Positions 1-64,000 of a stretch of 64,000 nucleotides of DNA are shown piece after piece. Location of the stretch: positions 310,001-374,000 of the forward strand of contig NZ_CP034692.1 of NCBI RefSeq assembly GCF_004114375.1, in the 5' to 3' direction. Made by a program: the position numbers and the translations under genes. Numbering within the stretch: the stretch's first letter is position 1; each line of letters begins with the position of its first letter. The stretch comes from Halorubrum sp. BOL3-1. GTDB lineage: Archaea > Halobacteriota > Halobacteria > Halobacteriales > Haloferacaceae. The notes below the pieces were generated by a model. It was not told the DNA's origin and did not search any database. It was given only the letters and a program-made list of their open reading frames with translations.

Positions 1-90
1 AAATCGCTCCAAATGGGTGGCAGTTAGATCTGCAAAGCCGGGCTCATCATCGACGCATAACACACAAGCCGGCTCCGTTGTAAGACTCAT
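1..90 (-). CDS. Response regulator receiver domain protein, N-terminus only (cut by window edge)
   Basis: Thirty codons are visible, starting at an ATG that ends at 90; an in-frame ATG ending at 105 is an alternative start. The peptide begins MSLTTEPACVLCVDDEPGF. A hydrophobic strand running into V-D-D-E is the usual first strand and acidic pocket of CheY-like receiver domains, followed by a helix (ADLTATHLERF). Haloarchaeal proteins that start this way are usually receiver-PAS or receiver-histidine kinase regulators, but the output domain lies outside the window. Codon use (AGT, CTT, ACA, TTA, CTA) is noticeably less GC-rich than in the genes to the right. Confidence 0.7.
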   Translation of the reverse strand, partial: MSLTTEPACVLCVDDEPGFADLTATHLERF

Positions 91-211
91 GGTAAATAAT
101 AACATGGAGGCCAAAAAAACCCACCGAGAAGAGATTAGCTACATACATCCACTGAGTCTTTCACGGGTTCTCTGAGGGGTTCTTGATATAGGGAACCTGA
201 TTTCGGTCAGC

Positions 212-260
212 CTTTCACCGTGTGACCAATGCGCGTAATTCGGCTGGGACGTGGTGAAAG
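212..260. other. Inverted repeat in the gap before speB
   Basis: CTTTCACC (212-219) and GGTGAAAG (253-260) are perfect 8-bp inverted arms 33 bp apart. A second, smaller pair, GGTTC (178-182) and GAACC (193-197), lies just to the left. The 91-301 gap lies between the divergently placed start of the response regulator and the 3' end of speB and holds no gene I can support. These arms could be a terminator, an operator or chance. Confidence 0.25.
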
Positions 261-301
261 CAACATCGTAGAAACCACTCAGAGACGCTCGTGATTGACG
301 G

Positions 302-1129
302 TCAGTGCGTCGCGTCCGCGTGCGAGAAGACGAACTCTCGGAGCAGCTTTCCGCCCAGCGCCGCCGCCTGCCCGTCGTCGCGGTCGTTCACCTCGACGAC
401 GTCGAACCCGTCCGCGAGCGGCGCGACCGTTCGAACGAGGTCGCGGGCCTCACGGGGGTTCAGTCCGAACGGCTCCGTCGTCCCCGTCCCCGGGGCGAAC
501 CCGGGATCGAGGGCGTCGATGTCGACCGAGCAGTACACCGACTCCCGGGCGAAGGAGTCCCCGTCGAGCGCGTCGAGCCACTCGCGGACGTCCTCGGGCG
601 CGACGACCTCGACGTCGGCGTCGGCCGCGCGGTCCCACTCGTCTTCGGAGCCGGTCCGCGCGCCGACGATCACGGCGCGGTCGACGCCGAGATCGTCGAG
701 CGCCCGTCTGGTGACGCACGCGTGGTTCAGCGGGTTCCCGTCGTAGTCGCTCCGGAGGTCGAGGTGGGCGTCGCAGACGACGAGGACGTCGGGGTCGACG
801 GCCTCGACGCCCGCGTAGGCGACCGTGTGTTCGCCGCCGACGAGCAGGGGGACCGCGTCGTCGTAGACGACGCTGCGGAGTTCGGCTGCGAGGTGGTCGA
901 GGTACGCCGGCACGTCGTCCCACGCGCGCACGTCGCCCGCGTCGCGGACGCCCAGCGCGGAGAAGCGACTGTCGGTGCGGCGGTCGTAGTCGTCGTAGCT
1001 CTCAGAGAATCGGCGGACCCGGTCCGGTCCGAACCGGGTGCCGGGCTGAAAAGTGGTCGTGGCGTCGAGCGGAGCGCCGACGACCACGTAGGAAGCAGCT
1101 TCGCGGTCGGTCGTCGCTCCGGGGAACAT
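302..1129 (-). CDS. speB: Agmatinase/arginase family ureohydrolase (SpeB-like)
   Basis: A 275-residue ureohydrolase. The binuclear Mn ligands of the family are all visible: H101 in GGEHT, D120/H122/D124 in DAHLD, and D203/D205 in SVDIDALDP. GTGTTEPFG follows. It should release urea from an agmatine-type guanidino group. The gene starts 6 bp after the aIF5A stop codon, so the two look co-transcribed with aIF5A first. In haloarchaea an agmatinase-like protein encoded next to aIF5A has been linked to making (deoxy)hypusine from an agmatine-derived adduct, so aIF5A rather than free agmatine may be the relevant substrate. That role is inferred from context; the enzyme family is clear. Confidence 0.9.
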   Translation of the reverse strand: MFPGATTDREAASYVVVGAPLDATTTFQPGTRFGPDRVRRFSESYDDYDRRTDSRFSALGVRDAGDVRAWDDVPAYLDHLAAELRSVVYDDAVPLLVGGEHTVAYAGVEAVDPDVLVVCDAHLDLRSDYDGNPLNHACVTRRALDDLGVDRAVIVGARTGSEDEWDRAADADVEVVAPEDVREWLDALDGDSFARESVYCSVDIDALDPGFAPGTGTTEPFGLNPREARDLVRTVAPLADGFDVVEVNDRDDGQAAALGGKLLREFVFSHADATH

Positions 1130-1135
1130 ACCCGA

Positions 1136-1513
1136 TTACCCGAGGATCTTCCGTTGGCCCTCGTAATCGAGGTACTCGATGTTGTCGTCCGAGGCGAAGT
1201 CCTCGCCGTCGGGAATCCGCATCGTGAACGTGTCGTAGGTGTCCAAGTCCATCACCTGGACCTCGTCGCCGCTGACGTTGACGACCTGGCCCTGCTTGCG
1301 CTCGATGATCGGGACCCACACCTTCGCGTCGACGGGCTGCGAGAGCGAGCGCTTCCTGTCGTCGAAGACGCCCTTCCCCTCGACGCGGGCCTTGGCGCTG
1401 CCGTGTTTGCCGGGTTTGGCGGTGCTGTAATGGTTGATTTTACAGGGCACGTCGTCCATCATCACGTAGCTGCCCTCTTGGAGTTCGCGAACCTGCTTCT
1501 GCTCTCGCGGCAT
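1136..1513 (-). CDS. eif5A: Translation initiation factor 5A (aIF5A)
   Basis: 125 residues, the usual archaeal length. The N-terminal SH3-like domain carries the modification loop [12 protein letters not shown], with the hypusine-site lysine at K36. The C-terminal OB-fold follows ([14 protein letters not shown] onward). The protein promotes peptide-bond formation on stalled ribosomes. A TATA-like element lies 24-31 nt upstream of the ATG, so the message is probably leaderless. The speB-like gene follows 6 bp after the stop codon. Confidence 0.97.
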
Positions 1514-1536
1514 ATCTGGTATTTCCGGAGGCGCGT

Positions 1537-1544
1537 GTATAAAC
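1537..1544 (-). promoter_or_regulatory. TATA box of the eif5A-speB unit
   Basis: The plus strand reads GTATAAAC, which is GTTTATAC on the coding strand. It is centred about 27 nt upstream of the aIF5A ATG (1513), the spacing expected for transcription starting at or next to the start codon. Confidence 0.6.
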
Positions 1545-1593
1545 GGTTTGGAACGCCGTCGGGCGGGCGCTCGGGGGTCGGTGGCCGCGCCGG

Positions 1594-1881
1594 TTAGGGG
1601 TCCAGTTCGTCGACGTACTCCTCCGGCTCCTCGTCGTCGTCGTCGACGTTCCCGTCCGGCGGGACGAGCCGTCCCGTGTAGAGGTAGCTGACGACGAACA
1701 TGACGATGAACCCGACGCCGACCGCGGCGGTTGTCCGGACGACGAACGGGAAGTCGACGAAGTAGAGGGCGCGGTCCGCGACCGCCATTGCGACGACGGC
1801 GACCAGCAGCACCTTCTGTTCGTCGGTCGGGTCGCGGACGAACCCGACCACGTCGTCTCTGAGGTCACCGAGCAGCCCCAT
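1594..1881 (-). CDS. Small two-helix membrane protein, function unknown
   Basis: 95 residues. There are two predicted transmembrane helices, about residues 24-45 ([19 protein letters not shown]) and 47-68 ([21 protein letters not shown]), then an acidic tail ([18 protein letters not shown]). The ATG overlaps the stop codon of the upstream aminotransferase by one base (TGATG), so translation is probably coupled. I recognise no family beyond short haloarchaeal membrane proteins. Confidence 0.7.
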
Positions 1882-3068
1882 CAGTCGTCACCTCCGCCTT
1901 CGATGGTCTCGGTGCCGCCCTCGGCGGAAGCATCGCCGGCCGCCTCGATTACCCGGCTCACCCGGCCGAGGCCCTCTTCCAGCTCCTCGGTCGGGAGTCC
2001 GAACCCGATCCGGAACCGGTTCGGGAAGCCGAACAGGTGACCGGGCGCGAGGACGACGCTCGACTCCTCGGCGACGGTCCGGCAGAAGTCCTCGGCGTCG
2101 TCGAACCCGTCCGGGACCGTCACGAACGCGTTGACGCCGACGGGGTCGAGCCAGTCGAGGCCGTGGTCGTCGACCCATTCCGCGACGCGGGCGCGGTGGT
2201 CGGCCGCCAGTTCGCGGTTCTCCGAGAGGATGTTGTCCTCGCGCCGCCCGAGCGCCTGCCTCGCGACGTGCTGGCCGAAGAGACTCGGGGAGATGGTGGT
2301 GTAGTCCTTCCAGCGCCACGCGCGCTCAACGACCGGTTCGGGGCCGGCGATCCAGCCGAACCGGAGGCCAGCCAGCCCGTACGCCTTCGTGAGGCTGGTC
2401 GTCGATATCCCGTGCGCGCCGTAGCTCGCGACCGGCGGCTGCGGCTCCGCGGCGAGCAGGCGGTACACCTCGTCGCACAACAGGTAGGCGTCGTGATCGA
2501 CCGCGACGTCGTAGACCGCCCGCATCGCGGCTTCGTCGTGGTACTGCCCGGTGGGGTTGTTCGGGTTGTTGACGACGATCACGGCGGTGTCGTCGCGGGC
2601 CGCGTCGGCGACCGCTTCCGGGTCCAGTTCCCACTCGGGGGGCTCCAGTTCGACGCGGGTCACGTCGCCGAACGCGTCCGGGACGGCGTGGAGCGCCTGA
2701 TACGTCGGCGTGACGACGACCGCGTGGGTGCCGGAGCCGACGCCGGACGACGGCTCGCCGTCCTCGCCCGTCGCGCTGCTCCCTTCGACCGCGCCCTCAT
2801 CGCCGAGCAGCGAGAGGAACGTCAGGAAGTTCGCCTCCTGCGTGCCGCAGGTGAACAGGACCTCCTCCGCGGACCGGTCGTAGCGGTCGCCGACGGACGC
2901 CCGGAACTCGGGGTCGCCGTTGGTCGGGATGACGTAGCCGAGTCTCCCCGGGTTGAGGTCGAACCGGCTCGCGTCGAGCGACCGGATACCGCTCTCGGCC
3001 AGCATGATGTCGGCCTCGTGTTCGTACTCCGCGAACCAGCGTTCGAGGCCGAACGGGTCGATGCGCAT
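1881..3068 (-). CDS. Class I/II PLP-dependent aminotransferase
   Basis: 395 residues, fold type I. Visible motifs are NNPNNPTGQ (substrate/PLP loop), CDEVYR (PLP-ring aspartate), and TSLTKAYGLAGLRFGW, in which the lysine of S-L-T-K-A is the Schiff-base residue. It resembles the aspartate-aminotransferase-like branch; the amino donor cannot be told from sequence. An acidic linker (EGSSATGEDGEPSSGVGS) interrupts the fold near residue 100, and the tail ends in an EGG/DD-rich stretch. It is transcribed divergently from the aldehyde dehydrogenase at 3209 and followed by a translationally coupled membrane protein. Confidence 0.88.
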   Translation of the reverse strand: MRIDPFGLERWFAEYEHEADIMLAESGIRSLDASRFDLNPGRLGYVIPTNGDPEFRASVGDRYDRSAEEVLFTCGTQEANFLTFLSLLGDEGAVEGSSATGEDGEPSSGVGSGTHAVVVTPTYQALHAVPDAFGDVTRVELEPPEWELDPEAVADAARDDTAVIVVNNPNNPTGQYHDEAAMRAVYDVAVDHDAYLLCDEVYRLLAAEPQPPVASYGAHGISTTSLTKAYGLAGLRFGWIAGPEPVVERAWRWKDYTTISPSLFGQHVARQALGRREDNILSENRELAADHRARVAEWVDDHGLDWLDPVGVNAFVTVPDGFDDAEDFCRTVAEESSVVLAPGHLFGFPNRFRIGFGLPTEELEEGLGRVSRVIEAAGDASAEGGTETIEGGGDD

Positions 3069-3208
3069 ACCCTGGTTCGGGCGGCCGCGAGGTTAGGTGC
3101 TGCGGTCCCTCGCGACCGTCGCCCGGCGGATCGCCATCCCTCCCGACGGTCCACCGGCCGGTGTCACCGGCACGGCTTTCCCGCGCCCGACCCTCAGTTC
3201 GGTATCTG

Positions 3209-4843
3209 ATGTCCTCGACGGATCCCCCTACCGCGGTCAACGACGCTCCGACCCTCGCGGCGCGACGGCTCAGCGTCCTCGCCGATCGCGTCGCGCGCTC
3301 GCGGCCCGACGACGGAGACGACGCCCCCGATTCGATCGACGTGTTCGCTCCGGCGACGACCGAGCGGATCGGGCGCGTCCCGGCCTGCGACGCCGACGAT
3401 GTCGACGCCGCGGTCGAGCGCGCCCGGGACGCACAGGCGGCGTGGGCCGAGACGCCGGCGACGGAGCGCGCCCGGGTCATCGACCGGTTCGGCGACCTCG
3501 TCGCGGACCGCCGCGAGGAGCTGCTCGACGTGCTCCAGTTGGAGACCGGGAAGTCGCGGCGAACCGCGGTCGAGGAGCTGTTCGACGTGCCGACCGGCTG
3601 TTCGTACGTCGCGCGCGAGGCGCCCGACGCGCTCTCCGAAGAGCGCCGTCGCGGGGTCGCGCCGGGGATCACGACCGCGACGGTCACCCGCGAGCCGGTC
3701 GGCGTCGTCGGCGTGATCTCGCCGTGGAACTACCCGCTGACGCTGTCGATGGCCGACGCGGTCCCGGCGCTGGCCGCGGGCAACGCCGTCGTCTGTAAGC
3801 CGGACGAGAAGACGCCGTACGGGGCGTTGCTACTCTCCGAACTGCTCGAAGTCGCCGGGCTGCCCGACGGCCTCTTTCAGGTGGTCACCGGCGGCGGACC
3901 GACGATCGGTCCCCCGCTGATCGACGCGGTCGACTACGTCGCGTTCACCGGCAGCACGGCGACCGGCCGGACCGTCGCGGAGCGCGCGGGCCGGAACCTG
4001 ATCGGCTGCTCGCTGGAGCTCGGCGGCAACAACCCCCTCGTCGTCTGCGGCGACGCCGACGTCGACGAGGTCGCCCGCGGTGCGGCCCAGGCCTGCTTCT
4101 CGAACGCGGGACAGCTGTGTCTCTCCGCCGAGCGGATCTACGTCGTCGAGTCCGCGTACGACGCCTTCCTCGACGCGTTCGTCCGAGAAACCGAGGCGCT
4201 GACGCTCGGGACCGGCTACGACTACGACGCCGACCTCGGCTCGCTCGTCGACGCCGACCAGCTGGCGCGGGTCGAGTCGCATGTCGACGACGCCCGCGAG
4301 CGCGGCGCGACCGTCGAGACCGGGGGGAACGCCCGCCCCGACGTGGCCCCCTACTGCTACGATCCGACGATACTGACGGGCGTCGACCCGGACGCGACGG
4401 TCGCCTGCGAGGAGACGTTCGGTCCCGTCGCGACGGTGACGCCGGTCCCGGACGCCGGGGCCGCGGTCGCGGCCGCCAACGACTCGCCGTACGGTCTCAA
4501 CGCGAGCGTCTGGACGGGGGACCGGGAGCGCGGCGCCGAGCTCGCCCGCGGGATCGACTGCGGCACGGTGAACGTCAACGACGCGTTCCTCGCCACGTGG
4601 GGCGCCGTCGACGCGCCGATGGGCGGGTTCGGTGACTCGGGGCTCGGGCGCCGACACGGTCCGGAGGGAATTCGGCGGTACACGGAGACGCGGACGGTCG
4701 GCGTCTCTCGGGTCGGACCATTGACGTTCCCCGACCGGGTCCCGACCGACTGGTTCGTACGCGGCGCGTTCGCCGGGATGCGGGTCGCTCGCGGGGCGCG
4801 TCGAGGCGCCGACGCGCTCCGGCGGCGGCTGTCGCGTCGCTGA
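3209..4843 (+). CDS. NAD(P)-dependent aldehyde dehydrogenase (succinate-semialdehyde dehydrogenase-like)
   Basis: 544 residues from ATG 3209 ([12 protein letters not shown]). The frame stays open upstream to 3161, but that leader is arginine-rich and not protein-like. Family motifs are [18 protein letters not shown] (cofactor loop), LELGGNNP with the general-base Glu near residue 270, and the nucleophile Cys in SNAGQLC near residue 303. [10 protein letters not shown] and [12 protein letters not shown] follow. A basic, partly hydrophobic tail of about 45 residues (from [10 protein letters not shown]) extends beyond the usual end and may form a membrane-associated helix. The substrate is not determinable; succinate semialdehyde is the nearest guess. 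Confidence 0.88.
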
Positions 4844-4875
4844 GCCGAAAAGTCGTCTGAAAGCGGAACGCGGCG

Positions 4876-5466
4876 TTACTCGCCGTCGTCGACCAGCCCG
4901 CCGAACACCGAGGCCGCGGTGTCAGGGACGTCGAAGTCGTGGTAGTGTTCGCCCTTCTCGTTCGAGAGGATGTCGAGCGCGGCCGCGGCGCCGTCGCCCG
5001 CGGAGATGACCGCCTGCCACTCCTCGGCGCGGGCCATCGCCCCGGTCGCGTAGGCGCCCTCGACGCTGGTCTCGGTCGAGAGATTGACGCTGACGGTGTC
5101 GTCGTCGTCGAACTCGCAGCCGAGCGACTCGGCGAGGTCGCGGTTCGCGCCCGTCGCGAGGACGAGGTAGTCGGCCTCGTACTCGCCCTCCTCGGTCGTC
5201 ACTGCGAAGCCGTCGCCGGCCGCCTCGACGCCGGTGACCTCCTCGCCCTGGTGGCGGTCGGCGCCGAAGTCGTCCACCTGCTGGCGGGCGGTCGCGATGA
5301 ACTCGCTGCCGCCGACGGAGCCGACGCCGAGGTAGTTGAACAGGTGCGCCTTGTGTATCCACGTCCCGTCCGTGTCGAAGAGGACGGTGTCGAGTCCGTT
5401 CTTGCTCGCGAACAGTCCGGCGCTCAGTCCGGCCGGTCCGCCACCAACGATTGCGACGTGTGCCAT
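4876..5466 (-). CDS. FAD-dependent NAD(P) oxidoreductase, thioredoxin-reductase-like without the CxxC
   Basis: 196 residues from ATG at 5464-5466 (MAHVAIVGGGPAGLSAG). The frame continues open upstream to 6672, but that stretch is an arginine-rich shadow of the next gene. The GGGPAGLSAG Rossmann motif binds FAD. LATGAN and TSVEGAYATGAMA match the conserved strand and GD-like motif near the C-terminus of thioredoxin-reductase-like proteins. At under 200 residues it is far shorter than TrxB (about 310): the NAD(P)-binding insert and the redox CxxC are absent. Short oxidoreductases of this type are common in haloarchaea and their partner is unknown. Confidence 0.85.
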   Translation of the reverse strand: MAHVAIVGGGPAGLSAGLFASKNGLDTVLFDTDGTWIHKAHLFNYLGVGSVGGSEFIATARQQVDDFGADRHQGEEVTGVEAAGDGFAVTTEEGEYEADYLVLATGANRDLAESLGCEFDDDDTVSVNLSTETSVEGAYATGAMARAEEWQAVISAGDGAAAALDILSNEKGEHYHDFDVPDTAASVFGGLVDDGE

Positions 5467-5684
5467 GGAAGCCCATAGCGCGGCCGCGGTAATAAGGGTT
5501 GACAGGAGCGGAGAGCAACGGCGATCGACCGAAACGGAGGGTGACGGCGGCGGATGTGGTCGTGCGCGATAGGTTGCCACGGTCGTCGCCGTCGCGTTCG
5601 CGAGCCTCCTCCGGGTCGGACGGGACCGCGACTGACCGCGTTCGGTCGGCGTGGATCTGATGGCGAACCGCTCGCGCGACGCCG

Positions 5685-6587
5685 CTACTCTCCGAAGTCG
5701 GTGAGCGATCCGGAGCGGTCGTCGGTTCCTCCGCCGTCGCCGGCTTCTCCCTCGTCGGTCTCGTCCGTGTTTGCCCCAGCGCCGCCGGAGTCCGTCTCCG
5801 ACTGCGCTTCCCCCTCTCCGGCCGCCGGGTCGCGCCAGGGACTCTCGGGGTCGACCGGCTCGACGGCCCGGTCGAGCTCCGCGGCGTCGTACTCGACGTC
5901 CTCGTCGAGCAGCATCGCGAGCCGCTGCCAGCGGGCGCTCTGCTCGTCTTCGCCCTCCGGACCGACGCGGGCGCCGTGGGTCTTGAAGAACCTCGTGTCG
6001 CGACCCAGTTTCGACCCCTCGCCGGTGTGGCCGTCGAAGACGGCGTCGAACTGCCCCTCCGGTTCGAGGTCGCCGACGGGGAAGCCGTGGGCGGGCTCCG
6101 CGCCCCGCTCGAAGGCGTCGGCCCTGACCTCGGCGACTGCGGAGAAGTAGGCGTCCGCGTTCGACGCCTCGCGGGTCGAGCGGGCGCGGGCGGCCGCGAG
6201 CGCGGCGTGGATCGCACAGAGGCGGCCCTTCCACGCGTCCGGCTCCCAGCGCTCGGTGGCGAGTTCCTCGTAGCGCTCGATCGTGAGCGCCGCGTCGCTG
6301 CCCGCGCGGAGGTCCTCGACGACGTAGAGGTTCAGGCGGTCCCAGAGGTTCCAGGCGTAGCCGGAGCGGGCCAATTCCCACGCCGCCCACGCGGCGACCT
6401 CCTCGTCGGAGCGTCGGACCGCCTTCTGGAGGGTACTGGAGACGACGTAGCGGCTGTAACCGCCGTCGGTCTCGTTCGGCTCCTTCTCTTCCCCGAAGTC
6501 GTTCTCGCCCGTCGCGTCCGGAGTCGTCTCGGTTTCGAGGCTCCCGTCCGACCCGAACGTCGCCTGTCTGTCGTCGCCGTCGGCCAT
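5685..6587 (-). CDS. Free-standing protein resembling the RarA/MgsA C-terminal domain
   Basis: 300 residues. The N-terminal 40 are acidic and probably disordered. Residues about 44-130 (YSRYVVSSTLQKAVRRSDEE, AAWAAWELARSG, LWDRLNLYVVEDLR) read like the helical C-terminal half of RarA/MgsA clamp-loader-type ATPases, in which a similar stretch follows the AAA+ core. There is no Walker motif, so this would be the accessory domain alone. The last 60 residues are low-complexity acidic (GEGEAQSETDSGG onward). The gene lies upstream of tRNA-Tyr on the other strand. The RarA relationship is from pattern memory; the biological role is unknown. Confidence 0.75.
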   Translation of the reverse strand: MADGDDRQATFGSDGSLETETTPDATGENDFGEEKEPNETDGGYSRYVVSSTLQKAVRRSDEEVAAWAAWELARSGYAWNLWDRLNLYVVEDLRAGSDAALTIERYEELATERWEPDAWKGRLCAIHAALAAARARSTREASNADAYFSAVAEVRADAFERGAEPAHGFPVGDLEPEGQFDAVFDGHTGEGSKLGRDTRFFKTHGARVGPEGEDEQSARWQRLAMLLDEDVEYDAAELDRAVEPVDPESPWRDPAAGEGEAQSETDSGGAGANTDETDEGEAGDGGGTDDRSGSLTDFGE

Positions 6588-6713
6588 GGTCTCGCTCCCG
6601 CCGCGAGCGACTTAACAGCCGCGCGCTGCCGGCGTCTGCCGACCCGATTCCCGCGGCGCGTCCCGGCCCCACGGGACTGCGGTACGGCGGATCACACCGC
6701 TAGTGAAAGGGAA

Positions 6714-6723
6714 CGCTTAAGTC
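6714..6723 (+). promoter_or_regulatory. TATA-like box of tRNA-Tyr
   Basis: CGCTTAAGTC lies about 26-35 bp before the first base of the mature tRNA (6749), matching haloarchaeal tRNA promoters (TTTAA/CTTAAG-type boxes). Nothing else in the 6588-6748 gap looks like a gene. Confidence 0.5.
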
Positions 6724-6748
6724 CGATCCAACGGCTACATTTCGGTAA

Positions 6749-6822
6749 CCGCCCTTAGCTCAGCTTGGTAGAGCAGTCGACTGTAGATCGACTTGTCCCC
6801 CGTTCAATTCGGGGAGGGCGGA
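6749..6822 (+). tRNA. tRNA-Tyr (anticodon GTA)
   Basis: A 74-nt cloverleaf. The acceptor pairs CCGCCCT with AGGGCGG, with discriminator A at 6822. The D arm has AGCTCAGCTTGGTAGAGC. The anticodon arm is GTCGA/TCGAC enclosing the seven-base loop CTGTAGA, giving anticodon GTA. The T arm is CCCCG/CGGGG around TTCAATT. No intron and no encoded CCA. A T-rich stretch (CTTCTTTT, 6823-6830) follows directly and may terminate the transcript. Two tandem repeats that carry the 3' half of this gene come next. Confidence 0.96.
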
Positions 6823-7042
6823 CTTCTTTTCCAGCCGATCTGTAGTCGACTGTGGATCGAGTTGTCTCCCGTCCTCGTGAGCGTAGCGAACGAGCAGGAC
6901 CGTCTCGGCGAGTTCAATTCGGGGAGGGCGGACTTCTTTTCCAGCCGATCTGTAGTCGACTGTGGATCGAGTTGTCTCCCGTCCTCGTGAGCGTAGCGAA
7001 CGAGCAGGACCGTCTCGGCGAGTTCAATTCGGGGAGGGCGGA
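6823..7042 (+). repeat. Two tandem 110-bp repeats containing an altered tRNA-Tyr 3' half
   Basis: Bases 6823-6932 and 6933-7042 are identical by eye. Each unit contains the anticodon arm of the adjacent tRNA with changes (loop CTGTGGA, giving GTG in place of GTA). An insert of about 40 bp follows that can fold as GTCCTCGT...ACGAGCAGGAC around a GAGCGTAGCGA loop. Each unit then ends with the exact last 21 bases of the tRNA gene (GTTCAATTCGGGGAGGGCGGA without its final base, plus that base). The D arm and 5' acceptor strand are missing, so these are not complete tRNAs. The array ends at a perfect palindrome, CGAAATTTCG (7043-7052). No gene lies in 6823-7174; a T-run at 7139-7145 could be a terminator. 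Confidence 0.93.
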
Positions 7043-7174
7043 CGAAATTTCGCACTTGTGAGCGACAGCCGGCGGGGTCGCGCACAGAGGCCCGTGTCGA
7101 TTCTCGTCGCGTTCGTCGAAAGGGGATGTTCCCGGCCTGTTTTTTAGGGGTAGGACCGCGCCCTTCAAACCGGT

Positions 7175-7873
7175 CTAACCGCTGTCGAACCGAGTCGCGA
7201 CCTCGCGTTTCGTCTCCTCGATCACGCGTCGCTCGGCCCGTAGCATGGCGCGTTTCGCCTCGTCGGTGTACTCGACCGAGACACTCGGGAGCGCGGTCGC
7301 GAAGGGGCCGCCGAGGACCTCTCCGGGGTCGATACGGGCCTCAAAGACGAACGCAGACCGAAAATCCCGTAGTACGCCGGTGAACGGGAACGCGTTTTCG
7401 ACCAGTTCAGCCGCCTCCTCGCTGTCGAAGGCAGCGGTCACGGCCGGCCAGAACTCGTCTTCCGGTCGCGTGACGATCGGTCGGACGGCGTCGCCGAGCC
7501 GCTGACACCGTTCGACGACGGCCTCCTCGACCGCCGTCGCGGTCCGCTCCGGGACGCCGTCAGCGAGCGCGTCGTAGAATCCGTCTCGGGCCACCAGTTC
7601 GTCGGCGTACGCGTCGATGGGGTCGTCGTCGCGCGCGTACCGGAGGATCACGTCGAACTGCGCGAGCGCGTCGTCCCGGTAGGCCGCCAACTCCGGTTCG
7701 ACGACGCGGCGCTCCAAGGCGTCGGCGTGACTCCGAAGCCGGTCGACGACCGCGCCGCCCGGGCCGAGTCCGGTTCCACGGAGCGCTCGCTCGACGCTGA
7801 ACTCGGCTCTGGTCGCGTCCACGGCGTCGGTGAGAAACGCGTCGAACCCGGACTTGGCGGCGTCGCGCGTCAT
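7175..7873 (-). CDS. Conserved-looking haloarchaeal protein of unknown function
   Basis: 232 residues from the ATG at 7871-7873 (MTRDAAKSGFDAFLTDAV); the upstream in-frame extension is basic and unlikely. It is predicted almost wholly helical, with charged amphipathic segments and no membrane helix, cysteines in pairs or nucleotide motif. A TATA-like GGTAAAATGG on the plus strand about 22-30 bp upstream supports this start. Base composition and codon use match the core genome. I do not recognise the family. Confidence 0.7.
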   Translation of the reverse strand: MTRDAAKSGFDAFLTDAVDATRAEFSVERALRGTGLGPGGAVVDRLRSHADALERRVVEPELAAYRDDALAQFDVILRYARDDDPIDAYADELVARDGFYDALADGVPERTATAVEEAVVERCQRLGDAVRPIVTRPEDEFWPAVTAAFDSEEAAELVENAFPFTGVLRDFRSAFVFEARIDPGEVLGGPFATALPSVSVEYTDEAKRAMLRAERRVIEETKREVATRFDSG

Positions 7874-7990
7874 GGTCCGAGTACGAGACAGTCGGTAAAA
7901 TGGCTTCCGTGCCGCGTTGAGTTCCCGTGTGTGAATCGCGATCCTGTGTCGCCGTAACACACTTAAGAACGCGCTCGATACGAATACCCA

Positions 7991-8737
7991 GTGGCATCCC
8001 GACAGGGCGGGTCGGGGGACGCGGAGCCCCTCGGGCCCGGATCGACGGAGCGTCGGACCGCTTCCACGACCGCCGCCGCGAACCGAGACGCGGGTGCGCG
8101 ACCCCGGTCCCCGCCGGAGTCGCCAGCGCGCCGTCGCGCTCGGGCCGGCCGATCCGACCGGTCTGCGGACTATCGATCGGTCGATTCACCTCACGGCGGG
8201 GAGTCCGCCGCCCGAACGTCGACGGACCCGCCGGTGCGCGACCCGGGTCTCTACGCGCTGACCGACCACTTCCGCAAGCGGCTCGAACAGCCCGGTCGGT
8301 ACGTGTCGACGCGCACCGTGAGCGACGCGATCCGGAGCGGCCAGCTCCGGTGGAACAGCACCGACGGCTGGCGGTTCGCCGTCGTCGAGGGCGGCGTCCG
8401 CTTCGTCGTGGTCGTGAGCGACACGGAGACGAACTCGCCGGTCGTCGTCACCGGCTGGACCGAGGTCGCGGACCGCGAGGCCGCGCTGGACGCCTCGCGG
8501 TGGGACGGCGTCGACGTCGACACTATCGCCGTGCGGGCCGCGCTGAGCGAGTCGGCGTCGACACCGATTCCCGACCGGATCCGGCCGCGGACCGTGACCC
8601 GCCCGTTCGAGGTGGGCGAACACCGGCTGGAGACCGCGCCCGGTGACCCGTTCGTGCGCTGTGCCGTCTGCGGCTGTCGGTTCCGTTCGAAGGAGGCGAT
8701 CACCTCGCGTCGGTGTCGGAACCGGTCGTCGGACTAG
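7991..8737 (+). CDS. Hypothetical protein with a DUF4258-like core and a CxxC C-terminus
   Basis: 248 residues from GTG 7991. A CTTAAG box 24-30 bp upstream agrees with a leaderless start there. The first 85 residues are Arg/Ser/Pro-rich and probably disordered. Residues about 88-150 (YALTDHFRKRLEQPGRYVS, SDAIRSGQLRW, WRFAVVEGGVRFVVVVSD) recall the small alpha/beta fold of DUF4258/RelE-like proteins. The end carries CAVCGCRF plus a further Cys (RRCRN), a possible zinc site. An RNA-cleaving toxin-like role would be speculative; no antitoxin gene is adjacent. Confidence 0.65.
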   Translation: MASRQGGSGDAEPLGPGSTERRTASTTAAANRDAGARPRSPPESPARRRARAGRSDRSADYRSVDSPHGGESAARTSTDPPVRDPGLYALTDHFRKRLEQPGRYVSTRTVSDAIRSGQLRWNSTDGWRFAVVEGGVRFVVVVSDTETNSPVVVTGWTEVADREAALDASRWDGVDVDTIAVRAALSESASTPIPDRIRPRTVTRPFEVGEHRLETAPGDPFVRCAVCGCRFRSKEAITSRRCRNRSSD

Positions 8738-8835
8738 GTCGAGCGTAGGGTCGTCTCGTCAGTGCTCTCGATCGCGGATTTTCCCGCTCTCGACCGATTG
8801 AGTACCGGATCGCTGTCGACGCAGTAAACACGAAT

Positions 8836-9030
8836 GAAACCCCAGCCGCTCGGCCGTACGTGGTTGTTGATAAATCGCGGATCGACACGGATACCCCGAA
8901 CCCCCGCCCAGCACAGCGCCTCACGCCTCCCCAGCCTCGTCGACCGGTCTCCGCTTCGCTCCGACCGGTCGACTCCCTCGCACGGCGCTCCTCGGCCGCG
9001 ACGCGGCCTCGGAGGCGCGCGCCGCCGCAA
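8836..9030 (-). repeat. Dispersed structured element, copy A
   Basis: Read on the minus strand it shares with copies B, C and D the hairpin GGCCGC-GTC-GCGGCC and the phrase GCGAGGGAGTCG. A long stem follows (GTCGACCGGTC/GACCGGTCGAC around GGAGCGAAGCGGA), then the core GACGAGGCTGGGGAGGCGTG. It lacks the third hairpin of the other copies and passes directly to GATCCGCGATTTATC and GGCTGGGG. It fills most of the 392-bp gap 8738-9129; nothing else is recognisable in 8738-8835. Confidence 0.8.
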
Positions 9031-9032
9031 CC

Positions 9033-9080
9033 CTCGATTTATAAACGAGTTCCTCGGTGTGTAGCAGCGGTTTATAACCG
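9033..9080 (+). promoter_or_regulatory. Paired palindromic TATA elements upstream of the XPB helicase gene
   Basis: CTCGATTTATAAACGAG (9033-9049) is palindromic apart from one pair and has TTTATAAA at its centre. CGGTTTATAACCG (9068-9080) is a second near-palindrome over a TATA box. The second lies 50-62 bp before the ATG at 9130. Symmetry around TATA boxes suggests repressor sites that occlude TBP/TFB, but no regulator is identified. Confidence 0.45.
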
Positions 9081-9129
9081 GTGAGCCGCGGACGCTACCC
9101 ATTTCCGCGTCGCGACCGAATCGAGGGTA

Positions 9130-11115
9130 ATGACCGACGAAGCCGGCGATCCCGCCGGATCCGACGATAAGGTCCCGGGCGACGACGGCGTTGACGACCG
9201 CGGCGATGTCGACGTCGACGACCGCGGCGATGTCGACGCCGACGACCCCGACGACCCCGACGACGTGCCCACGGACCTCTCGCTCGACCGCTTCCACGAG
9301 GCGCTCGAAGCCGAGGAACGCCCGGTCGCGACCGCGAGCGAGGTGGCGCGGCGGCTGGGGACCACACAGGCGGCGGCCCGCGACGCGCTCGCGGCGCTCG
9401 TCGACCGCGGCGACGTGGACCGGCTCGACGTCGAGAGCGACCCGGTCGTCTTCTACCCGCGCGACTGGGGTGCGCTGGCGAGCCGCGAGCGCGTCGTGAC
9501 CTTCCCGAAGCGCCGCGAGATCGTCGTCGACCGGCCGACCCAGTACACCCGCGCGCGGCTCTCGCAGTTCGCGAACCTCGTCGACACCACCGGCACAGAG
9601 CCGGGGACCCGCGGCTACCTCTACCGGATCAGACAGGAGGACGTGTGGGCCGCCCCGTTCGATGACGCCGACGCGCTCGTGGACGCGCTCCGGTCGGTGC
9701 TGCCGCGGCGGTACGACCACCTCGAAGACTGGGTCCGCGACCAGTGGCGGCGCGCGCACCGCTTCCGGCTGTACACCCACGCGGACGGCTACGTCGTCCT
9801 CGAAGCCGCCTCCGAGAACCTGATGGGCAACGTCGCGGACCAACACCTCGACGACGACCACCTCCGCGCGCCCATCTCCGACACCGAGGCGTGGGTCAAC
9901 GAGGACGCGGTCGCGGGCGTCAAGCGCGCGCTCTACGACGCGGGCTACCCGGTCGAGGACGACCGCGACCTAGAGACCGGCGACCCGGTCGAGGTCGACC
10001 TCACGACCGACCTCCGCGGCTACCAGGAGACGTGGGTGGAGACCTTCCTCGACCGCAAGTCCGGCGTGTACGTCGGGCCGCCGGGGTCCGGGAAGACGGT
10101 GGCCGCGATCGCGACGATCGCGGCCGTCGGCGGCGAGACGCTAATCCTAGTCCCCTCCCGCGAGCTGGCGGACCAGTGGCGAGAGGAGCTCTTAGAGCAC
10201 TCGACGGTCGACTCCGAAGATATCGGCCTCTATCACGGCGGCACGAAGGAGATACGGCCGGTCACGATCGCGACCTACCAGATCGCCGGGATGGACCGCC
10301 ACCGCGCGCTGTTCGACTCCCGCGAGTGGGGGCTGATCTGCTTCGACGAGGTCCACCACGTCACCGCCCCCGTCTACTCCCGAACGGCCGAGTTCCAGAG
10401 TAAACACCGGCTCGGACTCTCCGCGACGCCCGTCAGCGAGACCGGCAGCGAGGAGGATATCTACACCCTGATCGGGGGGCCGATCGGCGCGGACTGGGAG
10501 TCCCTCTTCGAGGCCGGCTTCGTCCAGGAGCCGGAGGTCGAGATCCGCTACGTCCCGTGGCGCGACGAGTTAGCACAGAGCGAGTACGCGGCCGCGGACG
10601 GCCGCGAGCGACGACGCGTCGCGGCCGAGAACCCCGCGAAGATCGAGGAGATCCGCTACCTGCTCGCCGCCCACCGCGACAAGGAGGCGCTCGTCTTCGT
10701 CGAGTACCTCGACCACGGCAGCGCCATCGCGGACGCGCTCGGCGCGCCGTTCATCAGCGGCGAGACGCCCCACCACGAGCGCACCGAGCTGTTCCGGCGG
10801 TTCCGGGCCGAGGGCGAGGCCGGGACCGACGGCGGCGAGGGCGGAGACGACCCTCTCGACGTCCTCGTCGTCTCCCGGGTGGGCGACGAGGGGATCGACC
10901 TCCCGAACGCCGAACTCGCGATCGTCGCCTCCGGACTGGGCGGCTCCCGCCGACAGGGGTCACAGCGCGCCGGCCGGACGATGCGGCCGACCGGTTCCGC
11001 GCTCGTGTACGTCCTCGCGACGCGCGGGTCGCGCGAGGAGGAGTTCGCCCAGCGGCAGATGCGTCACCTCGGCCGGAAGGGCGTCCGCGTCCGCGAGACG
11101 AACGTCGCGGAGTGA
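9130..11115 (+). CDS. rad25: XPB/Rad25-type DNA repair helicase
   Basis: 661 residues. After a very acidic N-terminus with a short DDRGDVD repeat, residues about 55-110 form a winged-helix-like segment. The N-terminal damage-recognition region follows, then helicase domain 1 with Walker A GPPGSGKT (about 317-324), motif II DEVHH and GLSATPV. Helicase domain 2 has ALVFVEYLDHG and motif VI QRAGRTMRPTG. This is the archaeal XPB arrangement, a 3'-5' translocase. The archaeal partner is the nuclease Bax1 (DUF790), encoded at 43623 in this window. Two palindromic TATA elements and repeat copy A lie upstream. Confidence 0.9.
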   Translation: MTDEAGDPAGSDDKVPGDDGVDDRGDVDVDDRGDVDADDPDDPDDVPTDLSLDRFHEALEAEERPVATASEVARRLGTTQAAARDALAALVDRGDVDRLDVESDPVVFYPRDWGALASRERVVTFPKRREIVVDRPTQYTRARLSQFANLVDTTGTEPGTRGYLYRIRQEDVWAAPFDDADALVDALRSVLPRRYDHLEDWVRDQWRRAHRFRLYTHADGYVVLEAASENLMGNVADQHLDDDHLRAPISDTEAWVNEDAVAGVKRALYDAGYPVEDDRDLETGDPVEVDLTTDLRGYQETWVETFLDRKSGVYVGPPGSGKTVAAIATIAAVGGETLILVPSRELADQWREELLEHSTVDSEDIGLYHGGTKEIRPVTIATYQIAGMDRHRALFDSREWGLICFDEVHHVTAPVYSRTAEFQSKHRLGLSATPVSETGSEEDIYTLIGGPIGADWESLFEAGFVQEPEVEIRYVPWRDELAQSEYAAADGRERRRVAAENPAKIEEIRYLLAAHRDKEALVFVEYLDHGSAIADALGAPFISGETPHHERTELFRRFRAEGEAGTDGGEGGDDPLDVLVVSRVGDEGIDLPNAELAIVASGLGGSRRQGSQRAGRTMRPTGSALVYVLATRGSREEEFAQRQMRHLGRKGVRVRETNVAE

Positions 11116-11163
11116 CGGCGGCACGGACTCCCGGTCACGAGGGCACAGCGGAGTGTCTCGGGC

Positions 11164-11718
11164 TCACAGCGCGTCCGCCAGGTCCGACGCCGCCTTCTCG
11201 ATGCTCCCCTCGTTCTCGATGAATCGGACGGGGACGTCCTGGTCGCGCGCGTACTGGAGCGCAGCGGAGCGGTTGAGGTCCTGCTCGAAGGAGACCTTGC
11301 GCTCGGTGACCCCTCTGAGGTCGCGGTCGCCCCCTCGTCGCCGTTCGAGGATCGTCTCCGGCTCCGCCTCCACGAGGACGAACGAGGCGGGGGAGACGTC
11401 GTGGAGCACTTCGGCCGGAAGACCCTGTACGTAGCCGACCTGCGTCTCGACCGCCAGGTGCGTCGAGAGAAGCACGTCCGCGGACGCCGCCTCGTCAGCG
11501 ACGAACTCCCCCGCGCGACGCTGGAGGCGGCGGGTCTGCGTCTGCGAGAGCGACCCGAGTTCGCTCCGTTCGGTCGTGATACCCATCGTCGCCGCCTGTT
11601 CGAGCATCACGTCGCCGAAGTTGATCAGCGTGTACCCCTCTCCGAGTCCGCGTCGGACCGCCTGACAGACGCTGGAGAGCCCGACGCCGTTGACCCCGGA
11701 CACGATGGTGACCGACAT
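11164..11718 (-). CDS. AdkA-like archaeal adenylate kinase homologue with a degenerate P-loop
   Basis: 184 residues. Layout and length match archaeal AdkA: an N-terminal P-loop strand, NFGDVMLE, the RRLQRRAGEFVADEA segment, and an ERRRGGDRD lid-like region. The P-loop reads SGVNGVGLSS, so the lysine that contacts phosphate (GxxGxGK) is Leu14. Haloarchaeal proteins of this group often lack that lysine, and they may not be the main adenylate kinase. The ATG shares one base with the stop of the upstream gene at 11718 (TGATG), so the pair is probably coupled. Confidence 0.75.
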   Translation of the reverse strand: MSVTIVSGVNGVGLSSVCQAVRRGLGEGYTLINFGDVMLEQAATMGITTERSELGSLSQTQTRRLQRRAGEFVADEAASADVLLSTHLAVETQVGYVQGLPAEVLHDVSPASFVLVEAEPETILERRRGGDRDLRGVTERKVSFEQDLNRSAALQYARDQDVPVRFIENEGSIEKAASDLADAL

Positions 11719-12008
11719 CAGAAACTCACCTCCCCCTCGCCGTCCCCCGACTGTGGCATCGTACCGCGGTCGTCGTAGTACCTGCGACCGACGAACTGCG
11801 GCCCGACCAGCGACATCAGCGTGTCGTAGAGGTCGTCGGCCGAGTCGAACTCCGTCACCTCGGACCGCTCGACGATCTTCCGTATCGTCGTGGCTTCACC
11901 GTCCGGTGGCGCCAGTTCGGTGTTCCCCACCCGTTCTAACACGGTGGTTCGCGACGCCGGAAAGTCGAGCTCCCTCGCGAACAGATCGCGCGTCTCTGGT
12001 AAACGCAT
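11718..12008 (-). CDS. Small haloarchaeal protein, DUF5789-like
   Basis: 96 residues from the ATG at 12006-12008 (MRLPETRDLFARELDFP); a start nine bases upstream is possible. The pattern ERVGNTELAPPDGEATT, VTEFDSADDLYDTLMSLVG and FVGRRYYDDRG recalls small haloarchaeal DUF5789 proteins. The family name is from memory. Function unknown. It overlaps the downstream AdkA-like gene by one base and likely forms a two-gene unit with it. Confidence 0.7.
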   Translation of the reverse strand: MRLPETRDLFARELDFPASRTTVLERVGNTELAPPDGEATTIRKIVERSEVTEFDSADDLYDTLMSLVGPQFVGRRYYDDRGTMPQSGDGEGEVSF

Positions 12009-12083
12009 ACGCACCACGTGGAACCGTCAGATGAAATAACTACGTGCCGAAGGCTTCAACACTCGTTCGGTCGAGTTCGCGGT

Positions 12084-13832
12084 ATGGACGCGGACGACCC
12101 CGCCGCTCGCGACGACCCCGACGACGACGCCGACCACGACGAGGAGCGCCCGACCGTCGCCGAGGCGGTCGTCGACGCCATGCTCGACCGCGGCGTCGAC
12201 ACCGTCTTCGGCATCCCCGGGAAGCAGACCCTACCGCTGAACCGGGCGCTCGCGGACCGCGACGCGCGGTTCGTCGTCGCTCGCCACGAGACCGCCGTCC
12301 CCCACCAGGCGTGGGGCTACGCCGAGACCAGCGACCCGGGCGTGATGGCGGCCACCTGCGTCGTTCCCGGACCCGGCGACACGAACGCGATGAACGGGCT
12401 GAAGAACGCGCTGAACGACTGCGTCCCGCTGCTCCACCTCGCCGTCGAGACGGAGCGCTCGGTCCGCGGCGGCGACGGGATCCACGAGACGCCGCCGGAG
12501 ACGTACGACACGGTCGTCAAGGAGAACGTCCTCGTCGACTCGCCGTCGGGCGCGGTCCCGGCCGTCGTCGAGGCGATCCGCACCGCCCGCGAACACCCCC
12601 AGGGACCGGTCCGGGTCGGGGTCCCGAAAGACGTCCTCGCGAGCCGCACCCGCCAGCCGACAGTCGGTGACCGCGAGCCGGCCGCCCCGCCCGCCCCGCC
12701 TGTCGACGGGGTGCGCGAGGCCGCGGACCTGCTCGGCGAGGCGGCGTCTCCCGTCGTCCTCGCCGGCGGCGGGATCAGGCGATCGGGGGCGAGCGACGCG
12801 CTCCGGTCGACCGCCGAGAAACTTGACGCCCCGGTCGTGACGACGTACAAGGGGAAGGGGACGCTCTCGGAGACGCACTCCCTGTCGGCGGGCGTGCTCT
12901 GCGGCGGTGCGAGCGCCGAGCTGCGCGAGCTGCTCGCGAGTGCCGACGTCGGTCTCGTCGTCGGCTCCGACCTCGACGCGGTCGCGACCGCCTCGTGGTC
13001 CGTCTCGACGCCGGAGACGCTGGTACACGTCACGCTCGACGGCGACGACATCGGGTTCGGCTACGAGACCGACCTCGGCGTCGTCGCGGACGCCGACCGC
13101 TTCCTGCGCGCGCTCGACGAGCGACTGGGAGACCCGGACACGTCTGGAGATCGCTCCGGCGCCGAGCGCGCCGAGTCGGTCCGCGCCGCCGACCGCGAGC
13201 GGTTCGCGGCGCTGTCGAAGTCGGCCGACGACGACGACCGCGGCGACCGCCCCCTCCGATCGGTCGAAGTCCTCTCGGCGGTGCGCGACGCGGTCCCCGA
13301 GGAGGCGGTCGTCACCGCCGACGCGGGCGGGTTCCGGCTGTGGACGCTCGTCTCCTTTCCCGCGTTCGGGCCGAAATCGTACGTCAACCCCGGTTCGTGG
13401 GCGACGATGGGTACCGGGCTCCCGTCGGCGATCGGCGCCAGGCTGGCGAACCCGGACCGCGACGTCGTCGCGCTCACCGGCGACGGAGGACTCATGATGT
13501 GCGTCCACGAGCTTCACACGCTGGCGAGCGAGGGGATAGACGTCACGGTCGTCGCGCTCAACAACGACGACTACGCGATCATCAGCGAGGAGGCGTCGCG
13601 CTCGTACGGCTTCCCGGACGGGAGCTACGGGTGGCAGGAGACCGGACTCGACCTCGTCGCGGTCGCGTCGGGGATGGGCCTGCCGGCGGAGCGCGTCCGC
13701 GAGCGCGATGCGGTCGTCGACGCCGTCGAGCGCGCCCGGAACCGAGACGGGCCGGCGCTCGTCGAGGTCGTCACCGATCTGACCGAGCCGCAGGCGAGCG
13801 AGTGGATGACCCGGCCCCGACCCGGCGAGTGA
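12084..13832 (+). CDS. Thiamine-diphosphate enzyme, acetolactate-synthase/POX superfamily
   Basis: 582 residues from ATG 12084 (MDADDPAARDD). The N-terminal pyrimidine domain has FGIPGKQ and the catalytic Glu in VARHETA. The central domain contains SPVVLAGGGI. The C-terminal ThDP domain has the GDG...NN motif (GDGGLMMCVHEL to LNNDDYAII). Length fits acetolactate synthase large subunit, benzoylformate decarboxylase and related enzymes. No small (ACT) subunit or ilv gene is adjacent, so a biosynthetic IlvB role is doubtful; substrate unknown. Confidence 0.85.
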   Translation: MDADDPAARDDPDDDADHDEERPTVAEAVVDAMLDRGVDTVFGIPGKQTLPLNRALADRDARFVVARHETAVPHQAWGYAETSDPGVMAATCVVPGPGDTNAMNGLKNALNDCVPLLHLAVETERSVRGGDGIHETPPETYDTVVKENVLVDSPSGAVPAVVEAIRTAREHPQGPVRVGVPKDVLASRTRQPTVGDREPAAPPAPPVDGVREAADLLGEAASPVVLAGGGIRRSGASDALRSTAEKLDAPVVTTYKGKGTLSETHSLSAGVLCGGASAELRELLASADVGLVVGSDLDAVATASWSVSTPETLVHVTLDGDDIGFGYETDLGVVADADRFLRALDERLGDPDTSGDRSGAERAESVRAADRERFAALSKSADDDDRGDRPLRSVEVLSAVRDAVPEEAVVTADAGGFRLWTLVSFPAFGPKSYVNPGSWATMGTGLPSAIGARLANPDRDVVALTGDGGLMMCVHELHTLASEGIDVTVVALNNDDYAIISEEASRSYGFPDGSYGWQETGLDLVAVASGMGLPAERVRERDAVVDAVERARNRDGPALVEVVTDLTEPQASEWMTRPRPGE

Positions 13833-13918
13833 TGGGTCGCCCGCGCTCGCTCGGTTTCACGCCGAGCGTTTCCGAGATCTGAAGCGACCTATATGAGGAT
13901 TGAACTCCGAGCGTACGT

Positions 13919-14389
13919 ATGCGGAACCCGTGGGTCCACGACGACGTCCCGGACAACGCCGGGAAGGGACACGACGGTCCCGTGCGTCTGTTGGCGGCGT
14001 TCATGTGGGGGTCGCTGGCGCTCGCCGTCGGCGGGTTCGTCCTCCTCTCGGGGTCGGGCGTCATCGACCTCGCGGACGGGGGATCGTTCGGAGAAGTCGT
14101 CACCGGGGTCGTCGCCGCGCTCGCGTTGGCGTTGTCGATCCCGATCCTGTTGAGGCTGCTCGCGATCTCGCGGGCGCTCGCCCTCTTTACCTTCCTCGCG
14201 GCGGGCGCGGCGGTCGGTCGGTTCGTCGTCGCCCGCGAACCGGAGCGGTTCGAGGCGCTGCTCGACGCCCGCGACGGTCTCGCGGAGAACGCGGGCGCGC
14301 TCGGTGACCTCCTCGACGCGGTCGACTCGATGTCGCCCGCGGTGGTCGACGCGGCGATCACGGTGGTTCTCGCGGTTCCAACCGCGTGA
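13919..14389 (+). CDS. Membrane protein of unknown function
   Basis: 156 residues. Hydrophobic helices lie at about residues 24-44 (LLAAFMWGSLALAVGGFVLL), 57-80 (VVTGVVAALALALSIPILL) and 84-104 (ALALFTFLAAGAAVGRFVV); the tail ends in a further hydrophobic stretch. A TATA-like CCTATATGAG sits 22-31 bp before the ATG. It is followed by the Gfo/Idh gene, which has its own TATA box. Confidence 0.65.
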   Translation: MRNPWVHDDVPDNAGKGHDGPVRLLAAFMWGSLALAVGGFVLLSGSGVIDLADGGSFGEVVTGVVAALALALSIPILLRLLAISRALALFTFLAAGAAVGRFVVAREPERFEALLDARDGLAENAGALGDLLDAVDSMSPAVVDAAITVVLAVPTA

Positions 14390-14477
14390 GTCCGACCGCG
14401 CCGCCGCGCTACCTGCCGATCTCGTCGGGCCTTCCACGGGACGTGACGCTTAATATCGGTCGTTGTGAACGCTCGTC

Positions 14478-15542
14478 ATGACGAATCCGAACGACGTCGA
14501 CGTCGGGATCGTCGGTCTCGGCGGGATCGGGTCCCACCACGCAACGAAGCTGACCGAGCGCGGCGCGGCCCTCGTCGGCGGGATGGACATCGACGCGGGC
14601 GCCCGGGCACGGTTTCACGAGGAGTTCGACGTTCCCGTCTACGAGGACGGTACCGCCCTCTACGACGACTGCGACGCCGTGTTGGTCACCACGCCGAACC
14701 GCTTCCACGAGGAGTACGTGGTCTCGGCGCTCTCGGCCGGACTCGACGTACTCGTAGAGAAGCCGCTCGCGCACTCGCTCGAGAGCGCCGAGCGCATCGC
14801 CGCCGCCGCCCGCGACGCCGACGGCTTCTGTATGGTCGGGTTCAACAACCGGTTCGCGGCGCCGGTTCGGGTGATCAAACACGGCCAAGACGAGGGGCGG
14901 TTCGGTGAGACCACCCACGTCGAGGCGAACTACGTGCGTCGACGCGGCGTCCCCGGCCGCGGCTCGTGGTTCACCTCGGCCGAGGTCGCCGGCGGCGGCG
15001 CGCTCGTCGACATCGGCGTCCACGCGATCGATCTGGCCCTCTACTTCCTCGACCACCCCGAGGTCGTCGAGGTCTCCGGGCAGACGCGCTCCGAGTTCGG
15101 CGGCCGCGACGACTACGCCTACCTCGACATGTGGGGCGACGACGCCGGTCCCGAGGGGTTCGACGTCGACGACTCGGCGTCGGCGTTCCTCCGCGCCGTC
15201 GACGGCAGCACCGTCTCGCTGGAGGTCGCGTGGGCGACGAACCGCCCGCCCACCGATGAGTTCGTGGTCCGCGGCACCGAGGCCGGCGCGACGTTCGACC
15301 GCGGGAGCGACGACCTGACCATCCACGAGGCGGCCGTCGGCGGCGGTCCCCACCTCGCTGACACCGAGGTGGAGACCCCCGAGGGCGACAGCCACGAGGC
15401 CGAGCAGGCGGCGTTCCTCGAAGCCGTCGCCGCGGGCGAGGCCCCCGCGATCAACACCGTCGAGGAGGGGTTACAGGTCCAGCGCGTCAGCGACGCGATC
15501 TATCGGTCCTCGAAGCGCGGCGAGGCGGTCCGGTTGGACTAA
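14478..15542 (+). CDS. Gfo/Idh/MocA family NAD(P)-dependent oxidoreductase
   Basis: 354 residues. The N-terminal Rossmann domain opens VGIVGLGGIGSHHA. VLVEKPLAHS contains the family's catalytic lysine in E-K-P. The second domain has GGALVDIGVHAIDLAL, with the conserved histidine. The substrate is probably a sugar, inositol or related polyol and cannot be predicted more closely. CTTAATATC lies 21-29 bp upstream of the ATG, giving a probable leaderless message. Confidence 0.9.
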   Translation: MTNPNDVDVGIVGLGGIGSHHATKLTERGAALVGGMDIDAGARARFHEEFDVPVYEDGTALYDDCDAVLVTTPNRFHEEYVVSALSAGLDVLVEKPLAHSLESAERIAAAARDADGFCMVGFNNRFAAPVRVIKHGQDEGRFGETTHVEANYVRRRGVPGRGSWFTSAEVAGGGALVDIGVHAIDLALYFLDHPEVVEVSGQTRSEFGGRDDYAYLDMWGDDAGPEGFDVDDSASAFLRAVDGSTVSLEVAWATNRPPTDEFVVRGTEAGATFDRGSDDLTIHEAAVGGGPHLADTEVETPEGDSHEAEQAAFLEAVAAGEAPAINTVEEGLQVQRVSDAIYRSSKRGEAVRLD

Positions 15543-15586
15543 GCTCAGGCGGTTCGAACGCGGCGGCGCCGATCTGTAAAATAGTA

Positions 15587-15905
15587 CGGTGGCGCGCGCC
15601 TGCGAGCGGCCGGAGGCCGCGAGGAGCGCGTGCGAGGGAGTCAGTCGCCGGAGCGTAGCGGAGGCGACTGACGAGGCTGGGGAGGCCTGAGGTGCTGTGC
15701 GGGGCGGGACTCGAAGGGGCAGTCGCGAGGACGGCGCAGGCGACGTAAGGACCACGACGAGGAAGCGTAAGCGACCGAGTGAGGACCGCAGCGAGCGTGC
15801 GCCGTCCTCGCGACTGGGGCTTCGGTGGCGTTCGTGTCAATCAGCGATTCATAGGCAATGACAACAGCATATTGCCGAGCGACCGGGGCTTCGGCGGTCT
15901 CGGTG
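15587..15905 (+). repeat. Dispersed structured element, copy B (longest)
   Basis: It begins GGTGGCGCGCGCCTG. Hairpin 1 is GCGGCC-GGA-GGCCGC. Hairpin 2 is AGTCGCC/GGCGACT with a GGAGCGTAGCGGA loop. The core has GACGAGGCTGGGGAGGC and GTGCGGGGCGGGACTCGAAG. A long hairpin 3 has arms CAGTCGCGAGGACGGCGC and GCGCCGTCCTCGCGACTG. GGGGCTTCGGTGGCGTTCG and ATCAGCGATTCATAGGC follow, then a second GGGGCTTCGGCGGT. It fills most of the 448-bp gap 15543-15990. Confidence 0.85.
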
Positions 15906-15990
15906 ACAGAGCCCTTCTCGGCGAAAGCACTCACGTGTCGTCCGCGATGGGAACCTATTCGGTGCTGGGAACGCACTTGACAGCCAACTC

Positions 15991-17211
15991 GTGACCCGCG
16001 ATCCCGGCCCGACGCCGCCCTCCGAACGGATCACCAGCATCGACGCGCTCCGGGGGTTCGCGCTGCTCGGCATCCTCCTCATCAACGTCTGGGTGTTCGC
16101 GATGCCGGAGCAGACCCTGCTGAACCCGAACGTGTACGCCGACGCGACCGTCTACGGCGACTTCTCGGGCGCGAACTACTGGGCGTGGTTCGCCGGCCAC
16201 GTGTTCGCGCAGTCGAAGTTCATCACGATATTCTCGGCGCTGTTCGGCGCGGGCGTCCTGCTGTTCGTCGAGAGCAAGGAGGAGAAGGGCCAAGACGCCG
16301 TCCGCCTTCACCTCCGCCGGACCGCGGTGCTGATCGGGGTCGGTCTCCTCCACGCGTACCTGCTGTGGTACGGGGACATCCTCGTCGCGTACGGACTCTC
16401 CGGGATCTTCCTGCTTTTCGTCCGTGACTTCGACGCCCGCCGGCTCGCCGGCCTGAGCGGGATATTCCTGCTCTTGGTCCCGGCGGTCGAACTGTTCGCC
16501 GCCGTCTCGATCGGTGGCGACGCGATCGCGGGGCAGTGGACCCCGGCGGCGGACGCACTCCGCCAGGAAGTCGCGACCTACCGCGGCGGGTGGCTCGACC
16601 AGATGAGCCACCGCGTCGGCTCGTCGTTCCAGCGGCAGACCACCGGATTCGTCGGCCAGAGCTTCTGGCGCGTCGGCGGCGTCATGCTCCTCGGAATGGC
16701 GCTGTACAAGCGGGGCGTCCTCACCGGCGAGCGCTCGACCGGGTTCTACCGCCGGCTCGTCGCGGGCGGCGTCGGCGGCGTCGGGATCGTCGTCGCCGGG
16801 GTCGCGTACGTCGAGGCGAACGACTGGAGCGCCGGCGCCGCGCTGTTCTGGCGGCAGTTCAACTACGTCGGGAGCCTGCTCGTCGCCGGCGGCTACGTCG
16901 GACTCGTCACCCTGTTCGTCCGGCGGCGCGGCGAGGGGATCGTCACCCGCGCGCTCGCCGCGGTCGGCCGGACCGCGTTCACGAACTACCTGCTCCAGAC
17001 CGTGATCGCCACTACCGTCTTCTACGGCCACGGACTCGGCCTGTTCGGCTCCGTCACCCGCGTCGAACAGTACGGGATCGTCGCCGCGATCTGGGCGGTT
17101 CAGATCCCGCTTTCGGTGCTGTGGCTGCGGTACTTCCGGTTCGGTCCCGTCGAGTGGGTCTGGCGGACGCTCACCTACGGTGAGGCGCAGCCGATGCGGG
17201 TCGGTCGATAG
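15991..17211 (+). CDS. DUF418 (YeiB-like) polytopic membrane protein
   Basis: 406 residues from GTG 15991. ITSIDALRGFALLGILLIN is the usual opening of DUF418/acyltransferase-3-like membrane proteins. About ten transmembrane helices follow. The C-terminal part has AAVGRTAFTNYLLQT and PLSVLWLRYFRFGPVEWVWR, the most conserved stretch of DUF418. The biochemical role of the family is unsettled; a carrier or envelope function is usually supposed. Repeat copy B lies just upstream and may contain or disturb its promoter. Confidence 0.85.
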   Translation: MTRDPGPTPPSERITSIDALRGFALLGILLINVWVFAMPEQTLLNPNVYADATVYGDFSGANYWAWFAGHVFAQSKFITIFSALFGAGVLLFVESKEEKGQDAVRLHLRRTAVLIGVGLLHAYLLWYGDILVAYGLSGIFLLFVRDFDARRLAGLSGIFLLLVPAVELFAAVSIGGDAIAGQWTPAADALRQEVATYRGGWLDQMSHRVGSSFQRQTTGFVGQSFWRVGGVMLLGMALYKRGVLTGERSTGFYRRLVAGGVGGVGIVVAGVAYVEANDWSAGAALFWRQFNYVGSLLVAGGYVGLVTLFVRRRGEGIVTRALAAVGRTAFTNYLLQTVIATTVFYGHGLGLFGSVTRVEQYGIVAAIWAVQIPLSVLWLRYFRFGPVEWVWRTLTYGEAQPMRVGR

Positions 17212-17275
17212 CTCCCGTTCTCCGAACTGAGACTCGCGAGGACACGTTCAACACCCCGCCGACGAACCCTCGTCC

Positions 17276-17503
17276 ATGGCCGACTTCGACGTCCACGACC
17301 ACCGTCACGAACTGAAACAGCTCCGCGACGCGGGCGCGACGAGCCTCTGGGAGAACCGCGAGGAGACGGCGTGTCCGGTGTGCGACGACGCCTTCTCGCG
17401 GCTGTTCGTCACCGAGCAGACCGGGACGACGTTCCCCGAGAACGACGGCGCGCGGTTCTGCCTGCTGCGCGACGACGACGCGGTGTACCTGTTCAGGCAC
17501 TGA
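17276..17503 (+). CDS. Small CxxC protein, haloarchaeal
   Basis: 75 residues (MADFDVHDHRHELKQLRD). A single CPVC knuckle at about 33-36, plus one Cys near the C-terminus (ARFCLLRDD), could bind zinc in a dimer. It resembles very short haloarchaeal proteins of unknown function (possibly DUF7385). Convergent with the MATE gene. Confidence 0.65.
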   Translation: MADFDVHDHRHELKQLRDAGATSLWENREETACPVCDDAFSRLFVTEQTGTTFPENDGARFCLLRDDDAVYLFRH

Positions 17504-17550
17504 GTCCGCCGTCAGTCGTCTTCGCGGCGGGCGCGTCGCCCGCCGCCGAC

Positions 17551-19187
17551 TCAGTCGTCGCCCACGGGGTCGACGCCGGGGTCGGGGTCGTCGATATAGC
17601 GCTCGGTCCACGTGCCGCGCGAGAACCACACTACCCCGACGACGGCGCCGAGGACGTTCCCGAGCGCCATACCGACCCAGACGCCGGTCTCGCCCCATCC
17701 GGCCACGAAGACGAGGTAGCCCACGCTCGCGACTCGCCCCACCCAGAGGGTGAGAATCGAGATGACCATCGCGGTCTTGGTGTTGCCGGCGCCGCGGAAC
17801 GCGCCGAGGATCACCTGCGAGACGCCGATGAAGGCGAACTCGACCGAGCGGATCCGGACGTACTCGACCGCGTACCCGATGGTCGCGGGCGCGTCCGGCA
17901 CGTCGCCGAGGAACGCCCCGACGATCGGCTCGGTGAACGCCACGGCGACGACCGCGACGAGGAACATCACGCCCGCGCCGGTCGTGGCGGCGAACTTCAC
18001 CGCCCTGCCGGCGCGGTCCGCGCGGTTCGCGCCGAGGTTCTGTCCGACCATCGTGTCGATGGCGCGCCCCAGTCCCATCGCGGGCAGGAAGACGAGGGAG
18101 ATGAGGCGGTTGCCAAGCCCGTAGGCGGCGACGACGGGCGGCGAGAACGTGACGATCATCGCCGTGAGCGTGATCATCGCGAGCGCGCTCGTCGTCTGCT
18201 CGACGCTGGAGGGGAGACCGAGCCGGAAGATGTCCCGAATGAAACCGAGGTCGGGCGCGAGGTGTCCGACCGTCACGTCGGGACCGTACTCGGTTCCGAA
18301 CAGGACCCAGAAGCCGATGGCGGTCGCGACGCCGCGAGAGAGGATCGTCGCGAGCGCGGCCCCGCGGATCTGGTACCCCTCGAAGCCGGTGAGCGAGAAC
18401 AGCGAGGCCTCCAGCCCGACCGGGTCGAGGGCGGCGAGGCCGGGAACGGCCGCGAGCCACCCGAACAGCGGGTTTCCGGCGAAGCCGAAGATGAGGAACG
18501 GGTCGAGAAGCACGTTCAGGAGCACGGAGACGAACATGACCGCCATCGGAGTCCGGGTGTCCCCGTAGCCGCGCATCAGCGCCGAGAAGACGAAGAAGCC
18601 GAACATCAGGGGAATCCCGGCGAAGATGACCTCCATGTAGTCGGCCGCCAGCGGGATCACCGTCGTCGCGGTGTCGGCGTCGCTCGGGAGGATTCCGAGG
18701 GCGGGTCGGGTGTAAAAGTAGCCGGCGACCCCGATGAACACGGACAGCACCGAGACCGTGAAGATCGTCTGTCCGGCGACGAGTCCCGCCGAACCGTCGC
18801 CGTCGGCGCCGGTGTACTGCGCGACGAGGATCGCGCCCGCGGTCGTGAAGCCGCCGGCGACCGCGATCAGGAGGAAGATGAGCGGAAACGCGAGGCTGAT
18901 CGCGCCGACGGCCTCCGCCGAGAGCCGCCCGAGGTAGAGCGTGTCGACGATGTTGTACGTCACCTGCAACAGCTGGATGACGACGATCGGCCACGCGAGT
19001 CGGAACAACGGCCGGAGGAGGCTCCCCTCGGTGATCGACTCGTCGTTGAGGGGGCGTCGGACCCGTCCGGCGAGCCGTCGGTGCGCTCTTCGGTTTCGTC
19101 GTCAGCGGCGGGGTTGTCGGGGGTGTCGGCAGGCTCATCACGGCCGTCGGAGGGACCGTCCGGGTCGTCGGAGGGCTCGTCGCTCAC
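17551..19187 (-). CDS. MATE family multidrug/cation antiporter, 5' frameshift
   Basis: From 19008 to 17551 one frame encodes a complete 12-helix MATE core (FRLAWPIVVIQLLQVTYNIV onward). Residues just before it in that frame (LNDESITEGSLLRPL) look native, but the frame has no ATG before a stop. The natural ATG at 19187 opens an acidic tail (MSDEPSDDPDGPSDG...SDAP) in another frame. One additional C in the run at 19050-19054 (GGGGG on the plus strand) would join the two as SDAPLNDESITEG, giving about 545 residues. Either a homopolymer sequencing error or a real mutation. The exporter would swap Na+ or H+ for organic cations. Confidence 0.85.
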
Positions 19188-19231
19188 TGACGTATAAATG
19201 CCGGGCGCGCTCTATCAGACTTCCGATTCGG

Positions 19232-20329
19232 TCACCGTCCCCGGCCGTCGGCGGACCGTTCGTCGCGGGCGCTCTCGGTGACGCCGGGGCCGGAACCGGC
19301 GGGATCGCCCCCGTCGCCCTCGGTCGGATCGAGGGCGGCAGGAGCGTCGTCGTCGGAGTCGAACTTACGGACCGCGGACGGACCCGACTCGCGTACTGCG
19401 GCCGAATCCGGGTCGGCGTCGACGCGCGCGACGCCCGAGGTGTCGTCGAAGACGAGGTGGCGGTGCGGGTACGCCATCTCGACGTCCGCCTCCGGATCCG
19501 CGAGCCGCTCCCGGATCTCGGTGTTCACGTTCGACTGGACCTTCGCCAGTTTGTAGGGCTTTTTCACCCAGTACCGGAGCCGGAGTAAGATCCCGTTGTC
19601 GCCGAACTCGTGGAGCCGGCAGTCGGGACCCGCCATGTACCGCGCCACGCCGATACGGATGTCGGGACCGCCCTCGACGACGGCCTCGCACTCGCGCGCC
19701 GCGCGCTCGACGCGGCTGCGGGCCTCCGGGACGTCGCTCTCGTAGGTGACGAGCACGTCGATCGACCGGCGTGTGCGCTCGTCCTCCGCGGAGAGGTTCG
19801 TCACGTCGCGCTCGCGCATCGACCCGTTCGGGACGACGAGGAAGGTGTTATCGAGGGTGAAGATCTTCGTGTACCGGATCGTGATGTCCTCGACGAACCC
19901 CGTCGTCCCGTCCTCCAACTCGACCATGTCGCCGATCTCGAACGGCTGGTCCGCGAGGATGAACACGCCGTTGATGAAGTTCCCCACGAGCGGCGCGAGG
20001 ATGACACCGATGACGGCGGTGAACACCGCGGTCCCCAGAAGGAGGCTCTCGAACGGGAAGTCGATGGCGTCGAGTCCGGCGAACAGCGCGACCCCGATCG
20101 TTCCCACCCGGACGCCGCGGACGATCGTCTGCGCGACGCTCTGTCGCGACACGCGGCGCGCCACGGGGCGGCCGATCAGTCGGACGACGAAGTTGGCGAG
20201 GACGACGCCGACCGCGACCGACGCGACGACCGTCAGGAGGTCGGCTCCCGGGAGGTCCGCGAGCCGAGAGCCCAGCCGGGCGAGCCGCGAGACGAGCCCC
20301 GGGACCGGCGCCACCTCCGGAAAGACCAT
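19232..20329 (-). CDS. MscS-family mechanosensitive ion channel
   Basis: 365 residues from the ATG at 20327-20329 (MVFPEVAPVPG). Three hydrophobic helices are followed by the pore-lining helix and the MscS beta domain: GVILAPLVGNFINGVFIL, then QPFEIGDMVELEDGTTGFVEDI and FLVVPNGSMRERDVTN. The C-terminal alpha/beta domain has RLRYWVKKPYKLAKVQSNVN. An acidic tail of about 70 residues ends the protein. It should act as an emergency release valve on hypo-osmotic shock. Its upstream gap is shared with the PAC2 relic and trmB. Confidence 0.88.
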   Translation of the reverse strand: MVFPEVAPVPGLVSRLARLGSRLADLPGADLLTVVASVAVGVVLANFVVRLIGRPVARRVSRQSVAQTIVRGVRVGTIGVALFAGLDAIDFPFESLLLGTAVFTAVIGVILAPLVGNFINGVFILADQPFEIGDMVELEDGTTGFVEDITIRYTKIFTLDNTFLVVPNGSMRERDVTNLSAEDERTRRSIDVLVTYESDVPEARSRVERAARECEAVVEGGPDIRIGVARYMAGPDCRLHEFGDNGILLRLRYWVKKPYKLAKVQSNVNTEIRERLADPEADVEMAYPHRHLVFDDTSGVARVDADPDSAAVRESGPSAVRKFDSDDDAPAALDPTEGDGGDPAGSGPGVTESARDERSADGRGR

Positions 20330-20425
20330 AGCGGACCGCGGTCGGCCATCCGAAAAAGCGTTTCTCCCCGTGAGCGTTCGCCGGGCGAACGCGAGCGCGA
20401 CGAGCACGACTCGCAGCCGGGAGCG

Positions 20426-20536
20426 GTGGTGATCGCCGGGTTCTCCTCGTTCGGACTCGCCGACCTGACCGCCGTCGAACACGCGATCGACGACCTCCGC
20501 CCCGAGGAGACGGGCCACGTCCGGACGGACATGTGA
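20426..20536 (+). pseudogene. Relic of a PAC2-family gene (N-terminal fragment)
   Basis: The plus strand encodes VVIAGFSSFGLADLTAVEHA, then IDDLRPEETGHVRTDM and a stop. Haloarchaeal PAC2-family proteins open with a comparable hydrophobic GFS-FGLA-LTA...EETGHV segment, so this looks like about 36 residues of an ancestral gene, with no match beyond the stop. It could instead be an unusual micro-protein. The rest of the 305-bp gap 20330-20634 holds only promoter sequence. Confidence 0.45.
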
Positions 20537-20603
20537 CCGGGCGACGGCCGTCGGCCCGTGGGATCCGGCTCCGAAACCCCGTACAACTCGGCTCATAGTA
20601 AAA

Positions 20604-20612
20604 AGCTATAAT
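20604..20612 (+). promoter_or_regulatory. TATA box of trmB
   Basis: AGCTATAAT sits 23-31 bp before the TrmB ATG (20635), the spacing for a leaderless transcript. I found no convincing copy of the TrmB operator (TACT-spacer-GAGTA type) here. Confidence 0.6.
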
Positions 20613-20634
20613 CCCCGCACCCGTTTTCCGCCAC

Positions 20635-21687
20635 ATGACAGACGATCTTCGGGACACGCTCGACCGCGTCGGGGACCAGTTCAACCTCGGCGAGTACGAG
20701 ATCGACGCGTACCTCGCGGTGTTGGAACACGGCGAACTCACCGCCAGCGACATTGCCGACCGAACCGAGATCCCGCAGCCGCGGGTGTACGACACCGTTC
20801 GGAGCCTCTCCGACCGAGGCCTCGTCGAACTCCGCGAGTCGCGGCCGATGAAGATCGTCGCCGTCGACCCGGAGGAGGCCTTCGGTGGCCTCCGGTCGTC
20901 GTTCACGGAGATGGTCGACGAGCTGGGGGCCCGCTACACCGCGCCGACCCGCGAGACGGAGGCGGTGTCGCTCGTGAAGTCGCGGTCGACGATCCTCCGG
21001 TACCTCGAAGAGGTGATCGCGAACGCGGAGTACGAGCTCGCGGTGTCGCTCACTCCCGGACTCCTCCGGCGGTTCCGCGACGAGCTCGCCGCGAAGGTCG
21101 CCGCGGGCGTCAGCGTCGAACTGCTCGTCACGCCCGCGTCGAACGCGCCGGATCCGACCGAGTTCGACTACTTGGAGGTCTCGACCATCGCCCGCGCGCG
21201 CCGGGGGATCACCACGCCCGTCCTCGCGGTCGGTGACGGCGAGTACTCCGTGTACGCCACCCAGGACGCCCTGCGCGACGACCGCGAGCGCTACGGCGTC
21301 ATCTTCAACCGCTCCGCGCTCGGCTTCCTCGTCTCCGGCTTCTTCGGAACCGTCCTGTGGACGACCGCGGAGACGCTCGCCGCCGACGGCGCGGAACGCC
21401 CCTTCCCGCGGCGCTACGCATCGATCCGGCGCGCCGTCAAGGACGTCCGCGAGTTCGACGACGAGGAGTTCTACGCGACCGTCGAGGGGCGCGACATCGA
21501 GACGGGTGCCGACGTGACCGTCCGCGGGAGAGTCGTTGACGTCGCGTTCGTCGACACCGAAGAGGTCGCGTCGCTCGTCGTCGAGACCGAGGACGGCCGC
21601 GTCGAGATCGGTGGGCGCGTCGCCGCGCTGGAGGACGTCGAGGGACAGGAGATCGTGATCGGTCGCGACGAGCCGCCGGCGCTGTGA
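20635..21687 (+). CDS. trmB: TrmB-family sugar-sensing transcriptional regulator
   Basis: 350 residues, close to the Halobacterium TrmB length. The N-terminal winged helix is at about 15-85 ([41 protein letters not shown] split over helix-turn-helix). A phospholipase-D-like effector domain follows from about 105. The C-terminal sugar-binding part ends [19 protein letters not shown]. In haloarchaea TrmB switches glycolytic/gluconeogenic and cofactor genes in response to glucose. No obvious sugar operon is adjacent; a GH15 glucoamylase lies 40 kb away. Confidence 0.88.
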
Positions 21688-21814
21688 AGGGTTTTTCAGC
21701 GCTGTGAGGAGGTTACCGGCGCCGTGAGGCGGTTGCGGGAACGCGATGGCCAGCGACCCCGCTCCGGCCCCCGCACCGACAGCGTATTGACGCTCCGGAA
21801 CCCACCGCTTCGAC

Positions 21815-22288
21815 ATGACCCTCGTCGTGGTCCCGGTCCGGTTTCCTCCCTCGTCGCACTCGGTGACGACGCTCCGCGAGGCGGCCCGCGTTGCCGAGGA
21901 GCGCGGCGCCGACCTCACGGTCCTCCACGTCGACCCGTACCAGCGCTCGGGCGGCGTCTCGCGCAGCGACCTCAAAGGCGCGGTCGAAGAGCGTATCGGT
22001 CGGATCGACCGCGCGCGCTACGTCGTCCGCCGCGGCTTCCTCGTCGAGGAGACGATCTTAGAGGAGGTCGTGGCCGAGGGCGCTGACGTCGTCGTCATCG
22101 GCTCGAAGCAGGCCGGTCGGTGGCGGCGAATGGTCCAGAAGCTGCTGTCGGACCCCGACATCGACTCGTTCCTCCGCGGCGAGCTCGACTGTACCGTGAT
22201 CACCGTCGACGCCGACGGCGGGGTCACGAGCGAGGGGGCAGCAAACGACGACGCGCCGCCGGTCCCCGACGACGGCGGCGACGACTGA
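21815..22288 (+). CDS. Universal stress protein (UspA) family
   Basis: 157 residues, one Usp domain. It begins MTLVVVPVRFPPSSHSVTTL; ADLTVLHVDPY is strand 2, and GADVVVIGSKQAGRWRRM is a variant of the family's G-x2-G-x9-G nucleotide loop. The classical loop is not intact, so ATP binding is uncertain. The tail is acidic. Likely a single-gene unit downstream of trmB. Confidence 0.85.
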   Translation: MTLVVVPVRFPPSSHSVTTLREAARVAEERGADLTVLHVDPYQRSGGVSRSDLKGAVEERIGRIDRARYVVRRGFLVEETILEEVVAEGADVVVIGSKQAGRWRRMVQKLLSDPDIDSFLRGELDCTVITVDADGGVTSEGAANDDAPPVPDDGGDD

Positions 22289-22327
22289 CCGCTCGGACTC
22301 GTCTCCCGCGGTGGACCGGAGCGAGAA

Positions 22328-22984
22328 CTACGCGACCTCGTACCGCCGCTCGTACTCGATGACGGTCGCGACGCGGTCGGCGGTCGCCGCCCCGAACTCG
22401 TGCTCAACGAGGTACAGTGCCAGGTCGATCCCGGAGGTGACGCCGCCCGCGGAGAGCAGGTCGCCGTCGTCGACGACGCGCGCGTCGATGACCTCCGCGT
22501 CCGACTCGCGGAGTTCGCCGAGCGCCGAGGCGTGCGTGACGGCCCGACGCCCGTCGGTGACGCCCGCCTCCGCGAGCAGCATCGAGCCCGTACACACCGA
22601 GGCGATCCGGGTGCCCGCCGCGTGGTGGGCCGCGAGCGCGCGCGGCACGTCCCCCTTCTGCGCCTCCGCCCACGCACTCGCCGCCTCGTCGCGCGCGCTC
22701 CACCCGCCGCCCGGAACGACCAGCAGATCGGGGGCGTCGTCGGCCCCCGGGTCGGGGAGGACGCCGTCGACGCCGACCCGGGTCCCGTGGCTCGCGGTCA
22801 CCGTCTCGCGTTCGTCGAGCGTGACGTACCGGACGCGTCCGGCGCGCTCGTCGCCCGCGTTGTCGCCCGTCCCGGTGCCGGCGTCGTCCTCGACGGCGTA
22901 GCCGAGCGCGTAGTCGAACACCTCGTACGGGCCGATCGCGTCTAGCTCGTCGAACCCGTCGTACAGCAGAATATCGACGTTCAT
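22328..22984 (-). CDS. DJ-1/PfpI family protein
   Basis: 218 residues. MNVDILLYDGFDELDAIGPYEVF is the typical opening, here split by recognition of YDGFDELDAIGP. The nucleophile elbow is ASVCTGSMLLAEAG with the conserved cysteine, and a GGGW strand precedes it. A family Glu is available near D15-E20. An acidic insert (DDAGTGTGDNAGDERAG) follows strand 1. It resembles the ThiJ/isonitrile hydratase-like branch; substrate unknown. Confidence 0.87.
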   Translation of the reverse strand: MNVDILLYDGFDELDAIGPYEVFDYALGYAVEDDAGTGTGDNAGDERAGRVRYVTLDERETVTASHGTRVGVDGVLPDPGADDAPDLLVVPGGGWSARDEAASAWAEAQKGDVPRALAAHHAAGTRIASVCTGSMLLAEAGVTDGRRAVTHASALGELRESDAEVIDARVVDDGDLLSAGGVTSGIDLALYLVEHEFGAATADRVATVIEYERRYEVA

Positions 22985-23072
22985 GCCGGGTCAGAGGGAG
23001 GCAGACGGCTTGTGTGTTCCCCTCCGGACGCGGCGGCGACTCGGTTCGCGCGTCCCGAGCGGTCTCCTCACG

Positions 23073-26000
23073 TCACTCGCCGGCGCCCCACCTCGCGACG
23101 CGCTTCGGCCGGTCCGAGACCGCCGTCACGTCGAGGTCGTCGTCCGCGTGGTCGAGCGCCTCCAGGGCGGCCGTCGCGGACGCGTGCGTGGAGAAGTAGG
23201 TGATCTCCTCTTCGACCGCCACTTCGAGGAGGTCGCGCTGGCGCGAGACGATGAGGTCGATCTCGCCGCGCTTCGCGGCCTCGATCAGGTCCGTCGCCTC
23301 GCTCAGATCGAAGTGGTCCGCGTACCCCGCGACGAGCGCCTCGCCCGCCTCAGTACCCGGGTCGGGGAACTCGTCGGCCGAGAGGTCGACGACGGCGGTG
23401 CCGGACTCGGGTATCGGCTTCCCGGTCGAGTCCTGCGCCTTGTCGTACGCCTTGCCGAAGGAGGTCGCGGTACCCATCACCTCGCCGGTCGATTTCATCT
23501 CCGGACCGAGCCGCGGGTCGGAGCCCGGTAGACGGTCGAACGGGAGGACGACCTCCTTCACGGAGCGGTGTTCGGGTATCTGCTCGTCGACGTCGAGGTC
23601 AGCGAGCGTCACGTCGTCGGTCATCACCTTCGCCGCGAGCTTCGCGATCGGGACGCCCGTGGCCTTCGAGACGAACGGGACCGTCCGCGAAGAGCGCGGG
23701 TTCGCCTCCAGCACATACACCTCGCTTTCGGCGTCGGGGTCGTCGATCCCGGTCACCGCGAGCTGGACGTTGAGCAGGCCGACCGTGTCGAGCGCGTGGG
23801 CGATGTCCTCGGTCACCTCGCGCACCCGGGCGAGCGTGTCGTCGTTGAGCGAGCGCGGCGGGATCATACACGCGGAGTCGCCCGAGTGGACGCCCGCGCT
23901 CTCGACGTGTTCCATCACGCCGCCGAGCAGGACGTCCGCCCCGTCCGCGACGGCGTCGACGTCCAGTTCGACCGCGTCGTCGAGGAACTGGTCGACTAAG
24001 ATCGGCTTGTCGGGCGAGACGCGGACCGCCTCCTCGATGTACTCCTCTAGCTCCGCGTCGTCCTCGACGACCCGCATCGCGCGGCCGCCCAGGACGTACG
24101 AGGGGCGCACGAGGACGGGGTAGCCGATCCCGTGGGCGAGCTCCAAGGCCTCCGTCTCGCTCGTCGCGGTGCCGCCCTCGGGCTGGGTGACGCCCAGCTC
24201 GTCCATCAGGACGTTGAAGCGGTCGCGGTCCTCCGCGAGGTCCATCGCCTCGACGCTGGTCCCCATGATTCCGCAGTCGAGTCCCCGGCGCTCTATCTCC
24301 ACGGCGAGCGGCTCGCCCACGTTGACGGAGGTCTGCCCGCCGAACTGGACCATCACGCCGTCGGCGCCGGTCGTCTCGATCACGTCCGCGACCTCCTCGG
24401 CCGAGATGGGTTCGAAGAACAGCCCGTCGGAGGTGTCGTAGTCTGTCGAGACCGTCTCGGGGTTGTTGTTGATCACGTGCGCGTCGATGCCGAGCTCGCG
24501 GAGCGCGCGCACCGCGTGGACCGCGCAGTAGTCGAACTCGACGCCCTGCCCGATACGGATCGGACCGCCGCCGACGACCACGACGCTCTCGACGTCGGGG
24601 TCGACGCGGACCTCGTCGGCCGCGCCCGCGGTGTCGGCGCCTTGGAGGAACTCCGGCAGCCGCGCCGAGTAGTAGTACGGGGTGGACGCCTCGAACTCCC
24701 CGGCGCAGGTGTCGACCTGCTTGTAGGTGCGGTCAGGCACCGCGCTCTCGACATCGCCCACGTCCGCCTCGACGCCGCCCGCCGTCGCGGTCGCCGCGAT
24801 CTCCGCGTCGGTGCGACCGACAATCGCCGCCTCGGTGAAGTCGCCCTCGGCCGCCGCGGCGGTCCCGTCCGCGATCTTCTCGAAGCGCTCGACGTACCAG
24901 CGGTAGATCCCGGTCAGCTCGATCACGTCGCCGACTGAGTACCCGCGGTCGAAGGCCTCGAACATCGCGTACGGGCGGTCCGGACTCGGGCGTTCGAGGT
25001 ACTCGGACTCCAGCTCGTCGTCGGAGACCTCCGCGAAGTCGACGGCGGGGTCGTACTCGGAGGATCGCAGCGCCTTCACCATGCTCTCCTCGAAGGTCCG
25101 GCCGATAGACATCGCCTCGCCGGTGGACTTCATCGCCGTCCCCAGCTCGAAGTCGACGTCGTCGAACTTGTCGATGGGCCACCGGGGTACCTTCGTCACC
25201 ACGTAGTCGATGGCCGGCTCGAACGCGGCGGTCGTCTCGCCGGTGATTTCGTTGTCGATCTCGTGGAGTCGCTTGCCTAAGGCGACCTTCGCGGTGACGC
25301 GGGCGATCGGGTAGCCGGTCGCCTTCGAGGCCAGCGCGGAAGACCGCGAGACGCGGGGGTTCACTTCCACGACGCGGTGCTCGCCGCCCGGGGTGCCGTC
25401 GTCGCGCCACGCGAACTGGATGTTACAGCCGCCCTGAATGCCCAGGTCCCGGATCACTTCGAGCGCCGCGTCGCGCATCTCCTGGTGGCCGTCGTCCGGG
25501 ATCACCTGCGAGGGGGTGACGACCGTCGATTCGCCCGTGTGGATCCCCATCGGGTCGATGTTCTCCATGTTACAGATGATGATGCAGGAGTCGTCCGCGT
25601 CCCGCATCACCTCGTACTCCAGCTCGACCCAACCCGCGATGGACTCGGTGATCAGCACCTCGCTGTTCCGCGAGAGCCGGAGCCCCTTGCGGACGCGCTT
25701 GACCAGTTTCTCGAACTCGTCGACGACCCCGGAGCCGGAGCCGCCCAGCGTGTACGTCGTCCGCGCGATGACGGGGAGGCCGCCGACCTCGTCGACCGCC
25801 TCCTGGACGTGTTCGCGGAACGCCGCCTCGTCGAAGTCGGTGACGGACTCGCCCTCGTCTAAGGAGATGGTCGTCGACTTCGGCATCGGCTGCCCGAGGT
25901 CCTCCATCCGCTGGCGGAACAGGTCGCGGTCCTCGGTCGCGTAGATGGTGTCCAGCGGCGTCCCCATCACGTCGACGTCGTGCTCCTCCAAGATGCCCTC

Positions 26001-26303
26001 CTCCGCGAGTTCGGCGGTGACGTTGAGACCGGTCTGGCCGCCGAGACCCGCGATGACGCCGTCCGGCTCCTCGATCCGGATGACCTCCGCGATGGCCTCG
26101 GGCGTGATCGGCTCGATGTACACCCGGTCGGCCGTCTCCGGGTCGGTCATGATCGTCGCCGGATTCGAGTTGACCAGGACGACGCGGGCGCCCTCCTCTT
26201 GGAGAGCGCGACACGCCTGTGCGCCGGAGTAGTCGAACTCGGCCGCCTGTCCGATCTGTATCGGTCCGCTTCCGATGAGTAGAATCGTCCGGTCCTCGCT
26301 CAT
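23073..26303 (-). CDS. carB: Carbamoyl-phosphate synthase large subunit
   Basis: 1076 residues, the full family length. Two homologous halves each carry an ATP-grasp domain. First half: [20 protein letters not shown], then [12 protein letters not shown] and [20 protein letters not shown]. Second half: [31 protein letters not shown] and [18 protein letters not shown]. The C-terminal MGS-like allosteric domain follows. It makes carbamoyl phosphate for pyrimidines and arginine, using ammonia from CarA, which is not in the window. A TATA box 23-32 bp upstream indicates a leaderless transcript. Confidence 0.97.
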   Translation of the reverse strand: [1076 protein letters not shown]

Positions 26304-26325
26304 TACGCGGACGGAATACGTTCAT

Positions 26326-26428
26326 CGTAATAAGGTCGGCGGTAGAGTACGAATCTCGCAGCAAATCTGCGATTTTCGCAAGCGATCGCGTCTCACGGTG
26401 GTCGGTGTCGTACCACATGGTATGCGAC
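26326..26428. promoter_or_regulatory. carB promoter and two inverted repeats in the divergent gap
   Basis: CGTAATAAGG (26326-26335, TATA on the minus strand) serves carB. TCGCAG/CTGCGA (26356-26361 and 26367-26372) forms a short hairpin. Further right, TACCA-CA-TGGTA (26411-26422) is a perfect 5-bp-arm palindrome flanked by GTCG and CGAC. They lie between carB and the divergent lipoprotein gene. They could be operators for a pyrimidine- or arginine-responsive regulator; no regulator is identified. Confidence 0.4.
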
Positions 26429-26550
26429 GGTGAGGAGTCACGAACGCCGTCGTCCGCGCTCGACTCGCTCGACGCGTCGGCACCGAATCGGCGGTCTGAG
26501 CCGCCCACCACAAGGAATTTATCGGGAAGCCGGGAAAAATCGTGACAGCC

Positions 26551-27560
26551 ATGCCCTGTTCCCGCCGCCGTGCCCTCCAACTGCTCGGCGCCGCCGGCGC
26601 GACCGCCGCGACCGCCGGGTGCCTGAACCCCGGTGGCCTCGACTCGTACGCCCTCCTCGGAGACGAACTGGACCTCTCGTCGATCGGCCGGCCGTACCTG
26701 TGGCCCGACCCGACGGAGATCGACGCCGTGACCCGCGTCGACTTCGCGACCGAGACGAAGGAGGCGTCCCTCTCGGAGCTGTTCGAGACCGGGAGCGTGA
26801 CCGTCAGACAGTGGCCGCTCGTCGGACGGGACTCGTGGGGGACCGAGACGCGGCCGCGGCCGACGTTTCTCCGCCGAGACGGGAGCTTCTACGAGGTCCG
26901 GACGGCCGAGGAGCGGTCTCTCGAACGGGAGCGGTGGCACTTCGCGCTCGAACGGGTCGACGAGACGCCGCCCGACGACGCGACGGTCGCGCAACCGCCG
27001 TTCGGCCTCTCGGCACAGGACGAGCGCGTACTCGACGCGGCGCTCGACGGCGTGTACGCGGGCCACGACGGCTTCCTCGGGGATCCCGAGTTCGACGAGC
27101 TACAGACCGTCGAGTACCACCACGAACTCGACGCGGCGGCGAGCGACCTCGTCCCGTCGCCCCCGTTCGAGTTCGTCGAGTACGAGAACGAGTACTTCCG
27201 GCCGGTCGCGGAGCTCCGGACGGTCGACGTTCCGGAGTGGACGTACGCTCTCAGCGAGATCGCAGAGAGTCGGAGCCGGTTCGCGGAGTACGCGCGCGAG
27301 GCGATCGTCGAACGCGACCTCGACGCTGCCGGGCCCTCGGACGCCGCTCGGGGGTGTTAGACGACGCGATCGCCGAGGAGCCGCGCCGGTACGAGGAGGG
27401 GGACCCGCCCTCGGAGGGGCTCGTTGAGGCCCTCGACGCGCTCGGTATCGCCGGTGACCTCCGACCGATAGGCGAGTACGACGACCGGGTCGACTTCCGG
27501 AACGTCGTCGTCGGCTATCGAGACGCGGTCCACCGGTTCGATCTGGTCGTGACGCCGTAG
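26551..27560 (+). CDS. Putative Tat-exported lipoprotein, frameshifted near the 3' end
   Basis: The start is ATG 26551 (GTG 26542 is possible). The signal SRRRALQLLGAAGATAATAGC combines an RRR motif, a hydrophobic run and a lipobox-like cysteine, as in haloarchaeal Tat lipoproteins. The first frame ends at 27360 after PSDAARGC. A second frame carries on naturally as GVLDDAIAEEPRRYEEGDPP to the stop at 27560. One more G in the run 27350-27354 (five Gs) would join them as AARGVLDDAI, giving about 336 residues. No domain recognised. A sequencing homopolymer error and a true mutation are both possible. Confidence 0.75.
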
Positions 27561-27576
27561 CCGACGAGAGCGGCGT

Positions 27577-27801
27577 TCAGGTTTCGAGCCGGTACCGGTA
27601 CGGCCGTCCCGCGACGACCTCGATGTCGCCGTGCTCCGCCCGGCGCCCCAACACCGTGGCGACGCGGTGCGGGCTGTCGATCTCCTCGCAGTCGTCGCAC
27701 TCCTCGACGAGAGCGAGGATCTCCCGCGCCGTCAGCGGCTCGTCGGCCTCGGAGAGCACGCCGCGGATCCGGTCGTACCGGTCGTATTCGCCGGCACTCA
27801 T
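27577..27801 (-). CDS. Small winged-helix-like protein
   Basis: 74 residues. YDRIRGVLSEADEPLTAREI, then LALVEECDDCEEIDSPHRVATVLGRR (read in two pieces) has the helix layout of a winged helix. It ends in a beta wing (GDIEVVAGRPYRYRL). Cysteines in CDDC could bind metal or be redox-active. It is probably a small DNA-binding regulator; the target is unknown. Confidence 0.7.
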   Translation of the reverse strand: MSAGEYDRYDRIRGVLSEADEPLTAREILALVEECDDCEEIDSPHRVATVLGRRAEHGDIEVVAGRPYRYRLET

Positions 27802-27942
27802 GTGTGTTATTTACGCTCTCCGAACGTATAGGGTTCAGTGAGACAGGAGTCGGACGAGTGTCAGACAGGAGGGCCGTAACTGCCGTCTTCAGCGTTTTGC
27901 GGCGACGATCCGGGAACGATGCGGAGGCGATCGGCGGGTCGA

Positions 27943-28476
27943 TCAGGCGTACGGGTCCTCGGCTTCGAGGTCGCGCTCCGCCCGGTACTGCTCGACGAAC
28001 TCGCTCACCTCGAACTCGACCATCTCCCGTTCGAACGCCGACAGCGCCTCGTCGTCATCGGCGTGGCTCACGGCGTGTTCCATCAGCTCGACGACGAGTT
28101 CGACGACGACCTCATGGAGCCGACGGGAGTCGAACTCGGTCACCCACGCCATCGCGTAGCCGACGTCGGCGTTCTCGCTGGCGTCGTGCGCGACGACCGC
28201 CTCCGGGAACTCCTCCAAGACGACGCCGAGCAGGTGCGGCGTGTCGAACTCCGGCATCTCCTCGCTCGTCGTTTCGATGGCCTCGCGGAGCACCTCGACG
28301 AGGAAGTCCGGGATGAACCGCTCCGGCGGATGGACGTCCATCACGACCGCGTGGGTCTCGCCGCAGTCGCACTCGAACTCGCGCATCCCGAGGTCCAGTT
28401 CGTCGACGCCGATCACCTCCCCGCAGGGCAGCTCCAGCGCGTTCTCGTCGCCGCCGGGGACGCGGGGCTGAGACAT
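27943..28476 (-). CDS. Haloarchaeal DUF5815-like protein
   Basis: 177 residues. MSQPRVPGGDENALELPCGE, then MREFECDCGETHAVVMDVHPPERF, shows a Cys-rich N-terminal part (C18, C35, C37) that may bind zinc. An acidic helical domain of about 110 residues follows. The pattern matches haloarchaeal DUF5815 as I remember it. Function unknown; single-gene unit. Confidence 0.72.
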   Translation of the reverse strand: MSQPRVPGGDENALELPCGEVIGVDELDLGMREFECDCGETHAVVMDVHPPERFIPDFLVEVLREAIETTSEEMPEFDTPHLLGVVLEEFPEAVVAHDASENADVGYAMAWVTEFDSRRLHEVVVELVVELMEHAVSHADDDEALSAFEREMVEFEVSEFVEQYRAERDLEAEDPYA

Positions 28477-28563
28477 GGTCGCACTTGGCCGCTCGCGGGG
28501 TTAAAAGACGCGGAACGCGTCGCTGTGTCGCCGCGAGAACGGGGGCCGTCGAGAGTCGTCCCG

Positions 28564-28761
28564 CTACTCGAAGCTCTCGTCGTCGCCCTCGGTGTCGCCG
28601 TCCGGCGACCCGTACGTCTCGACCTCGGCTTCGACTTCGATCTCGATCCCGTTCGCTTCGTAGGCGGCCTCGATCAGCTCGGCGTCGTCGCGTTCGATCT
28701 CCAGTTCGTCGCTGTCGACCTCGACTTCGACCTCTACGTCGACGGTAACGTCTCGGGACAT
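28564..28761 (-). CDS. Very acidic small protein
   Basis: 65 residues with alternating V/E/D strands (TVDVEVEVEVDSDELEIERD), a short helix (AELIEAAYEANG), another V/E strand and an acidic end. It resembles small haloarchaeal beta-alpha-beta proteins of unknown role. GC-rich codon use supports it as coding. Confidence 0.6.
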   Translation of the reverse strand: MSRDVTVDVEVEVEVDSDELEIERDDAELIEAAYEANGIEIEVEAEVETYGSPDGDTEGDDESFE

Positions 28762-28841
28762 ATCGCCTCCGTCTACGCGCGGGACGATGAAAAGTATCCC
28801 TGCGAACCGGCGACTGCCGGGGCCGGGCGCCGAAACCGGTT

Positions 28842-29756
28842 GCGAGCCAGCTTACTTACAGTCAATCCGGCTTCAAGCTCAAGAACACGGGCGGTCGGAC
28901 TCGACTGTGGCTCTCGAAACTCGGAGAAATCCCGCTCACCTTCCACCGAGACCTCCCCGACGACGCCGAAATCAAGACTGTCACGGTCAAACGCGAACCC
29001 ACCGGCAAGTGGTACGCCATCCTCGGCGTGGAGACGCCGGACGGCCCTCCCGAGAAGCCGAGCGAGTTGAGCGAGACGGTCGGCATCGATGTGGGCATTC
29101 TCAAGTACGCCCACGACACCGACGGAACCGCCGTCGAATCCCTCGACCTGTCCGACGAACGCGAGCGGTTGGAACGCGCCCAACGCGACCTCTCGCGGAA
29201 AGAACACGGGTCCGCGAATTGGGAGGAACAGCGCCGAGCGGTGGCCGAACACCACGCTGAGTTGAAGAACAAGCGACGGGACTTCCTCCACAAACTCTCG
29301 AACTACTACGCCACCGAGCACGACCTCGTGGCAGTCGAAGACTTGGACGCGAAGGGGTTGGTCGAACTTCCCGGCAACTCCCGTAACCGGGCCGGAGCAG
29401 CGTGGGGGACGTTCCTCCGAATGCTCGAATACAAGTGCGAGCGTGAAGGAACGTACTTCGCCGCGGTCAACCCGAGAGGGACGACCAAAGAGTGCGCGTC
29501 CTGTGGTGTCGAGACGGACAAACCGTTGCGGGTCTGCGAACACTCCTGTCCCGCCTGCGGGTTCGAGGCGGATAGGGACGCAAACGCGGCGTGGAACATT
29601 CGTTCTCGCGGTGTCAGGAGGCGATTAGGAGAGGGACGCTCCGAATCAACGCCTGTGGAGACTGCGCTCCCTGCGGACACCAATCCGGTGTCAGCAAAGC
29701 GCGTCGTGGAATCAGGAAGCCCCACCCTCAAGCGCGAGCCGTCAGGCGAGCGGTAG
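28842..29756 (+). pseudogene. tnpB: TnpB (IS200/IS605, IS1341-type) lacking its N-terminal third
   Basis: Homology is visible in one frame from about 28842 (ASQLTYSQSGFKLKNTGGR) to the stop at 29756. The first ATG in that frame is at 29028. The RuvC-like catalytic parts remain: GIDVGILKYA (Asp), VAVEDLDAKGL (Glu), a CASCG...CPACG zinc knuckle, and DRDANAAWNI (third Asp). The N-terminal REC/wedge region of about 150 residues is missing, so guide-RNA-directed nuclease activity is unlikely. No TnpA is present. The sequence abuts the stop codon of cdc48. Confidence 0.88.
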
Positions 29757-29771
29757 GCTGGGGTAGTTCAC
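29690..29771 (+). ncRNA. Possible omega-RNA/right end of the TnpB element
   Basis: The 3' end of tnpB and the bases after its stop include CCCCA (near 29721) and TGGGG (29758-29762), then the terminal GTAGTTCAC. IS1341-type elements of haloarchaea end in a comparable hairpin plus GGGGTAGTTCA-like terminus, and their tnpB 3' ends produce sense overlapping RNAs now seen as TnpB guide RNAs. Only the right end is visible; expression is not shown. Confidence 0.35.
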
Positions 29772-31990
29772 TGGAACCCGATCCGGCCGCCGGCGTCCCG
29801 GAGCGTCTCTCCCTTGCCGCCCTGGAACTGCTGTTCGATCTCCTCGTAGTACGAGAGGATCTCCTCGTTGATCGTCGGGCGAACCGACTCCAACGCGGCC
29901 CGGAAGTGTTTCATTTCCACCTCCTCGGCGTCGTCGTCGTCGCGCAGCGCCTCGATGGCGGCTTCGCGGGCGATCCCTTCGATGTCGGATCCGACGTAGC
30001 CGTCGGTTATCTCGGCCACCTCACGGAGGCTCACGTCGGGAGCCAGCGGCGTGTCCTGGGTGTGGATGTCGAGGATCTGCTCGCGGCCCTCTTGATCGGG
30101 CTGGCCGATCATCACGAGGCGGTCGAACCGACCCGAGCGCAGCAGCGCGGGGTCGATCATGTCCGGCCGGTTGGTCGCGCCGATCACCATCACCTCGCCC
30201 ATGTCCTCGAGTCCGTCGAGCTCGGTGAGGAGCTGGTTGACGACGCGCTCCGAGACGTTGTTCCCGGCGCCTTGGCCGCGTGCGGGAGCGAGGCTGTCGA
30301 GTTCGTCGAAGAAGATGACCGTCGGACTCACCTGTCGGGCCTTCCGGAAGGTCTGTCTGATCGCCTTCTCCGACTCGCCGACCCACTTCGAGAGGAGTTG
30401 CGGTCCCCGGACCGAGATGAAGTTCGCGTTCGTCTCGTTGGCGACCGCCTTCGCCATCAGCGTCTTCCCGGTGCCCGGCGGCCCGTACAGCAGCACGCCC
30501 TTCGGCGCGTCGACGCCCATCCGGTCGAACTTCTCCGGCGAGGTGAGCGGCCACTCGACGGACTCTTGTACCTGCTGTTTCGCGTTTTCCAGCCCGCCGA
30601 CGCTGTCCCACGAGATCTTCGGCAGCTCGACGAGCACCTCGCGCATCGCCGACGGCTCCACCTCGTTTAACGCCGCGGAGAAGTCGTTGCGCTTGACGAT
30701 CATCCGGTCGATGAGGCTCGGCGGTACCTCCTCCTCGTCTAAGTCGATCTCCGGGAGGTACCGGCGCAGCGCCTTCATCGCGGCCTCCTTGGTGAGGCTC
30801 TCGACGTCGGCGCCGACGAAGCCGTGGGTCTCGTCTGCGAGGTGGTCGAGGCTCACGTCGTCCGAGAGCGGCATCCCGCGGGTGTGGATCTGGAGTATCT
30901 CTTTGCGCCCCGTCTCGTCGGGGACGCCGATCTCGATCTCGCGGTCGAACCGTCCCGGCCGGCGGAGCGCGGGGTCGACGCTATCGACGCGGTTCGTCGC
31001 GCCGATGACGACGACCTGCCCGCGCGTTTCGAGGCCGTCCATCATCGTGAGCAGCTGGGCGACGACGCGGCGCTCGACCTCGCCGGTGACGTCCTCGCGT
31101 TTCGGCGCGATCGAGTCGAGTTCGTCGATGAAGATGATGCTCGGACTCTCCTCTTTGGCGTCCTCGAAGATCTCTCTGAGCTGCTGTTCGGACTCGCCGT
31201 AGTACTTCGAGATGATCTCGGGACCGGCGATCGAGAAGAACGACGCCGAGGTCTCGTTGGCGACCGCCTTCGCCAAGAGCGTCTTCCCGGTGCCCGGCGG
31301 GCCGTGGAGCAGGACGCCCTGCGGCGGCTCGATCCCGAGCTTCGAGAACACCTGCGGGTGTTTCATCGGTAGCTCGACCATCTCACGGACGCGCTGGATC
31401 TCGGACTGGAGACCGCCGATGTCCTCGTAGGTGATCCCGCCACCGGTCTTCTCGAAGCCGGAGATCGGCTCCTCGCGGAGTTCGACCTCCGTGTCCTCGG
31501 TGATGAGACAGACGCCGTCGGGCTCCGTCTCGACCGCGATCAGCGGGATCGCTTGGCCGGGCGACCGCATGAACGGGTGGTTCGTCGACGACATCACCGG
31601 GACGATGTCGCGCTCGACGACGGGGCGCTTGAGGATCTGCCGTTTCACCATGCCGGCGGCGTCGGAGCCGAACTGAACCGACGCCTCCTCGGGGGGAGCC
31701 AAGACGAGCTTGTCGGCCTTCTCCGCCTCGGCTTTCCGGATGGTGACGCGCTCGCCGATGCCGACGTCTGCGTTCTGGCGGGTGAACCCGTCGACGCGCA
31801 CCGTGTCGGTGTTCCAGTCCTGGCGGTCCGCGCGCCAGACCTTCGCGGCGGTGGTCTCCGCGCCCTCGATCTCGATGATGTCGCCGGGCGAGAGCTTCAG
31901 GTGCAACAGCGTGTCGGGGTCGAGTCGGGCGATACCGCGTCCCGAGTCGTTCGGGTACGCCTTCGCCACTTCGAGTTGGACTTCGTTCAT
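29768..31990 (-). CDS. cdc48: Cdc48/VAT AAA+ ATPase
   Basis: 740 residues from the ATG at 31988-31990 ([19 protein letters not shown]); the upstream frame is open to 34807 but is antisense shadow. The N-domain covers about 1-180. D1 has GPPGTGKT (about 228-235) and [12 protein letters not shown]2 has GPPGTGKT (about 501-508) and [11 protein letters not shown]. Sensor and arginine-finger regions ([38 protein letters not shown]) are intact. It unfolds proteins for the archaeal proteasome. A TATA-like GCTTATTCC (minus strand, 32030-32038) lies upstream. A TnpB remnant touches its stop codon. Confidence 0.97.
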
Positions 31991-32219
31991 GATTCCTCGC
32001 GGGGGATGATCGTATCTGGACCCGGTCCGGGAATAAGCCTGTTGCCCGTGCTGGTTCCGCCGGTCGGCCCGGAGAAATCGGGGGCCGCACGCGATTGTGT
32101 TATCATGTGTCACGGTACGACGCCACGGCTTAAAACGCCGTCGTAAGCGTGCCTTTTCGCCGCGGTTCCGGCGGCAACGCGGCCGCACGATTTTTGCCCA
32201 CTCGGCGCGATTCACCACC

Positions 32220-32405
32220 GTGTTCGACAGCCTGTCCGGTCCGACACGATTCCTCGTCACGCGGCTCGCGCTCGTCGCCGTCGGTGCCGCCGTCGGTCTC
32301 GGGCTGTACGCGCTTGGGACGGGTGTGGCCCTCGCTATGCTCCTCGCGTTCGCCACGCTGGTGATCGGAGAGGCGTACCTGTTTGCGGTCGGCGACGGCG
32401 TGTGA
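32220..32405 (+). CDS. Small two-helix membrane protein
   Basis: 61 residues from GTG 32220 ([20 protein letters not shown]). Two hydrophobic helices ([18 protein letters not shown] and [21 protein letters not shown]) span most of it. The frame is open further upstream, but that extension is arginine-rich. It lies divergent from cdc48 and 62 bp before larC. Function unknown. Confidence 0.6.
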
Positions 32406-32467
32406 CCCGTCCGGAGGCCAAGCCCCGGACCACGGAGTATTTGTCCCGGGATCGCATCCGTCGTGGC

Positions 32468-33865
32468 ATGCGAACCCTCGCCTTCGACGGTCGGACCGGC
32501 GCCGCCGGCGACATGATCTGCGCCGCGCTGATCGCGGCCGGTGCCGACCCCGACGCCCTCGCGCCCGTGAGCGATCGGCTCCCTGTCCGGTACGAGGTCG
32601 GGGAGACGACGAAGAACGGGATCCGGGCGACGGCCGTCGACGTGCTCGTCGACGCCGACGCCGATCGCGGCGACGGCGACGGTCACTCTCACGACCACGC
32701 TGATTACCACTCCCACGGCGACACTGACGGGCACTCTCACGCCCACGACGGCAATCACGCCCACGACGACAATCACGCCCACGACCACACACACGCCGAA
32801 GGGGCCGGCGTCCGCCGCAGCTACCCGGAGGTGGTCGACCTCGTCGAGTCGATGGATCTCGATCCCGCGGTCGAGTCGACCGCGCTCGACGCCTTCGAGC
32901 TGCTCGGCCGCGCTGAGGCGTCCGTCCACGGAGTCGACCTCGACGAGACGCACTTCCACGAGGTGGGCGCGGACGACGCGATCGCAGACGTGGTCGGCGC
33001 GGCGCTGCTGCTGGCGGACCTCGACCCGGATCGGGTGGTCACCACGCCGGTCGCCGCGGGCGGCGGCACGGTGGAGATGAGCCACGGGACGTACCCGATC
33101 CCGGCGCCGGCGACGACGGAGATCGCGGCCCGGTCGGCGTTCCGGATCGCCGGCGGCCCGATCGACCGCGAGCTGCTGACCCCGACCGGTGCCGCGATCC
33201 TCGGGGCGGTCGCGGAGGGCGTCGACGCGGTTCCGGACCTGGCGGTCGAGCGAGCCGGCTACGGCGCCGGCGACGCCGACTTCGAGCGTCACCCGAACGT
33301 CCTCCGCGCCCTCGTCGGGGACGGCGGGCGGCCGGGAGACGAGAGCGAGGAGGGGCACGGCCCCCGCTCGGACCACGCCCGAGCCGGGGGCCTCGCCCAC
33401 GACGACATCGCCGTCTTGGAGACGAACCTCGACGACGCCGCCCCCGAGGTCCTCGGCGGCCTCCAAGAGACCCTCGCGAGCGCCGGCGCGAGAGACGTGA
33501 CGGTCGTCCCGACGACGATGAAGAAGTCCCGGCCGGGGCACCTCGTGAAGGTGATCTGTAAGCCGGACGACGCGGAGGCGGTCGCGGAGCGACTCGCCCG
33601 CGAGACCGGGACGCTCGGTGTGCGCCAGTCGGGAGCGAGCCACCGCTGGATCGCCGCCCGCGACTTCGAGACGGCGACCCTCCGGGTCGACGGCACGGAC
33701 CACGAGGCGGCCGTGAAGGTCGCCTCGACGACGGGCGGGGAGGTCTACGACGTCAGCGGGGAGTACGACGACGCGGCCGCGGTCGCGGAGGCGACCGGCC
33801 TCCCGATCCGCGAGGTGCTCCGGCGCGCCGAGACCGACGTGCGAGAGCGGCTCGCGGACGAGTAG
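32468..33865 (+). CDS. larC: LarC-type nickel-pincer cofactor biosynthesis protein (DUF111) with His-rich insert
   Basis: 465 residues from ATG 32468 ([20 protein letters not shown]). LarC inserts nickel into the pincer nucleotide. Family features are [48 protein letters not shown] and the C-terminal [14 protein letters not shown]. Residues about 71-111 are a His-Asp repeat ([22 protein letters not shown]), likely a metal-storing segment. Neither LarB nor LarE is nearby, and no lactate racemase is seen. TATA-like GAGTATTTG lies 24-32 bp upstream. Confidence 0.9.
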
Positions 33866-33893
33866 CGGCCCGTCGACAGGTTCGACCGCCCCG

Positions 33894-34223
33894 TCAGTCA
33901 GGCGGGTCGACGCGCTCGACGCGCTCGGGGTCGACGCCGAAGCCGCCCGCGAGCCGGTCGGAAACGAGCTCGGGCGCAACCGTCTCGGGGTTGACGGCGG
34001 CGTCCTCGACGACCCCGCTTTCGACCGCGAGGACGGCGACGGCCTCGACCGTGGTGTCGTTGAGGCCGGGTTGGAGACCGGCGATCTCGAGTTCCTCGAC
34101 GCGGACACCGTCGACTCGTTCGAGCTGTGCCTCGGCGCCGGCGGCGAGGTCGCCGGCGGCCGCCTGCGAGACGCGGACGGCCACCGTCGCCTCGACCGAC
34201 GGCGTGTGGATGGCTGCTGCCAT
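33894..34223 (-). CDS. Hypothetical protein
   Basis: 109 residues from the ATG at 34221-34223 ([20 protein letters not shown]). It is rich in V/A/E, mostly helical with beta strands, and ends VERVDPPD. No family recognised. Protein-like sequence continues upstream in the same frame ([12 protein letters not shown]) and, after a one-base shift, in a second frame ([14 protein letters not shown]), so this may be the 3' part of a longer broken gene. Confidence 0.5.
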
Positions 34224-34793
34224 ACTCCCTCGCCGCGAGTCGAACGCGGCGCGGACGACCGGGTGAGCCGGCGCGTGCCGGCACGTCCGGGTCCGCGTCC
34301 TCGAACGCGCCGTCGACGGGAGCGGCGTCGCGGTGGACGACCGCGGTGACGGCGACGCTCGCGAGGGACGCGGCCGTCCGGCTCGACGCGCGCGACGGAC
34401 AGCGACGGCTGGAGAGAACGGGAAGTCGGTCCGTCCCGCGGGGAAACTCCCCAGCCGACGCGCGTCACGCGGTCGGGCGGACGGACCGTGGGTTCGGAGC
34501 CGAATAGCCGATCCCGATCCACCCGAGGAGCGCAACGCTCGCGGACCGCGCGAGCATCGAGCGGGTGGAACGGGTCATCGTGAGTCTCCGGCGGCGCGGG
34601 GTGCGCCGTTGACGACACGGTGTACCGGTCTCGTATTAAAATTGTGTTAGTCACGTCACACCATGGCATGCCCGGATCGCGCGAGCGGGTGGCCGAAAAC
34701 GGGTTCGAGACGGTCACACCGTCGGGTTCCGTCGACGCTGAGACGACAAGCCTATGCCGGCCGCCCGACCAGTTACGGGCAACTCGCGTCTCC
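34224..34793. other. 570-bp gap before aspS, possibly a degraded gene
   Basis: On the minus strand an ATG at 34576-34578 opens a short hydrophobic peptide ([19 protein letters not shown]) that stops after 37 codons. Downstream in the same frame, after the stop, more protein-like residues appear ([20 protein letters not shown]). On the plus strand TATTAAAATT (34636-34645) is AT-rich but lies about 150 bp before aspS. I see no intact gene here. Confidence 0.4.
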
Positions 34794-36098
34794 ATGATCG
34801 AGCGCATTCACACGTCGGACGTCGAACCGGACGCGGACGAGGTCGCCATCGCCGGCCACGTCCACGAGATTCGCGACCTGGGAGGCCTCGTCTTCCTCAT
34901 CGTGCGCGATCGCGAGGGGCTCATTCAGATCGTTTTCAAAGAGGAGCGCGAGCCGGAGCTGTTCGAGGCCGTTCAGGACATCGGCGCCGAAGACGTCGTC
35001 CGGATCGTCGGCGACCCGCTCGACAGCGACCAGGCGCCCGGCGGCGTCGAGATCGCGCCCACGGAGTACGAGGTCATCGACGAGGCGGACTCCCCGCTGC
35101 CCCTGGAGATCTCGAAGGACATCGAGGTCGACCTCTCGACCCGGCTCGACAACCGCGCGCTCGACCTCCGGAAGCCGGAGACGCTCGCCGTGTTCGCGCT
35201 CCGCTCGGAGCTGATCACCGCGATGGAGGAGTGGTTCGACGACGAGGGGTTCGTCGACATCAAGACGCCCCTGATCTCGAAGGGCGGGGCGGAGGGCGGC
35301 GCCGAGCTGTTCCCGATCCTCTACTACAACCAGGACGCGTTCCTGTCGCAGAGCCCTCAGCTCTACAAGCAGATGCTGATGGCCTCGGGCTACGAGGCCG
35401 TCTACGAGACGGGCACCGCGTTCCGTGCCGAGGACTTCGCGACCTCGCGGCACGTCTCCGAGATCTCGATGTTCGACGTCGAACTGGCGTACGTCGACGA
35501 CCACGACGACGTGATGGACGTTCAAGAGGAGTCCCTCCGGTACGCGCTCCGCGAGGTCGCGGAGAACGCCGAGCGCGAGCTCGACTTACTCGACGTCGAC
35601 CTCGACGTTCCCGAGGACGACTTCCCGCGGATCACCTTCGACGAGGCGCTCGACGTTCTCGAAACCGAGTACGGTCACTTCCCGGACGACCCGACCGACC
35701 TCGACACGAAAGGCGAGAGGCTGCTGGGCGAACACTTCGAGGAGCAGGGTCACCCCGCGTTCTTCGTCGTCGGCTACCCCGACGAGAAGTTCTACTACAT
35801 GCAGGACGTCGAGGGCGACGACATCGCCTCGCGGAAGTTCGACCTCATCTACGAGGGCCAAGAACTCTCCTCGGGCGGCCAGCGCGAACACGACGTCGAG
35901 CGCATGGTCGAGGTCATGGAGGCGGAGGGCGTCGAGACCGCCAACTTCGAGTTCTACATCGAGGCGCTGAGCTACGGGACGCCCCCGCACGGCGGCTACG
36001 GGCTGGGCATCGACCGGCTCGTCCAGCAGGTCGCCGGCCTCGACAACATCAAAGAGGCGATCATGTTCCCGCGCGACCCGAATCGGTTGGAGCCCTGA
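34794..36098 (+). CDS. aspS: Aspartyl-tRNA synthetase (archaeal type)
   Basis: 434 residues from ATG 34794 ([17 protein letters not shown]). The N-terminal OB fold binds the anticodon. The class II core has motif 2 [20 protein letters not shown] and motif 3 [23 protein letters not shown] is the amino-acid-binding loop. Haloarchaea such as Haloferax form Asn-tRNA by transamidation, so this enzyme is probably non-discriminating. That is inference from the group. No neighbour shares its pathway. Confidence 0.97.
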
Positions 36099-36297
36099 GA
36101 GCGTCGCGCGCGACGAAACCCGTCCCGACACCCCGTTTCTGACGTCGTCCGAATCTCACCGACCGCGGTCGTTTTCGGCGGCCCTTTTATGAGTGTTTGC
36201 TGCTCTCTCGGTTCGACCTGTGTATCGTGGTGTTTGAGCCGTCTACTGGCGATTAAAACCGATTAAATCGGGCGAAACTCGGGCGAACGGGTTGGGG

Positions 36298-36306
36298 TAT
36301 TAAAAC
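36298..36306 (+). promoter_or_regulatory. TATA box of the 36333-37371 unit
   Basis: TATTAAAAC lies 27-35 bp before ATG 36333. Similar AT-rich words (GATTAAAACC, GATTAAATCG) lie just upstream at 36251-36270 and could be alternative or tandem boxes. The rest of the 36099-36332 gap holds nothing else. Confidence 0.55.
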
Positions 36307-36332
36307 GCACAGCACCCCGAGCGGAAACCGCA

Positions 36333-36644
36333 ATGAACGCCATTCGAACCACACTGATCGCCGCGCTCGCGGCGGTAGTACTGATCGGGACCGGCGCGGC
36401 CGCCGGCGCCGTCGCGGCCGCTCCCGGCCCGGACGACGCCCCCGGCGACGCGGGGCCGCCGAGCGACCTCCCGGACCAAGTGCCGGACTTCGTCGGCGAC
36501 CTGCTGGGTAGCGTGAACGACTTCGTCTCCGGCGGCGTCGACGACCTCGGCGAGGCCGTGAGCGGGATCGCCGGCGACGGCGGCGCCGAAGGCGGCGCTT
36601 CCGGTGCGGACGACGGGTCCGACGCGGACGGGGAGGAGGCGTGA
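36333..36644 (+). CDS. Small secreted acidic protein
   Basis: 103 residues. A Sec-type signal (MNAIRTTLIAALAAVVLIGT, then AAAGAVAAA) precedes a Gly/Asp/Pro-rich chain with one amphipathic segment (FVGDLLGSVNDFVSGGVDD) and an acidic tail. Its stop lies 1 bp before the GTG of the next lipoprotein gene, so the two are surely co-expressed. Function unknown. Confidence 0.72.
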   Translation: MNAIRTTLIAALAAVVLIGTGAAAGAVAAAPGPDDAPGDAGPPSDLPDQVPDFVGDLLGSVNDFVSGGVDDLGEAVSGIAGDGGAEGGASGADDGSDADGEEA

Positions 36645-36645
36645 G

Positions 36646-37371
36646 GTGACGGACCGGAAGCCCGACCTCGACGCGCTCGACCGGCGGACGTACTTACAGG
36701 CAACCGGCGCCGCCGCGCTCGGCGCGGCGGGCCTCGCCGGCTGCGTGGGTCGCGCTACCGGTACGCTCGCGACGCAGGTGACCGACCAGCCCGCCGACAT
36801 CGGAGACTTCCAGTCGCTCGTCGTCACCGTCGAGGGGTTCTGGCTCGGACCGGAGGGCGCCGAGCCGGCGGACGACGATGCGGAGCCCGACGGCAACGAG
36901 ACCGACGCGGGCGGTGACGACGGAGCCGACGACACCGACGCCGGCAACGAGACCGACGGAGAAGACGACGCCCCCGACGGCCGCGAGTATCACGAGTTCG
37001 ACGAGCCGCAGGAGGCCGACCTCGTCGAACTCCAGAACGGGGAGACCCAGCTGATCGACGAGAGCGAGCTGGAGACGGGAGAGTACCCGTTCCTCCAGCT
37101 CGACGCGTCGGCGGCCGACGGGACCCTCACCGACGGGAGCGACGCGACCGTCGAGCTCCCGGGTAACGCGCCGCTGAAGTTCGACGCGTCGTTCGAGATC
37201 CGCGAGAACACGCGGACGACGTTCACCGCCGACTTCGCGCCGGTGCTGCGGGGGAACGGTCGATACCTCCTCCGACCGGTACCGAGCGGGATCGAGGTGG
37301 AGTACGGCGACGCCGAGGGATCGGACGGCGACGGTTCGACCGACGGCGAGAACTCGACCGACGACGCCTGA
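36646..37371 (+). CDS. DUF4382 lipoprotein
   Basis: 241 residues from GTG 36646. DRRTYLQATGAAALGAAGLAGC gives a twin-Arg-like start and lipobox cysteine. FQSLVVTVEGFWLGPEG, ADLVELQNGETQLI, EYPFLQLDASAADG and LKFDASFEI follow the DUF4382 pattern. An Asp/Glu-rich insert of about 45 residues (DAEPDGNETDAGGDD...) sits between the first two motifs. It is probably surface-exposed. Operon with the secreted protein just upstream. Confidence 0.8.
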   Translation: MTDRKPDLDALDRRTYLQATGAAALGAAGLAGCVGRATGTLATQVTDQPADIGDFQSLVVTVEGFWLGPEGAEPADDDAEPDGNETDAGGDDGADDTDAGNETDGEDDAPDGREYHEFDEPQEADLVELQNGETQLIDESELETGEYPFLQLDASAADGTLTDGSDATVELPGNAPLKFDASFEIRENTRTTFTADFAPVLRGNGRYLLRPVPSGIEVEYGDAEGSDGDGSTDGENSTDDA

Positions 37372-37668
37372 CGACCGCGCGTTCTCTCGGTCCCCCGTTG
37401 GGGTCGCGGTCGCGGCCGCCCGCGTCGGCGCGGGAGCAGGTCGCACCGAGACTTCGGGGTCAGGGCTGGGTCCGGTTCCCGGGATTCGGGGACCGAGAGA
37501 ATGCGCGCGTCGTTGCGGTCGGTTCCCGTCGAGGGGTCCGTTCGCCGTCAGAGGCACACGACCCGCACGATCGCCCGCGACGACTCGTTCGGGCGGTCTT
37601 CGCTTTCCTCGTTTCTTCGCTTTCTCGGTTCCGTGTTCCGTTTCAGTTGGTCCGACCGTCTCGTCGCG

Positions 37669-38364
37669 TCATGTCGACGCCGTCGCGTCCGGTCGCACGA
37701 ACGTCCGATACAGCGGTCCTGCGAGCAGCAGCGCGCCGGCCGCGGCCATGCCGAAGATCGCGGTCGGGTCGACGAGGGGCCCGCCGCTCGCCGCGAGGCG
37801 ATCGAGCGAGACGCCGACGGCGACTCCGCCCAGGACCCACGGCAGTTCACCGATCGCGGTCCCGACCAGGAACGGCCGGACTTCGACTCCGGCGGCCGCG
37901 GCCCCGACCGTCACCGCGTCGGAGGGGAGCGGCAGCAGGCGGGTCCCGACCACGGCGCGCACGCTTCCCGACTCCGTCGCGAAGCGCTCGCCGGCGCGAC
38001 AGAACCGGTCGGTGATTCCGGAGGTCTCACCGGCGTCAGACGGGTCTCGGAGTCTGAGCCGTCCCGCTCGAGCGAGCGCGTACGGCGGGAGCGAGGTGGC
38101 GACGACGAGCGCGAGCGCGAACGGCGTTCCGGCCGGGCCGTACCCGAAGCCGACGGCGACAGCGATCAGGGTCGTGGGCCACGCGAGGAGAGGTCTGACG
38201 GCCGCGAGCGCGACGACGGTGACTCCGAACCGCACCGGGTCGTCCGCGAGCAGGCGGAGCCGCGGGAGCGCCGCCTCGGGAGAGACCGCGAACACGAGCG
38301 TCGCCAGCGCGGCGACGGCGACGCCCGCGACCGCGTACCGACCGACCGTCGACCGGCGTTTCAC
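37669..38364 (-). CDS. TVP38/TMEM64 (VTT/DedA-like) membrane protein
   Basis: 231 residues from GTG at 38362-38364 (VKRRSTVGRYAVAG). About five or six hydrophobic helices. The core GFGYGPAGTPFALALVVATSL and RLLPLPSDAVTVGAAAAGVEVRPF matches the VTT domain, with the reentrant G-x-x-G-P segment and the R-x-x-P-x-P segment. It is probably a lipid scramblase-like or ion-coupled membrane protein. The 297-bp gap 37372-37668 downstream holds no gene I can support. Confidence 0.82.
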   Translation of the reverse strand: MKRRSTVGRYAVAGVAVAALATLVFAVSPEAALPRLRLLADDPVRFGVTVVALAAVRPLLAWPTTLIAVAVGFGYGPAGTPFALALVVATSLPPYALARAGRLRLRDPSDAGETSGITDRFCRAGERFATESGSVRAVVGTRLLPLPSDAVTVGAAAAGVEVRPFLVGTAIGELPWVLGGVAVGVSLDRLAASGGPLVDPTAIFGMAAAGALLLAGPLYRTFVRPDATAST

Positions 38365-38414
38365 GCTCTCGCGTCGGCGGGCGTCCGGTAAACGCTTTGT
38401 GGGTGCGGCCGTCG

Positions 38415-38942
38415 TCACTCCTCGACGAACGCCTCCCGGAACGGCTCCGAGAGGTGGTCGCGCTGCCACGCCGCGATAGCGTCCTCGCCCAGCAGGCTCG
38501 CCCACGCGGTCAGGATCCCGGCGCACAGGACAACGCCGGGAGCGACGTGTACGACTGCGTCGACGAACAGCGCGGGACGGAGGAGGAAGAACCCGATCCG
38601 GTCCGCGAGCGCGTCCCACGCCGGGCCGAAGACGGTCCAGCGGAACGCGAAGGGAACGACCGTCACCGTCGCGAGGGGATACGCGAGGACGTCCGTCACC
38701 GGACCGCCCTTCCCGCGGACGAACGCGAGCGCGTAGAACCCCCAGCAGGAGAGTGAGGCGAATGCGCCGGCGATCCGCTGGGGACCGACCGGCTCCCCGT
38801 GGCCTAGGGCCGCCACTCCGAAGAACGCCGCGGCCGCGACGGCGTAGCCGATCAGACACGCGAGCGCGCCCCCGACGAGGACGAGGCCGTGTTCGGTCCG
38901 CGACTGCCCGGCGAACGGCGCCAGCCCCAGCGGGACGTTCAT
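38415..38942 (-). CDS. Membrane protein of unknown function
   Basis: 175 residues with four hydrophobic helices (GLVLVGGALACLIGYAVAAA, IAGAFASLSCWGFYALAF, VLAYPLATVTVVPFAF, ALFVDAVVHVAPGVVLCAG). The tail is charged (FREAFVEE). It begins 46 bp downstream of nadK and is probably in the same unit. Not a family I recognise. Confidence 0.65.
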   Translation of the reverse strand: MNVPLGLAPFAGQSRTEHGLVLVGGALACLIGYAVAAAAFFGVAALGHGEPVGPQRIAGAFASLSCWGFYALAFVRGKGGPVTDVLAYPLATVTVVPFAFRWTVFGPAWDALADRIGFFLLRPALFVDAVVHVAPGVVLCAGILTAWASLLGEDAIAAWQRDHLSEPFREAFVEE

Positions 38943-38988
38943 CGCCGGAGCTTCCGGTCGGCCGCGGATCGAAGCTTGCGCGTCCGGC

Positions 38989-39816
38989 TCACGACAGCTT
39001 CCCGAGCGCCTCGAAGAAGTCAGAGGGCGGGCCGGCGACCCGTATCGGCGGTGCGGTCCGCTCGACGGTCACCTCGACCGGCCCGGCGAGCGCAGCGGTG
39101 TCCCGGCCGTCGCTGACGACGGTCGCGCCCGCCTCGTCCGAGACCGCGACGGTGACCTCGGCGTCCTCGTCGACCACGAGCGGCGGCATTCCCCCCTCAG
39201 CGGCCATTTCGTTGACGACTAACCCGTCCACGTCGGGATGGACTAAGGGTCCGCGCTCGGAGAGGTTGTACGCGGTCGACCCCGTCGGCGTGGCGACGAT
39301 GACGCCGTCGGCGTGGCCCTTCGAGTAGCGCGAGCCGTCGACGCGGACCTCGTACTCGACCCCCGCGCCGGGACCGCGGCGGTCGCCCTGGACGACCACC
39401 TCGTTCGCGGCCGGCGTCGAGGTCCAGTCGCCCGCGCTGGCGGCGAGCCGCGGGGCCTCGCGAACGTCTAACCCGCCGTGGCGGAACGACCTGATCTCGG
39501 CGCGGAGCGCGGCGGCGGCGGCGTCCGGCGGGACGGCGTTGAGGAAGCCGACCTCCCCGAGGTTCACCCCGACGATCGGCGTGTCGCCGGCGTTGCGCGC
39601 GACGAACAGGAACGTCCCGTCGCCGCCGACGGCGACGACCAGACCGCAGTCGTCGAACGCGTCGACCGGTCGGGCGTCGTCGCCGGCGTCGAGCGCCGCG
39701 GCGGTCTCCGCGTCGAGCCAGACGGCCTCGCCCGCGTCGACGACCACGTCCCTGAGCGTCGCCGCGAGCGACGCCGCCCGCTCGCTGCCCTTTCGCGCCA
39801 CGATGCCGACCTTCAT
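38989..39816 (-). CDS. nadK: NAD kinase
   Basis: 275 residues. GGDGT at 64-68 with the catalytic Asp66 is diagnostic. VGVNLGEVGFLN and GSTAYNLSERGPLVHPDVDG are the other family motifs. It phosphorylates NAD to NADP with ATP or polyphosphate. TATA-like CGCTTTTATC (minus strand, 39838-39847) lies 22-31 bp upstream. A membrane protein follows downstream. Confidence 0.93.
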   Translation of the reverse strand: MKVGIVARKGSERAASLAATLRDVVVDAGEAVWLDAETAAALDAGDDARPVDAFDDCGLVVAVGGDGTFLFVARNAGDTPIVGVNLGEVGFLNAVPPDAAAAALRAEIRSFRHGGLDVREAPRLAASAGDWTSTPAANEVVVQGDRRGPGAGVEYEVRVDGSRYSKGHADGVIVATPTGSTAYNLSERGPLVHPDVDGLVVNEMAAEGGMPPLVVDEDAEVTVAVSDEAGATVVSDGRDTAALAGPVEVTVERTAPPIRVAGPPSDFFEALGKLS

Positions 39817-39990
39817 GGAGAGTTCATCCTCGGCCCCGGATAAAAGCGTGCGGACATCGCGTGAACCGAGTCGGACGGCGGGAACGGTCGGCTACGCCGA
39901 GTTCTCGAAACCCGAAACCTCGCCGGAAAGTTTCAAGCCGCTCGGCCGCGTTGCTCGGCGTATGTCGACTCCCCACGGGCGGCGGAAACG

Positions 39991-41403
39991 ATGAGCGAGG
40001 AGGACGACTGGTTCGAGCGCGCGCTGCGCGAGACCGACGAGGCGTCCGACGGCCGACCGGCGGGGAGATCGGAGTCCGACTCCGACGACGAGGACCCGGA
40101 GTCGGACGGTTCGGCGGCCGGATCCGACAGCGCCGGATCCGACGCGGTCGACGCGGAATTCGAATCCGACGACACGGAGAGCGGTCTCGACGATCCGGCG
40201 AGAGAGATCGGGATCGGGAGCGACGACGCGGGCGACGAGCCCTCCGAGGGTGACCCCTTCGGCGGCGATGTCGACGGTGACGACGCCGAACCCGAGACGG
40301 TCGACGATCCCGCGACCGACGACCCGACGAACGGCGGCGTTCCCGCGGAGGCGTTCGGTGACGTCGACGAGGCGGAGTTCGACTCCTTCGGCGACGACGG
40401 TCCCTTCGGCGGGGGGACCGACGTCGACGCCGGGAACGGTGATGGCGCCGAGAGCGCCGGGAGCGACGACGTAGGCCCGTTCGGTGAGGACGACCTCTTC
40501 GGCGGGAGCCGGGGCGGCGGGTCCGGAAGCGGGGCCGGCGGCGCGGGCGGTGGTGGCGCCGACGCCGACGCCGGTACCGACCCCTTCGGGGGCTACCGTG
40601 GGTCCACGAGCGGCGGCGACGAGTTCGGGTTCGAGGATTTCGGCGGCGACGCCGGGGACGGAGAGGCGGCCGACTTCGACGTCGACCCCGACGAGTTTGA
40701 GTCGGAGATCGAGCGGACCGACATCGGGATCGGGGGTCTCGACGACATGATCCTCGGCGGCGTCCCCAGCCGGTCGCTCCTGTCGGTCATCGGCGGCGCC
40801 GGCACCGGGAAGACGACGTTCGCGCTCCAGTTCCTCAACCAGGCCCTCGAAACGGGAAACAAGGGAATCTACATCACCCTCGAACAGAGCCGCGAGTCGA
40901 TCTTCGACACGGCGGACGAGAAGGGCTGGTCGTTCCGCGAGCACGCGAACGAGGACCGGCTCGCGGTCGTCGCTATCGACCCCATCGAGATGGCGAACTC
41001 GCTGTCGTCGATCCGCAACGACCTCGTCCGGCTCATCGCGGAGTTCGACGCGGACCGGTTGGTCCTCGACTCCGTTTCGCTTTTGGAGATGATGTACGAC
41101 CACCCCGCGAAGCGACGCTCGGAGGTGTTCGGCTTCACGCGGTCGCTGAAGGAGGCGGGCGTGACGACGCTGCTCACCTCCGAGGCGAGCGAACAGAACC
41201 CGTACGCCTCCCGCCACGGGATCGTCGAGTACCTCACGGACGCGGTGTTCGTCCTCCAGTATATCCGCGGCTCGGACTTCCGCGAGACGCGGCTGGCCGT
41301 CGAGATACAGAAGATCCGCGACGCGAACCACTCCCGCGAGACGAAGCCGTACGACATCACCGACACCGGCATCTCGGTGTACGACCAGGCGAACATCTTC
41401 TGA
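39991..41403 (+). CDS. KaiC-like RecA-superfamily ATPase with long acidic N-terminus
   Basis: 470 residues. The first 235 are Asp/Glu/Gly/Ser-rich with short PFGG-type phrases (DPFGGDVDGDD, GPFGGGTD, DPFGGYRG) and are probably disordered. The ATPase begins at about 238 (ERTDIGIGGLDDMILGGVP), with Walker A GGAGTGKTT (about 268-276) and Walker B ADRLVLDSVSLLE. SEASEQNPYASRHGIVEYL and IRGSDFRETRLAVEIQK are KaiC-like. Only one ATPase domain is present. Archaeal KaiC-like proteins often act in signalling or motility; no motility genes adjoin. The GC-rich N-terminus carries several overlapping open frames. Confidence 0.85.
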   Translation: MSEEDDWFERALRETDEASDGRPAGRSESDSDDEDPESDGSAAGSDSAGSDAVDAEFESDDTESGLDDPAREIGIGSDDAGDEPSEGDPFGGDVDGDDAEPETVDDPATDDPTNGGVPAEAFGDVDEAEFDSFGDDGPFGGGTDVDAGNGDGAESAGSDDVGPFGEDDLFGGSRGGGSGSGAGGAGGGGADADAGTDPFGGYRGSTSGGDEFGFEDFGGDAGDGEAADFDVDPDEFESEIERTDIGIGGLDDMILGGVPSRSLLSVIGGAGTGKTTFALQFLNQALETGNKGIYITLEQSRESIFDTADEKGWSFREHANEDRLAVVAIDPIEMANSLSSIRNDLVRLIAEFDADRLVLDSVSLLEMMYDHPAKRRSEVFGFTRSLKEAGVTTLLTSEASEQNPYASRHGIVEYLTDAVFVLQYIRGSDFRETRLAVEIQKIRDANHSRETKPYDITDTGISVYDQANIF

Positions 41404-41455
41404 GCGGGACGAGCGACGTAGTGTATAAGCCAGTGCGTGTCGCAGCGGCGGTTAT

Positions 41456-43204
41456 TTATGAAAGTCGCTTCGACACGTACGGCCCGTCCTGCCGATACCC
41501 GAGCTTCTCGCGGTAGTACTCCCGCGCGCCGATCCCGGAGATGACCGCGATCTTCCCGTATCCCGCCTCGCGAGCCAGTTCCTCGGCGCGTTCGAGCAGC
41601 CGCGTCCCGTACCCCTGATGCTGCCAGTCGCCGTCGCCGCCGATCCCGACCTCGGTGCCGTACACGTGGAGTTCGCGCACGAGGGCGGCGTCCGCCAGCT
41701 CGCGGCGGACCGGGTCGCCCTCGGTGCCGGGCGCGCCGGGCTGGTCCGGGGCGAAGGAGGGGAACCGCAGCCGGCAGAAGCCGACGAGCAGGTCGCGGAC
41801 GGGGTCCTCGAACGAGATGAAGTGCTCCGTCCCGCCGCCGGCCTCGTAGACCAGCACGTCGAGTTCGATGTCGTCCGGGTCGGGATCGGCGTCGTTGTGC
41901 CCCACCTCGCGGGCGCGGATGTCGCGTTGGACGATCCCCTTCTCCTCGGCGCGCCGGGCCGCGAGCTGGCGGAGGTTCGACTTCTGGACGCCCCCCTCGA
42001 TGAAGTCCGCGGGGATGTCGCGCTGGACGCGCTGGAGTCTCGTGTACTTCGGGATCTCGTCCATGATCTCCGCGACCAGGTCCGCCGCCTCCTCGCTCGT
42101 GAGCGGGTCGAAGTCGTCGCGTTGCCAGCGGTCGTACACGCGGGTCCCCTCGACGACGAGCGTGGGGTAGATCTTCAGGTAGTCGGGCCGCCAGTCGGAG
42201 CTGTCGAACAGCTGGCGGAAGTCCTCTAAACACATCTCTCGCGTCATCCCCGGCTGGCCCGGCATCATGTGGAAGCCGATCTTAAACGCGGCGTCGCGCA
42301 GCCGGCGGTTGGCGTTCCGGCTCGCCTCGTTGCCGTGTCCGCGGTGCATCTCGCGGTTGATCCGCTCGTAGGTGGTCTGGACGCCGACCTCGACTTTCGT
42401 GCCGCCGAGATCGAGCATGCGGTCGATCTGCTCGGGGTCGCACCAGTCCGGCTTCGTCTCGAAGGTGGTGCCGATGTTGCGGATCGCGTTGGTCTCGTTT
42501 TCCGCGATCACGTCTTCGAGGTACTCGAACTCGGTCTCGTCGGGGTCGGGCGCGAACGACACGCCCTCGGCGGGTTCCGGCTCCTCGTCGAGGTCGTAGT
42601 CGTTCATCGCCTGGAGCGCGCGCTTGACGAACCACTCCTGGTAGTCGTGGGAGCGAGCCGTCATCGTCCCGCCCATCACGATTAGCTCCACCTTGTCGAC
42701 CGGGTGGCCGATCTTCCGGAGCTGTTCGAGCCGGAGCCGCACCTGCCCGTACGGGTCGTAGTCGTTCTGCTTCCCGCGGGCCGCGGCCGGCTCGTGGCCC
42801 GTGTACGACTGCGCGGAGGAGAACTCCGAGGCCGGCCCGCCCGGGCAGTAGAGGCACTTTCCGTGGGGACACAGCTCCGGCGAGGTCATGATCGCGACCG
42901 GCGAGACGCCCGAGGCGGTCCGGACGGGCTTCCGCTGGACCACCTCGATCACGTCGTCGCGGTGATCCGCGGGCGCGTGGTCGAGTATCTCGGTGTTCTT
43001 CGGCACCTTCGGCGACGAGAACTCCGAGCAGGCGTCGAGCTTGGCGGACTCCAGGTCGTCGCGCTCGACCTCGCCGGCGAGGATGCGGTCGACAAGGTGT
43101 TCGCAGGTCCGGACGAACGCCTCGGACCGGTCCGCGGACTCTCCGGCGCCCGCGTCGCCGCCCTCGCCTTCGGCAGCCGCGTCACCTGCCGCGTCTGTAC
43201 TCAT
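41456..43204 (-). CDS. elp3: Elp3-type tRNA uridine-34 carboxymethyl-transferase (radical SAM/GNAT)
   Basis: 582 residues. The N-terminal extension is acidic. The radical SAM cluster ligands are C112, C117 and C120 (CPHGKCLYC). VELIVMGGTMTARS, GVQTTYERINREMHRGH and GFHMMPGQPGMT follow. The C-terminal GNAT domain has VGIGGDGDWQHQGYGTRLLERAE (acetyl-CoA loop). It installs cm5U at the wobble uridine from acetyl-CoA and SAM. Archaeal Elp3 works alone, without Elp1/2. The 3' end is close to and convergent with the KaiC-like gene. Confidence 0.95.
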   Translation of the reverse strand: MSTDAAGDAAAEGEGGDAGAGESADRSEAFVRTCEHLVDRILAGEVERDDLESAKLDACSEFSSPKVPKNTEILDHAPADHRDDVIEVVQRKPVRTASGVSPVAIMTSPELCPHGKCLYCPGGPASEFSSAQSYTGHEPAAARGKQNDYDPYGQVRLRLEQLRKIGHPVDKVELIVMGGTMTARSHDYQEWFVKRALQAMNDYDLDEEPEPAEGVSFAPDPDETEFEYLEDVIAENETNAIRNIGTTFETKPDWCDPEQIDRMLDLGGTKVEVGVQTTYERINREMHRGHGNEASRNANRRLRDAAFKIGFHMMPGQPGMTREMCLEDFRQLFDSSDWRPDYLKIYPTLVVEGTRVYDRWQRDDFDPLTSEEAADLVAEIMDEIPKYTRLQRVQRDIPADFIEGGVQKSNLRQLAARRAEEKGIVQRDIRAREVGHNDADPDPDDIELDVLVYEAGGGTEHFISFEDPVRDLLVGFCRLRFPSFAPDQPGAPGTEGDPVRRELADAALVRELHVYGTEVGIGGDGDWQHQGYGTRLLERAEELAREAGYGKIAVISGIGAREYYREKLGYRQDGPYVSKRLS

Positions 43205-43257
43205 TGCCTTCCGATCGGCGGGTTTCGGGGTTAAGCGTGTCGCACCCGCGTCCCGGT

Positions 43258-43548
<291 letters not shown>

Positions 43549-43622
43549 CACCTCTCGGACCCCGGGAGCGGCCGTCGATCGGATCCGCCCGTTTTAGGTC
43601 GGCCGGACCGTACCGCGAGAGC

Positions 43623-45140
43623 GTGTTACGGAAGGACCTCCTGCGCGTCTCTCGCGCGGGCGGCGGCTACCGTCCGCAGTTCACGACCCGGGAACACCGG
43701 CCGTTGGCGGCTCGCGTCCTCGGGGCCTTCGAGTCGCACGCGGGCGAGCGCCGGGGGGACCTCGACGACGCGCTGGCGGACCTAGAGGCCGACGCCGCCG
43801 CCCGAAACGGGGAGTTCAAGCTCGTTCGGGGACTCGCCGCGCTCGTCGAGCGGGAGTGCGAGTTCGAGACCCGTGCGCCGGTCCCCCCGCGTCGCGTCCG
43901 ACGGGCCGCGTTCGAGGCCGCGGCGGCGGTCGGCGTCGCGATCGAGGGGGAGCGCGAGACCGCGGTCGACCGCGCCGCCGACGCCCTCGGGATCGACTCG
44001 GGGGCGGTCGAGGCGTCCCTGTACGCCGACCGCGACGTGAATCAGGTCCTCGTCGACGCCGACGTGCGCTGGGACCCCGACGCGCTGCTCGAACAGTACG
44101 ACCTCTCGCTCGCGCAGACGGCGCTGTTCGACGCCACCGAGGTTCGGGTCCGGTCGAACGATCCGAAACGGCTCGTCTCCGCGGTCAAGCGCCTGCGGCT
44201 GATGTACGAGGTCGAGCAGACCGCAGAGGGGCGGGAGCTCGTCGTCACCGGCCCCGACGCGCTCTTCTCGCGCACGCGCCGCTACGGAACCGCGTTCGCG
44301 CGCCTGCTCCGGACCGTCGCGGCGTCCGCGGAGTGGTCGCTGGCGGCGACGGTCGACGACCGCGGCCGCGAGCGGACGATGCGCCTCTCGGACGGCGACG
44401 TGACCGTCCCGGACGTGGAGCCGGTCGCGGAGCCGGCGTTCGACAGCGGGGTCGAGGCCGACTTCGCCGCCCGGTTCCGCGGGATCGACCTCGATTGGAC
44501 GCTCGTCCGCGAGCCGGAGCCGCTCGAAACGGGCGCGAGCGTGATGATCCCGGACTTCGCGTTCGACTACGACCACGCCGACTTCCGGCTCTTCTTCGAG
44601 GTGATGGGCTTCTGGACGCCGGAGTACGTCGAGAAGAAGCTCGGCCAGCTGGCCGATGTCGAGGACGTGGACCTCCTCGTCGCGGTCGACGAGAGCCTCG
44701 GGGTGGGAGAGGAGATAGCCGCCCGCGACCACCGCGTCGTCACCTACTCCGGAACGGTTCGCGTGAAGGATGTCGTCGACGTCCTCGACGAGTACGCGGC
44801 CGAGTTCGTCGCGGACGCGGCCGCCGCCCTGCCGGACGCCCTCTCGCCCGACGCCGACGCGATCGGGCTGGCCGAACTGGCCGACGAACGCGGTGTGAGC
44901 GTCGCGGCGATCGAGGACAAGTCGTTCCCCGACCACGAACGGGCCGGTCGCACCCTCGTGCGGCCCGCGGTGTTGGAGGCCGTCGGGGCCGAGATCGAGC
45001 CGGGGATGTCGCTGTCGGCGGCCGAGGCGGTCCTCGACGAGTACGGCGTCGACGACGCCAGCGCAGCGCTCTCGCGGCTCGGATTCCGGGTCGAGTGGGA
45101 GGGACTCGGCGGCGGGACGGTGCGGGAGAAAGGGGAGTAG
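43623..45140 (+). CDS. bax1: Bax1-like nuclease (DUF790), XPB partner
   Basis: 505 residues from GTG 43623 (MLRKDLLRVSRAGGGYRPQF). GTTTTAGGTC 23-32 bp upstream supports this start. The N-terminal half matches DUF790. The nuclease part has MIPDFAFDYDHADFRLFFEVMGFWTPEY, then VDLLVAVDESL, with the acidic PD-(D/E)xK-like residues. Bax1 binds archaeal XPB and makes a helicase-nuclease pair; in many archaea the two genes are adjacent. Here the XPB gene is at 9130. Repeat copy C follows. Confidence 0.85.
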   Translation: MLRKDLLRVSRAGGGYRPQFTTREHRPLAARVLGAFESHAGERRGDLDDALADLEADAAARNGEFKLVRGLAALVERECEFETRAPVPPRRVRRAAFEAAAAVGVAIEGERETAVDRAADALGIDSGAVEASLYADRDVNQVLVDADVRWDPDALLEQYDLSLAQTALFDATEVRVRSNDPKRLVSAVKRLRLMYEVEQTAEGRELVVTGPDALFSRTRRYGTAFARLLRTVAASAEWSLAATVDDRGRERTMRLSDGDVTVPDVEPVAEPAFDSGVEADFAARFRGIDLDWTLVREPEPLETGASVMIPDFAFDYDHADFRLFFEVMGFWTPEYVEKKLGQLADVEDVDLLVAVDESLGVGEEIAARDHRVVTYSGTVRVKDVVDVLDEYAAEFVADAAAALPDALSPDADAIGLAELADERGVSVAAIEDKSFPDHERAGRTLVRPAVLEAVGAEIEPGMSLSAAEAVLDEYGVDDASAALSRLGFRVEWEGLGGGTVREKGE

Positions 45141-45160
45141 CGCGGGATCAGCAGAACAAC

Positions 45161-45366
45161 GCGGTGGCGCGCGCCTGTGAGGCCGCGTCGCGGCCGATCA
45201 GCGTCGCGCGAGGGAGTCGCGAACAGAGTGAGCGACGAGGTTGGGGAGGCGTGAGGTGCGGTCGCAGTGCGGTGTGGGGCGGGGCGGTGTGGGGCGGTGC
45301 GGGACTTGAAGGGGCAGTCGCCGGCGCTGCGCGCCGGCTAGGGCTTCGACAGTGTTCTCGGTCGTG
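45161..45366 (+). repeat. Dispersed structured element, copy C
   Basis: GCGGTGGCGCGCGCCTGTGA opens it. Hairpin 1 is GGCCGC-GTC-GCGGCC; hairpin 2 is GTCGC-GAACAGAGTGA-GCGAC; the core is GACGAGGTTGGGGAGGCGTG. A duplicated GTGTGGGGCGG phrase (two or more copies) replaces the simpler linker. CGGGACTTGAAGGGGCAGTC, hairpin 3 (GCCGGCGC-TGC-GCGCCGGC) and GGGCTTCG follow. It fills most of the 315-bp gap 45141-45455. Confidence 0.83.
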
Positions 45367-45455
45367 TGATCGACGAAACCGTCACCCCTGTGTCGACAAC
45401 GATTGCCGACCAAACAGCAGTTGACGGCCCTCCGATCTCGGTCTATCCCTCGATC

Positions 45456-46010
45456 TCACTCCACGACGGGCAGGTCCGCCCGACTCCCCTTGGGAACGAC
45501 TGACCGCAGCTCGTCGTAGAGGTACAGCCCGACCCCGATCGGGACCGACTCGCCGGCGACCTCGTGGGTCGCGATCAGGTACCCCCAGTCCCCGTCCCAC
45601 TCTGGGAAGTCCTGATCTTCGCCCGCGGCGAACCGGGACGCCCGCTCGGGGCCCAGCTCGACGACGTTCTTCGCCGCGTGGCCACCGAACCGCGAGGCCG
45701 CCCGACTCGTCGGCTTCCAGTGCTCCTGCCGCGTGCGGAGGAACGTCATCCCGATCGCCTCGACCTCGCCGGGGTCGGCCGCCTCGCCGTTGAAGACCCA
45801 GACTTTGCCGGCGCCCTTCTCCCAGAAGGTGTACTCCTCGAAGACCTCCGGCCCGATCCCGAACCGCTCCTCGAACCAGTCGAGGACCTCGGCGCGGCTC
45901 GCGCGCCCCTCGACCTCGCGGTCTCCGGGCGTCGCCGGGAGGCGGTCGAACCGCTGTCCGTCGTTGGTGGGCGCGTCGCCGGCGTCTCCGACGGAACCGT
46001 CGTCGCTCAT
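45456..46010 (-). CDS. Putative RNA-binding partner of the NSUN methyltransferase (DUF7122-like)
   Basis: 184 residues. After an acidic start, residues about 35-180 (LDWFEERFGIGPEVFEEYTF, GKVWVFNG, FGGHAAKNVVELG, YLIATHEVAGESVPIGVGLY) resemble the C-terminal RNA-binding tail attached to some RsmF/NOP2-type methyltransferases. The ATG overlaps the stop of the upstream methyltransferase (ATGA), so translation is coupled. A split-gene partner is the likely role; the domain name is uncertain. Confidence 0.75.
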   Translation of the reverse strand: MSDDGSVGDAGDAPTNDGQRFDRLPATPGDREVEGRASRAEVLDWFEERFGIGPEVFEEYTFWEKGAGKVWVFNGEAADPGEVEAIGMTFLRTRQEHWKPTSRAASRFGGHAAKNVVELGPERASRFAAGEDQDFPEWDGDWGYLIATHEVAGESVPIGVGLYLYDELRSVVPKGSRADLPVVE

Positions 46011-46969
46011 GCGCTCACCCCGTCGACGCCGACCGCGTCGTCTCCGCGTCCGTCACTCGTCTCCCCGCCGACCCGGAGCTTCGCGCAGAAGAACCCGCCC
46101 GTGTCATTGTGGTGCGGGTAGACCCGCTTCGCGCGCGTCACCGACTCGTCGAACGTCTCCCCGTCCCACTCGGTGAGGCCGGGATCGGTCTCCAGCGGTA
46201 ACTCGAACGCGACCAGTTCGCAGTCCTCGTTCGCGAGGACGTGGTCGAGGACGGCCTCGTTCTCCTCGGGGGCGAACGTACACGTGGAGTAGACGACGAC
46301 CCCGCCGGGACGGGTCGCCTGGACGGCGCGGGCCAAGATTCCCTTCTGGATCCCCGCGACCGCGCGGACGTGGTCCAGCGTCCACTCGTCTAAGACGTCC
46401 GGGTTCTTCCGACAGGTCCCCTCACACGAGCAGGGGGCGTCGACCAGGGCGCGGTCGAACTCGTCGAACGCCAGCGGCTTCGTCGAGAAGTTTCTGGCGT
46501 CCTGATTCGTGACGACCGCGTTCGTCACCCCGAGCCGCTCGGCGTTGTGCCGGAGCGCAGAGAGCCGTCCGAGGTTGTTGTCGTTGGCGACGACGGTTCC
46601 CTCGTCGTCCATCGCGTCCGCGATCTGCGTCGTCTTGCTGCCGGGCGCCGCGCAGGCGTCCCAGACGCGCTCGCCCGGCTGCGGGTCGAGCGCGAGCCCG
46701 GGCAGCACGGACACCTCCTCCTGCCCGTGAGTCCAGCCGTGGACGTGCGGCCAGTTCCCGCCGGGGTTCCCGTCCGGGAGCCGAAAGATCCCGTCGTGCC
46801 AGTCGACCGGCTCGTGGGCGACGCCCGCCTCGTCGAACGCCTCGCGGACGCGGGCCGGCGTCGCCGCGATTCCGTTCGTGCGCACGACCGAGGGGAGCGG
46901 CCGGTCGCACGCCGCCCGGAACGCGTCGACGTCGTCGACGAGCGACTCGTATCGGTCGAGCGGATTCAT
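46007..46969 (-). CDS. RNA cytosine-5 methyltransferase, NOL1/NOP2/Sun family
   Basis: 320 residues from the ATG at 46967-46969 (MNPLDRYESLVDDVDAF). SAM motif I is WDACAAPGSKTTQ. Motif IV is DAPCSCEGTCRKNPD and motif VI YSTCTFAPEENE; the second cysteine (TC) is the nucleophile and the first (PC) helps release. It modifies rRNA or tRNA; which site is unclear. Upstream open frame to 47071 is rejected as basic. A four-base ATGA overlap links it to the following gene. Confidence 0.92.
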   Translation of the reverse strand: MNPLDRYESLVDDVDAFRAACDRPLPSVVRTNGIAATPARVREAFDEAGVAHEPVDWHDGIFRLPDGNPGGNWPHVHGWTHGQEEVSVLPGLALDPQPGERVWDACAAPGSKTTQIADAMDDEGTVVANDNNLGRLSALRHNAERLGVTNAVVTNQDARNFSTKPLAFDEFDRALVDAPCSCEGTCRKNPDVLDEWTLDHVRAVAGIQKGILARAVQATRPGGVVVYSTCTFAPEENEAVLDHVLANEDCELVAFELPLETDPGLTEWDGETFDESVTRAKRVYPHHNDTGGFFCAKLRVGGETSDGRGDDAVGVDGVSA

Positions 46970-47071
46970 GACTCCTTTTTTGCGCCGGGCCGTTAGACGG
47001 TTTCGGGACGGGAGCGGGCGGACGCCGACCGCGTGCCCCATTTTAGGTTCATCCCCGCCGTACCGCCGCAC

Positions 47072-47809
47072 ATGACGCGAATCTCCGTCGTCGACGACGT
47101 CTCGCTGTCGAACCCGACGTTAGTGGAGGGGTTCCCCGGCGTCGGTCTCGTCGGGAAGATCTCGACCGACCACCTGATCGACGCCCACGAGATGACCCAC
47201 TACGCGAACGTCCACTGCGACGGCCTCCCGCCGGTGGCCGTGTACCGCGAGTCCGAGACGGCCGCGACGACCCCCGTGCGACTGTACGCCGACCCCGAGA
47301 ACGACCTCGTCGCGCTCCGCAGCGACGTGCCCGTGAAGCCGGGTGCCGCGACGGAGGTCGCGACGTGTCTCGGCTCGTGGTTCGACGAGGTCGACCTGTT
47401 CCCGGTCTTCCTGTCGGGACTCGGTCGCGAGAAGGACGATTCGCCCCCGGATCTGTACGGGATCGCGACCGGCGACGGCGACGAGGCGCTCGCGCGCGCC
47501 GAAGTGGAGGACCCGCCGGAGGCCGGCCTCGTCTCCGGCCCGACCGGCGCGATGCTCGCTGCGGCGCTGGAGGACGACCGCGACGCGGTCGGTCTCGTCG
47601 TCGAGTCCGACCCGCAGTTCCCGGACCCCGAGGCGGCGCGGGTGCTCATCCGCGACGGCATCGACCCGATCGCGGGGGCCGAGACGCCGACCGACGGTCT
47701 CGTCGATCAGGCGACGGAGATCCGGAGCGCGAAACGGCAACTGGCCGAGCGGATGCGACAGGCGACCGAGGAGAGCTCGCAGGCCGAGCCGCTGAAGATG
47801 TTTCAGTGA
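47072..47809 (+). CDS. PAC2-family proteasome assembly chaperone homologue
   Basis: 245 residues from ATG 47072 (MTRISVVDDVSLSNPTLVEG). ATTTTAGGTT is 23-32 bp upstream. The fold motifs FPGVGLVGKISTDHLI, then VSGPTGAMLAAALE, are typical of PAC2/ATP-grasp-like proteins. The C-terminus is a charged helix (IRSAKRQLAERMRQATEESS). The archaeal function is unproven; related proteins chaperone proteasome assembly. A PAC2-like relic sits at 20426. Confidence 0.87.
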   Translation: MTRISVVDDVSLSNPTLVEGFPGVGLVGKISTDHLIDAHEMTHYANVHCDGLPPVAVYRESETAATTPVRLYADPENDLVALRSDVPVKPGAATEVATCLGSWFDEVDLFPVFLSGLGREKDDSPPDLYGIATGDGDEALARAEVEDPPEAGLVSGPTGAMLAAALEDDRDAVGLVVESDPQFPDPEAARVLIRDGIDPIAGAETPTDGLVDQATEIRSAKRQLAERMRQATEESSQAEPLKMFQ

Positions 47810-47860
47810 ACTGCCTCGGGGTCAGGCCCCGAGGCACCCGCCCTGCTTATCCGTAGACGG

Positions 47861-49252
47861 CTACGAGTCCACCGAGTCGTCCGCCTCCAGCTCGTCGAGG
47901 ATCGGCCGGTACTTCAGCTGGACCTCGTCCCACTCGCGGTCGGGATCGGAGTCGGAGACGATCCCGACGCCCGCGAAGAGGGTGGCTCGGCGGCTGCTCG
48001 CGACCGCCGAGCGGATCGCGACCGCGAACGCGCCGTTGCCCGCGGCGTCGATCCACCCGACCGGGGCGGCGTACCAGCCGCGGTCGAACGGCTCCGTCTC
48101 GCGGATCGTCGCCAGCGCCCGGTCCGGGGGTAACCCGCCCACCGCGGGCGTGGGGTGGAGCGCCTCGACGAGGTCGAGCACGTGGCGGTCCGCGTCGAGT
48201 TCGGCGGTGATCGGCGTGTGGAGGTGCTGGACGGTCGCGAGCCGGCGGACGCGACGCTCGCCCGCCGATATCGAGGCCGCGAACGGCTCAAGCTGGTGCC
48301 GGACCGTCTCCGCCACCAGCTCGTGTTCGTGGACGTTCTTCCCGTCGTCGAGCAGTTCGCGCGCGAGCCACTCGTCTTCGGCCGGCGTCTCGCCGCGCCC
48401 GGTCGTCCCGGCGAGCGCGTCGGTCTCGACGGTTCGACCGCGAAGCGAGACCAGCCGCTCGGGCGTAGCGCCGAAGAAAGCGCTCTCGCCGGCGGCCGGC
48501 TCGAACCAGTAGCGGTGGCAGTCGGGGTACTTTTTCGCGAGGCGTTCGAGCGTCGCCGCCCGCGGGAAGTCGGCGGCGAGGTCGGTCTCCAGCGCCTGCG
48601 CCAACACCACTTTCCGAAGGTCGCCGTCGCGGATCCGGTCGACCGCGGCGGCGACGCTCTCGCGCCACGGCTCGCGGCCCGTCGTCCGCCGGCTCTCGCA
48701 GATTCCCGGTCGGGGCGGGCGAGAGGCGGGAGCGTCGGATGGGTTCGATCCGGACGAGTCCGTGGTACCGCCCCCGTCGAGCGCGGCGAACCGGTCGACC
48801 TCGCGCGCCAACCGGTCCTCGACGGCGGCGACGTCGGCGTCGGCGCCGGCCGCGTTGACCGTCAGCCACGCGCCGTTGTCCGCGACCGTCAACTGGACCC
48901 GAGGCAGCACGAACCGGGCCTCCGAGAACGGCCCCCACGGGTCGCCGTCGCAGGCCCCCTCGTGGAAGGCGAACCCGCCGAAGACGCGGGGGCGGGCCGC
49001 CTCGGTCCCGGCGTGGACGTCGCCCGCCTCGAACAGTTCCGTCGTCGCCTCGCGGACCGACGCGAACCGGTCGCTTCCGGACGCGGTCAGCGTCGCGGCC
49101 GCGCCGCCGCCGAGCACCAGCGCGTCGTCGGGCGCGCTCCAAGTCGTCCGCGGGGACGGGAGCGTGTCGAACGCCGCCGCGAACGCCGGCTCGTCGACCC
49201 CTGTGGTCCGGCTGACCAGCGGCGGCGACGACCGTGAGCGCGCCTGTTCCAT
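47861..49252 (-). CDS. menF: Isochorismate synthase (MenF-like)
   Basis: 463 residues from the ATG at 49250-49252 (MEQARSRSSPPLVSRTTG); a TATA-like GGATAAAGGG (minus strand) lies 24-34 bp upstream. The chorismate-binding core has KVVLAQALETDL, FFGATPERLVS, ALAGTTGRG, VQHLHTPITAEL and LHPTPAVGGLP, then WYAAPVGWIDAAGNG and FAGVGIVSDSDP. It converts chorismate to isochorismate for menaquinone. MenE is 7 kb away; MenD and MenB are not in the window. An acidic/Pro linker (GGGTTDSSGSNPSDAP) follows the N-domain. Confidence 0.9.
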   Translation of the reverse strand: MEQARSRSSPPLVSRTTGVDEPAFAAAFDTLPSPRTTWSAPDDALVLGGGAAATLTASGSDRFASVREATTELFEAGDVHAGTEAARPRVFGGFAFHEGACDGDPWGPFSEARFVLPRVQLTVADNGAWLTVNAAGADADVAAVEDRLAREVDRFAALDGGGTTDSSGSNPSDAPASRPPRPGICESRRTTGREPWRESVAAAVDRIRDGDLRKVVLAQALETDLAADFPRAATLERLAKKYPDCHRYWFEPAAGESAFFGATPERLVSLRGRTVETDALAGTTGRGETPAEDEWLARELLDDGKNVHEHELVAETVRHQLEPFAASISAGERRVRRLATVQHLHTPITAELDADRHVLDLVEALHPTPAVGGLPPDRALATIRETEPFDRGWYAAPVGWIDAAGNGAFAVAIRSAVASSRRATLFAGVGIVSDSDPDREWDEVQLKYRPILDELEADDSVDS

Positions 49253-49338
49253 GCGATGTATGTCGGGGACGGCCACCCTTTATCCTGACTATCGGGGCGG
49301 AGAGGACTGGGAAACTGGAACGCCGACCGGGCCGGTCG

Positions 49339-49953
49339 TCAGCTGTACCGCTCCTCGTTCCAGGGGTTCGCCGTGTCGCTGTACCCCCGCTTCTCCCAGT
49401 AGCCCAGCTCCCGCTCCGTGAGGAACTCGACGCCGGAGACCCACTTCGCGCCCTTGTACGCGTACTTGTGCGGTGTGACGACGCGTATCGGGCCGCCGTG
49501 ATCGGCCGGCAGGTCGTCGCCGTCGTAGCCGTACGCGAGCTGAACGCCCGGCTTCGTACACTCGTCGAGCGGGAGGTCGGTCGTGTACCCGTCGAGCGCG
49601 TGGAACATGACGTGTTCGGCGTCGTCGCTGACACCGACGCGCTCGGCCAGGTCCGCGAACGCGACGCCCGTGAACTCGCAGTCGAACTTGCTCCATCCCG
49701 TCACGCAGTGGAAGTCCTGTCGCTGGGTGACAGTCTGGAGGTCACGGAACCCGTCGAGCGAGAGGGCGAGCGGCTCGTCGACCGCGCCCCACACGTCGAG
49801 TTCGAACGTCTCCGGGTCCCACGAAGGGGTCCCGCTCTTCGAGAGGACGGGGAAGCCGCCGGTCTCGCGCTGGCCCGGCGGGAGCCGGTCGTCGCCGTAC
49901 TCGCGGTAGAGGTCCGTGAGGTCCTCGACGGAGTCGGCACGGGATGCGGTCAT
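49339..49953 (-). CDS. Molybdopterin-dependent oxidoreductase, sulfite-oxidase-like fold
   Basis: 204 residues. The Mo-coordinating cysteine is C83 in FHCVTGWSK. GGPIRVVTPHKYAYKGAKWV and VEFLTERELGYWEKRGYSD are typical of the SUOX/MsrP fold. There is no signal peptide or dimerisation domain. It is a short cytoplasmic member, often paired with a heme or quinone partner; none is adjacent. The electron acceptor and substrate are unknown. Confidence 0.88.
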   Translation of the reverse strand: MTASRADSVEDLTDLYREYGDDRLPPGQRETGGFPVLSKSGTPSWDPETFELDVWGAVDEPLALSLDGFRDLQTVTQRQDFHCVTGWSKFDCEFTGVAFADLAERVGVSDDAEHVMFHALDGYTTDLPLDECTKPGVQLAYGYDGDDLPADHGGPIRVVTPHKYAYKGAKWVSGVEFLTERELGYWEKRGYSDTANPWNEERYS

Positions 49954-50132
49954 GGAGCGGAGTACGACCCGGACCGACGTATGAATGTCGCTCCCGAAGA
50001 CGCGGTCGCGCGAGCGTTCGTCTCCGGCGATCGACGTCGACGACGTTCGATTTCTTGAAATACTTTTTCATCGAGTTAAAATAGCTTTTCTAGATCGACG
50101 CTAAGTTTTCGAATACGTCCACTTACGACGCC

Positions 50133-50143
50133 ACTTTTATATG
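50133..50143 (+). promoter_or_regulatory. TATA box of the RHH gene
   Basis: ACTTTTATATG lies 28-38 bp before ATG 50171. The preceding 50060-50130 is markedly AT-rich for this genome (GAAATACTTTTTCATCG, GTTAAAATAGCTTTTC) and may hold additional regulatory sites. The 49954-50170 gap has no gene. Confidence 0.6.
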
Positions 50144-50170
50144 TGCCATGCTACAAGACTCGGACAGCAA

Positions 50171-50386
50171 ATGCCACAAGTGAAGATAACGGTGCCGGAG
50201 CATCTGGAGATGCAGATCGCCCAGATGGTCGAGGAGGGAGAGTTCCTCAACCGGGAGGAGGCGGTCGAGGAACTGCTGTCGACGGGGATCAAGGCGTACA
50301 AGACGAGCGGACCGAGGGACGACGACGACTCCGGCGGGTTCGAGGACGAGGGGATGATGGGCCACGAAGACGAGTACGTCTTCTGA
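50171..50386 (+). CDS. Ribbon-helix-helix (CopG-like) regulator
   Basis: 71 residues from ATG 50171 (MPQVKITVPEHLEMQIAQMV). A beta strand of alternating residues and two helices (EHLEMQIAQMVEEG, NREEAVEELLSTGIKAY) give the RHH fold. An acidic tail with DDDDSGGFEDEG follows. An upstream start at 50141 would add a Cys-rich piece over the TATA box and is rejected. It probably regulates itself or unknown targets. Confidence 0.85.
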   Translation: MPQVKITVPEHLEMQIAQMVEEGEFLNREEAVEELLSTGIKAYKTSGPRDDDDSGGFEDEGMMGHEDEYVF

Positions 50387-50488
50387 CCGCGCCGGCGCCG
50401 CTTTTTCCGTCGGGACCGCCCGAACGCGCGGAACCGTGCGTACCGGCCTCAACAACGCTTAAAGGGCCTACAGACCGTATCCGTGGGT

Positions 50489-50767
50489 ATGCACAAAGAC
50501 GAGCTGCTCGAACTCCACGAACAGATGGTGACGATCATGGAGCACTTCCGCGCGGAGGAGACGGTCGACGGGTCGCTTTTCGACCCCTACGACGAGCTGG
50601 ACGTCGACCCCTCGCACGTTCACAAATCGAAGAGCGAACACAAACACGCCGTGTTCGTCCTCGGCAACGCCTTGGCGAACGCGATGAGCGAAGACGAGTT
50701 CTCGCCCGCGGGCCGCGTCGGGAAGCGGATGGAGGAGCTGGCCGACGACGCCGAGAACAAGATCTGA
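50489..50767 (+). CDS. UPF0058 family protein
   Basis: 92 residues from ATG 50489 (MHKDELLELHEQMVTIMEHF). A GTG six bases upstream is possible, but GCTTAAAGGG 23-32 bp ahead fits the ATG. The helical UPF0058 pattern is seen: DPSHVHKSKSEHKHAVFVLG, then NALANAMSEDEFSPAGRVG. The role is unknown; the family is archaeal and widespread. Confidence 0.9.
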   Translation: MHKDELLELHEQMVTIMEHFRAEETVDGSLFDPYDELDVDPSHVHKSKSEHKHAVFVLGNALANAMSEDEFSPAGRVGKRMEELADDAENKI

Positions 50768-50906
50768 AGCGGGCAGTCGCGCTCGATTAACGCCTCGGCT
50801 GTCTGCCGCTCCGGACCGGCTGGTCAGTCGCTGTTTTCGGAGCCTCGGTGTCGTTCACACGACGATTCCGGTTGGTCTTCTCGCCTGAAACACCCGGTCG
50901 TTCAAT

Positions 50907-50923
50907 CCCGTTTATAAAACGGG
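50907..50923. promoter_or_regulatory. Palindrome over a TATA-like core
   Basis: CCCGTTTATAAAACGGG has arms CCCGTTT and AAACGGG around ATA. It lies 140 bp after the UPF0058 gene and 45 bp before repeat copy D. It resembles in style the palindromic TATA elements upstream of the XPB gene (9033-9080). It could be a terminator for the plus strand or an operator. Confidence 0.4.
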
Positions 50924-50967
50924 TATTCCGTGAGTCCTGTCGGTGACGAGAACAGACTCGTTGCTAG

Positions 50968-51212
50968 CGCGGTGAACACCGCCGAAGCCCCGGCCGCTCG
51001 GCTGTCCGAGAGGGTATCTGTCTATAAATCGCTGATCGACGCGAACATTTCCGAAGCCCCAGCCGTGAGGCTGCCCCTTCGAGTCCCACCCCGCGCAGCA
51101 CCGCAGCCTCACGCCTCCCCAGCCTCGCGGCTCGCGCTCTCTGAGCGCTCGCCGCGTCCCTCCCGCGTGCTGCTCGGCCACGAGGCGGCCTCACAGGCAC
51201 GCGCCACCACGC
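50968..51212 (-). repeat. Dispersed structured element, copy D
   Basis: Read on the minus strand: GTGGTGGCGCGTGCCTGTGA; hairpin 1 GGCCGC-CTC-GTGGCC (a G-U pair keeps it); hairpin 2 CGCGGC...GCCGCG with an inner GCGCTC/GAGCGC; the core GCGAGGCTGGGGAGGCGTG; GGGGTGGGACTCGAAGGGGC. Hairpin 3 is short, CAGCC/GGCTG. GGGGCTTCGGAAATGTTCG, then GATCAGCGATTTATAGAC and a second GGGGCTTCGGCGGTG, follow. The gap 50768-51377 otherwise holds only the palindrome and promoter sequence. Confidence 0.84.
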
Positions 51213-51377
51213 TAAGTCAGCAGATCGATTACCGCGCTACCTGCACTGACCGGTGAGAGAGAAGCTGTCGACTGTTGAGATTTCGATAAAGCCGTTCTCT
51301 CTTGTTTCCGTCTCTCCTCGCCCCCGGAACGCCGTCGACCCCCGAATTGATGTACGCGCGGTCCCCTCCGTCGTGAC

Positions 51378-53279
51378 ATGGTCGCGGAGGCGCTGACGTC
51401 GGACGCCGTTCACCTCGCCGCGGGGGCCGCGGGCGTCGTCGCCGCGCTCGCCGCGGTGTACCTCGTCGACCGGCCGACCGGCGACTGGACGCGAGCGCTG
51501 CGCTCGCGGCTGCTCCTCGGCGTCCCGTGGGGGACGCTGGTCGTGGTCGCGGGCGTGATCGCGGTGTACCTGTTCGTCCAGTCGGGGATCGACGACCCGA
51601 ACCGACCCGTCGTGATCCCGTTCCGGTCGTGGTCGTACTTCTACCCGGAGGGGCTCCTCTGGTCCAGCTTCGCGCACTCGGGCCGCGGGCACGTCACCGG
51701 AAACCTCCTGTCCGCGCTCGTCGCCGGCGGCCTCGCGGAGTACGCGTACGGCCACTTCCCGGGCGGACGCGAGGTCGACGACGCGGACCGCCTCTCCGTC
51801 CGAATCCGGCGACTTCCGGGTCAACTACGGACCCTTCCGCGACGGATCCGGCGCCTACCGACTCGGACGGCCGCCGTCGAGTCGCCGGGGTCGAACCCCT
51901 ACGTCCGGGCGTTCCTGATCGTCCCCGGCGTCGCGGTCGCGTTCGGTCTCGGCTCCGCGCTGTTCGCGCTGGGACCGGTGATCGGCTTCTCCGGCGTCGT
52001 GTTCGCGTACTGGGGGTTCGCGCTGGTCGTCCGGCCCGTCGCCGCGGTCGTCGCGATGGCGGGGACGACGCTCGTGGGCGTCCTCTACGACGCCCTCCGG
52101 GTACCGGTGGCGTTCGCGGAGGCGTCCCCCTCGTACGGCGCGCCGAGCTGGGCGAACATCGCGATCCAGGGGCACGCGCTCGGACTCGTCGGCGGGGCGC
52201 TGATCGCGGTCGTTTTCCTTCGGCGGCGGACCAGAGAACCGAGCGACGGACACCGGGAACCGAGCGACAAGCGCCATGACGCGGACTCGACCGCAGGGAG
52301 GTGGCGGCGCCACCCGAGCGCGACCGCGGCGAACCGCGGTTCCGACGCGGACGCGACCGGGCAATCCGCGCTCGTCGTCTTCGGCGCGCTGCTCCTGTTT
52401 GGCGCCTCGCGCCGGCTGTGGGCGGTGTACTGGTACCTCGGAAACGAGCGGTACGAACTGTACCGCGCGGTCGGGGTCGGACTGCTCGCCCTGCTGGGCG
52501 CGGTCGTCGCCGTCGCCGCCGTCTCGCGCGACGAGCCGGTGTGGCCGGCCCGGGCGGTCCCCGACCCGGAGACGCTCCGAGGGGGGGTCCGGTCCGCGAC
52601 GCCCGCCGCGATCGGTCTCTTTCTGCTCCTCGCGGCGCTCGCGGTCGTCGCGGGACCGGGCGTCGTCCCGAACCTCGCCGCCGTCGACGACGGCGACCTC
52701 CCCGGCGACCCGATCGAGGTGGAGGGCTATCAGGTGACCTACGCAGAGAACGTCGAAGACCGGCTCGTGAGCGTCGTCGACGTGGAGGCGTTCGGTCGGT
52801 CGACCTCGGTAAACACGTCGGGAGTGATCGTCAGCGACCCGGACCGCGAGATATGGACGACGGCCGTCTCGAAGGGGAACCTCGCGTTCTGGGGGTACCG
52901 CGCGGTCGACCTCGGGGGGGCGGGCTGGCGCGAGACCGTCTGGGTCCAGCGGGTCGGCTGGGTCGCCGCCGACGGCGGCCCGACCTACCGAGTGGACGCG
53001 GTCCGGAACGAGACCAGACGGACGCTGTTCACGAGCGGGCCGGCGCGGGCCGAACCCCGGATCGACGGCCGCAACGTTACCGTCGCGGCGACGGAGAAAG
53101 GGTTCGAACTGCGGGTCGACGGTCCCGACGGAAACGCGAGCGCCCCGCTTCCGGCGGCGAACGAGTCGGTGACGCTCCGGGGCGTCGAGCTGCTCCGGGA
53201 GGGCGACGCCGTGTTCGCGCAGCGCGGTGAGACGCGCGTGCGGGTCGCGCAGCGGGAGCGGTACGAGGGCCGACAGTAG
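51378..53279 (+). CDS. Rhomboid-family intramembrane protease with extra C-terminal region
   Basis: 633 residues. The rhomboid core has SSFAHSGRGHVTGNLLSALV, the catalytic-serine loop GFSGVVFAYWGFAL, and the histidine helix AIQGHALGLVGG. A disordered, charged linker (RTREPSDGHREPSDKRHDAD) leads to a second hydrophobic block of about four helices. A C-terminal soluble region of about 200 residues (PIEVEGYQVTYAENVEDRLV onward, beta-rich) follows. Rhomboids cut membrane proteins; the large external domain may select substrates. It is considerably longer than a usual rhomboid. Confidence 0.85.
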   Translation: MVAEALTSDAVHLAAGAAGVVAALAAVYLVDRPTGDWTRALRSRLLLGVPWGTLVVVAGVIAVYLFVQSGIDDPNRPVVIPFRSWSYFYPEGLLWSSFAHSGRGHVTGNLLSALVAGGLAEYAYGHFPGGREVDDADRLSVRIRRLPGQLRTLPRRIRRLPTRTAAVESPGSNPYVRAFLIVPGVAVAFGLGSALFALGPVIGFSGVVFAYWGFALVVRPVAAVVAMAGTTLVGVLYDALRVPVAFAEASPSYGAPSWANIAIQGHALGLVGGALIAVVFLRRRTREPSDGHREPSDKRHDADSTAGRWRRHPSATAANRGSDADATGQSALVVFGALLLFGASRRLWAVYWYLGNERYELYRAVGVGLLALLGAVVAVAAVSRDEPVWPARAVPDPETLRGGVRSATPAAIGLFLLLAALAVVAGPGVVPNLAAVDDGDLPGDPIEVEGYQVTYAENVEDRLVSVVDVEAFGRSTSVNTSGVIVSDPDREIWTTAVSKGNLAFWGYRAVDLGGAGWRETVWVQRVGWVAADGGPTYRVDAVRNETRRTLFTSGPARAEPRIDGRNVTVAATEKGFELRVDGPDGNASAPLPAANESVTLRGVELLREGDAVFAQRGETRVRVAQRERYEGRQ

Positions 53280-53309
53280 GACGGAGCTGAGAACTTCTCG
53301 GGCGACTCC

Positions 53310-53933
53310 TCACACCCACTCGATCCGGTACACTTCGGTGTCGACGTCACGCGCCTCGTCGGTGTGGTGGTCGAACTGCGCTTCGATCCGGAACTCGGCC
53401 GCGAACGCGTGGGTTACCTCGCCGCCCTCGTCGGCGGCGAACGCTTCGACGAACTCCCGGCTGCCGGCGTTGTGGACCGAGTAGGAGACGGCCGCGAGGT
53501 CGCTCGCGACCGCGAGGAACGCGCGGTCGGCGTTGCGGTTCCCCTCGTGTGCGCCGAACGGGGGGTTCATCACGACCGTCGCCGGCTCGGCCACGGCGAG
53601 CGGGGGACGCGTGGCGTCGCCGCGGACCCAGTGAACCGGCGCGCTGGTCGCGACGCGGCGCTCGTTGGCTCGCGCGACGGCAAGCGCGTCGCCGTCGAGT
53701 TCGAGACCGACGACGCGGGCGGGACCGCGCAGCGCCGCGGCCAGCGCGAGCATCCCGGTCCCGGCGCCAAGATCGATCACCGTTCGGCCGTCGACGTCGC
53801 CGTGGAGGTCCGCGAGGTGGACGACGTGGGCGGCCAGGTCGGGGGGCGTCGGGTACTGTTCGAGGGCGGCGTCCGGGCGCTCGAAGCCGGCGACGACGCC
53901 GAGCTTCGTCGCGAGCGACCGCTTCGTCGCCAT
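53310..53933 (-). CDS. METTL5-like RNA N6-adenine methyltransferase
   Basis: 207 residues. SAM motif I is VIDLGAGTGMLA (54-60 region) and the catalytic motif IV is VMNPPFGAHE (123-127). It opens MATKRSLATKLGVVAGF, close to archaeal METTL5 homologues that methylate a helix-44 adenine of 16S rRNA. The partner TRM112 is not adjacent. The upstream gene (53937) ends 3 bp before this ATG, so they are probably co-transcribed. Confidence 0.87.
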   Translation of the reverse strand: MATKRSLATKLGVVAGFERPDAALEQYPTPPDLAAHVVHLADLHGDVDGRTVIDLGAGTGMLALAAALRGPARVVGLELDGDALAVARANERRVATSAPVHWVRGDATRPPLAVAEPATVVMNPPFGAHEGNRNADRAFLAVASDLAAVSYSVHNAGSREFVEAFAADEGGEVTHAFAAEFRIEAQFDHHTDEARDVDTEVYRIEWV

Positions 53934-53936
53934 CGG

Positions 53937-54332
53937 TCAGGCGGTGCCGTCGGCCTCGACGCGGACGAGTTCGACCCCCTCGCGGTCGGCCCGCTCGGAG
54001 AGCGCCGCGAGCGCGGTCCGGACCTCGTCCGACTCCGTCGCGTCGACGCTGACCTCGATCCGGCCGGCGCCGAGGAACGACGCCGCGCGGACGAGTCCGC
54101 GGAGCCGATCGGCTTCGCGCTGGCGTTCGAGGGTGTTTTCGGCGTCGAACGCGGCCTCGGTCGCGACCGCCGCGGGCTGGTAGCCGCGGGCCGCGAGCCC
54201 CCGTTTGAGGTCGCGGAGGTGGTCCGGTGCGGTGCTGTCGAGGTCCGACGCGTCGATGACGACGGGGTCGACGTCGGCGGGACGACAGCCGCGAAGCGTG
54301 CGTTCGATGCCAGGAGGCGAGGTGGCGCTCAT
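53937..54332 (-). CDS. Hypothetical haloarchaeal protein
   Basis: 131 residues. A mixed alpha/beta chain (DPVVIDASDLDSTAPDHLRD, then GAGRIEVSVDATESDEVRTAL) without motif cysteines or membrane helices. GTATAGGTTATAC is found upstream on the plus strand near 54345-54357, giving a promoter close to the start. Same unit as the METTL5-like gene. Family not recognised. Confidence 0.62.
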   Translation of the reverse strand: MSATSPPGIERTLRGCRPADVDPVVIDASDLDSTAPDHLRDLKRGLAARGYQPAAVATEAAFDAENTLERQREADRLRGLVRAASFLGAGRIEVSVDATESDEVRTALAALSERADREGVELVRVEADGTA

Positions 54333-54697
54333 ACCCGCCTATTGGTATAGGTTATACAAAAATCTTTGTAAATGTTCTATGGTAATATAACACGGCGGGG
54401 GAACGGGTCGGACCGGTGTCGAAACCCTGGCAACCGCCGGCGTCGGCGGTAGTATCAGCGGTGTCGGTGGTGCCGAGGTCGGTATCGGCCCCCCGAAGCG
54501 CCGAATTCCGACCGAAAAATACGGTCACGTTCCGTGTGCCTCGGTGGGGCCAGCGGAAACGTATCCGACCGTCGGCCGCAAAACACGAACTCCCGTATTC
54601 CGTCGCTACAAGACCTGTAAACGGTAACAGACGCGTATTGAAACGGGCTCATTTCTATCATGATTATTTATGACGTGAGAAAGGTTTAAATATTCGA
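54333..54697. other. AT-richer intergenic region before tfb
   Basis: This 365-bp gap has no gene I can support, although 54416-54673 is open on the plus strand (low-quality peptide). It is clearly richer in A/T near both ends (TTATACAAAAATCTTTG, CTATCATGATTATTTATG). It probably holds promoters for tfb and for the divergent 54332 unit. Confidence 0.5.
54685..54693 (+). promoter_or_regulatory. TATA box that decides the tfb start
   Basis: TTTAAATAT lies only 5-13 bp before the first in-frame ATG (54698) but 23-31 bp before the second (54716). If it is the TATA box, transcription begins at about 54714-54716, and translation must start at ATG 54716. Confidence 0.6.
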
Positions 54698-54715
54698 ATG
54701 ACCAGAAACGTTTTA

Positions 54716-55669
54716 ATGGAACGTCCGAGTCGCCAGCGCCAACGAGAGCAGGACACGGAGCAGGAAACGGACGAATCGACGGTTGCCTGTCCGGAGTGTG
54801 ACTCGGAGAACATCGTTACCGACGCCGACCAGGAGTTGGTCTGTGAGGACTGCGGCCTCGTCTTAGACGAGCGGAACATCGACCGCGGGCCGGAGTGGCG
54901 GGCGTTCAATCACTCGGAGCGGCAGTCGAAGTCGCGCGTCGGCGCCCCGATCACGGAGACGATGCACGACAAGGGGCTGACGACGACGATCGACTGGAAG
55001 GACAAGGACGCGTACGGGCGGTCGCTCTCCTCGGAGAAGCGCTCCCAGATGCACCGCCTGCGCAAGTGGCAGGAGCGCATCCGGACCAAGGACGCGGGCG
55101 AGCGCAACCTTCAGTTCGCGCTCTCGGAGATCGACCGCATGGCCAGCGCGCTCGGCGTACCGCGGTCGGTACGCGAAGTAGCGTCCGTCATTTATCGACG
55201 GGCGTTGAACGAGGACCTCATCCGCGGGCGCTCGATCGAGGGCGTCTCCACCGCTGCGCTGTACGCCGCCTGCCGACAGGAGGGGATCCCTCGCAGCCTC
55301 GACGAGGTCGCGGACGTCTCCCGGGTCCCGCAAAAAGAGATCGGTCGGACGTATCGGTACATCTCCCAGGAGTTGGGGTTGGAGCTGAGGCCGGTCGACC
55401 CCAAGCAGTTCGTCCCCCGCTTCGGGTCCGCGCTCGAACTGAGCGAGGAGGTCCAGTCGAAGGCGACCGAGATCATCGACGTCTCCGCCGAACAGGGACT
55501 GCTCTCCGGAAAATCACCGACCGGCTTCGCGGCCGCCGCCATCTACGCGGCCTCGCTGCTCTGTAATGAGAAGAAGACCCAGCGCGAGGTCGCGGATGTC
55601 GCGCAGGTCACCGAGGTCACCATCCGGAACCGATATCAAGAACAGATCGAAGCGATGGGCTTCAGGTAG
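54716..55669 (+). CDS. tfb: Transcription initiation factor TFB
   Basis: 317 residues from ATG 54716 ([16 protein letters not shown]); ATG 54698 adds six residues but lies too near the TATA box. The N-terminal zinc ribbon has [10 protein letters not shown] and [10 protein letters not shown]. The B-finger/linker is [20 protein letters not shown]. Two cyclin folds follow: [20 protein letters not shown] and [19 protein letters not shown] in the first, [17 protein letters not shown] and [18 protein letters not shown] in the second. It recruits RNA polymerase to TBP-TATA. Haloarchaea carry many TFB paralogues; which one this is cannot be decided. Confidence 0.95.
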
Positions 55670-55830
55670 GGCGGTTCGACGGTTCGGACGAGCGTCTCGC
55701 GTTCCATCCTCGCGCCCGAGACACACGTCTCTCTTCGTTCCCACGCCAGAGACGCGCGTCCCCCTCCGTTCCCGCGTCCCGAACGGTTGGATCGGGTTTT
55801 TAATCGATACCCGCTGTACCACTCACCGAG

Positions 55831-56265
55831 ATGTACTCAGAGATCCTCGTTCCGACGGACGGAAGCCCGGCGTCGGACGCCGCGATCGAACACGCGATCG
55901 ACCTCGCTGACCGGTACGACGCCCGGCTCCACGCGCTGTACGTCGTCGACGGTGGGGCGTACTCCAGCCTAGAGGCCGGGGCGGAGGTCGTCGTCGACGC
56001 GCTCGAATCCGAGGGCAGGGAGGCGACGGAACGAGTGTCTGACGCCGCCGCCGCCGGCGGCGTCGAGTGCGTCACCACCGTCGCGTCCGGGACCGCGTAT
56101 CAGTCGATCCACGACTACGTCGACGAACACGGCATCGACGTCGTCGTGATGGGGACCCACGGTCGGAAGGGACTCGACCGCTACCTCCTGGGAAGCGTCA
56201 CCGAGCGCGTCGTCCGCACCTCGGACGTCCCGGTGTTGACCGTCCGACAGCCGACAGATGAGTAG
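55831..56265 (+). CDS. Universal stress protein (UspA) family, ATP-binding type
   Basis: 144 residues. MYSEILVPTDGSPASDAAIE, then DVVVMGTHGRKGLDRYLLGSV, is the intact G-x2-G-x9-G(S/T) loop. It therefore belongs to the ATP-binding Usp class, unlike the 21815 protein. TTTTTAATCG 26-34 bp upstream gives a leaderless start. MenE follows after 24 bp and may be in the same unit. Confidence 0.93.
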   Translation: MYSEILVPTDGSPASDAAIEHAIDLADRYDARLHALYVVDGGAYSSLEAGAEVVVDALESEGREATERVSDAAAAGGVECVTTVASGTAYQSIHDYVDEHGIDVVVMGTHGRKGLDRYLLGSVTERVVRTSDVPVLTVRQPTDE

Positions 56266-56289
56266 CCGGGCTCCCCTCGGCGGACACGG

Positions 56290-58455
56290 GTGACAGCGAT
56301 GCGGGACTGGCTGTCACACCGCGTCGTCTCGTCGCCGGACGACGCCGCCCTCGTCCGCGCCGAAGACGGCGAAACGTGGAGCTACACCGATCTCGACCGA
56401 CTCGTCTCCGAGACGGCGGGGCGGCTCGTCACCCACGGACTGGGCGAGGGAGACCGGATCGGCGTACTCACGCCGCCGTACGTGGGCACCGTCGGCCTCG
56501 TCCACGCGACGATGCGGATCGGGGCGACGTTCGTCCCGCTCGGGCAGGAGCTGACCGCCCGCGAGATCTCCGCCCGGATCGACCGGACTGACCTCGACGC
56601 CGTCGTCTGTGCGGAGCCGACGGAGCCGACCGCGACCGAGGCGGCGTCCCGGATCGACGGGGTCCCCGTGTACTCCGTCGACGACCCGGCGAACGCGGAC
56701 GTGACCGGGATCCACGACGTCGACCCGGCGTCGCTCGACCCGCCGGAGTGGTCGTTCGGGGACCCGCTCTGCGTGCTGTTCACCTCCGGGACCACCGGCG
56801 AACCGAAGCCCGTGCCGCTGACCGCGGGCAACGTGTACAGCTCCGCGGTCGCCTCCGGGTTCCGCCTGAGCGTGGCGGCCGACGACCGGTGGCTGGTATC
56901 GCTGTCGCTCCACCACATGGGCGGGCTGGCACCGGTGTACCGGTCGGTGCTGTACGGGACCACCCTCGTGTTGCGCGAGGGGTTCGACGCCGCCGGCACC
57001 GCGGACGACATCGACGCCTACGACGTGACCGGGGTCTCGCTCGTCCCGACGATGCTCCGACGGATGCTCGACCGCCGCGGGACGCTGTCGGACTCGCTCC
57101 GCGTCGTCCTGCTGGGAGGCGCGCCCGCGCCGGCGGAACTGCTGGAACGGTGCCGTGACTACTCGATCCCCGTGTACCCGACCTACGGGATGACGGAGGC
57201 CGCCTCGCAGATCACGACCGCGACGCCGCGACAGACCAGAGACCGGATCGGGACGGTCGGTCGACCGCTCTTCGGCACCGACGTGACAGTCGTCGACGAC
57301 GGCGGCGAACCGGCCGACCCGGGCGAGACCGGCGAAATAGTCGTCAGCGGGCCGACGATCACGCCGGGATATCTCGTTGAGGACGGGGAAGGGGCCGCCG
57401 ACGCGGTCGACGTGAACGGGATCGATCCCGCGAACCTCGACCGGTCCAAGTTCGGCCAGCACGGACTCCGCACCGGCGACGTCGGCCGGATCGACGAGGC
57501 GGGGTACCTCCACGTGCTCAACCGCGTCGACGACCGGATCATCACCGGCGGCAAGAACGTCGAACCCGGAGAGGTCGTGGACGTACTCCGCGAGTACGAC
57601 GCGGTCGACGATGTCGCGGTGGTCGGACTCGACGACGACGTGTGGGGCGAACGGGTCGCGGCGCTCCTCGCCGTCGGCGACCGGTTCCCGTCGGTCGCGG
57701 CCGACGCCGCCCCCGTCGACGGCGGGTCCTCGGGGGACGCGTCTCCGGAGGACGCCTCCCGGGAAGGCGATTCTCCGGAGGGCGACTCCGAGCCGGACGG
57801 TTCCGAATCCGGCGACTCCGATCCGGAGGACGACGATTCGAGCGAGGGGGAAGCGTCCCCGGCCGACGGGCTCACGGAGCAGGCCGTCGGAGCCGAGGAC
57901 GTCGGCCCCGCACCGATCGACGAGGCCGCGTTAGTCACCTTCGCCCGCGATCGATTGGCCGGGTTCAAGCTCCCGAAGACCGTCGCGTACGCCGAGGAAC
58001 TGCCTCGGACCGTCTCGGGGACGGTCGACAGAGAGGCGACGCGAACCGTCCTCCGCGAGCGCGGCACGGACCCCCGCGAGAGCGTCGACGCGGACCTCGA
58101 AACCGCGGGGTTCGAGCCCGCCGACCCGACCGAGCCGCCGGAGGGGTCGGAATCGACGGCGGCGGACGAGTCGGACGCCGGCGAACGCGGCGCGGACGAC
58201 GCCGGAGAAGCGACGGCCGACGACGAGACCGGGACCGCCGCCGAGACCGCAGCTACCGACGGGACCGCGACGACTGACGAGACCGCGACGGAGGCGGACG
58301 ACGACGGTGACGTCAAAGACGACGCCGCCGAGGTCGAGATCGCTGACGCCGACGAGGTCGCGAGCGGGCCGGACGACGAGGTCGCGAGCAGGCCGGACGA
58401 CGACGCCGCGAGCGGGCCGGATGACGACGCCGACGTCGAAGACGACGAGACGTAA
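56290..58455 (+). CDS. menE: 2-succinylbenzoate--CoA ligase (MenE) with acidic insert and tail
   Basis: 721 residues from GTG 56290 (ATG 56299 is as good). It is an adenylate-forming enzyme: LFTSGTTGEPKPV (P-loop, about 160), YPTYGMTEAASQ, GDVGRIDEAGYLHVLNRVDD and GGKNVEPGEV. Two odd parts: an acidic insert of about 60 residues (475-537, SSGDASPEDASREGDS...) in the C-terminal domain, and a tail from about 600 on rich in D/E/T/A with repeats DDEVAS-RPDDDAAS-GPDDDA. The A10 motif reads LPRTVSGTVDREA, where adenylating enzymes usually have Lys in the position of the second T. Activates o-succinylbenzoate for menaquinone. Confidence 0.85.
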   Translation: MTAMRDWLSHRVVSSPDDAALVRAEDGETWSYTDLDRLVSETAGRLVTHGLGEGDRIGVLTPPYVGTVGLVHATMRIGATFVPLGQELTAREISARIDRTDLDAVVCAEPTEPTATEAASRIDGVPVYSVDDPANADVTGIHDVDPASLDPPEWSFGDPLCVLFTSGTTGEPKPVPLTAGNVYSSAVASGFRLSVAADDRWLVSLSLHHMGGLAPVYRSVLYGTTLVLREGFDAAGTADDIDAYDVTGVSLVPTMLRRMLDRRGTLSDSLRVVLLGGAPAPAELLERCRDYSIPVYPTYGMTEAASQITTATPRQTRDRIGTVGRPLFGTDVTVVDDGGEPADPGETGEIVVSGPTITPGYLVEDGEGAADAVDVNGIDPANLDRSKFGQHGLRTGDVGRIDEAGYLHVLNRVDDRIITGGKNVEPGEVVDVLREYDAVDDVAVVGLDDDVWGERVAALLAVGDRFPSVAADAAPVDGGSSGDASPEDASREGDSPEGDSEPDGSESGDSDPEDDDSSEGEASPADGLTEQAVGAEDVGPAPIDEAALVTFARDRLAGFKLPKTVAYAEELPRTVSGTVDREATRTVLRERGTDPRESVDADLETAGFEPADPTEPPEGSESTAADESDAGERGADDAGEATADDETGTAAETAATDGTATTDETATEADDDGDVKDDAAEVEIADADEVASGPDDEVASRPDDDAASGPDDDADVEDDET

Positions 58456-58516
58456 ACACGCCCGAAGTTGTTCGTTGTTCCACGAACGTTTTGTCCGCGG
58501 GGATCCCAACTTCGGT

Positions 58517-59665
58517 ATGGAGCTGCTCGACGACAGCATCGTGCCGGAGCGCGCGCGAGACGTCAAACAGGAGGCCCGTGAGTTCGCGGACGAGTACATC
58601 GCCCCGAACGCCGAGGCGTGCTACGAGTCGGGCGAGTACCCGTGGGAGATTCTCGAAGCGGGGATGGACGCCGGGCTCGTCGCCCAAGATATCGGTGAGG
58701 AGTACGGCGGGAAGGGGTTCGACCTCGCGCAGGTGCTCGCCATCGCGGAGGAGTTCTACCGCGCGGACGCCGGCATCGCGCTCACGCTCCAGCTCGCCAG
58801 CTTCGGCGCGGAGATGGTCGAGGACTACGGGAGCGACGAACAGAAAGAGGAGTATCTCCGTCCGGTCGCGGCAAACGACCAGATATCCGGGCTCGCGGTC
58901 TCCGAGCCGGAGACCGGCTCCGACCTGGCCGGCATGACGACGAAAGCCGAGAAGGTCGAGGGGGGCTACGAGCTGACCGGCGAGAAGTACTGGGTCGGCA
59001 ACGCGGTCGAGGCCGACTGGCTCACCGTCTACGCGAAGACCGGCGAGAGCGACGACCGCTACTCGAACTACACGCTGTTCGTCGTCGAGACCGACTCGGA
59101 CGGCTACGAGGCCGAACACATCCCGGAGAAGATGGGGATGCGCGCGTCCAAGCAGGGCCACATCGTCTTCGAGGACTGCTTCGTCCCGGAGGAGAACGTC
59201 GTCGGCAGCGAGGGCGGCGGCTTCTACGCGCTCGCGGACTTCTTCAACCACGGCCGCGTCATCGTCGGCGGGCACGGGCTGGGACTCGCCGCCGCCGCCA
59301 TCGAGGAGGCGGAGGCGTTCATCGACGAGCGCGAGGCGTTCGACCGGACCATCGACGAGTTCCAGGCGGTTCAGCACACGATCTCGGACATGCGGATCGG
59401 GTTCGAGTCGGCCCGCGCGCTCAACTGGCGCGCCTGCGAGAAGGTGGCGGACAACGACGACGCCGGCTACTGGGCCGCTCTGGCGAAGACGAAGTCCACG
59501 GAGGTCGCCACCGACTGCGCCGAGCGGGGCATGAAGCTCCACGGCGGCCGCTCGATCCTCACCGACCGCCGGATCGCCCGCGTCTACCGCGACGTGCGCA
59601 TCCCGGTGATCTACGAGGGCGCCAACGACATCCAGCGCAACCTGATCTACCGGCAGTCGCGCTGA
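58517..59665 (+). CDS. Acyl-CoA dehydrogenase
   Basis: 382 residues from ATG 58517 (MELLDDSIVPERARDVKQEA); the upstream open frame is the shadow of the menE tail. FAD/substrate motifs are SGLAVSEPETGSDLAGM and GEKYWVGNAVEADW. The C-terminus has LHGGRSILTDRRIARVYRDV, then VIYEGANDIQRNL, with the catalytic Glu in Y-E-G. Chain length preference cannot be read. No etfAB or beta-oxidation partner is adjacent, so it is probably a single-gene unit. Confidence 0.92.
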   Translation: MELLDDSIVPERARDVKQEAREFADEYIAPNAEACYESGEYPWEILEAGMDAGLVAQDIGEEYGGKGFDLAQVLAIAEEFYRADAGIALTLQLASFGAEMVEDYGSDEQKEEYLRPVAANDQISGLAVSEPETGSDLAGMTTKAEKVEGGYELTGEKYWVGNAVEADWLTVYAKTGESDDRYSNYTLFVVETDSDGYEAEHIPEKMGMRASKQGHIVFEDCFVPEENVVGSEGGGFYALADFFNHGRVIVGGHGLGLAAAAIEEAEAFIDEREAFDRTIDEFQAVQHTISDMRIGFESARALNWRACEKVADNDDAGYWAALAKTKSTEVATDCAERGMKLHGGRSILTDRRIARVYRDVRIPVIYEGANDIQRNLIYRQSR

Positions 59666-59737
59666 GGCGGGAGGCGGCGACCGCGCCCGCGCTCGACGCG
59701 ACGAAAACGCCAAGACGCCGGGGCGACACCACGACGT

Positions 59738-61552
59738 ATGTCACTCCAGGACTACTGGGGGATCGGCCCGAAGACGAGCGAGCGGCTGACGGAGGCGCTC
59801 GGGACCGAGCGGGCCGTCGCGGCGATCGAGTCGGCCGACGTCCGCGCGCTCGTCGACGCCGGCCTCCACCGCGGCCGCGCGACGCGCATCCTCCGCCGGG
59901 CGAACGGCGAGGCCGGGATGGACGCCCTCGCGACGGGCGACGCGCGCTCGGTGTACGACGACCTCCTGACCCTCGCGGCCGACGCGGCCCTGACTGCGCA
60001 CGCGGCCGACCGGATCCGCGTGATGACGCCGCTCACCGGCCGCGACGCCGTCGAGTCGCGGCTCGATCGGGTCGTCGGCGCCCGAGACGCGTGGACCGGT
60101 CTCGACGAGCCGGACAGAGGGACCGTCGCGGACGCGTTCGCCGCGTACGACGAGGCCGACGCCTCGGACCTGGCCGCGGTCGAGACCGCCGTCGCGCTCC
60201 GCGAGGCCGGACTGACAGACGGTCCCTTCGCTGACGTCGGCGGGTTGGACGGCGACCGCCTGCGCGACGCGGCCGACGCGCTGGCCGACGTGCGCGGGTC
60301 GATCGACCCCGACGGTGAACTCGACGGCGACGACATCGAGATCGCGGCGGGCGCCGACGCGGAGCTGGACCGGCTTCGAGACCGGCTGGTGGCCGCGAGC
60401 GACCTCGCGGACTCCGCGTTCGACGTGCTCGAATCGGTGCGCGACGGCAGCCTCCGCGACTTCGAGGCGCTCGAAGCCGCGACGATCGACCGCGTCGCGC
60501 GCGAGACCGGCGTTGAGCCGGCGACGGTCCGGGCGGCCGCGCCCGACGAGGCGCTCGACGCCGCCGACTTCGTCTCCGGGACCCTGCGGGACCTCGTCGA
60601 CGAACTCGAATCGGCGGTCGACGAGCGCGAGGCCGCGGTCGCGGCCGACATCCGCGATCGGCTCAGAGACGAGGCGGGGACGGACGAGGACACGTCCGTC
60701 GCCCGCGCCGCGACGGCGGTGTCGGACGCCGCCTTCCTCCTGTCGCTCGGCCGGTTCACGGCCGAGAACGACCACGTCCGGCCGACCTTGGTCGACGACG
60801 GGATCGCCGTGCGCGGGGCGCGAAACCCCTTCCTCGCCGGCGAGGTCCAGCCGGTTTCGTACGGGGTCGGGTCGCACTCGCTCGCGGGGGAGTCTGGGCC
60901 GGCGAGCGCGGACGCGCCGCCGCCTGGCGACCGCGTGAGCGTCCTCACCGGGGCGAACTCAGGCGGGAAGACGACGCTGCTGGAGACCCTGTGTGCGGTC
61001 GCGCTGCTCGCGTCGATGGGGCTGCCCGTGCCCGCCGAAGCGGCCGAGGTCGGGACGTTCGACCGGATCGTGTTCCACCGCCGACACGCTTCGTTTAACG
61101 CCGGCGTGCTGGAGTCGACCCTGAAGTCGGTCGTCCCGCCACTGGTCGCGGACGGCCGCACGCTGATGCTCGTCGACGAGTTCGAGGCGATCACCGAGCC
61201 GGGGCGGGCCGCAGACCTGCTGAACGGGCTGGTGACGCTCACCGTAGACCGCGGCGCGCTCGGCGTCTACGTCACCCACCTCGCGGCGGACCTCAGCCCC
61301 CTACCCGACGCCGCGCGCGTCGACGGCATCTTCGCGGAGGGGCTGACGAACGACCTCGACCTCCGCGTCGACTACCAGCCGCGGTTCGAGACGGTCGGGA
61401 AGTCGACGCCGGAGTTCATCGTCTCCCGGCTCGTCGCGAACGCGAGCGACCGCGGCGTCCGCGCCGGCTTCGAGCACCTCGCCGGCGCGGTGGGCGAGGA
61501 GGCGGTCCAGCGAACGCTCTCGGACGCCGAGTGGACGGCGAACGATGACTGA
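59738..61552 (+). CDS. MutS-family ATPase with N-terminal helix-hairpin-helix (MutS2/MutS5-like)
   Basis: 604 residues. An HhH-like start (MSLQDYWGIGPKTSERLTEAL) is followed by a long helical lever/clamp region. The ABC-type ATPase has Walker A LTGANSGGKTTLLET (about 408-416), Q-loop region and Walker B TLMLVDEFEAITEPG. There is no N-terminal mismatch-recognition domain (Phe-x-Glu) and no Smr domain. Archaeal members of this group are thought to act in recombination or branched-DNA processing rather than mismatch repair. Overlaps the next gene by eight bases. Confidence 0.87.
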   Translation: MSLQDYWGIGPKTSERLTEALGTERAVAAIESADVRALVDAGLHRGRATRILRRANGEAGMDALATGDARSVYDDLLTLAADAALTAHAADRIRVMTPLTGRDAVESRLDRVVGARDAWTGLDEPDRGTVADAFAAYDEADASDLAAVETAVALREAGLTDGPFADVGGLDGDRLRDAADALADVRGSIDPDGELDGDDIEIAAGADAELDRLRDRLVAASDLADSAFDVLESVRDGSLRDFEALEAATIDRVARETGVEPATVRAAAPDEALDAADFVSGTLRDLVDELESAVDEREAAVAADIRDRLRDEAGTDEDTSVARAATAVSDAAFLLSLGRFTAENDHVRPTLVDDGIAVRGARNPFLAGEVQPVSYGVGSHSLAGESGPASADAPPPGDRVSVLTGANSGGKTTLLETLCAVALLASMGLPVPAEAAEVGTFDRIVFHRRHASFNAGVLESTLKSVVPPLVADGRTLMLVDEFEAITEPGRAADLLNGLVTLTVDRGALGVYVTHLAADLSPLPDAARVDGIFAEGLTNDLDLRVDYQPRFETVGKSTPEFIVSRLVANASDRGVRAGFEHLAGAVGEEAVQRTLSDAEWTANDD

Positions 61553-62036
61553 CGGGCCAGAGTCCGGCGAGCGGGACGGCGGGGACGACGCGCCGGGACC
61601 GGACCGGGTCCGGTCGGTCGCGGTCCATCGCGAGGACGTGGCGAACGCGCTCGAAGCCACCCTCCGGAGCGACCGCGAGGTCGTCCTCCGGGCGACGCCG
61701 CCGTTCTCGGGCCGGATGCGCGCTCGACTCCACGCGCTCGACGCGGGAAGCGGCAGCGACGGCGACGGCGGCGCCGAGGGGGGTTCGGGCGACGGCGGCG
61801 ACGCCCCGGAGCCGCTTCACGTCGACCCGCGCGCCCTCGTCGACGGGGTTCCGCCGTACCCCGAGGTCGACGACACGGCCGCCGAGTACCCCGACGCCGA
61901 CCTCGACGCCCGCCGAGAGCGACACGCGGCGGCCGTCGAGGCGTGGCGGGAGGCGGTCCGCGAGAGCGTCGGCTCGACGGTCGAGATAGAGTTCGACGGC
62001 GAATCGCGCGCGGTCGACGTGACCGCGCTGGGCTGA
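61545..62036 (+). CDS. Hypothetical haloarchaeal protein, coupled to the MutS-like gene
   Basis: 163 residues from ATG 61545. RVRSVAVHREDVANALEATL and VVLRATPPFSGRMRARLHAL form a small folded N-part. A Gly/Ser/Asp-rich insert (GSGSDGDGGAEGGSGDGGD) follows, then HVDPRALVDGVPPYPEVDDT, and a helix-beta end (VEIEFDGESRAVDV). It overlaps the MutS-like gene by eight bases, so it is probably its functional partner. Family not recognised. Confidence 0.68.
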   Translation: MTDGPESGERDGGDDAPGPDRVRSVAVHREDVANALEATLRSDREVVLRATPPFSGRMRARLHALDAGSGSDGDGGAEGGSGDGGDAPEPLHVDPRALVDGVPPYPEVDDTAAEYPDADLDARRERHAAAVEAWREAVRESVGSTVEIEFDGESRAVDVTALG

Positions 62037-62055
62037 GCCGCGAGAGGAGAGCCGC

Positions 62056-64000
62056 CTACAGCCGGAGCCGCTCGACCGCGGTCCCGGCGGCTTCGAAGTC
62101 GTCACCCGTCGCGGCCGCCACGACGACGGTGTCCGCGTCGGTCGCGGCGTCGAGGTCGACCGCGAACTCGCCGTCGGCGTCCGGAGTCGCGAGCGTCGAG
62201 GTCTCCCGCGTGTGGACCGCCACGCGTTCGGCGTCCGTCTCGCCGGCGACGACGACCGCGTCCTCGACGAACTCGGCGGTCGCGGTCAGGTCGGGGCCCG
62301 CCGGGCGGTCGCGCTCGACGTAGCGGTCGCGGACGACGGTCGGCGTCTCGACCGGCTCGCCCCCGTCGACACCGTGTGCCAGCCGAACGAAGCCGGCCAT
62401 CGACCACGCGAGCGGGGTGGCCCCACCGGTCCCCTCGCCGAACTCCCAGCCGTACTTCGTCGGGTGTTCGCGGTCCCACACCTGCTCGGGTAACATTCGC
62501 CCGGAGTTGCCGAACCCGGCCATCGTCTCCAAGAGCGTCTCCGGTTCGAGCGCCTCGTCGTCGGTCCCGCCGAAGGCGTCCGGGCTGTCGGCGCGGGCGC
62601 GGAGCTCGTACTCGCCGCGCTCGCCGGTGAAGATCGGCCAGAGCCGCCCGCGGCCGTCGCCGGTCCCGGCCCAGGGCGCGCCGGGGTCACCGACCGCGAT
62701 CTCCCCGTACGCGTCGCCGACGTACCGGTACCAGGCCGCGCCGTGAGGCGTGTCCACCCGGATCGAGTCGTCGACCACGGAGACGGAGTTGCGTATCACC
62801 TCGTCGTCGGCGGGCTTGATCCCCAGCCGGACGAGTTCGAGGAACCCGCCGTCGACGATCTCCCGCTCGTCGTAGGTCGGGCCGTCGTTGGCGATCGTGC
62901 GCGGGCGGCCCGAGTCGGGATCGCCGTCCGCGGTGACCCGGAGGTAGTACGGCGTCTCCCTGTGGCGGTCGGTGCCGGTCGACGTCGCGCACCACTCCTC
63001 GACGCGCGCGGTCCAGTCGTCCGCGAGCGCCAGCCGCGCGAGCGCGTCGGCGCGGAGCGAGTCCCTGTCGACCGCGTCGCCGTCGCGGTCGGCCTCCGCG
63101 AGCGCGAGTGCCGCGCCGGAGACCAGCCCGGCGATCTCCGCGGCGATACTCGACGGCGAGTAGCCGGCCTCCTCCTCCCAGCGTTCCTGGGCGGTCTCGG
63201 GACCGTTCCGGGCGATGTAATCGAGCGAGCGACTGACCTGGTCGTAGGTGTAGCCCGCCTCGTCCAACGTCACGCCGCGCTCGTACAGCTGCCAGGCCAT
63301 CACCGAGGGGAACCCGATGTTGTCCATCTGCTCGCCGCCCCACCGGGTCCGCCCGTCGATGTAGGTGTTCTGCGGGAGGAACCCGTCGTCGTCCTGCTGG
63401 GTGTTGTACAGGTACGCTAAGGCGTCGGCGCCCCGTTCGAGCTCGTCCATCTCGACGAGCGCCGTGAACACCTGGTAGAGGTCCCGAGACCAGACGAAGT
63501 TGTAGCCGTAGCCCCGGTCCTCCGCGGCGTACTCGGTCTCGCCCCACGGCACGGAGGGGCTGGCGATCCCCGCGCCGTCGTGGGCCTTGTCCTCGACGGC
63601 CGCCAACGTCATCAGCGCGAACCGGTACTGCGCGGCGAGGTCGGGGTCGTCCGCGACCGAGTCGGGCAGCTCGCGGCCCGCGAGCCACGCGCGCCACGTC
63701 TCGGCGTACGCCGCTGCGGCGTCGTCGAAGCCCCGCGCGAGCGCACCCTCGGCCTCTCCGAGGGCGGCCGCGGTGTCCGACGCCTCCGCGAACCCGAGCG
63801 CGACCGTGTCCGAGACCGCCTCGCCGCTGCCGACGAGACCGGAGAGGACGACGTTACCGACCGCCTCGTCCGACTCGGCGCCGCGCTCGCCGTCACCGAA
63901 CAGCGCGTCTGCCGCCTCGCCGCCGGCCGCGAGCGCGCTCGCCCAGTCGAAGCCGTCGCCGCTCGCCAACGCGAGCGCGTTATCGAACGGCTCGCCGTCG
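62056..64000 (-). CDS. Glycoside hydrolase family 15 glucoamylase, 5' part beyond the window
   Basis: The frame runs off the right edge (its last visible codons read DGEPFDNALALASGDGFDW); 648 residues are visible. The (alpha/alpha)6 barrel features are FVWSRDLYQVFTALVEM, DGFLPQNTYIDGRTRW (acidic substrate site), WEEEAGYSPSSIAAEIAGL with the general-acid Glu pair, and GRLWPIFTGERGEYEL plus MLPEQVWD near the second catalytic Glu. A short beta domain ends it. Releases glucose from starch/maltodextrin ends. No signal peptide can be checked. TrmB at 20635 is a possible regulator, by inference only. Confidence 0.92.
   Translation of the reverse strand, partial: DGEPFDNALALASGDGFDWASALAAGGEAADALFGDGERGAESDEAVGNVVLSGLVGSGEAVSDTVALGFAEASDTAAALGEAEGALARGFDDAAAAYAETWRAWLAGRELPDSVADDPDLAAQYRFALMTLAAVEDKAHDGAGIASPSVPWGETEYAAEDRGYGYNFVWSRDLYQVFTALVEMDELERGADALAYLYNTQQDDDGFLPQNTYIDGRTRWGGEQMDNIGFPSVMAWQLYERGVTLDEAGYTYDQVSRSLDYIARNGPETAQERWEEEAGYSPSSIAAEIAGLVSGAALALAEADRDGDAVDRDSLRADALARLALADDWTARVEEWCATSTGTDRHRETPYYLRVTADGDPDSGRPRTIANDGPTYDEREIVDGGFLELVRLGIKPADDEVIRNSVSVVDDSIRVDTPHGAAWYRYVGDAYGEIAVGDPGAPWAGTGDGRGRLWPIFTGERGEYELRARADSPDAFGGTDDEALEPETLLETMAGFGNSGRMLPEQVWDREHPTKYGWEFGEGTGGATPLAWSMAGFVRLAHGVDGGEPVETPTVVRDRYVERDRPAGPDLTATAEFVEDAVVVAGETDAERVAVHTRETSTLATPDADGEFAVDLDAATDADTVVVAAATGDDFEAAGTAVERLRL

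Follow-up and report, generated by a model that had tools for sequence, protein, structure and literature searches.

Background

The 3' ends of tRNA genes serve tyrosine integrases as attachment sites, the segment from the T-loop to the 3' end being of the kind used, and duplication of this end keeps the gene intact. In Escherichia coli, a tRNA-Tyr gene is followed by tandem repeats that each carry the tRNA 3' end (the tyrT repeats, or rtT RNA). Integron attC sites are imperfect palindromes that are active as folded single strands and that occur in tandem arrays.

Other palindromes are acted on by transposases. REP sequences, with their TnpA-REP, and the ends of IS200/IS605 elements are short, extragenic, strand-specific imperfect palindromes with conserved mismatches and a 5' guide (PMC8266576, PMC3733652, PMC5934647). 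In IS200/IS605 elements, the cleavage site base-pairs with a short guide on the 5' side of an imperfect hairpin, also when a target is chosen; IS608 has such a guide 5' of its hairpin and cleavage site (PMC5934647). TnpA-REP cuts REP hairpins, which carry conserved mismatches (PMC8266576). In the haloarchaeon Haloquadratum walsbyi, SMR-A and PATEs are gene-free elements of about 110 bp with inverted terminal repeats, and SMR-A inserts within palindromes, its targets being PATE and IS605-type ends (PMC3119063).

In this report, we describe palindromic units located downstream of haloarchaeal tRNA genes, beginning with an array in a 64,000-nucleotide stretch of the genome of Halorubrum sp. BOL3-1 (here called the window). 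The units share features with all of these systems. Like REP sequences and IS200/IS605 ends, they are short, extragenic, strand-specific imperfect palindromes, repeated in the genome, with conserved mismatches and a complementary stretch 5' of a hairpin. However, this complement is 10 to 13 nt long and tRNA-specific, in place of 4 nt, and the units are bound to tRNA 3' ends. Also, the GTAG tag that, with a cognate Y1 transposase, defines REP/TnpA-REP systems is absent from the aligned unit consensus, and the Y1 transposase family PF01797 is absent from several genomes that carry many units (G016, G005, G026 and G029). As judged by their descriptions, SMR-A and PATEs are similar in host group, size and lack of genes, and the insertion of SMR-A within palindromes recalls a subset of our units (type A) whose inserts sit in a T-loop, but our units are bound to tRNA genes. 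In contrast to attC sites, the units lack cassette genes and end in tRNA sequence, and none of 39 genomes has an integron-type integrase scoring over the TIGR02249 cut-off. The tyrT repeats are confined to a single enterobacterial locus and have a longer unit, and Rfam matches within the window were to tRNA only. Attachment sites of tyrosine integrases likewise involve a duplicated tRNA 3' end and an intact gene, but the units are gene-free, about 100 bp long and conserved in structure, carry a complement of the T arm and continue to track their tRNA. To our knowledge, no system among REP, PATE, SMR-A, attC, tRNA attachment sites and tyrT repeats shares both a tRNA-specific complement and a tracking tail.

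Results

Two identical units follow a tRNA-Tyr gene

The tRNA-Tyr(GTA) gene lies at positions 6749 to 6823 on the plus strand, as predicted by ARAGORN (whose 3' end is used here) and Rfam. It is followed on the same strand by two 110-bp units at 6824 to 6933 and 6934 to 7043. A preliminary description of this DNA had proposed two tandem partial-tRNA units here, and the array proved to be as described: the units at 6824 to 7043 are identical, and the direct repeats at 6802 to 6911 and 6912 to 7021 have 100% identity over 110 nt. Each unit starts with a T-rich stretch and spacer, continues with a copied tRNA segment that spans the anticodon arm through the 5' T-stem strand (6844 to 6872 in unit 1, 6954 to 6982 in unit 2), then an insert (6873 to 6911 and 6983 to 7021), and ends in a copy of the tRNA from the T-loop to the 3' end (6912 to 6933 and 7022 to 7043). 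The anticodon-arm copy is identical to the tRNA at 26 of 29 positions and has the already noted change of the loop from CTGTAGA to CTGTGGA, so that the anticodon GTA becomes GTG. The terminal copy is exact, as was also claimed, matching the tRNA at 22 of 22 positions in both units; the 22-nt end GTTCAATTCGGGGAGGGCGGAC therefore occurs three times, at 6802, 6912 and 7022.

The insert required more revision. It was thought to precede the T arm, but its 39 bp in fact split this arm at the junction of the 5' T-stem strand (CCCGT) and the T-loop (GTTCAATTC). It does contain the anticipated hairpin, a small one (CTCGTGAGCGTAGCGAACGAG, 6874 to 6894 in unit 1), and also the 3' arm of a second, incomplete hairpin (GGACCGTCTCGGCGA, 6897 to 6911) that belongs to the family described below and whose 5' arm is missing; unit 2 has the same content. 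The loop of the insert was said to resemble the hairpin-2 loop of repeat copies A and B. This holds for the general GCGNAGC-type hairpin, but not for the exact loop, as GAGCGNAGCGA occurs within the window only in the two units. A dispersed extragenic repeat has three copies in the window, at 15560 to 15850, 45150 to 45350 and 51040 to 51210 (minus strand), which share GGGACT(C/T)GAAGGGGCAG and GC-rich hairpins. In this genome and in other Halorubrum genomes, the GGGACT(C/T)GAAGGGGCAG motif adjoins the family hairpin GGAAGTCGCAGC...GACCGTCTTCC. Conservation across the genus at non-tRNA loci, which the preliminary description had taken as a sign against its reading, was half observed: the inner hairpin is also present in dispersed extragenic repeats.

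Immediately downstream of the array, a stretch at 7044 to 7070 (plus strand; GAAATTTCGCACTTGTGAGCGACAGC) resembles, by visual comparison, the first hairpin of type B units (described below) in related organisms (TGAATTTTGTACTTGTGAGCGACAGC in L012), and is probably the remnant of an older unit.

A family of tRNA-bound palindromic units

The window units belong to a haloarchaeal family of short, noncoding palindromic units bound to tRNA genes. Family units are 75 to 100 nt long and lie downstream of many tRNA genes, of about 19 isotypes. In the standard form (type B), a first hairpin just after the tRNA is followed by an inverse complement of the T arm, an imperfect hairpin and finally a copy of the tRNA from the T-loop to the 3' end. 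In type A units, a 3' half of the tRNA is copied, and its T-loop is interrupted by inserted hairpins. The match of the T-arm complement is closer to its own tRNA than to other tRNAs (10.0 versus 8.7 of 12 positions).

An alignment of 12 units from several isotypes yielded a consensus of 21 base pairs, 14 of which exhibit two-sided changes; none of 500 shuffles matched the quality of this structure, and no slid version came close. Among 93 units with a recognizable core, the conserved sequence is AGTCGCAG...ACCGTCT or AGTCGCGC...CACGTCT, and the stem has a T.T mismatch inside and recurrent T.T or A.G mismatches further out. By eye, the hairpin loop is usually of the GCGNAGC type, located between GA/GA steps.

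The window units are atypical members. They lack the T-arm complement and have only the 3' half of the imperfect hairpin, which explains both their weak covariance-model score (E-value 4.6e-4) and their ordinary folding energy as RNA (z-scores of -0.69 and +0.59, no stabler than shuffles), as would suit a broken hybrid. Their assignment to the family draws on matches to units of both types that follow this tRNA gene elsewhere in the genus.

Distribution and position

A covariance model built to search genomes for units detected them in 36 of 39 relatives. Across 158 genomes sampled evenly from the phylum, the model found units in 25 of the 26 Halobacteriales, and the other 132 genomes had none. 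Genomes of the order without a model hit were G131 (same family, genus g18), G031 and G036, the last of which is only 76% complete; these are natural negative controls for tracing a linked enzyme. A pattern scan of named genomes gave matches in Halorubrum, Haloarcula, Natrinema, Natronococcus, Halovivax, Natronomonas, Halorientalis and others, and its matches outside haloarchaea look unrelated. Both tail and insert recur after tRNA-Tyr, not only in many genomes of this genus but also in further families of the order, and they are found downstream of tRNA-Phe, Ile, Ala and Ser as well.

When 121 strong units were fetched with their context, 116 lay downstream of a tRNA on the same strand, representing 19 ARAGORN classes (one of them unassigned). 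All fetched loci together contain 170 tRNA genes with tail copies, comprising 147 type B, 13 other and 10 flagged as type A, although some of these 10 flags reflect merely a neighboring second tRNA-Asp gene. At least two tails follow 46 of the 170 genes. In the Halorubrum sp. BOL3-1 genome itself, 12 of 46 tRNA genes have a tail copy matching at 15 or more of 19 positions within 450 bp downstream (two of them being neighboring tRNA-Asp genes); this exceeds chance, given control frequencies of 2.7% (53 of 1964) for comparisons across tRNAs and 1 of 29 upstream. A locus of a different kind, G000:C3:891289-895524 (L068, L076 and L072), is a dense cluster of about a dozen low-scoring tRNA genes that possibly belongs to a provirus.

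Tail copies track their own tRNA

The tail copy is 0.90 to 1.00 identical to its own tRNA at each of 19 positions, and identity drops sharply at both borders. A more stringent view comes from diagnostic sites, at which the same isoacceptor differs between genomes. Of 289 such sites, the copy has the base of its own tRNA at 271, that of the other genome at 5 and neither at 13; these counts are not independent, because related genomes share changes, and they represent 110 distinct classes across 19 isoacceptors. In the segment that lies beyond both the T-loop and most of the T-stem, the corresponding counts are 166 own and 3 other. The T-arm complement tracks more loosely (93 own versus 21 other). 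Old scars undergoing decay would not be expected to track in this way; gene conversion, repeated insertion or selection is needed to account for it. Similarity among hairpins is weakly raised both within genomes and by tRNA, and hairpins at the same isoacceptor are somewhat alike across genomes.

A probable hybrid origin, and tandem arrays

Positions 1 to 71 of the window unit are 87% identical to type A units of G015 and G003, and positions 54 to 110 are 98% identical to type B units of G021 and G007. The window unit thus looks like a recombinant of types A and B that was later duplicated. From the overlap of the two sets of matches, the point of recombination would lie at the shared GTGAGCGNAGCGAACGAG hairpin.

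Arrays suggest where new units arrive. The tail closer to the tRNA is the better match in 8 arrays and the distal one in 1, with 10 ties, and at L013 and L014 the tRNA is followed first by a type A unit and then by a decayed type B unit. Together with the type-B-like remnant after the last tail in the window, this order suggests that new units enter beside the tRNA. Tandem units at tRNA-Tyr are also present in G020 (two contigs) and G025 (one contig). At L191 (G025:C1:1263313-1263816, minus strand), four units follow tRNA-Tyr in a row and seem to alternate between two unit sequences (ABAB), as duplication of a pair would produce. In the Halorubrum sp. BOL3-1 genome, tRNA-Leu(CAA) (L081) is followed at about 110 to 310 bp by a repeat of its middle portion into which hairpins are inserted, a possible further type A array.

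Discussion

The units are found on the tRNA-sense strand, and this is also the orientation in which they fold better. A single-stranded molecule, be it a transcript or DNA, is therefore probably involved. We lean toward DNA, because a T-rich stretch follows many of the tRNAs, such stretches are a termination motif in Haloferax volcanii (PMC7237163), and hairpin copies are dispersed away from tRNA genes. Tentatively, and at somewhat less than even confidence, we infer that the units are a nonautonomous palindromic DNA element that acts as folded single-stranded DNA at the tRNA T-loop, with a logic like that of REP and IS200/IS605. This reading draws on the covarying pairs (14 of 21), the breadth of occurrence (25 of 26), the position after tRNAs (116 of 121), the sharp borders of the copy, its tracking (271 versus 5) and the match of the T-arm complement to its own tRNA. 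It draws also on the conserved hairpin mismatches, the IS608-like layout of the guide, the dispersed hairpins, the bias toward proximal tails and the matches of the window unit to both types.

In the proposed mechanism, the imperfect hairpin would be bound by a putative single-strand recombinase or transposase, and the guide would be the T-arm complement on the 5' side of the hairpin foot, pairing with the T-loop of the tRNA (the target) and with that of the copy (the element end). Insertion at the T-loop would give the tRNA a new, identical 3' end and displace the old one downstream. Under this proposal, the gene is not disrupted, the copy is obliged to preserve its match to the tRNA, and units accumulate in stacks. 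Excision would follow from cuts at the T-loops of tRNA and copy, and the tRNA would survive it unharmed, as it would an insertion; recombination between identical tails would produce tandem copies. Since several unit-rich genomes lack Y1 transposases, the proposal has to assume a different enzyme, or that no enzyme acts today.

Several observations count against this DNA-element reading: the absence of PF01797 just mentioned, the lack of any strain-level insertion or empty site among our observations, and the lack of a T-arm complement in the window's own units. Also, the greater stability of the hairpin as sense than as antisense RNA is predicted by an RNA function as well, and the likeness of same-isoacceptor hairpins across genomes favors vertical descent over frequent movement.

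It is possible, but unlikely, that the units function as RNA. A read-through transcript could fold the T-arm complement onto the T arm of the tRNA or onto the downstream copy, and serve as a 3' trailer attenuator, a decoy or a processing signal. This idea accommodates the sense-strand location of all units, the stabler sense folding of both whole units and the first hairpin, the covarying stem, and the excess of G.T over A.C at the first two positions of the T-arm duplex. However, the T-rich stretch that often precedes the unit is typical of haloarchaeal termination (PMC7237163). The units may yield tRNA-like fragments, as the preliminary description suggested, but the tRNA is followed by a T-rich stretch like those at which Haloferax ends transcription (PMC7237163). 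Against an RNA function, G.T pairs are rare in the hairpin stem (1 of 372 cells, compared with 10 of 595 in acceptor stems at the same loci), only a minority of tRNA genes in the Halorubrum sp. BOL3-1 genome have a unit, and the identical hairpin type is found away from tRNA genes.

Neutral upkeep is rather unlikely as a complete account. Here, old palindromes without present function or mobility would be kept alike by two processes, gene conversion between the tRNA 3' end and its copy, and template switching where palindromes are imperfect. Near-perfect tracking and two-sided stem changes are what gene conversion and quasi-palindrome correction would yield, and both are observed, with hardly any wobble intermediates; some hairpin similarity also follows the isoacceptor across genomes. 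But template switching would erase the hairpin mismatches, which persist across families of the order. Moreover, the repeats, at 19 to 22 bp, are short for conversion, and the units are nearly universal in the order.

The preliminary description interpreted the stacked tRNA copies as possible scars of repeated integration and excision or as an attachment-site array. Its observation of stacked partial copies with a common 3' end is correct, and both the repeated block of identity from T-loop to 3' end and the existence of tandem arrays suit that interpretation. We nevertheless consider plain scars of tyrosine-integrase elements improbable, given the presence of the unit after tRNAs of about 19 isotypes, each time with the tail of that tRNA, order-wide tracking by the tails, and structured content that is conserved at near-constant size. 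There is no integrase among eight proteins around the window array, the units are only about 110 bp long, and, as noted, an integron-type integrase over the cut-off was not found in the 39 genomes. BLAST searches of phages and plasmids with the array gave no relevant hits, and a scan of viral contigs with two hairpin patterns gave 0 and 2 matches, so that phage, plasmid and viral collections are essentially without units. An assembly duplication of one unit, which the preliminary description named as a possible refutation and which the 100% identity of the two units would fit, is highly improbable, as the window sits in a 3.37-Mb contig and similar tandem units follow the same gene in other near-complete genomes (G020, two contigs; G025, one contig).

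Extended to the whole class, the DNA-element reading becomes a bolder and more doubtful proposal: tRNA-addressed mobile palindromes whose single-stranded DNA would find the T-loop through a built-in complement of 10 to 13 nt, insert there, and recurrently swap in an identical tRNA 3' end.

We found no prior description of tRNA-bound palindromic units in the open-access literature, and a repeat carried by nearly every sampled Halobacteriales genome therefore appears to be undescribed. Since its copies keep pace with their tRNAs in evolution, the repeat would be either a mobile element that maintains the 3' end of the tRNA, or a place where gene conversion goes on continuously, or a trailer with a hidden regulatory role. 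A duplicated 3' end of a haloarchaeal tRNA should not automatically be taken as an integration site.
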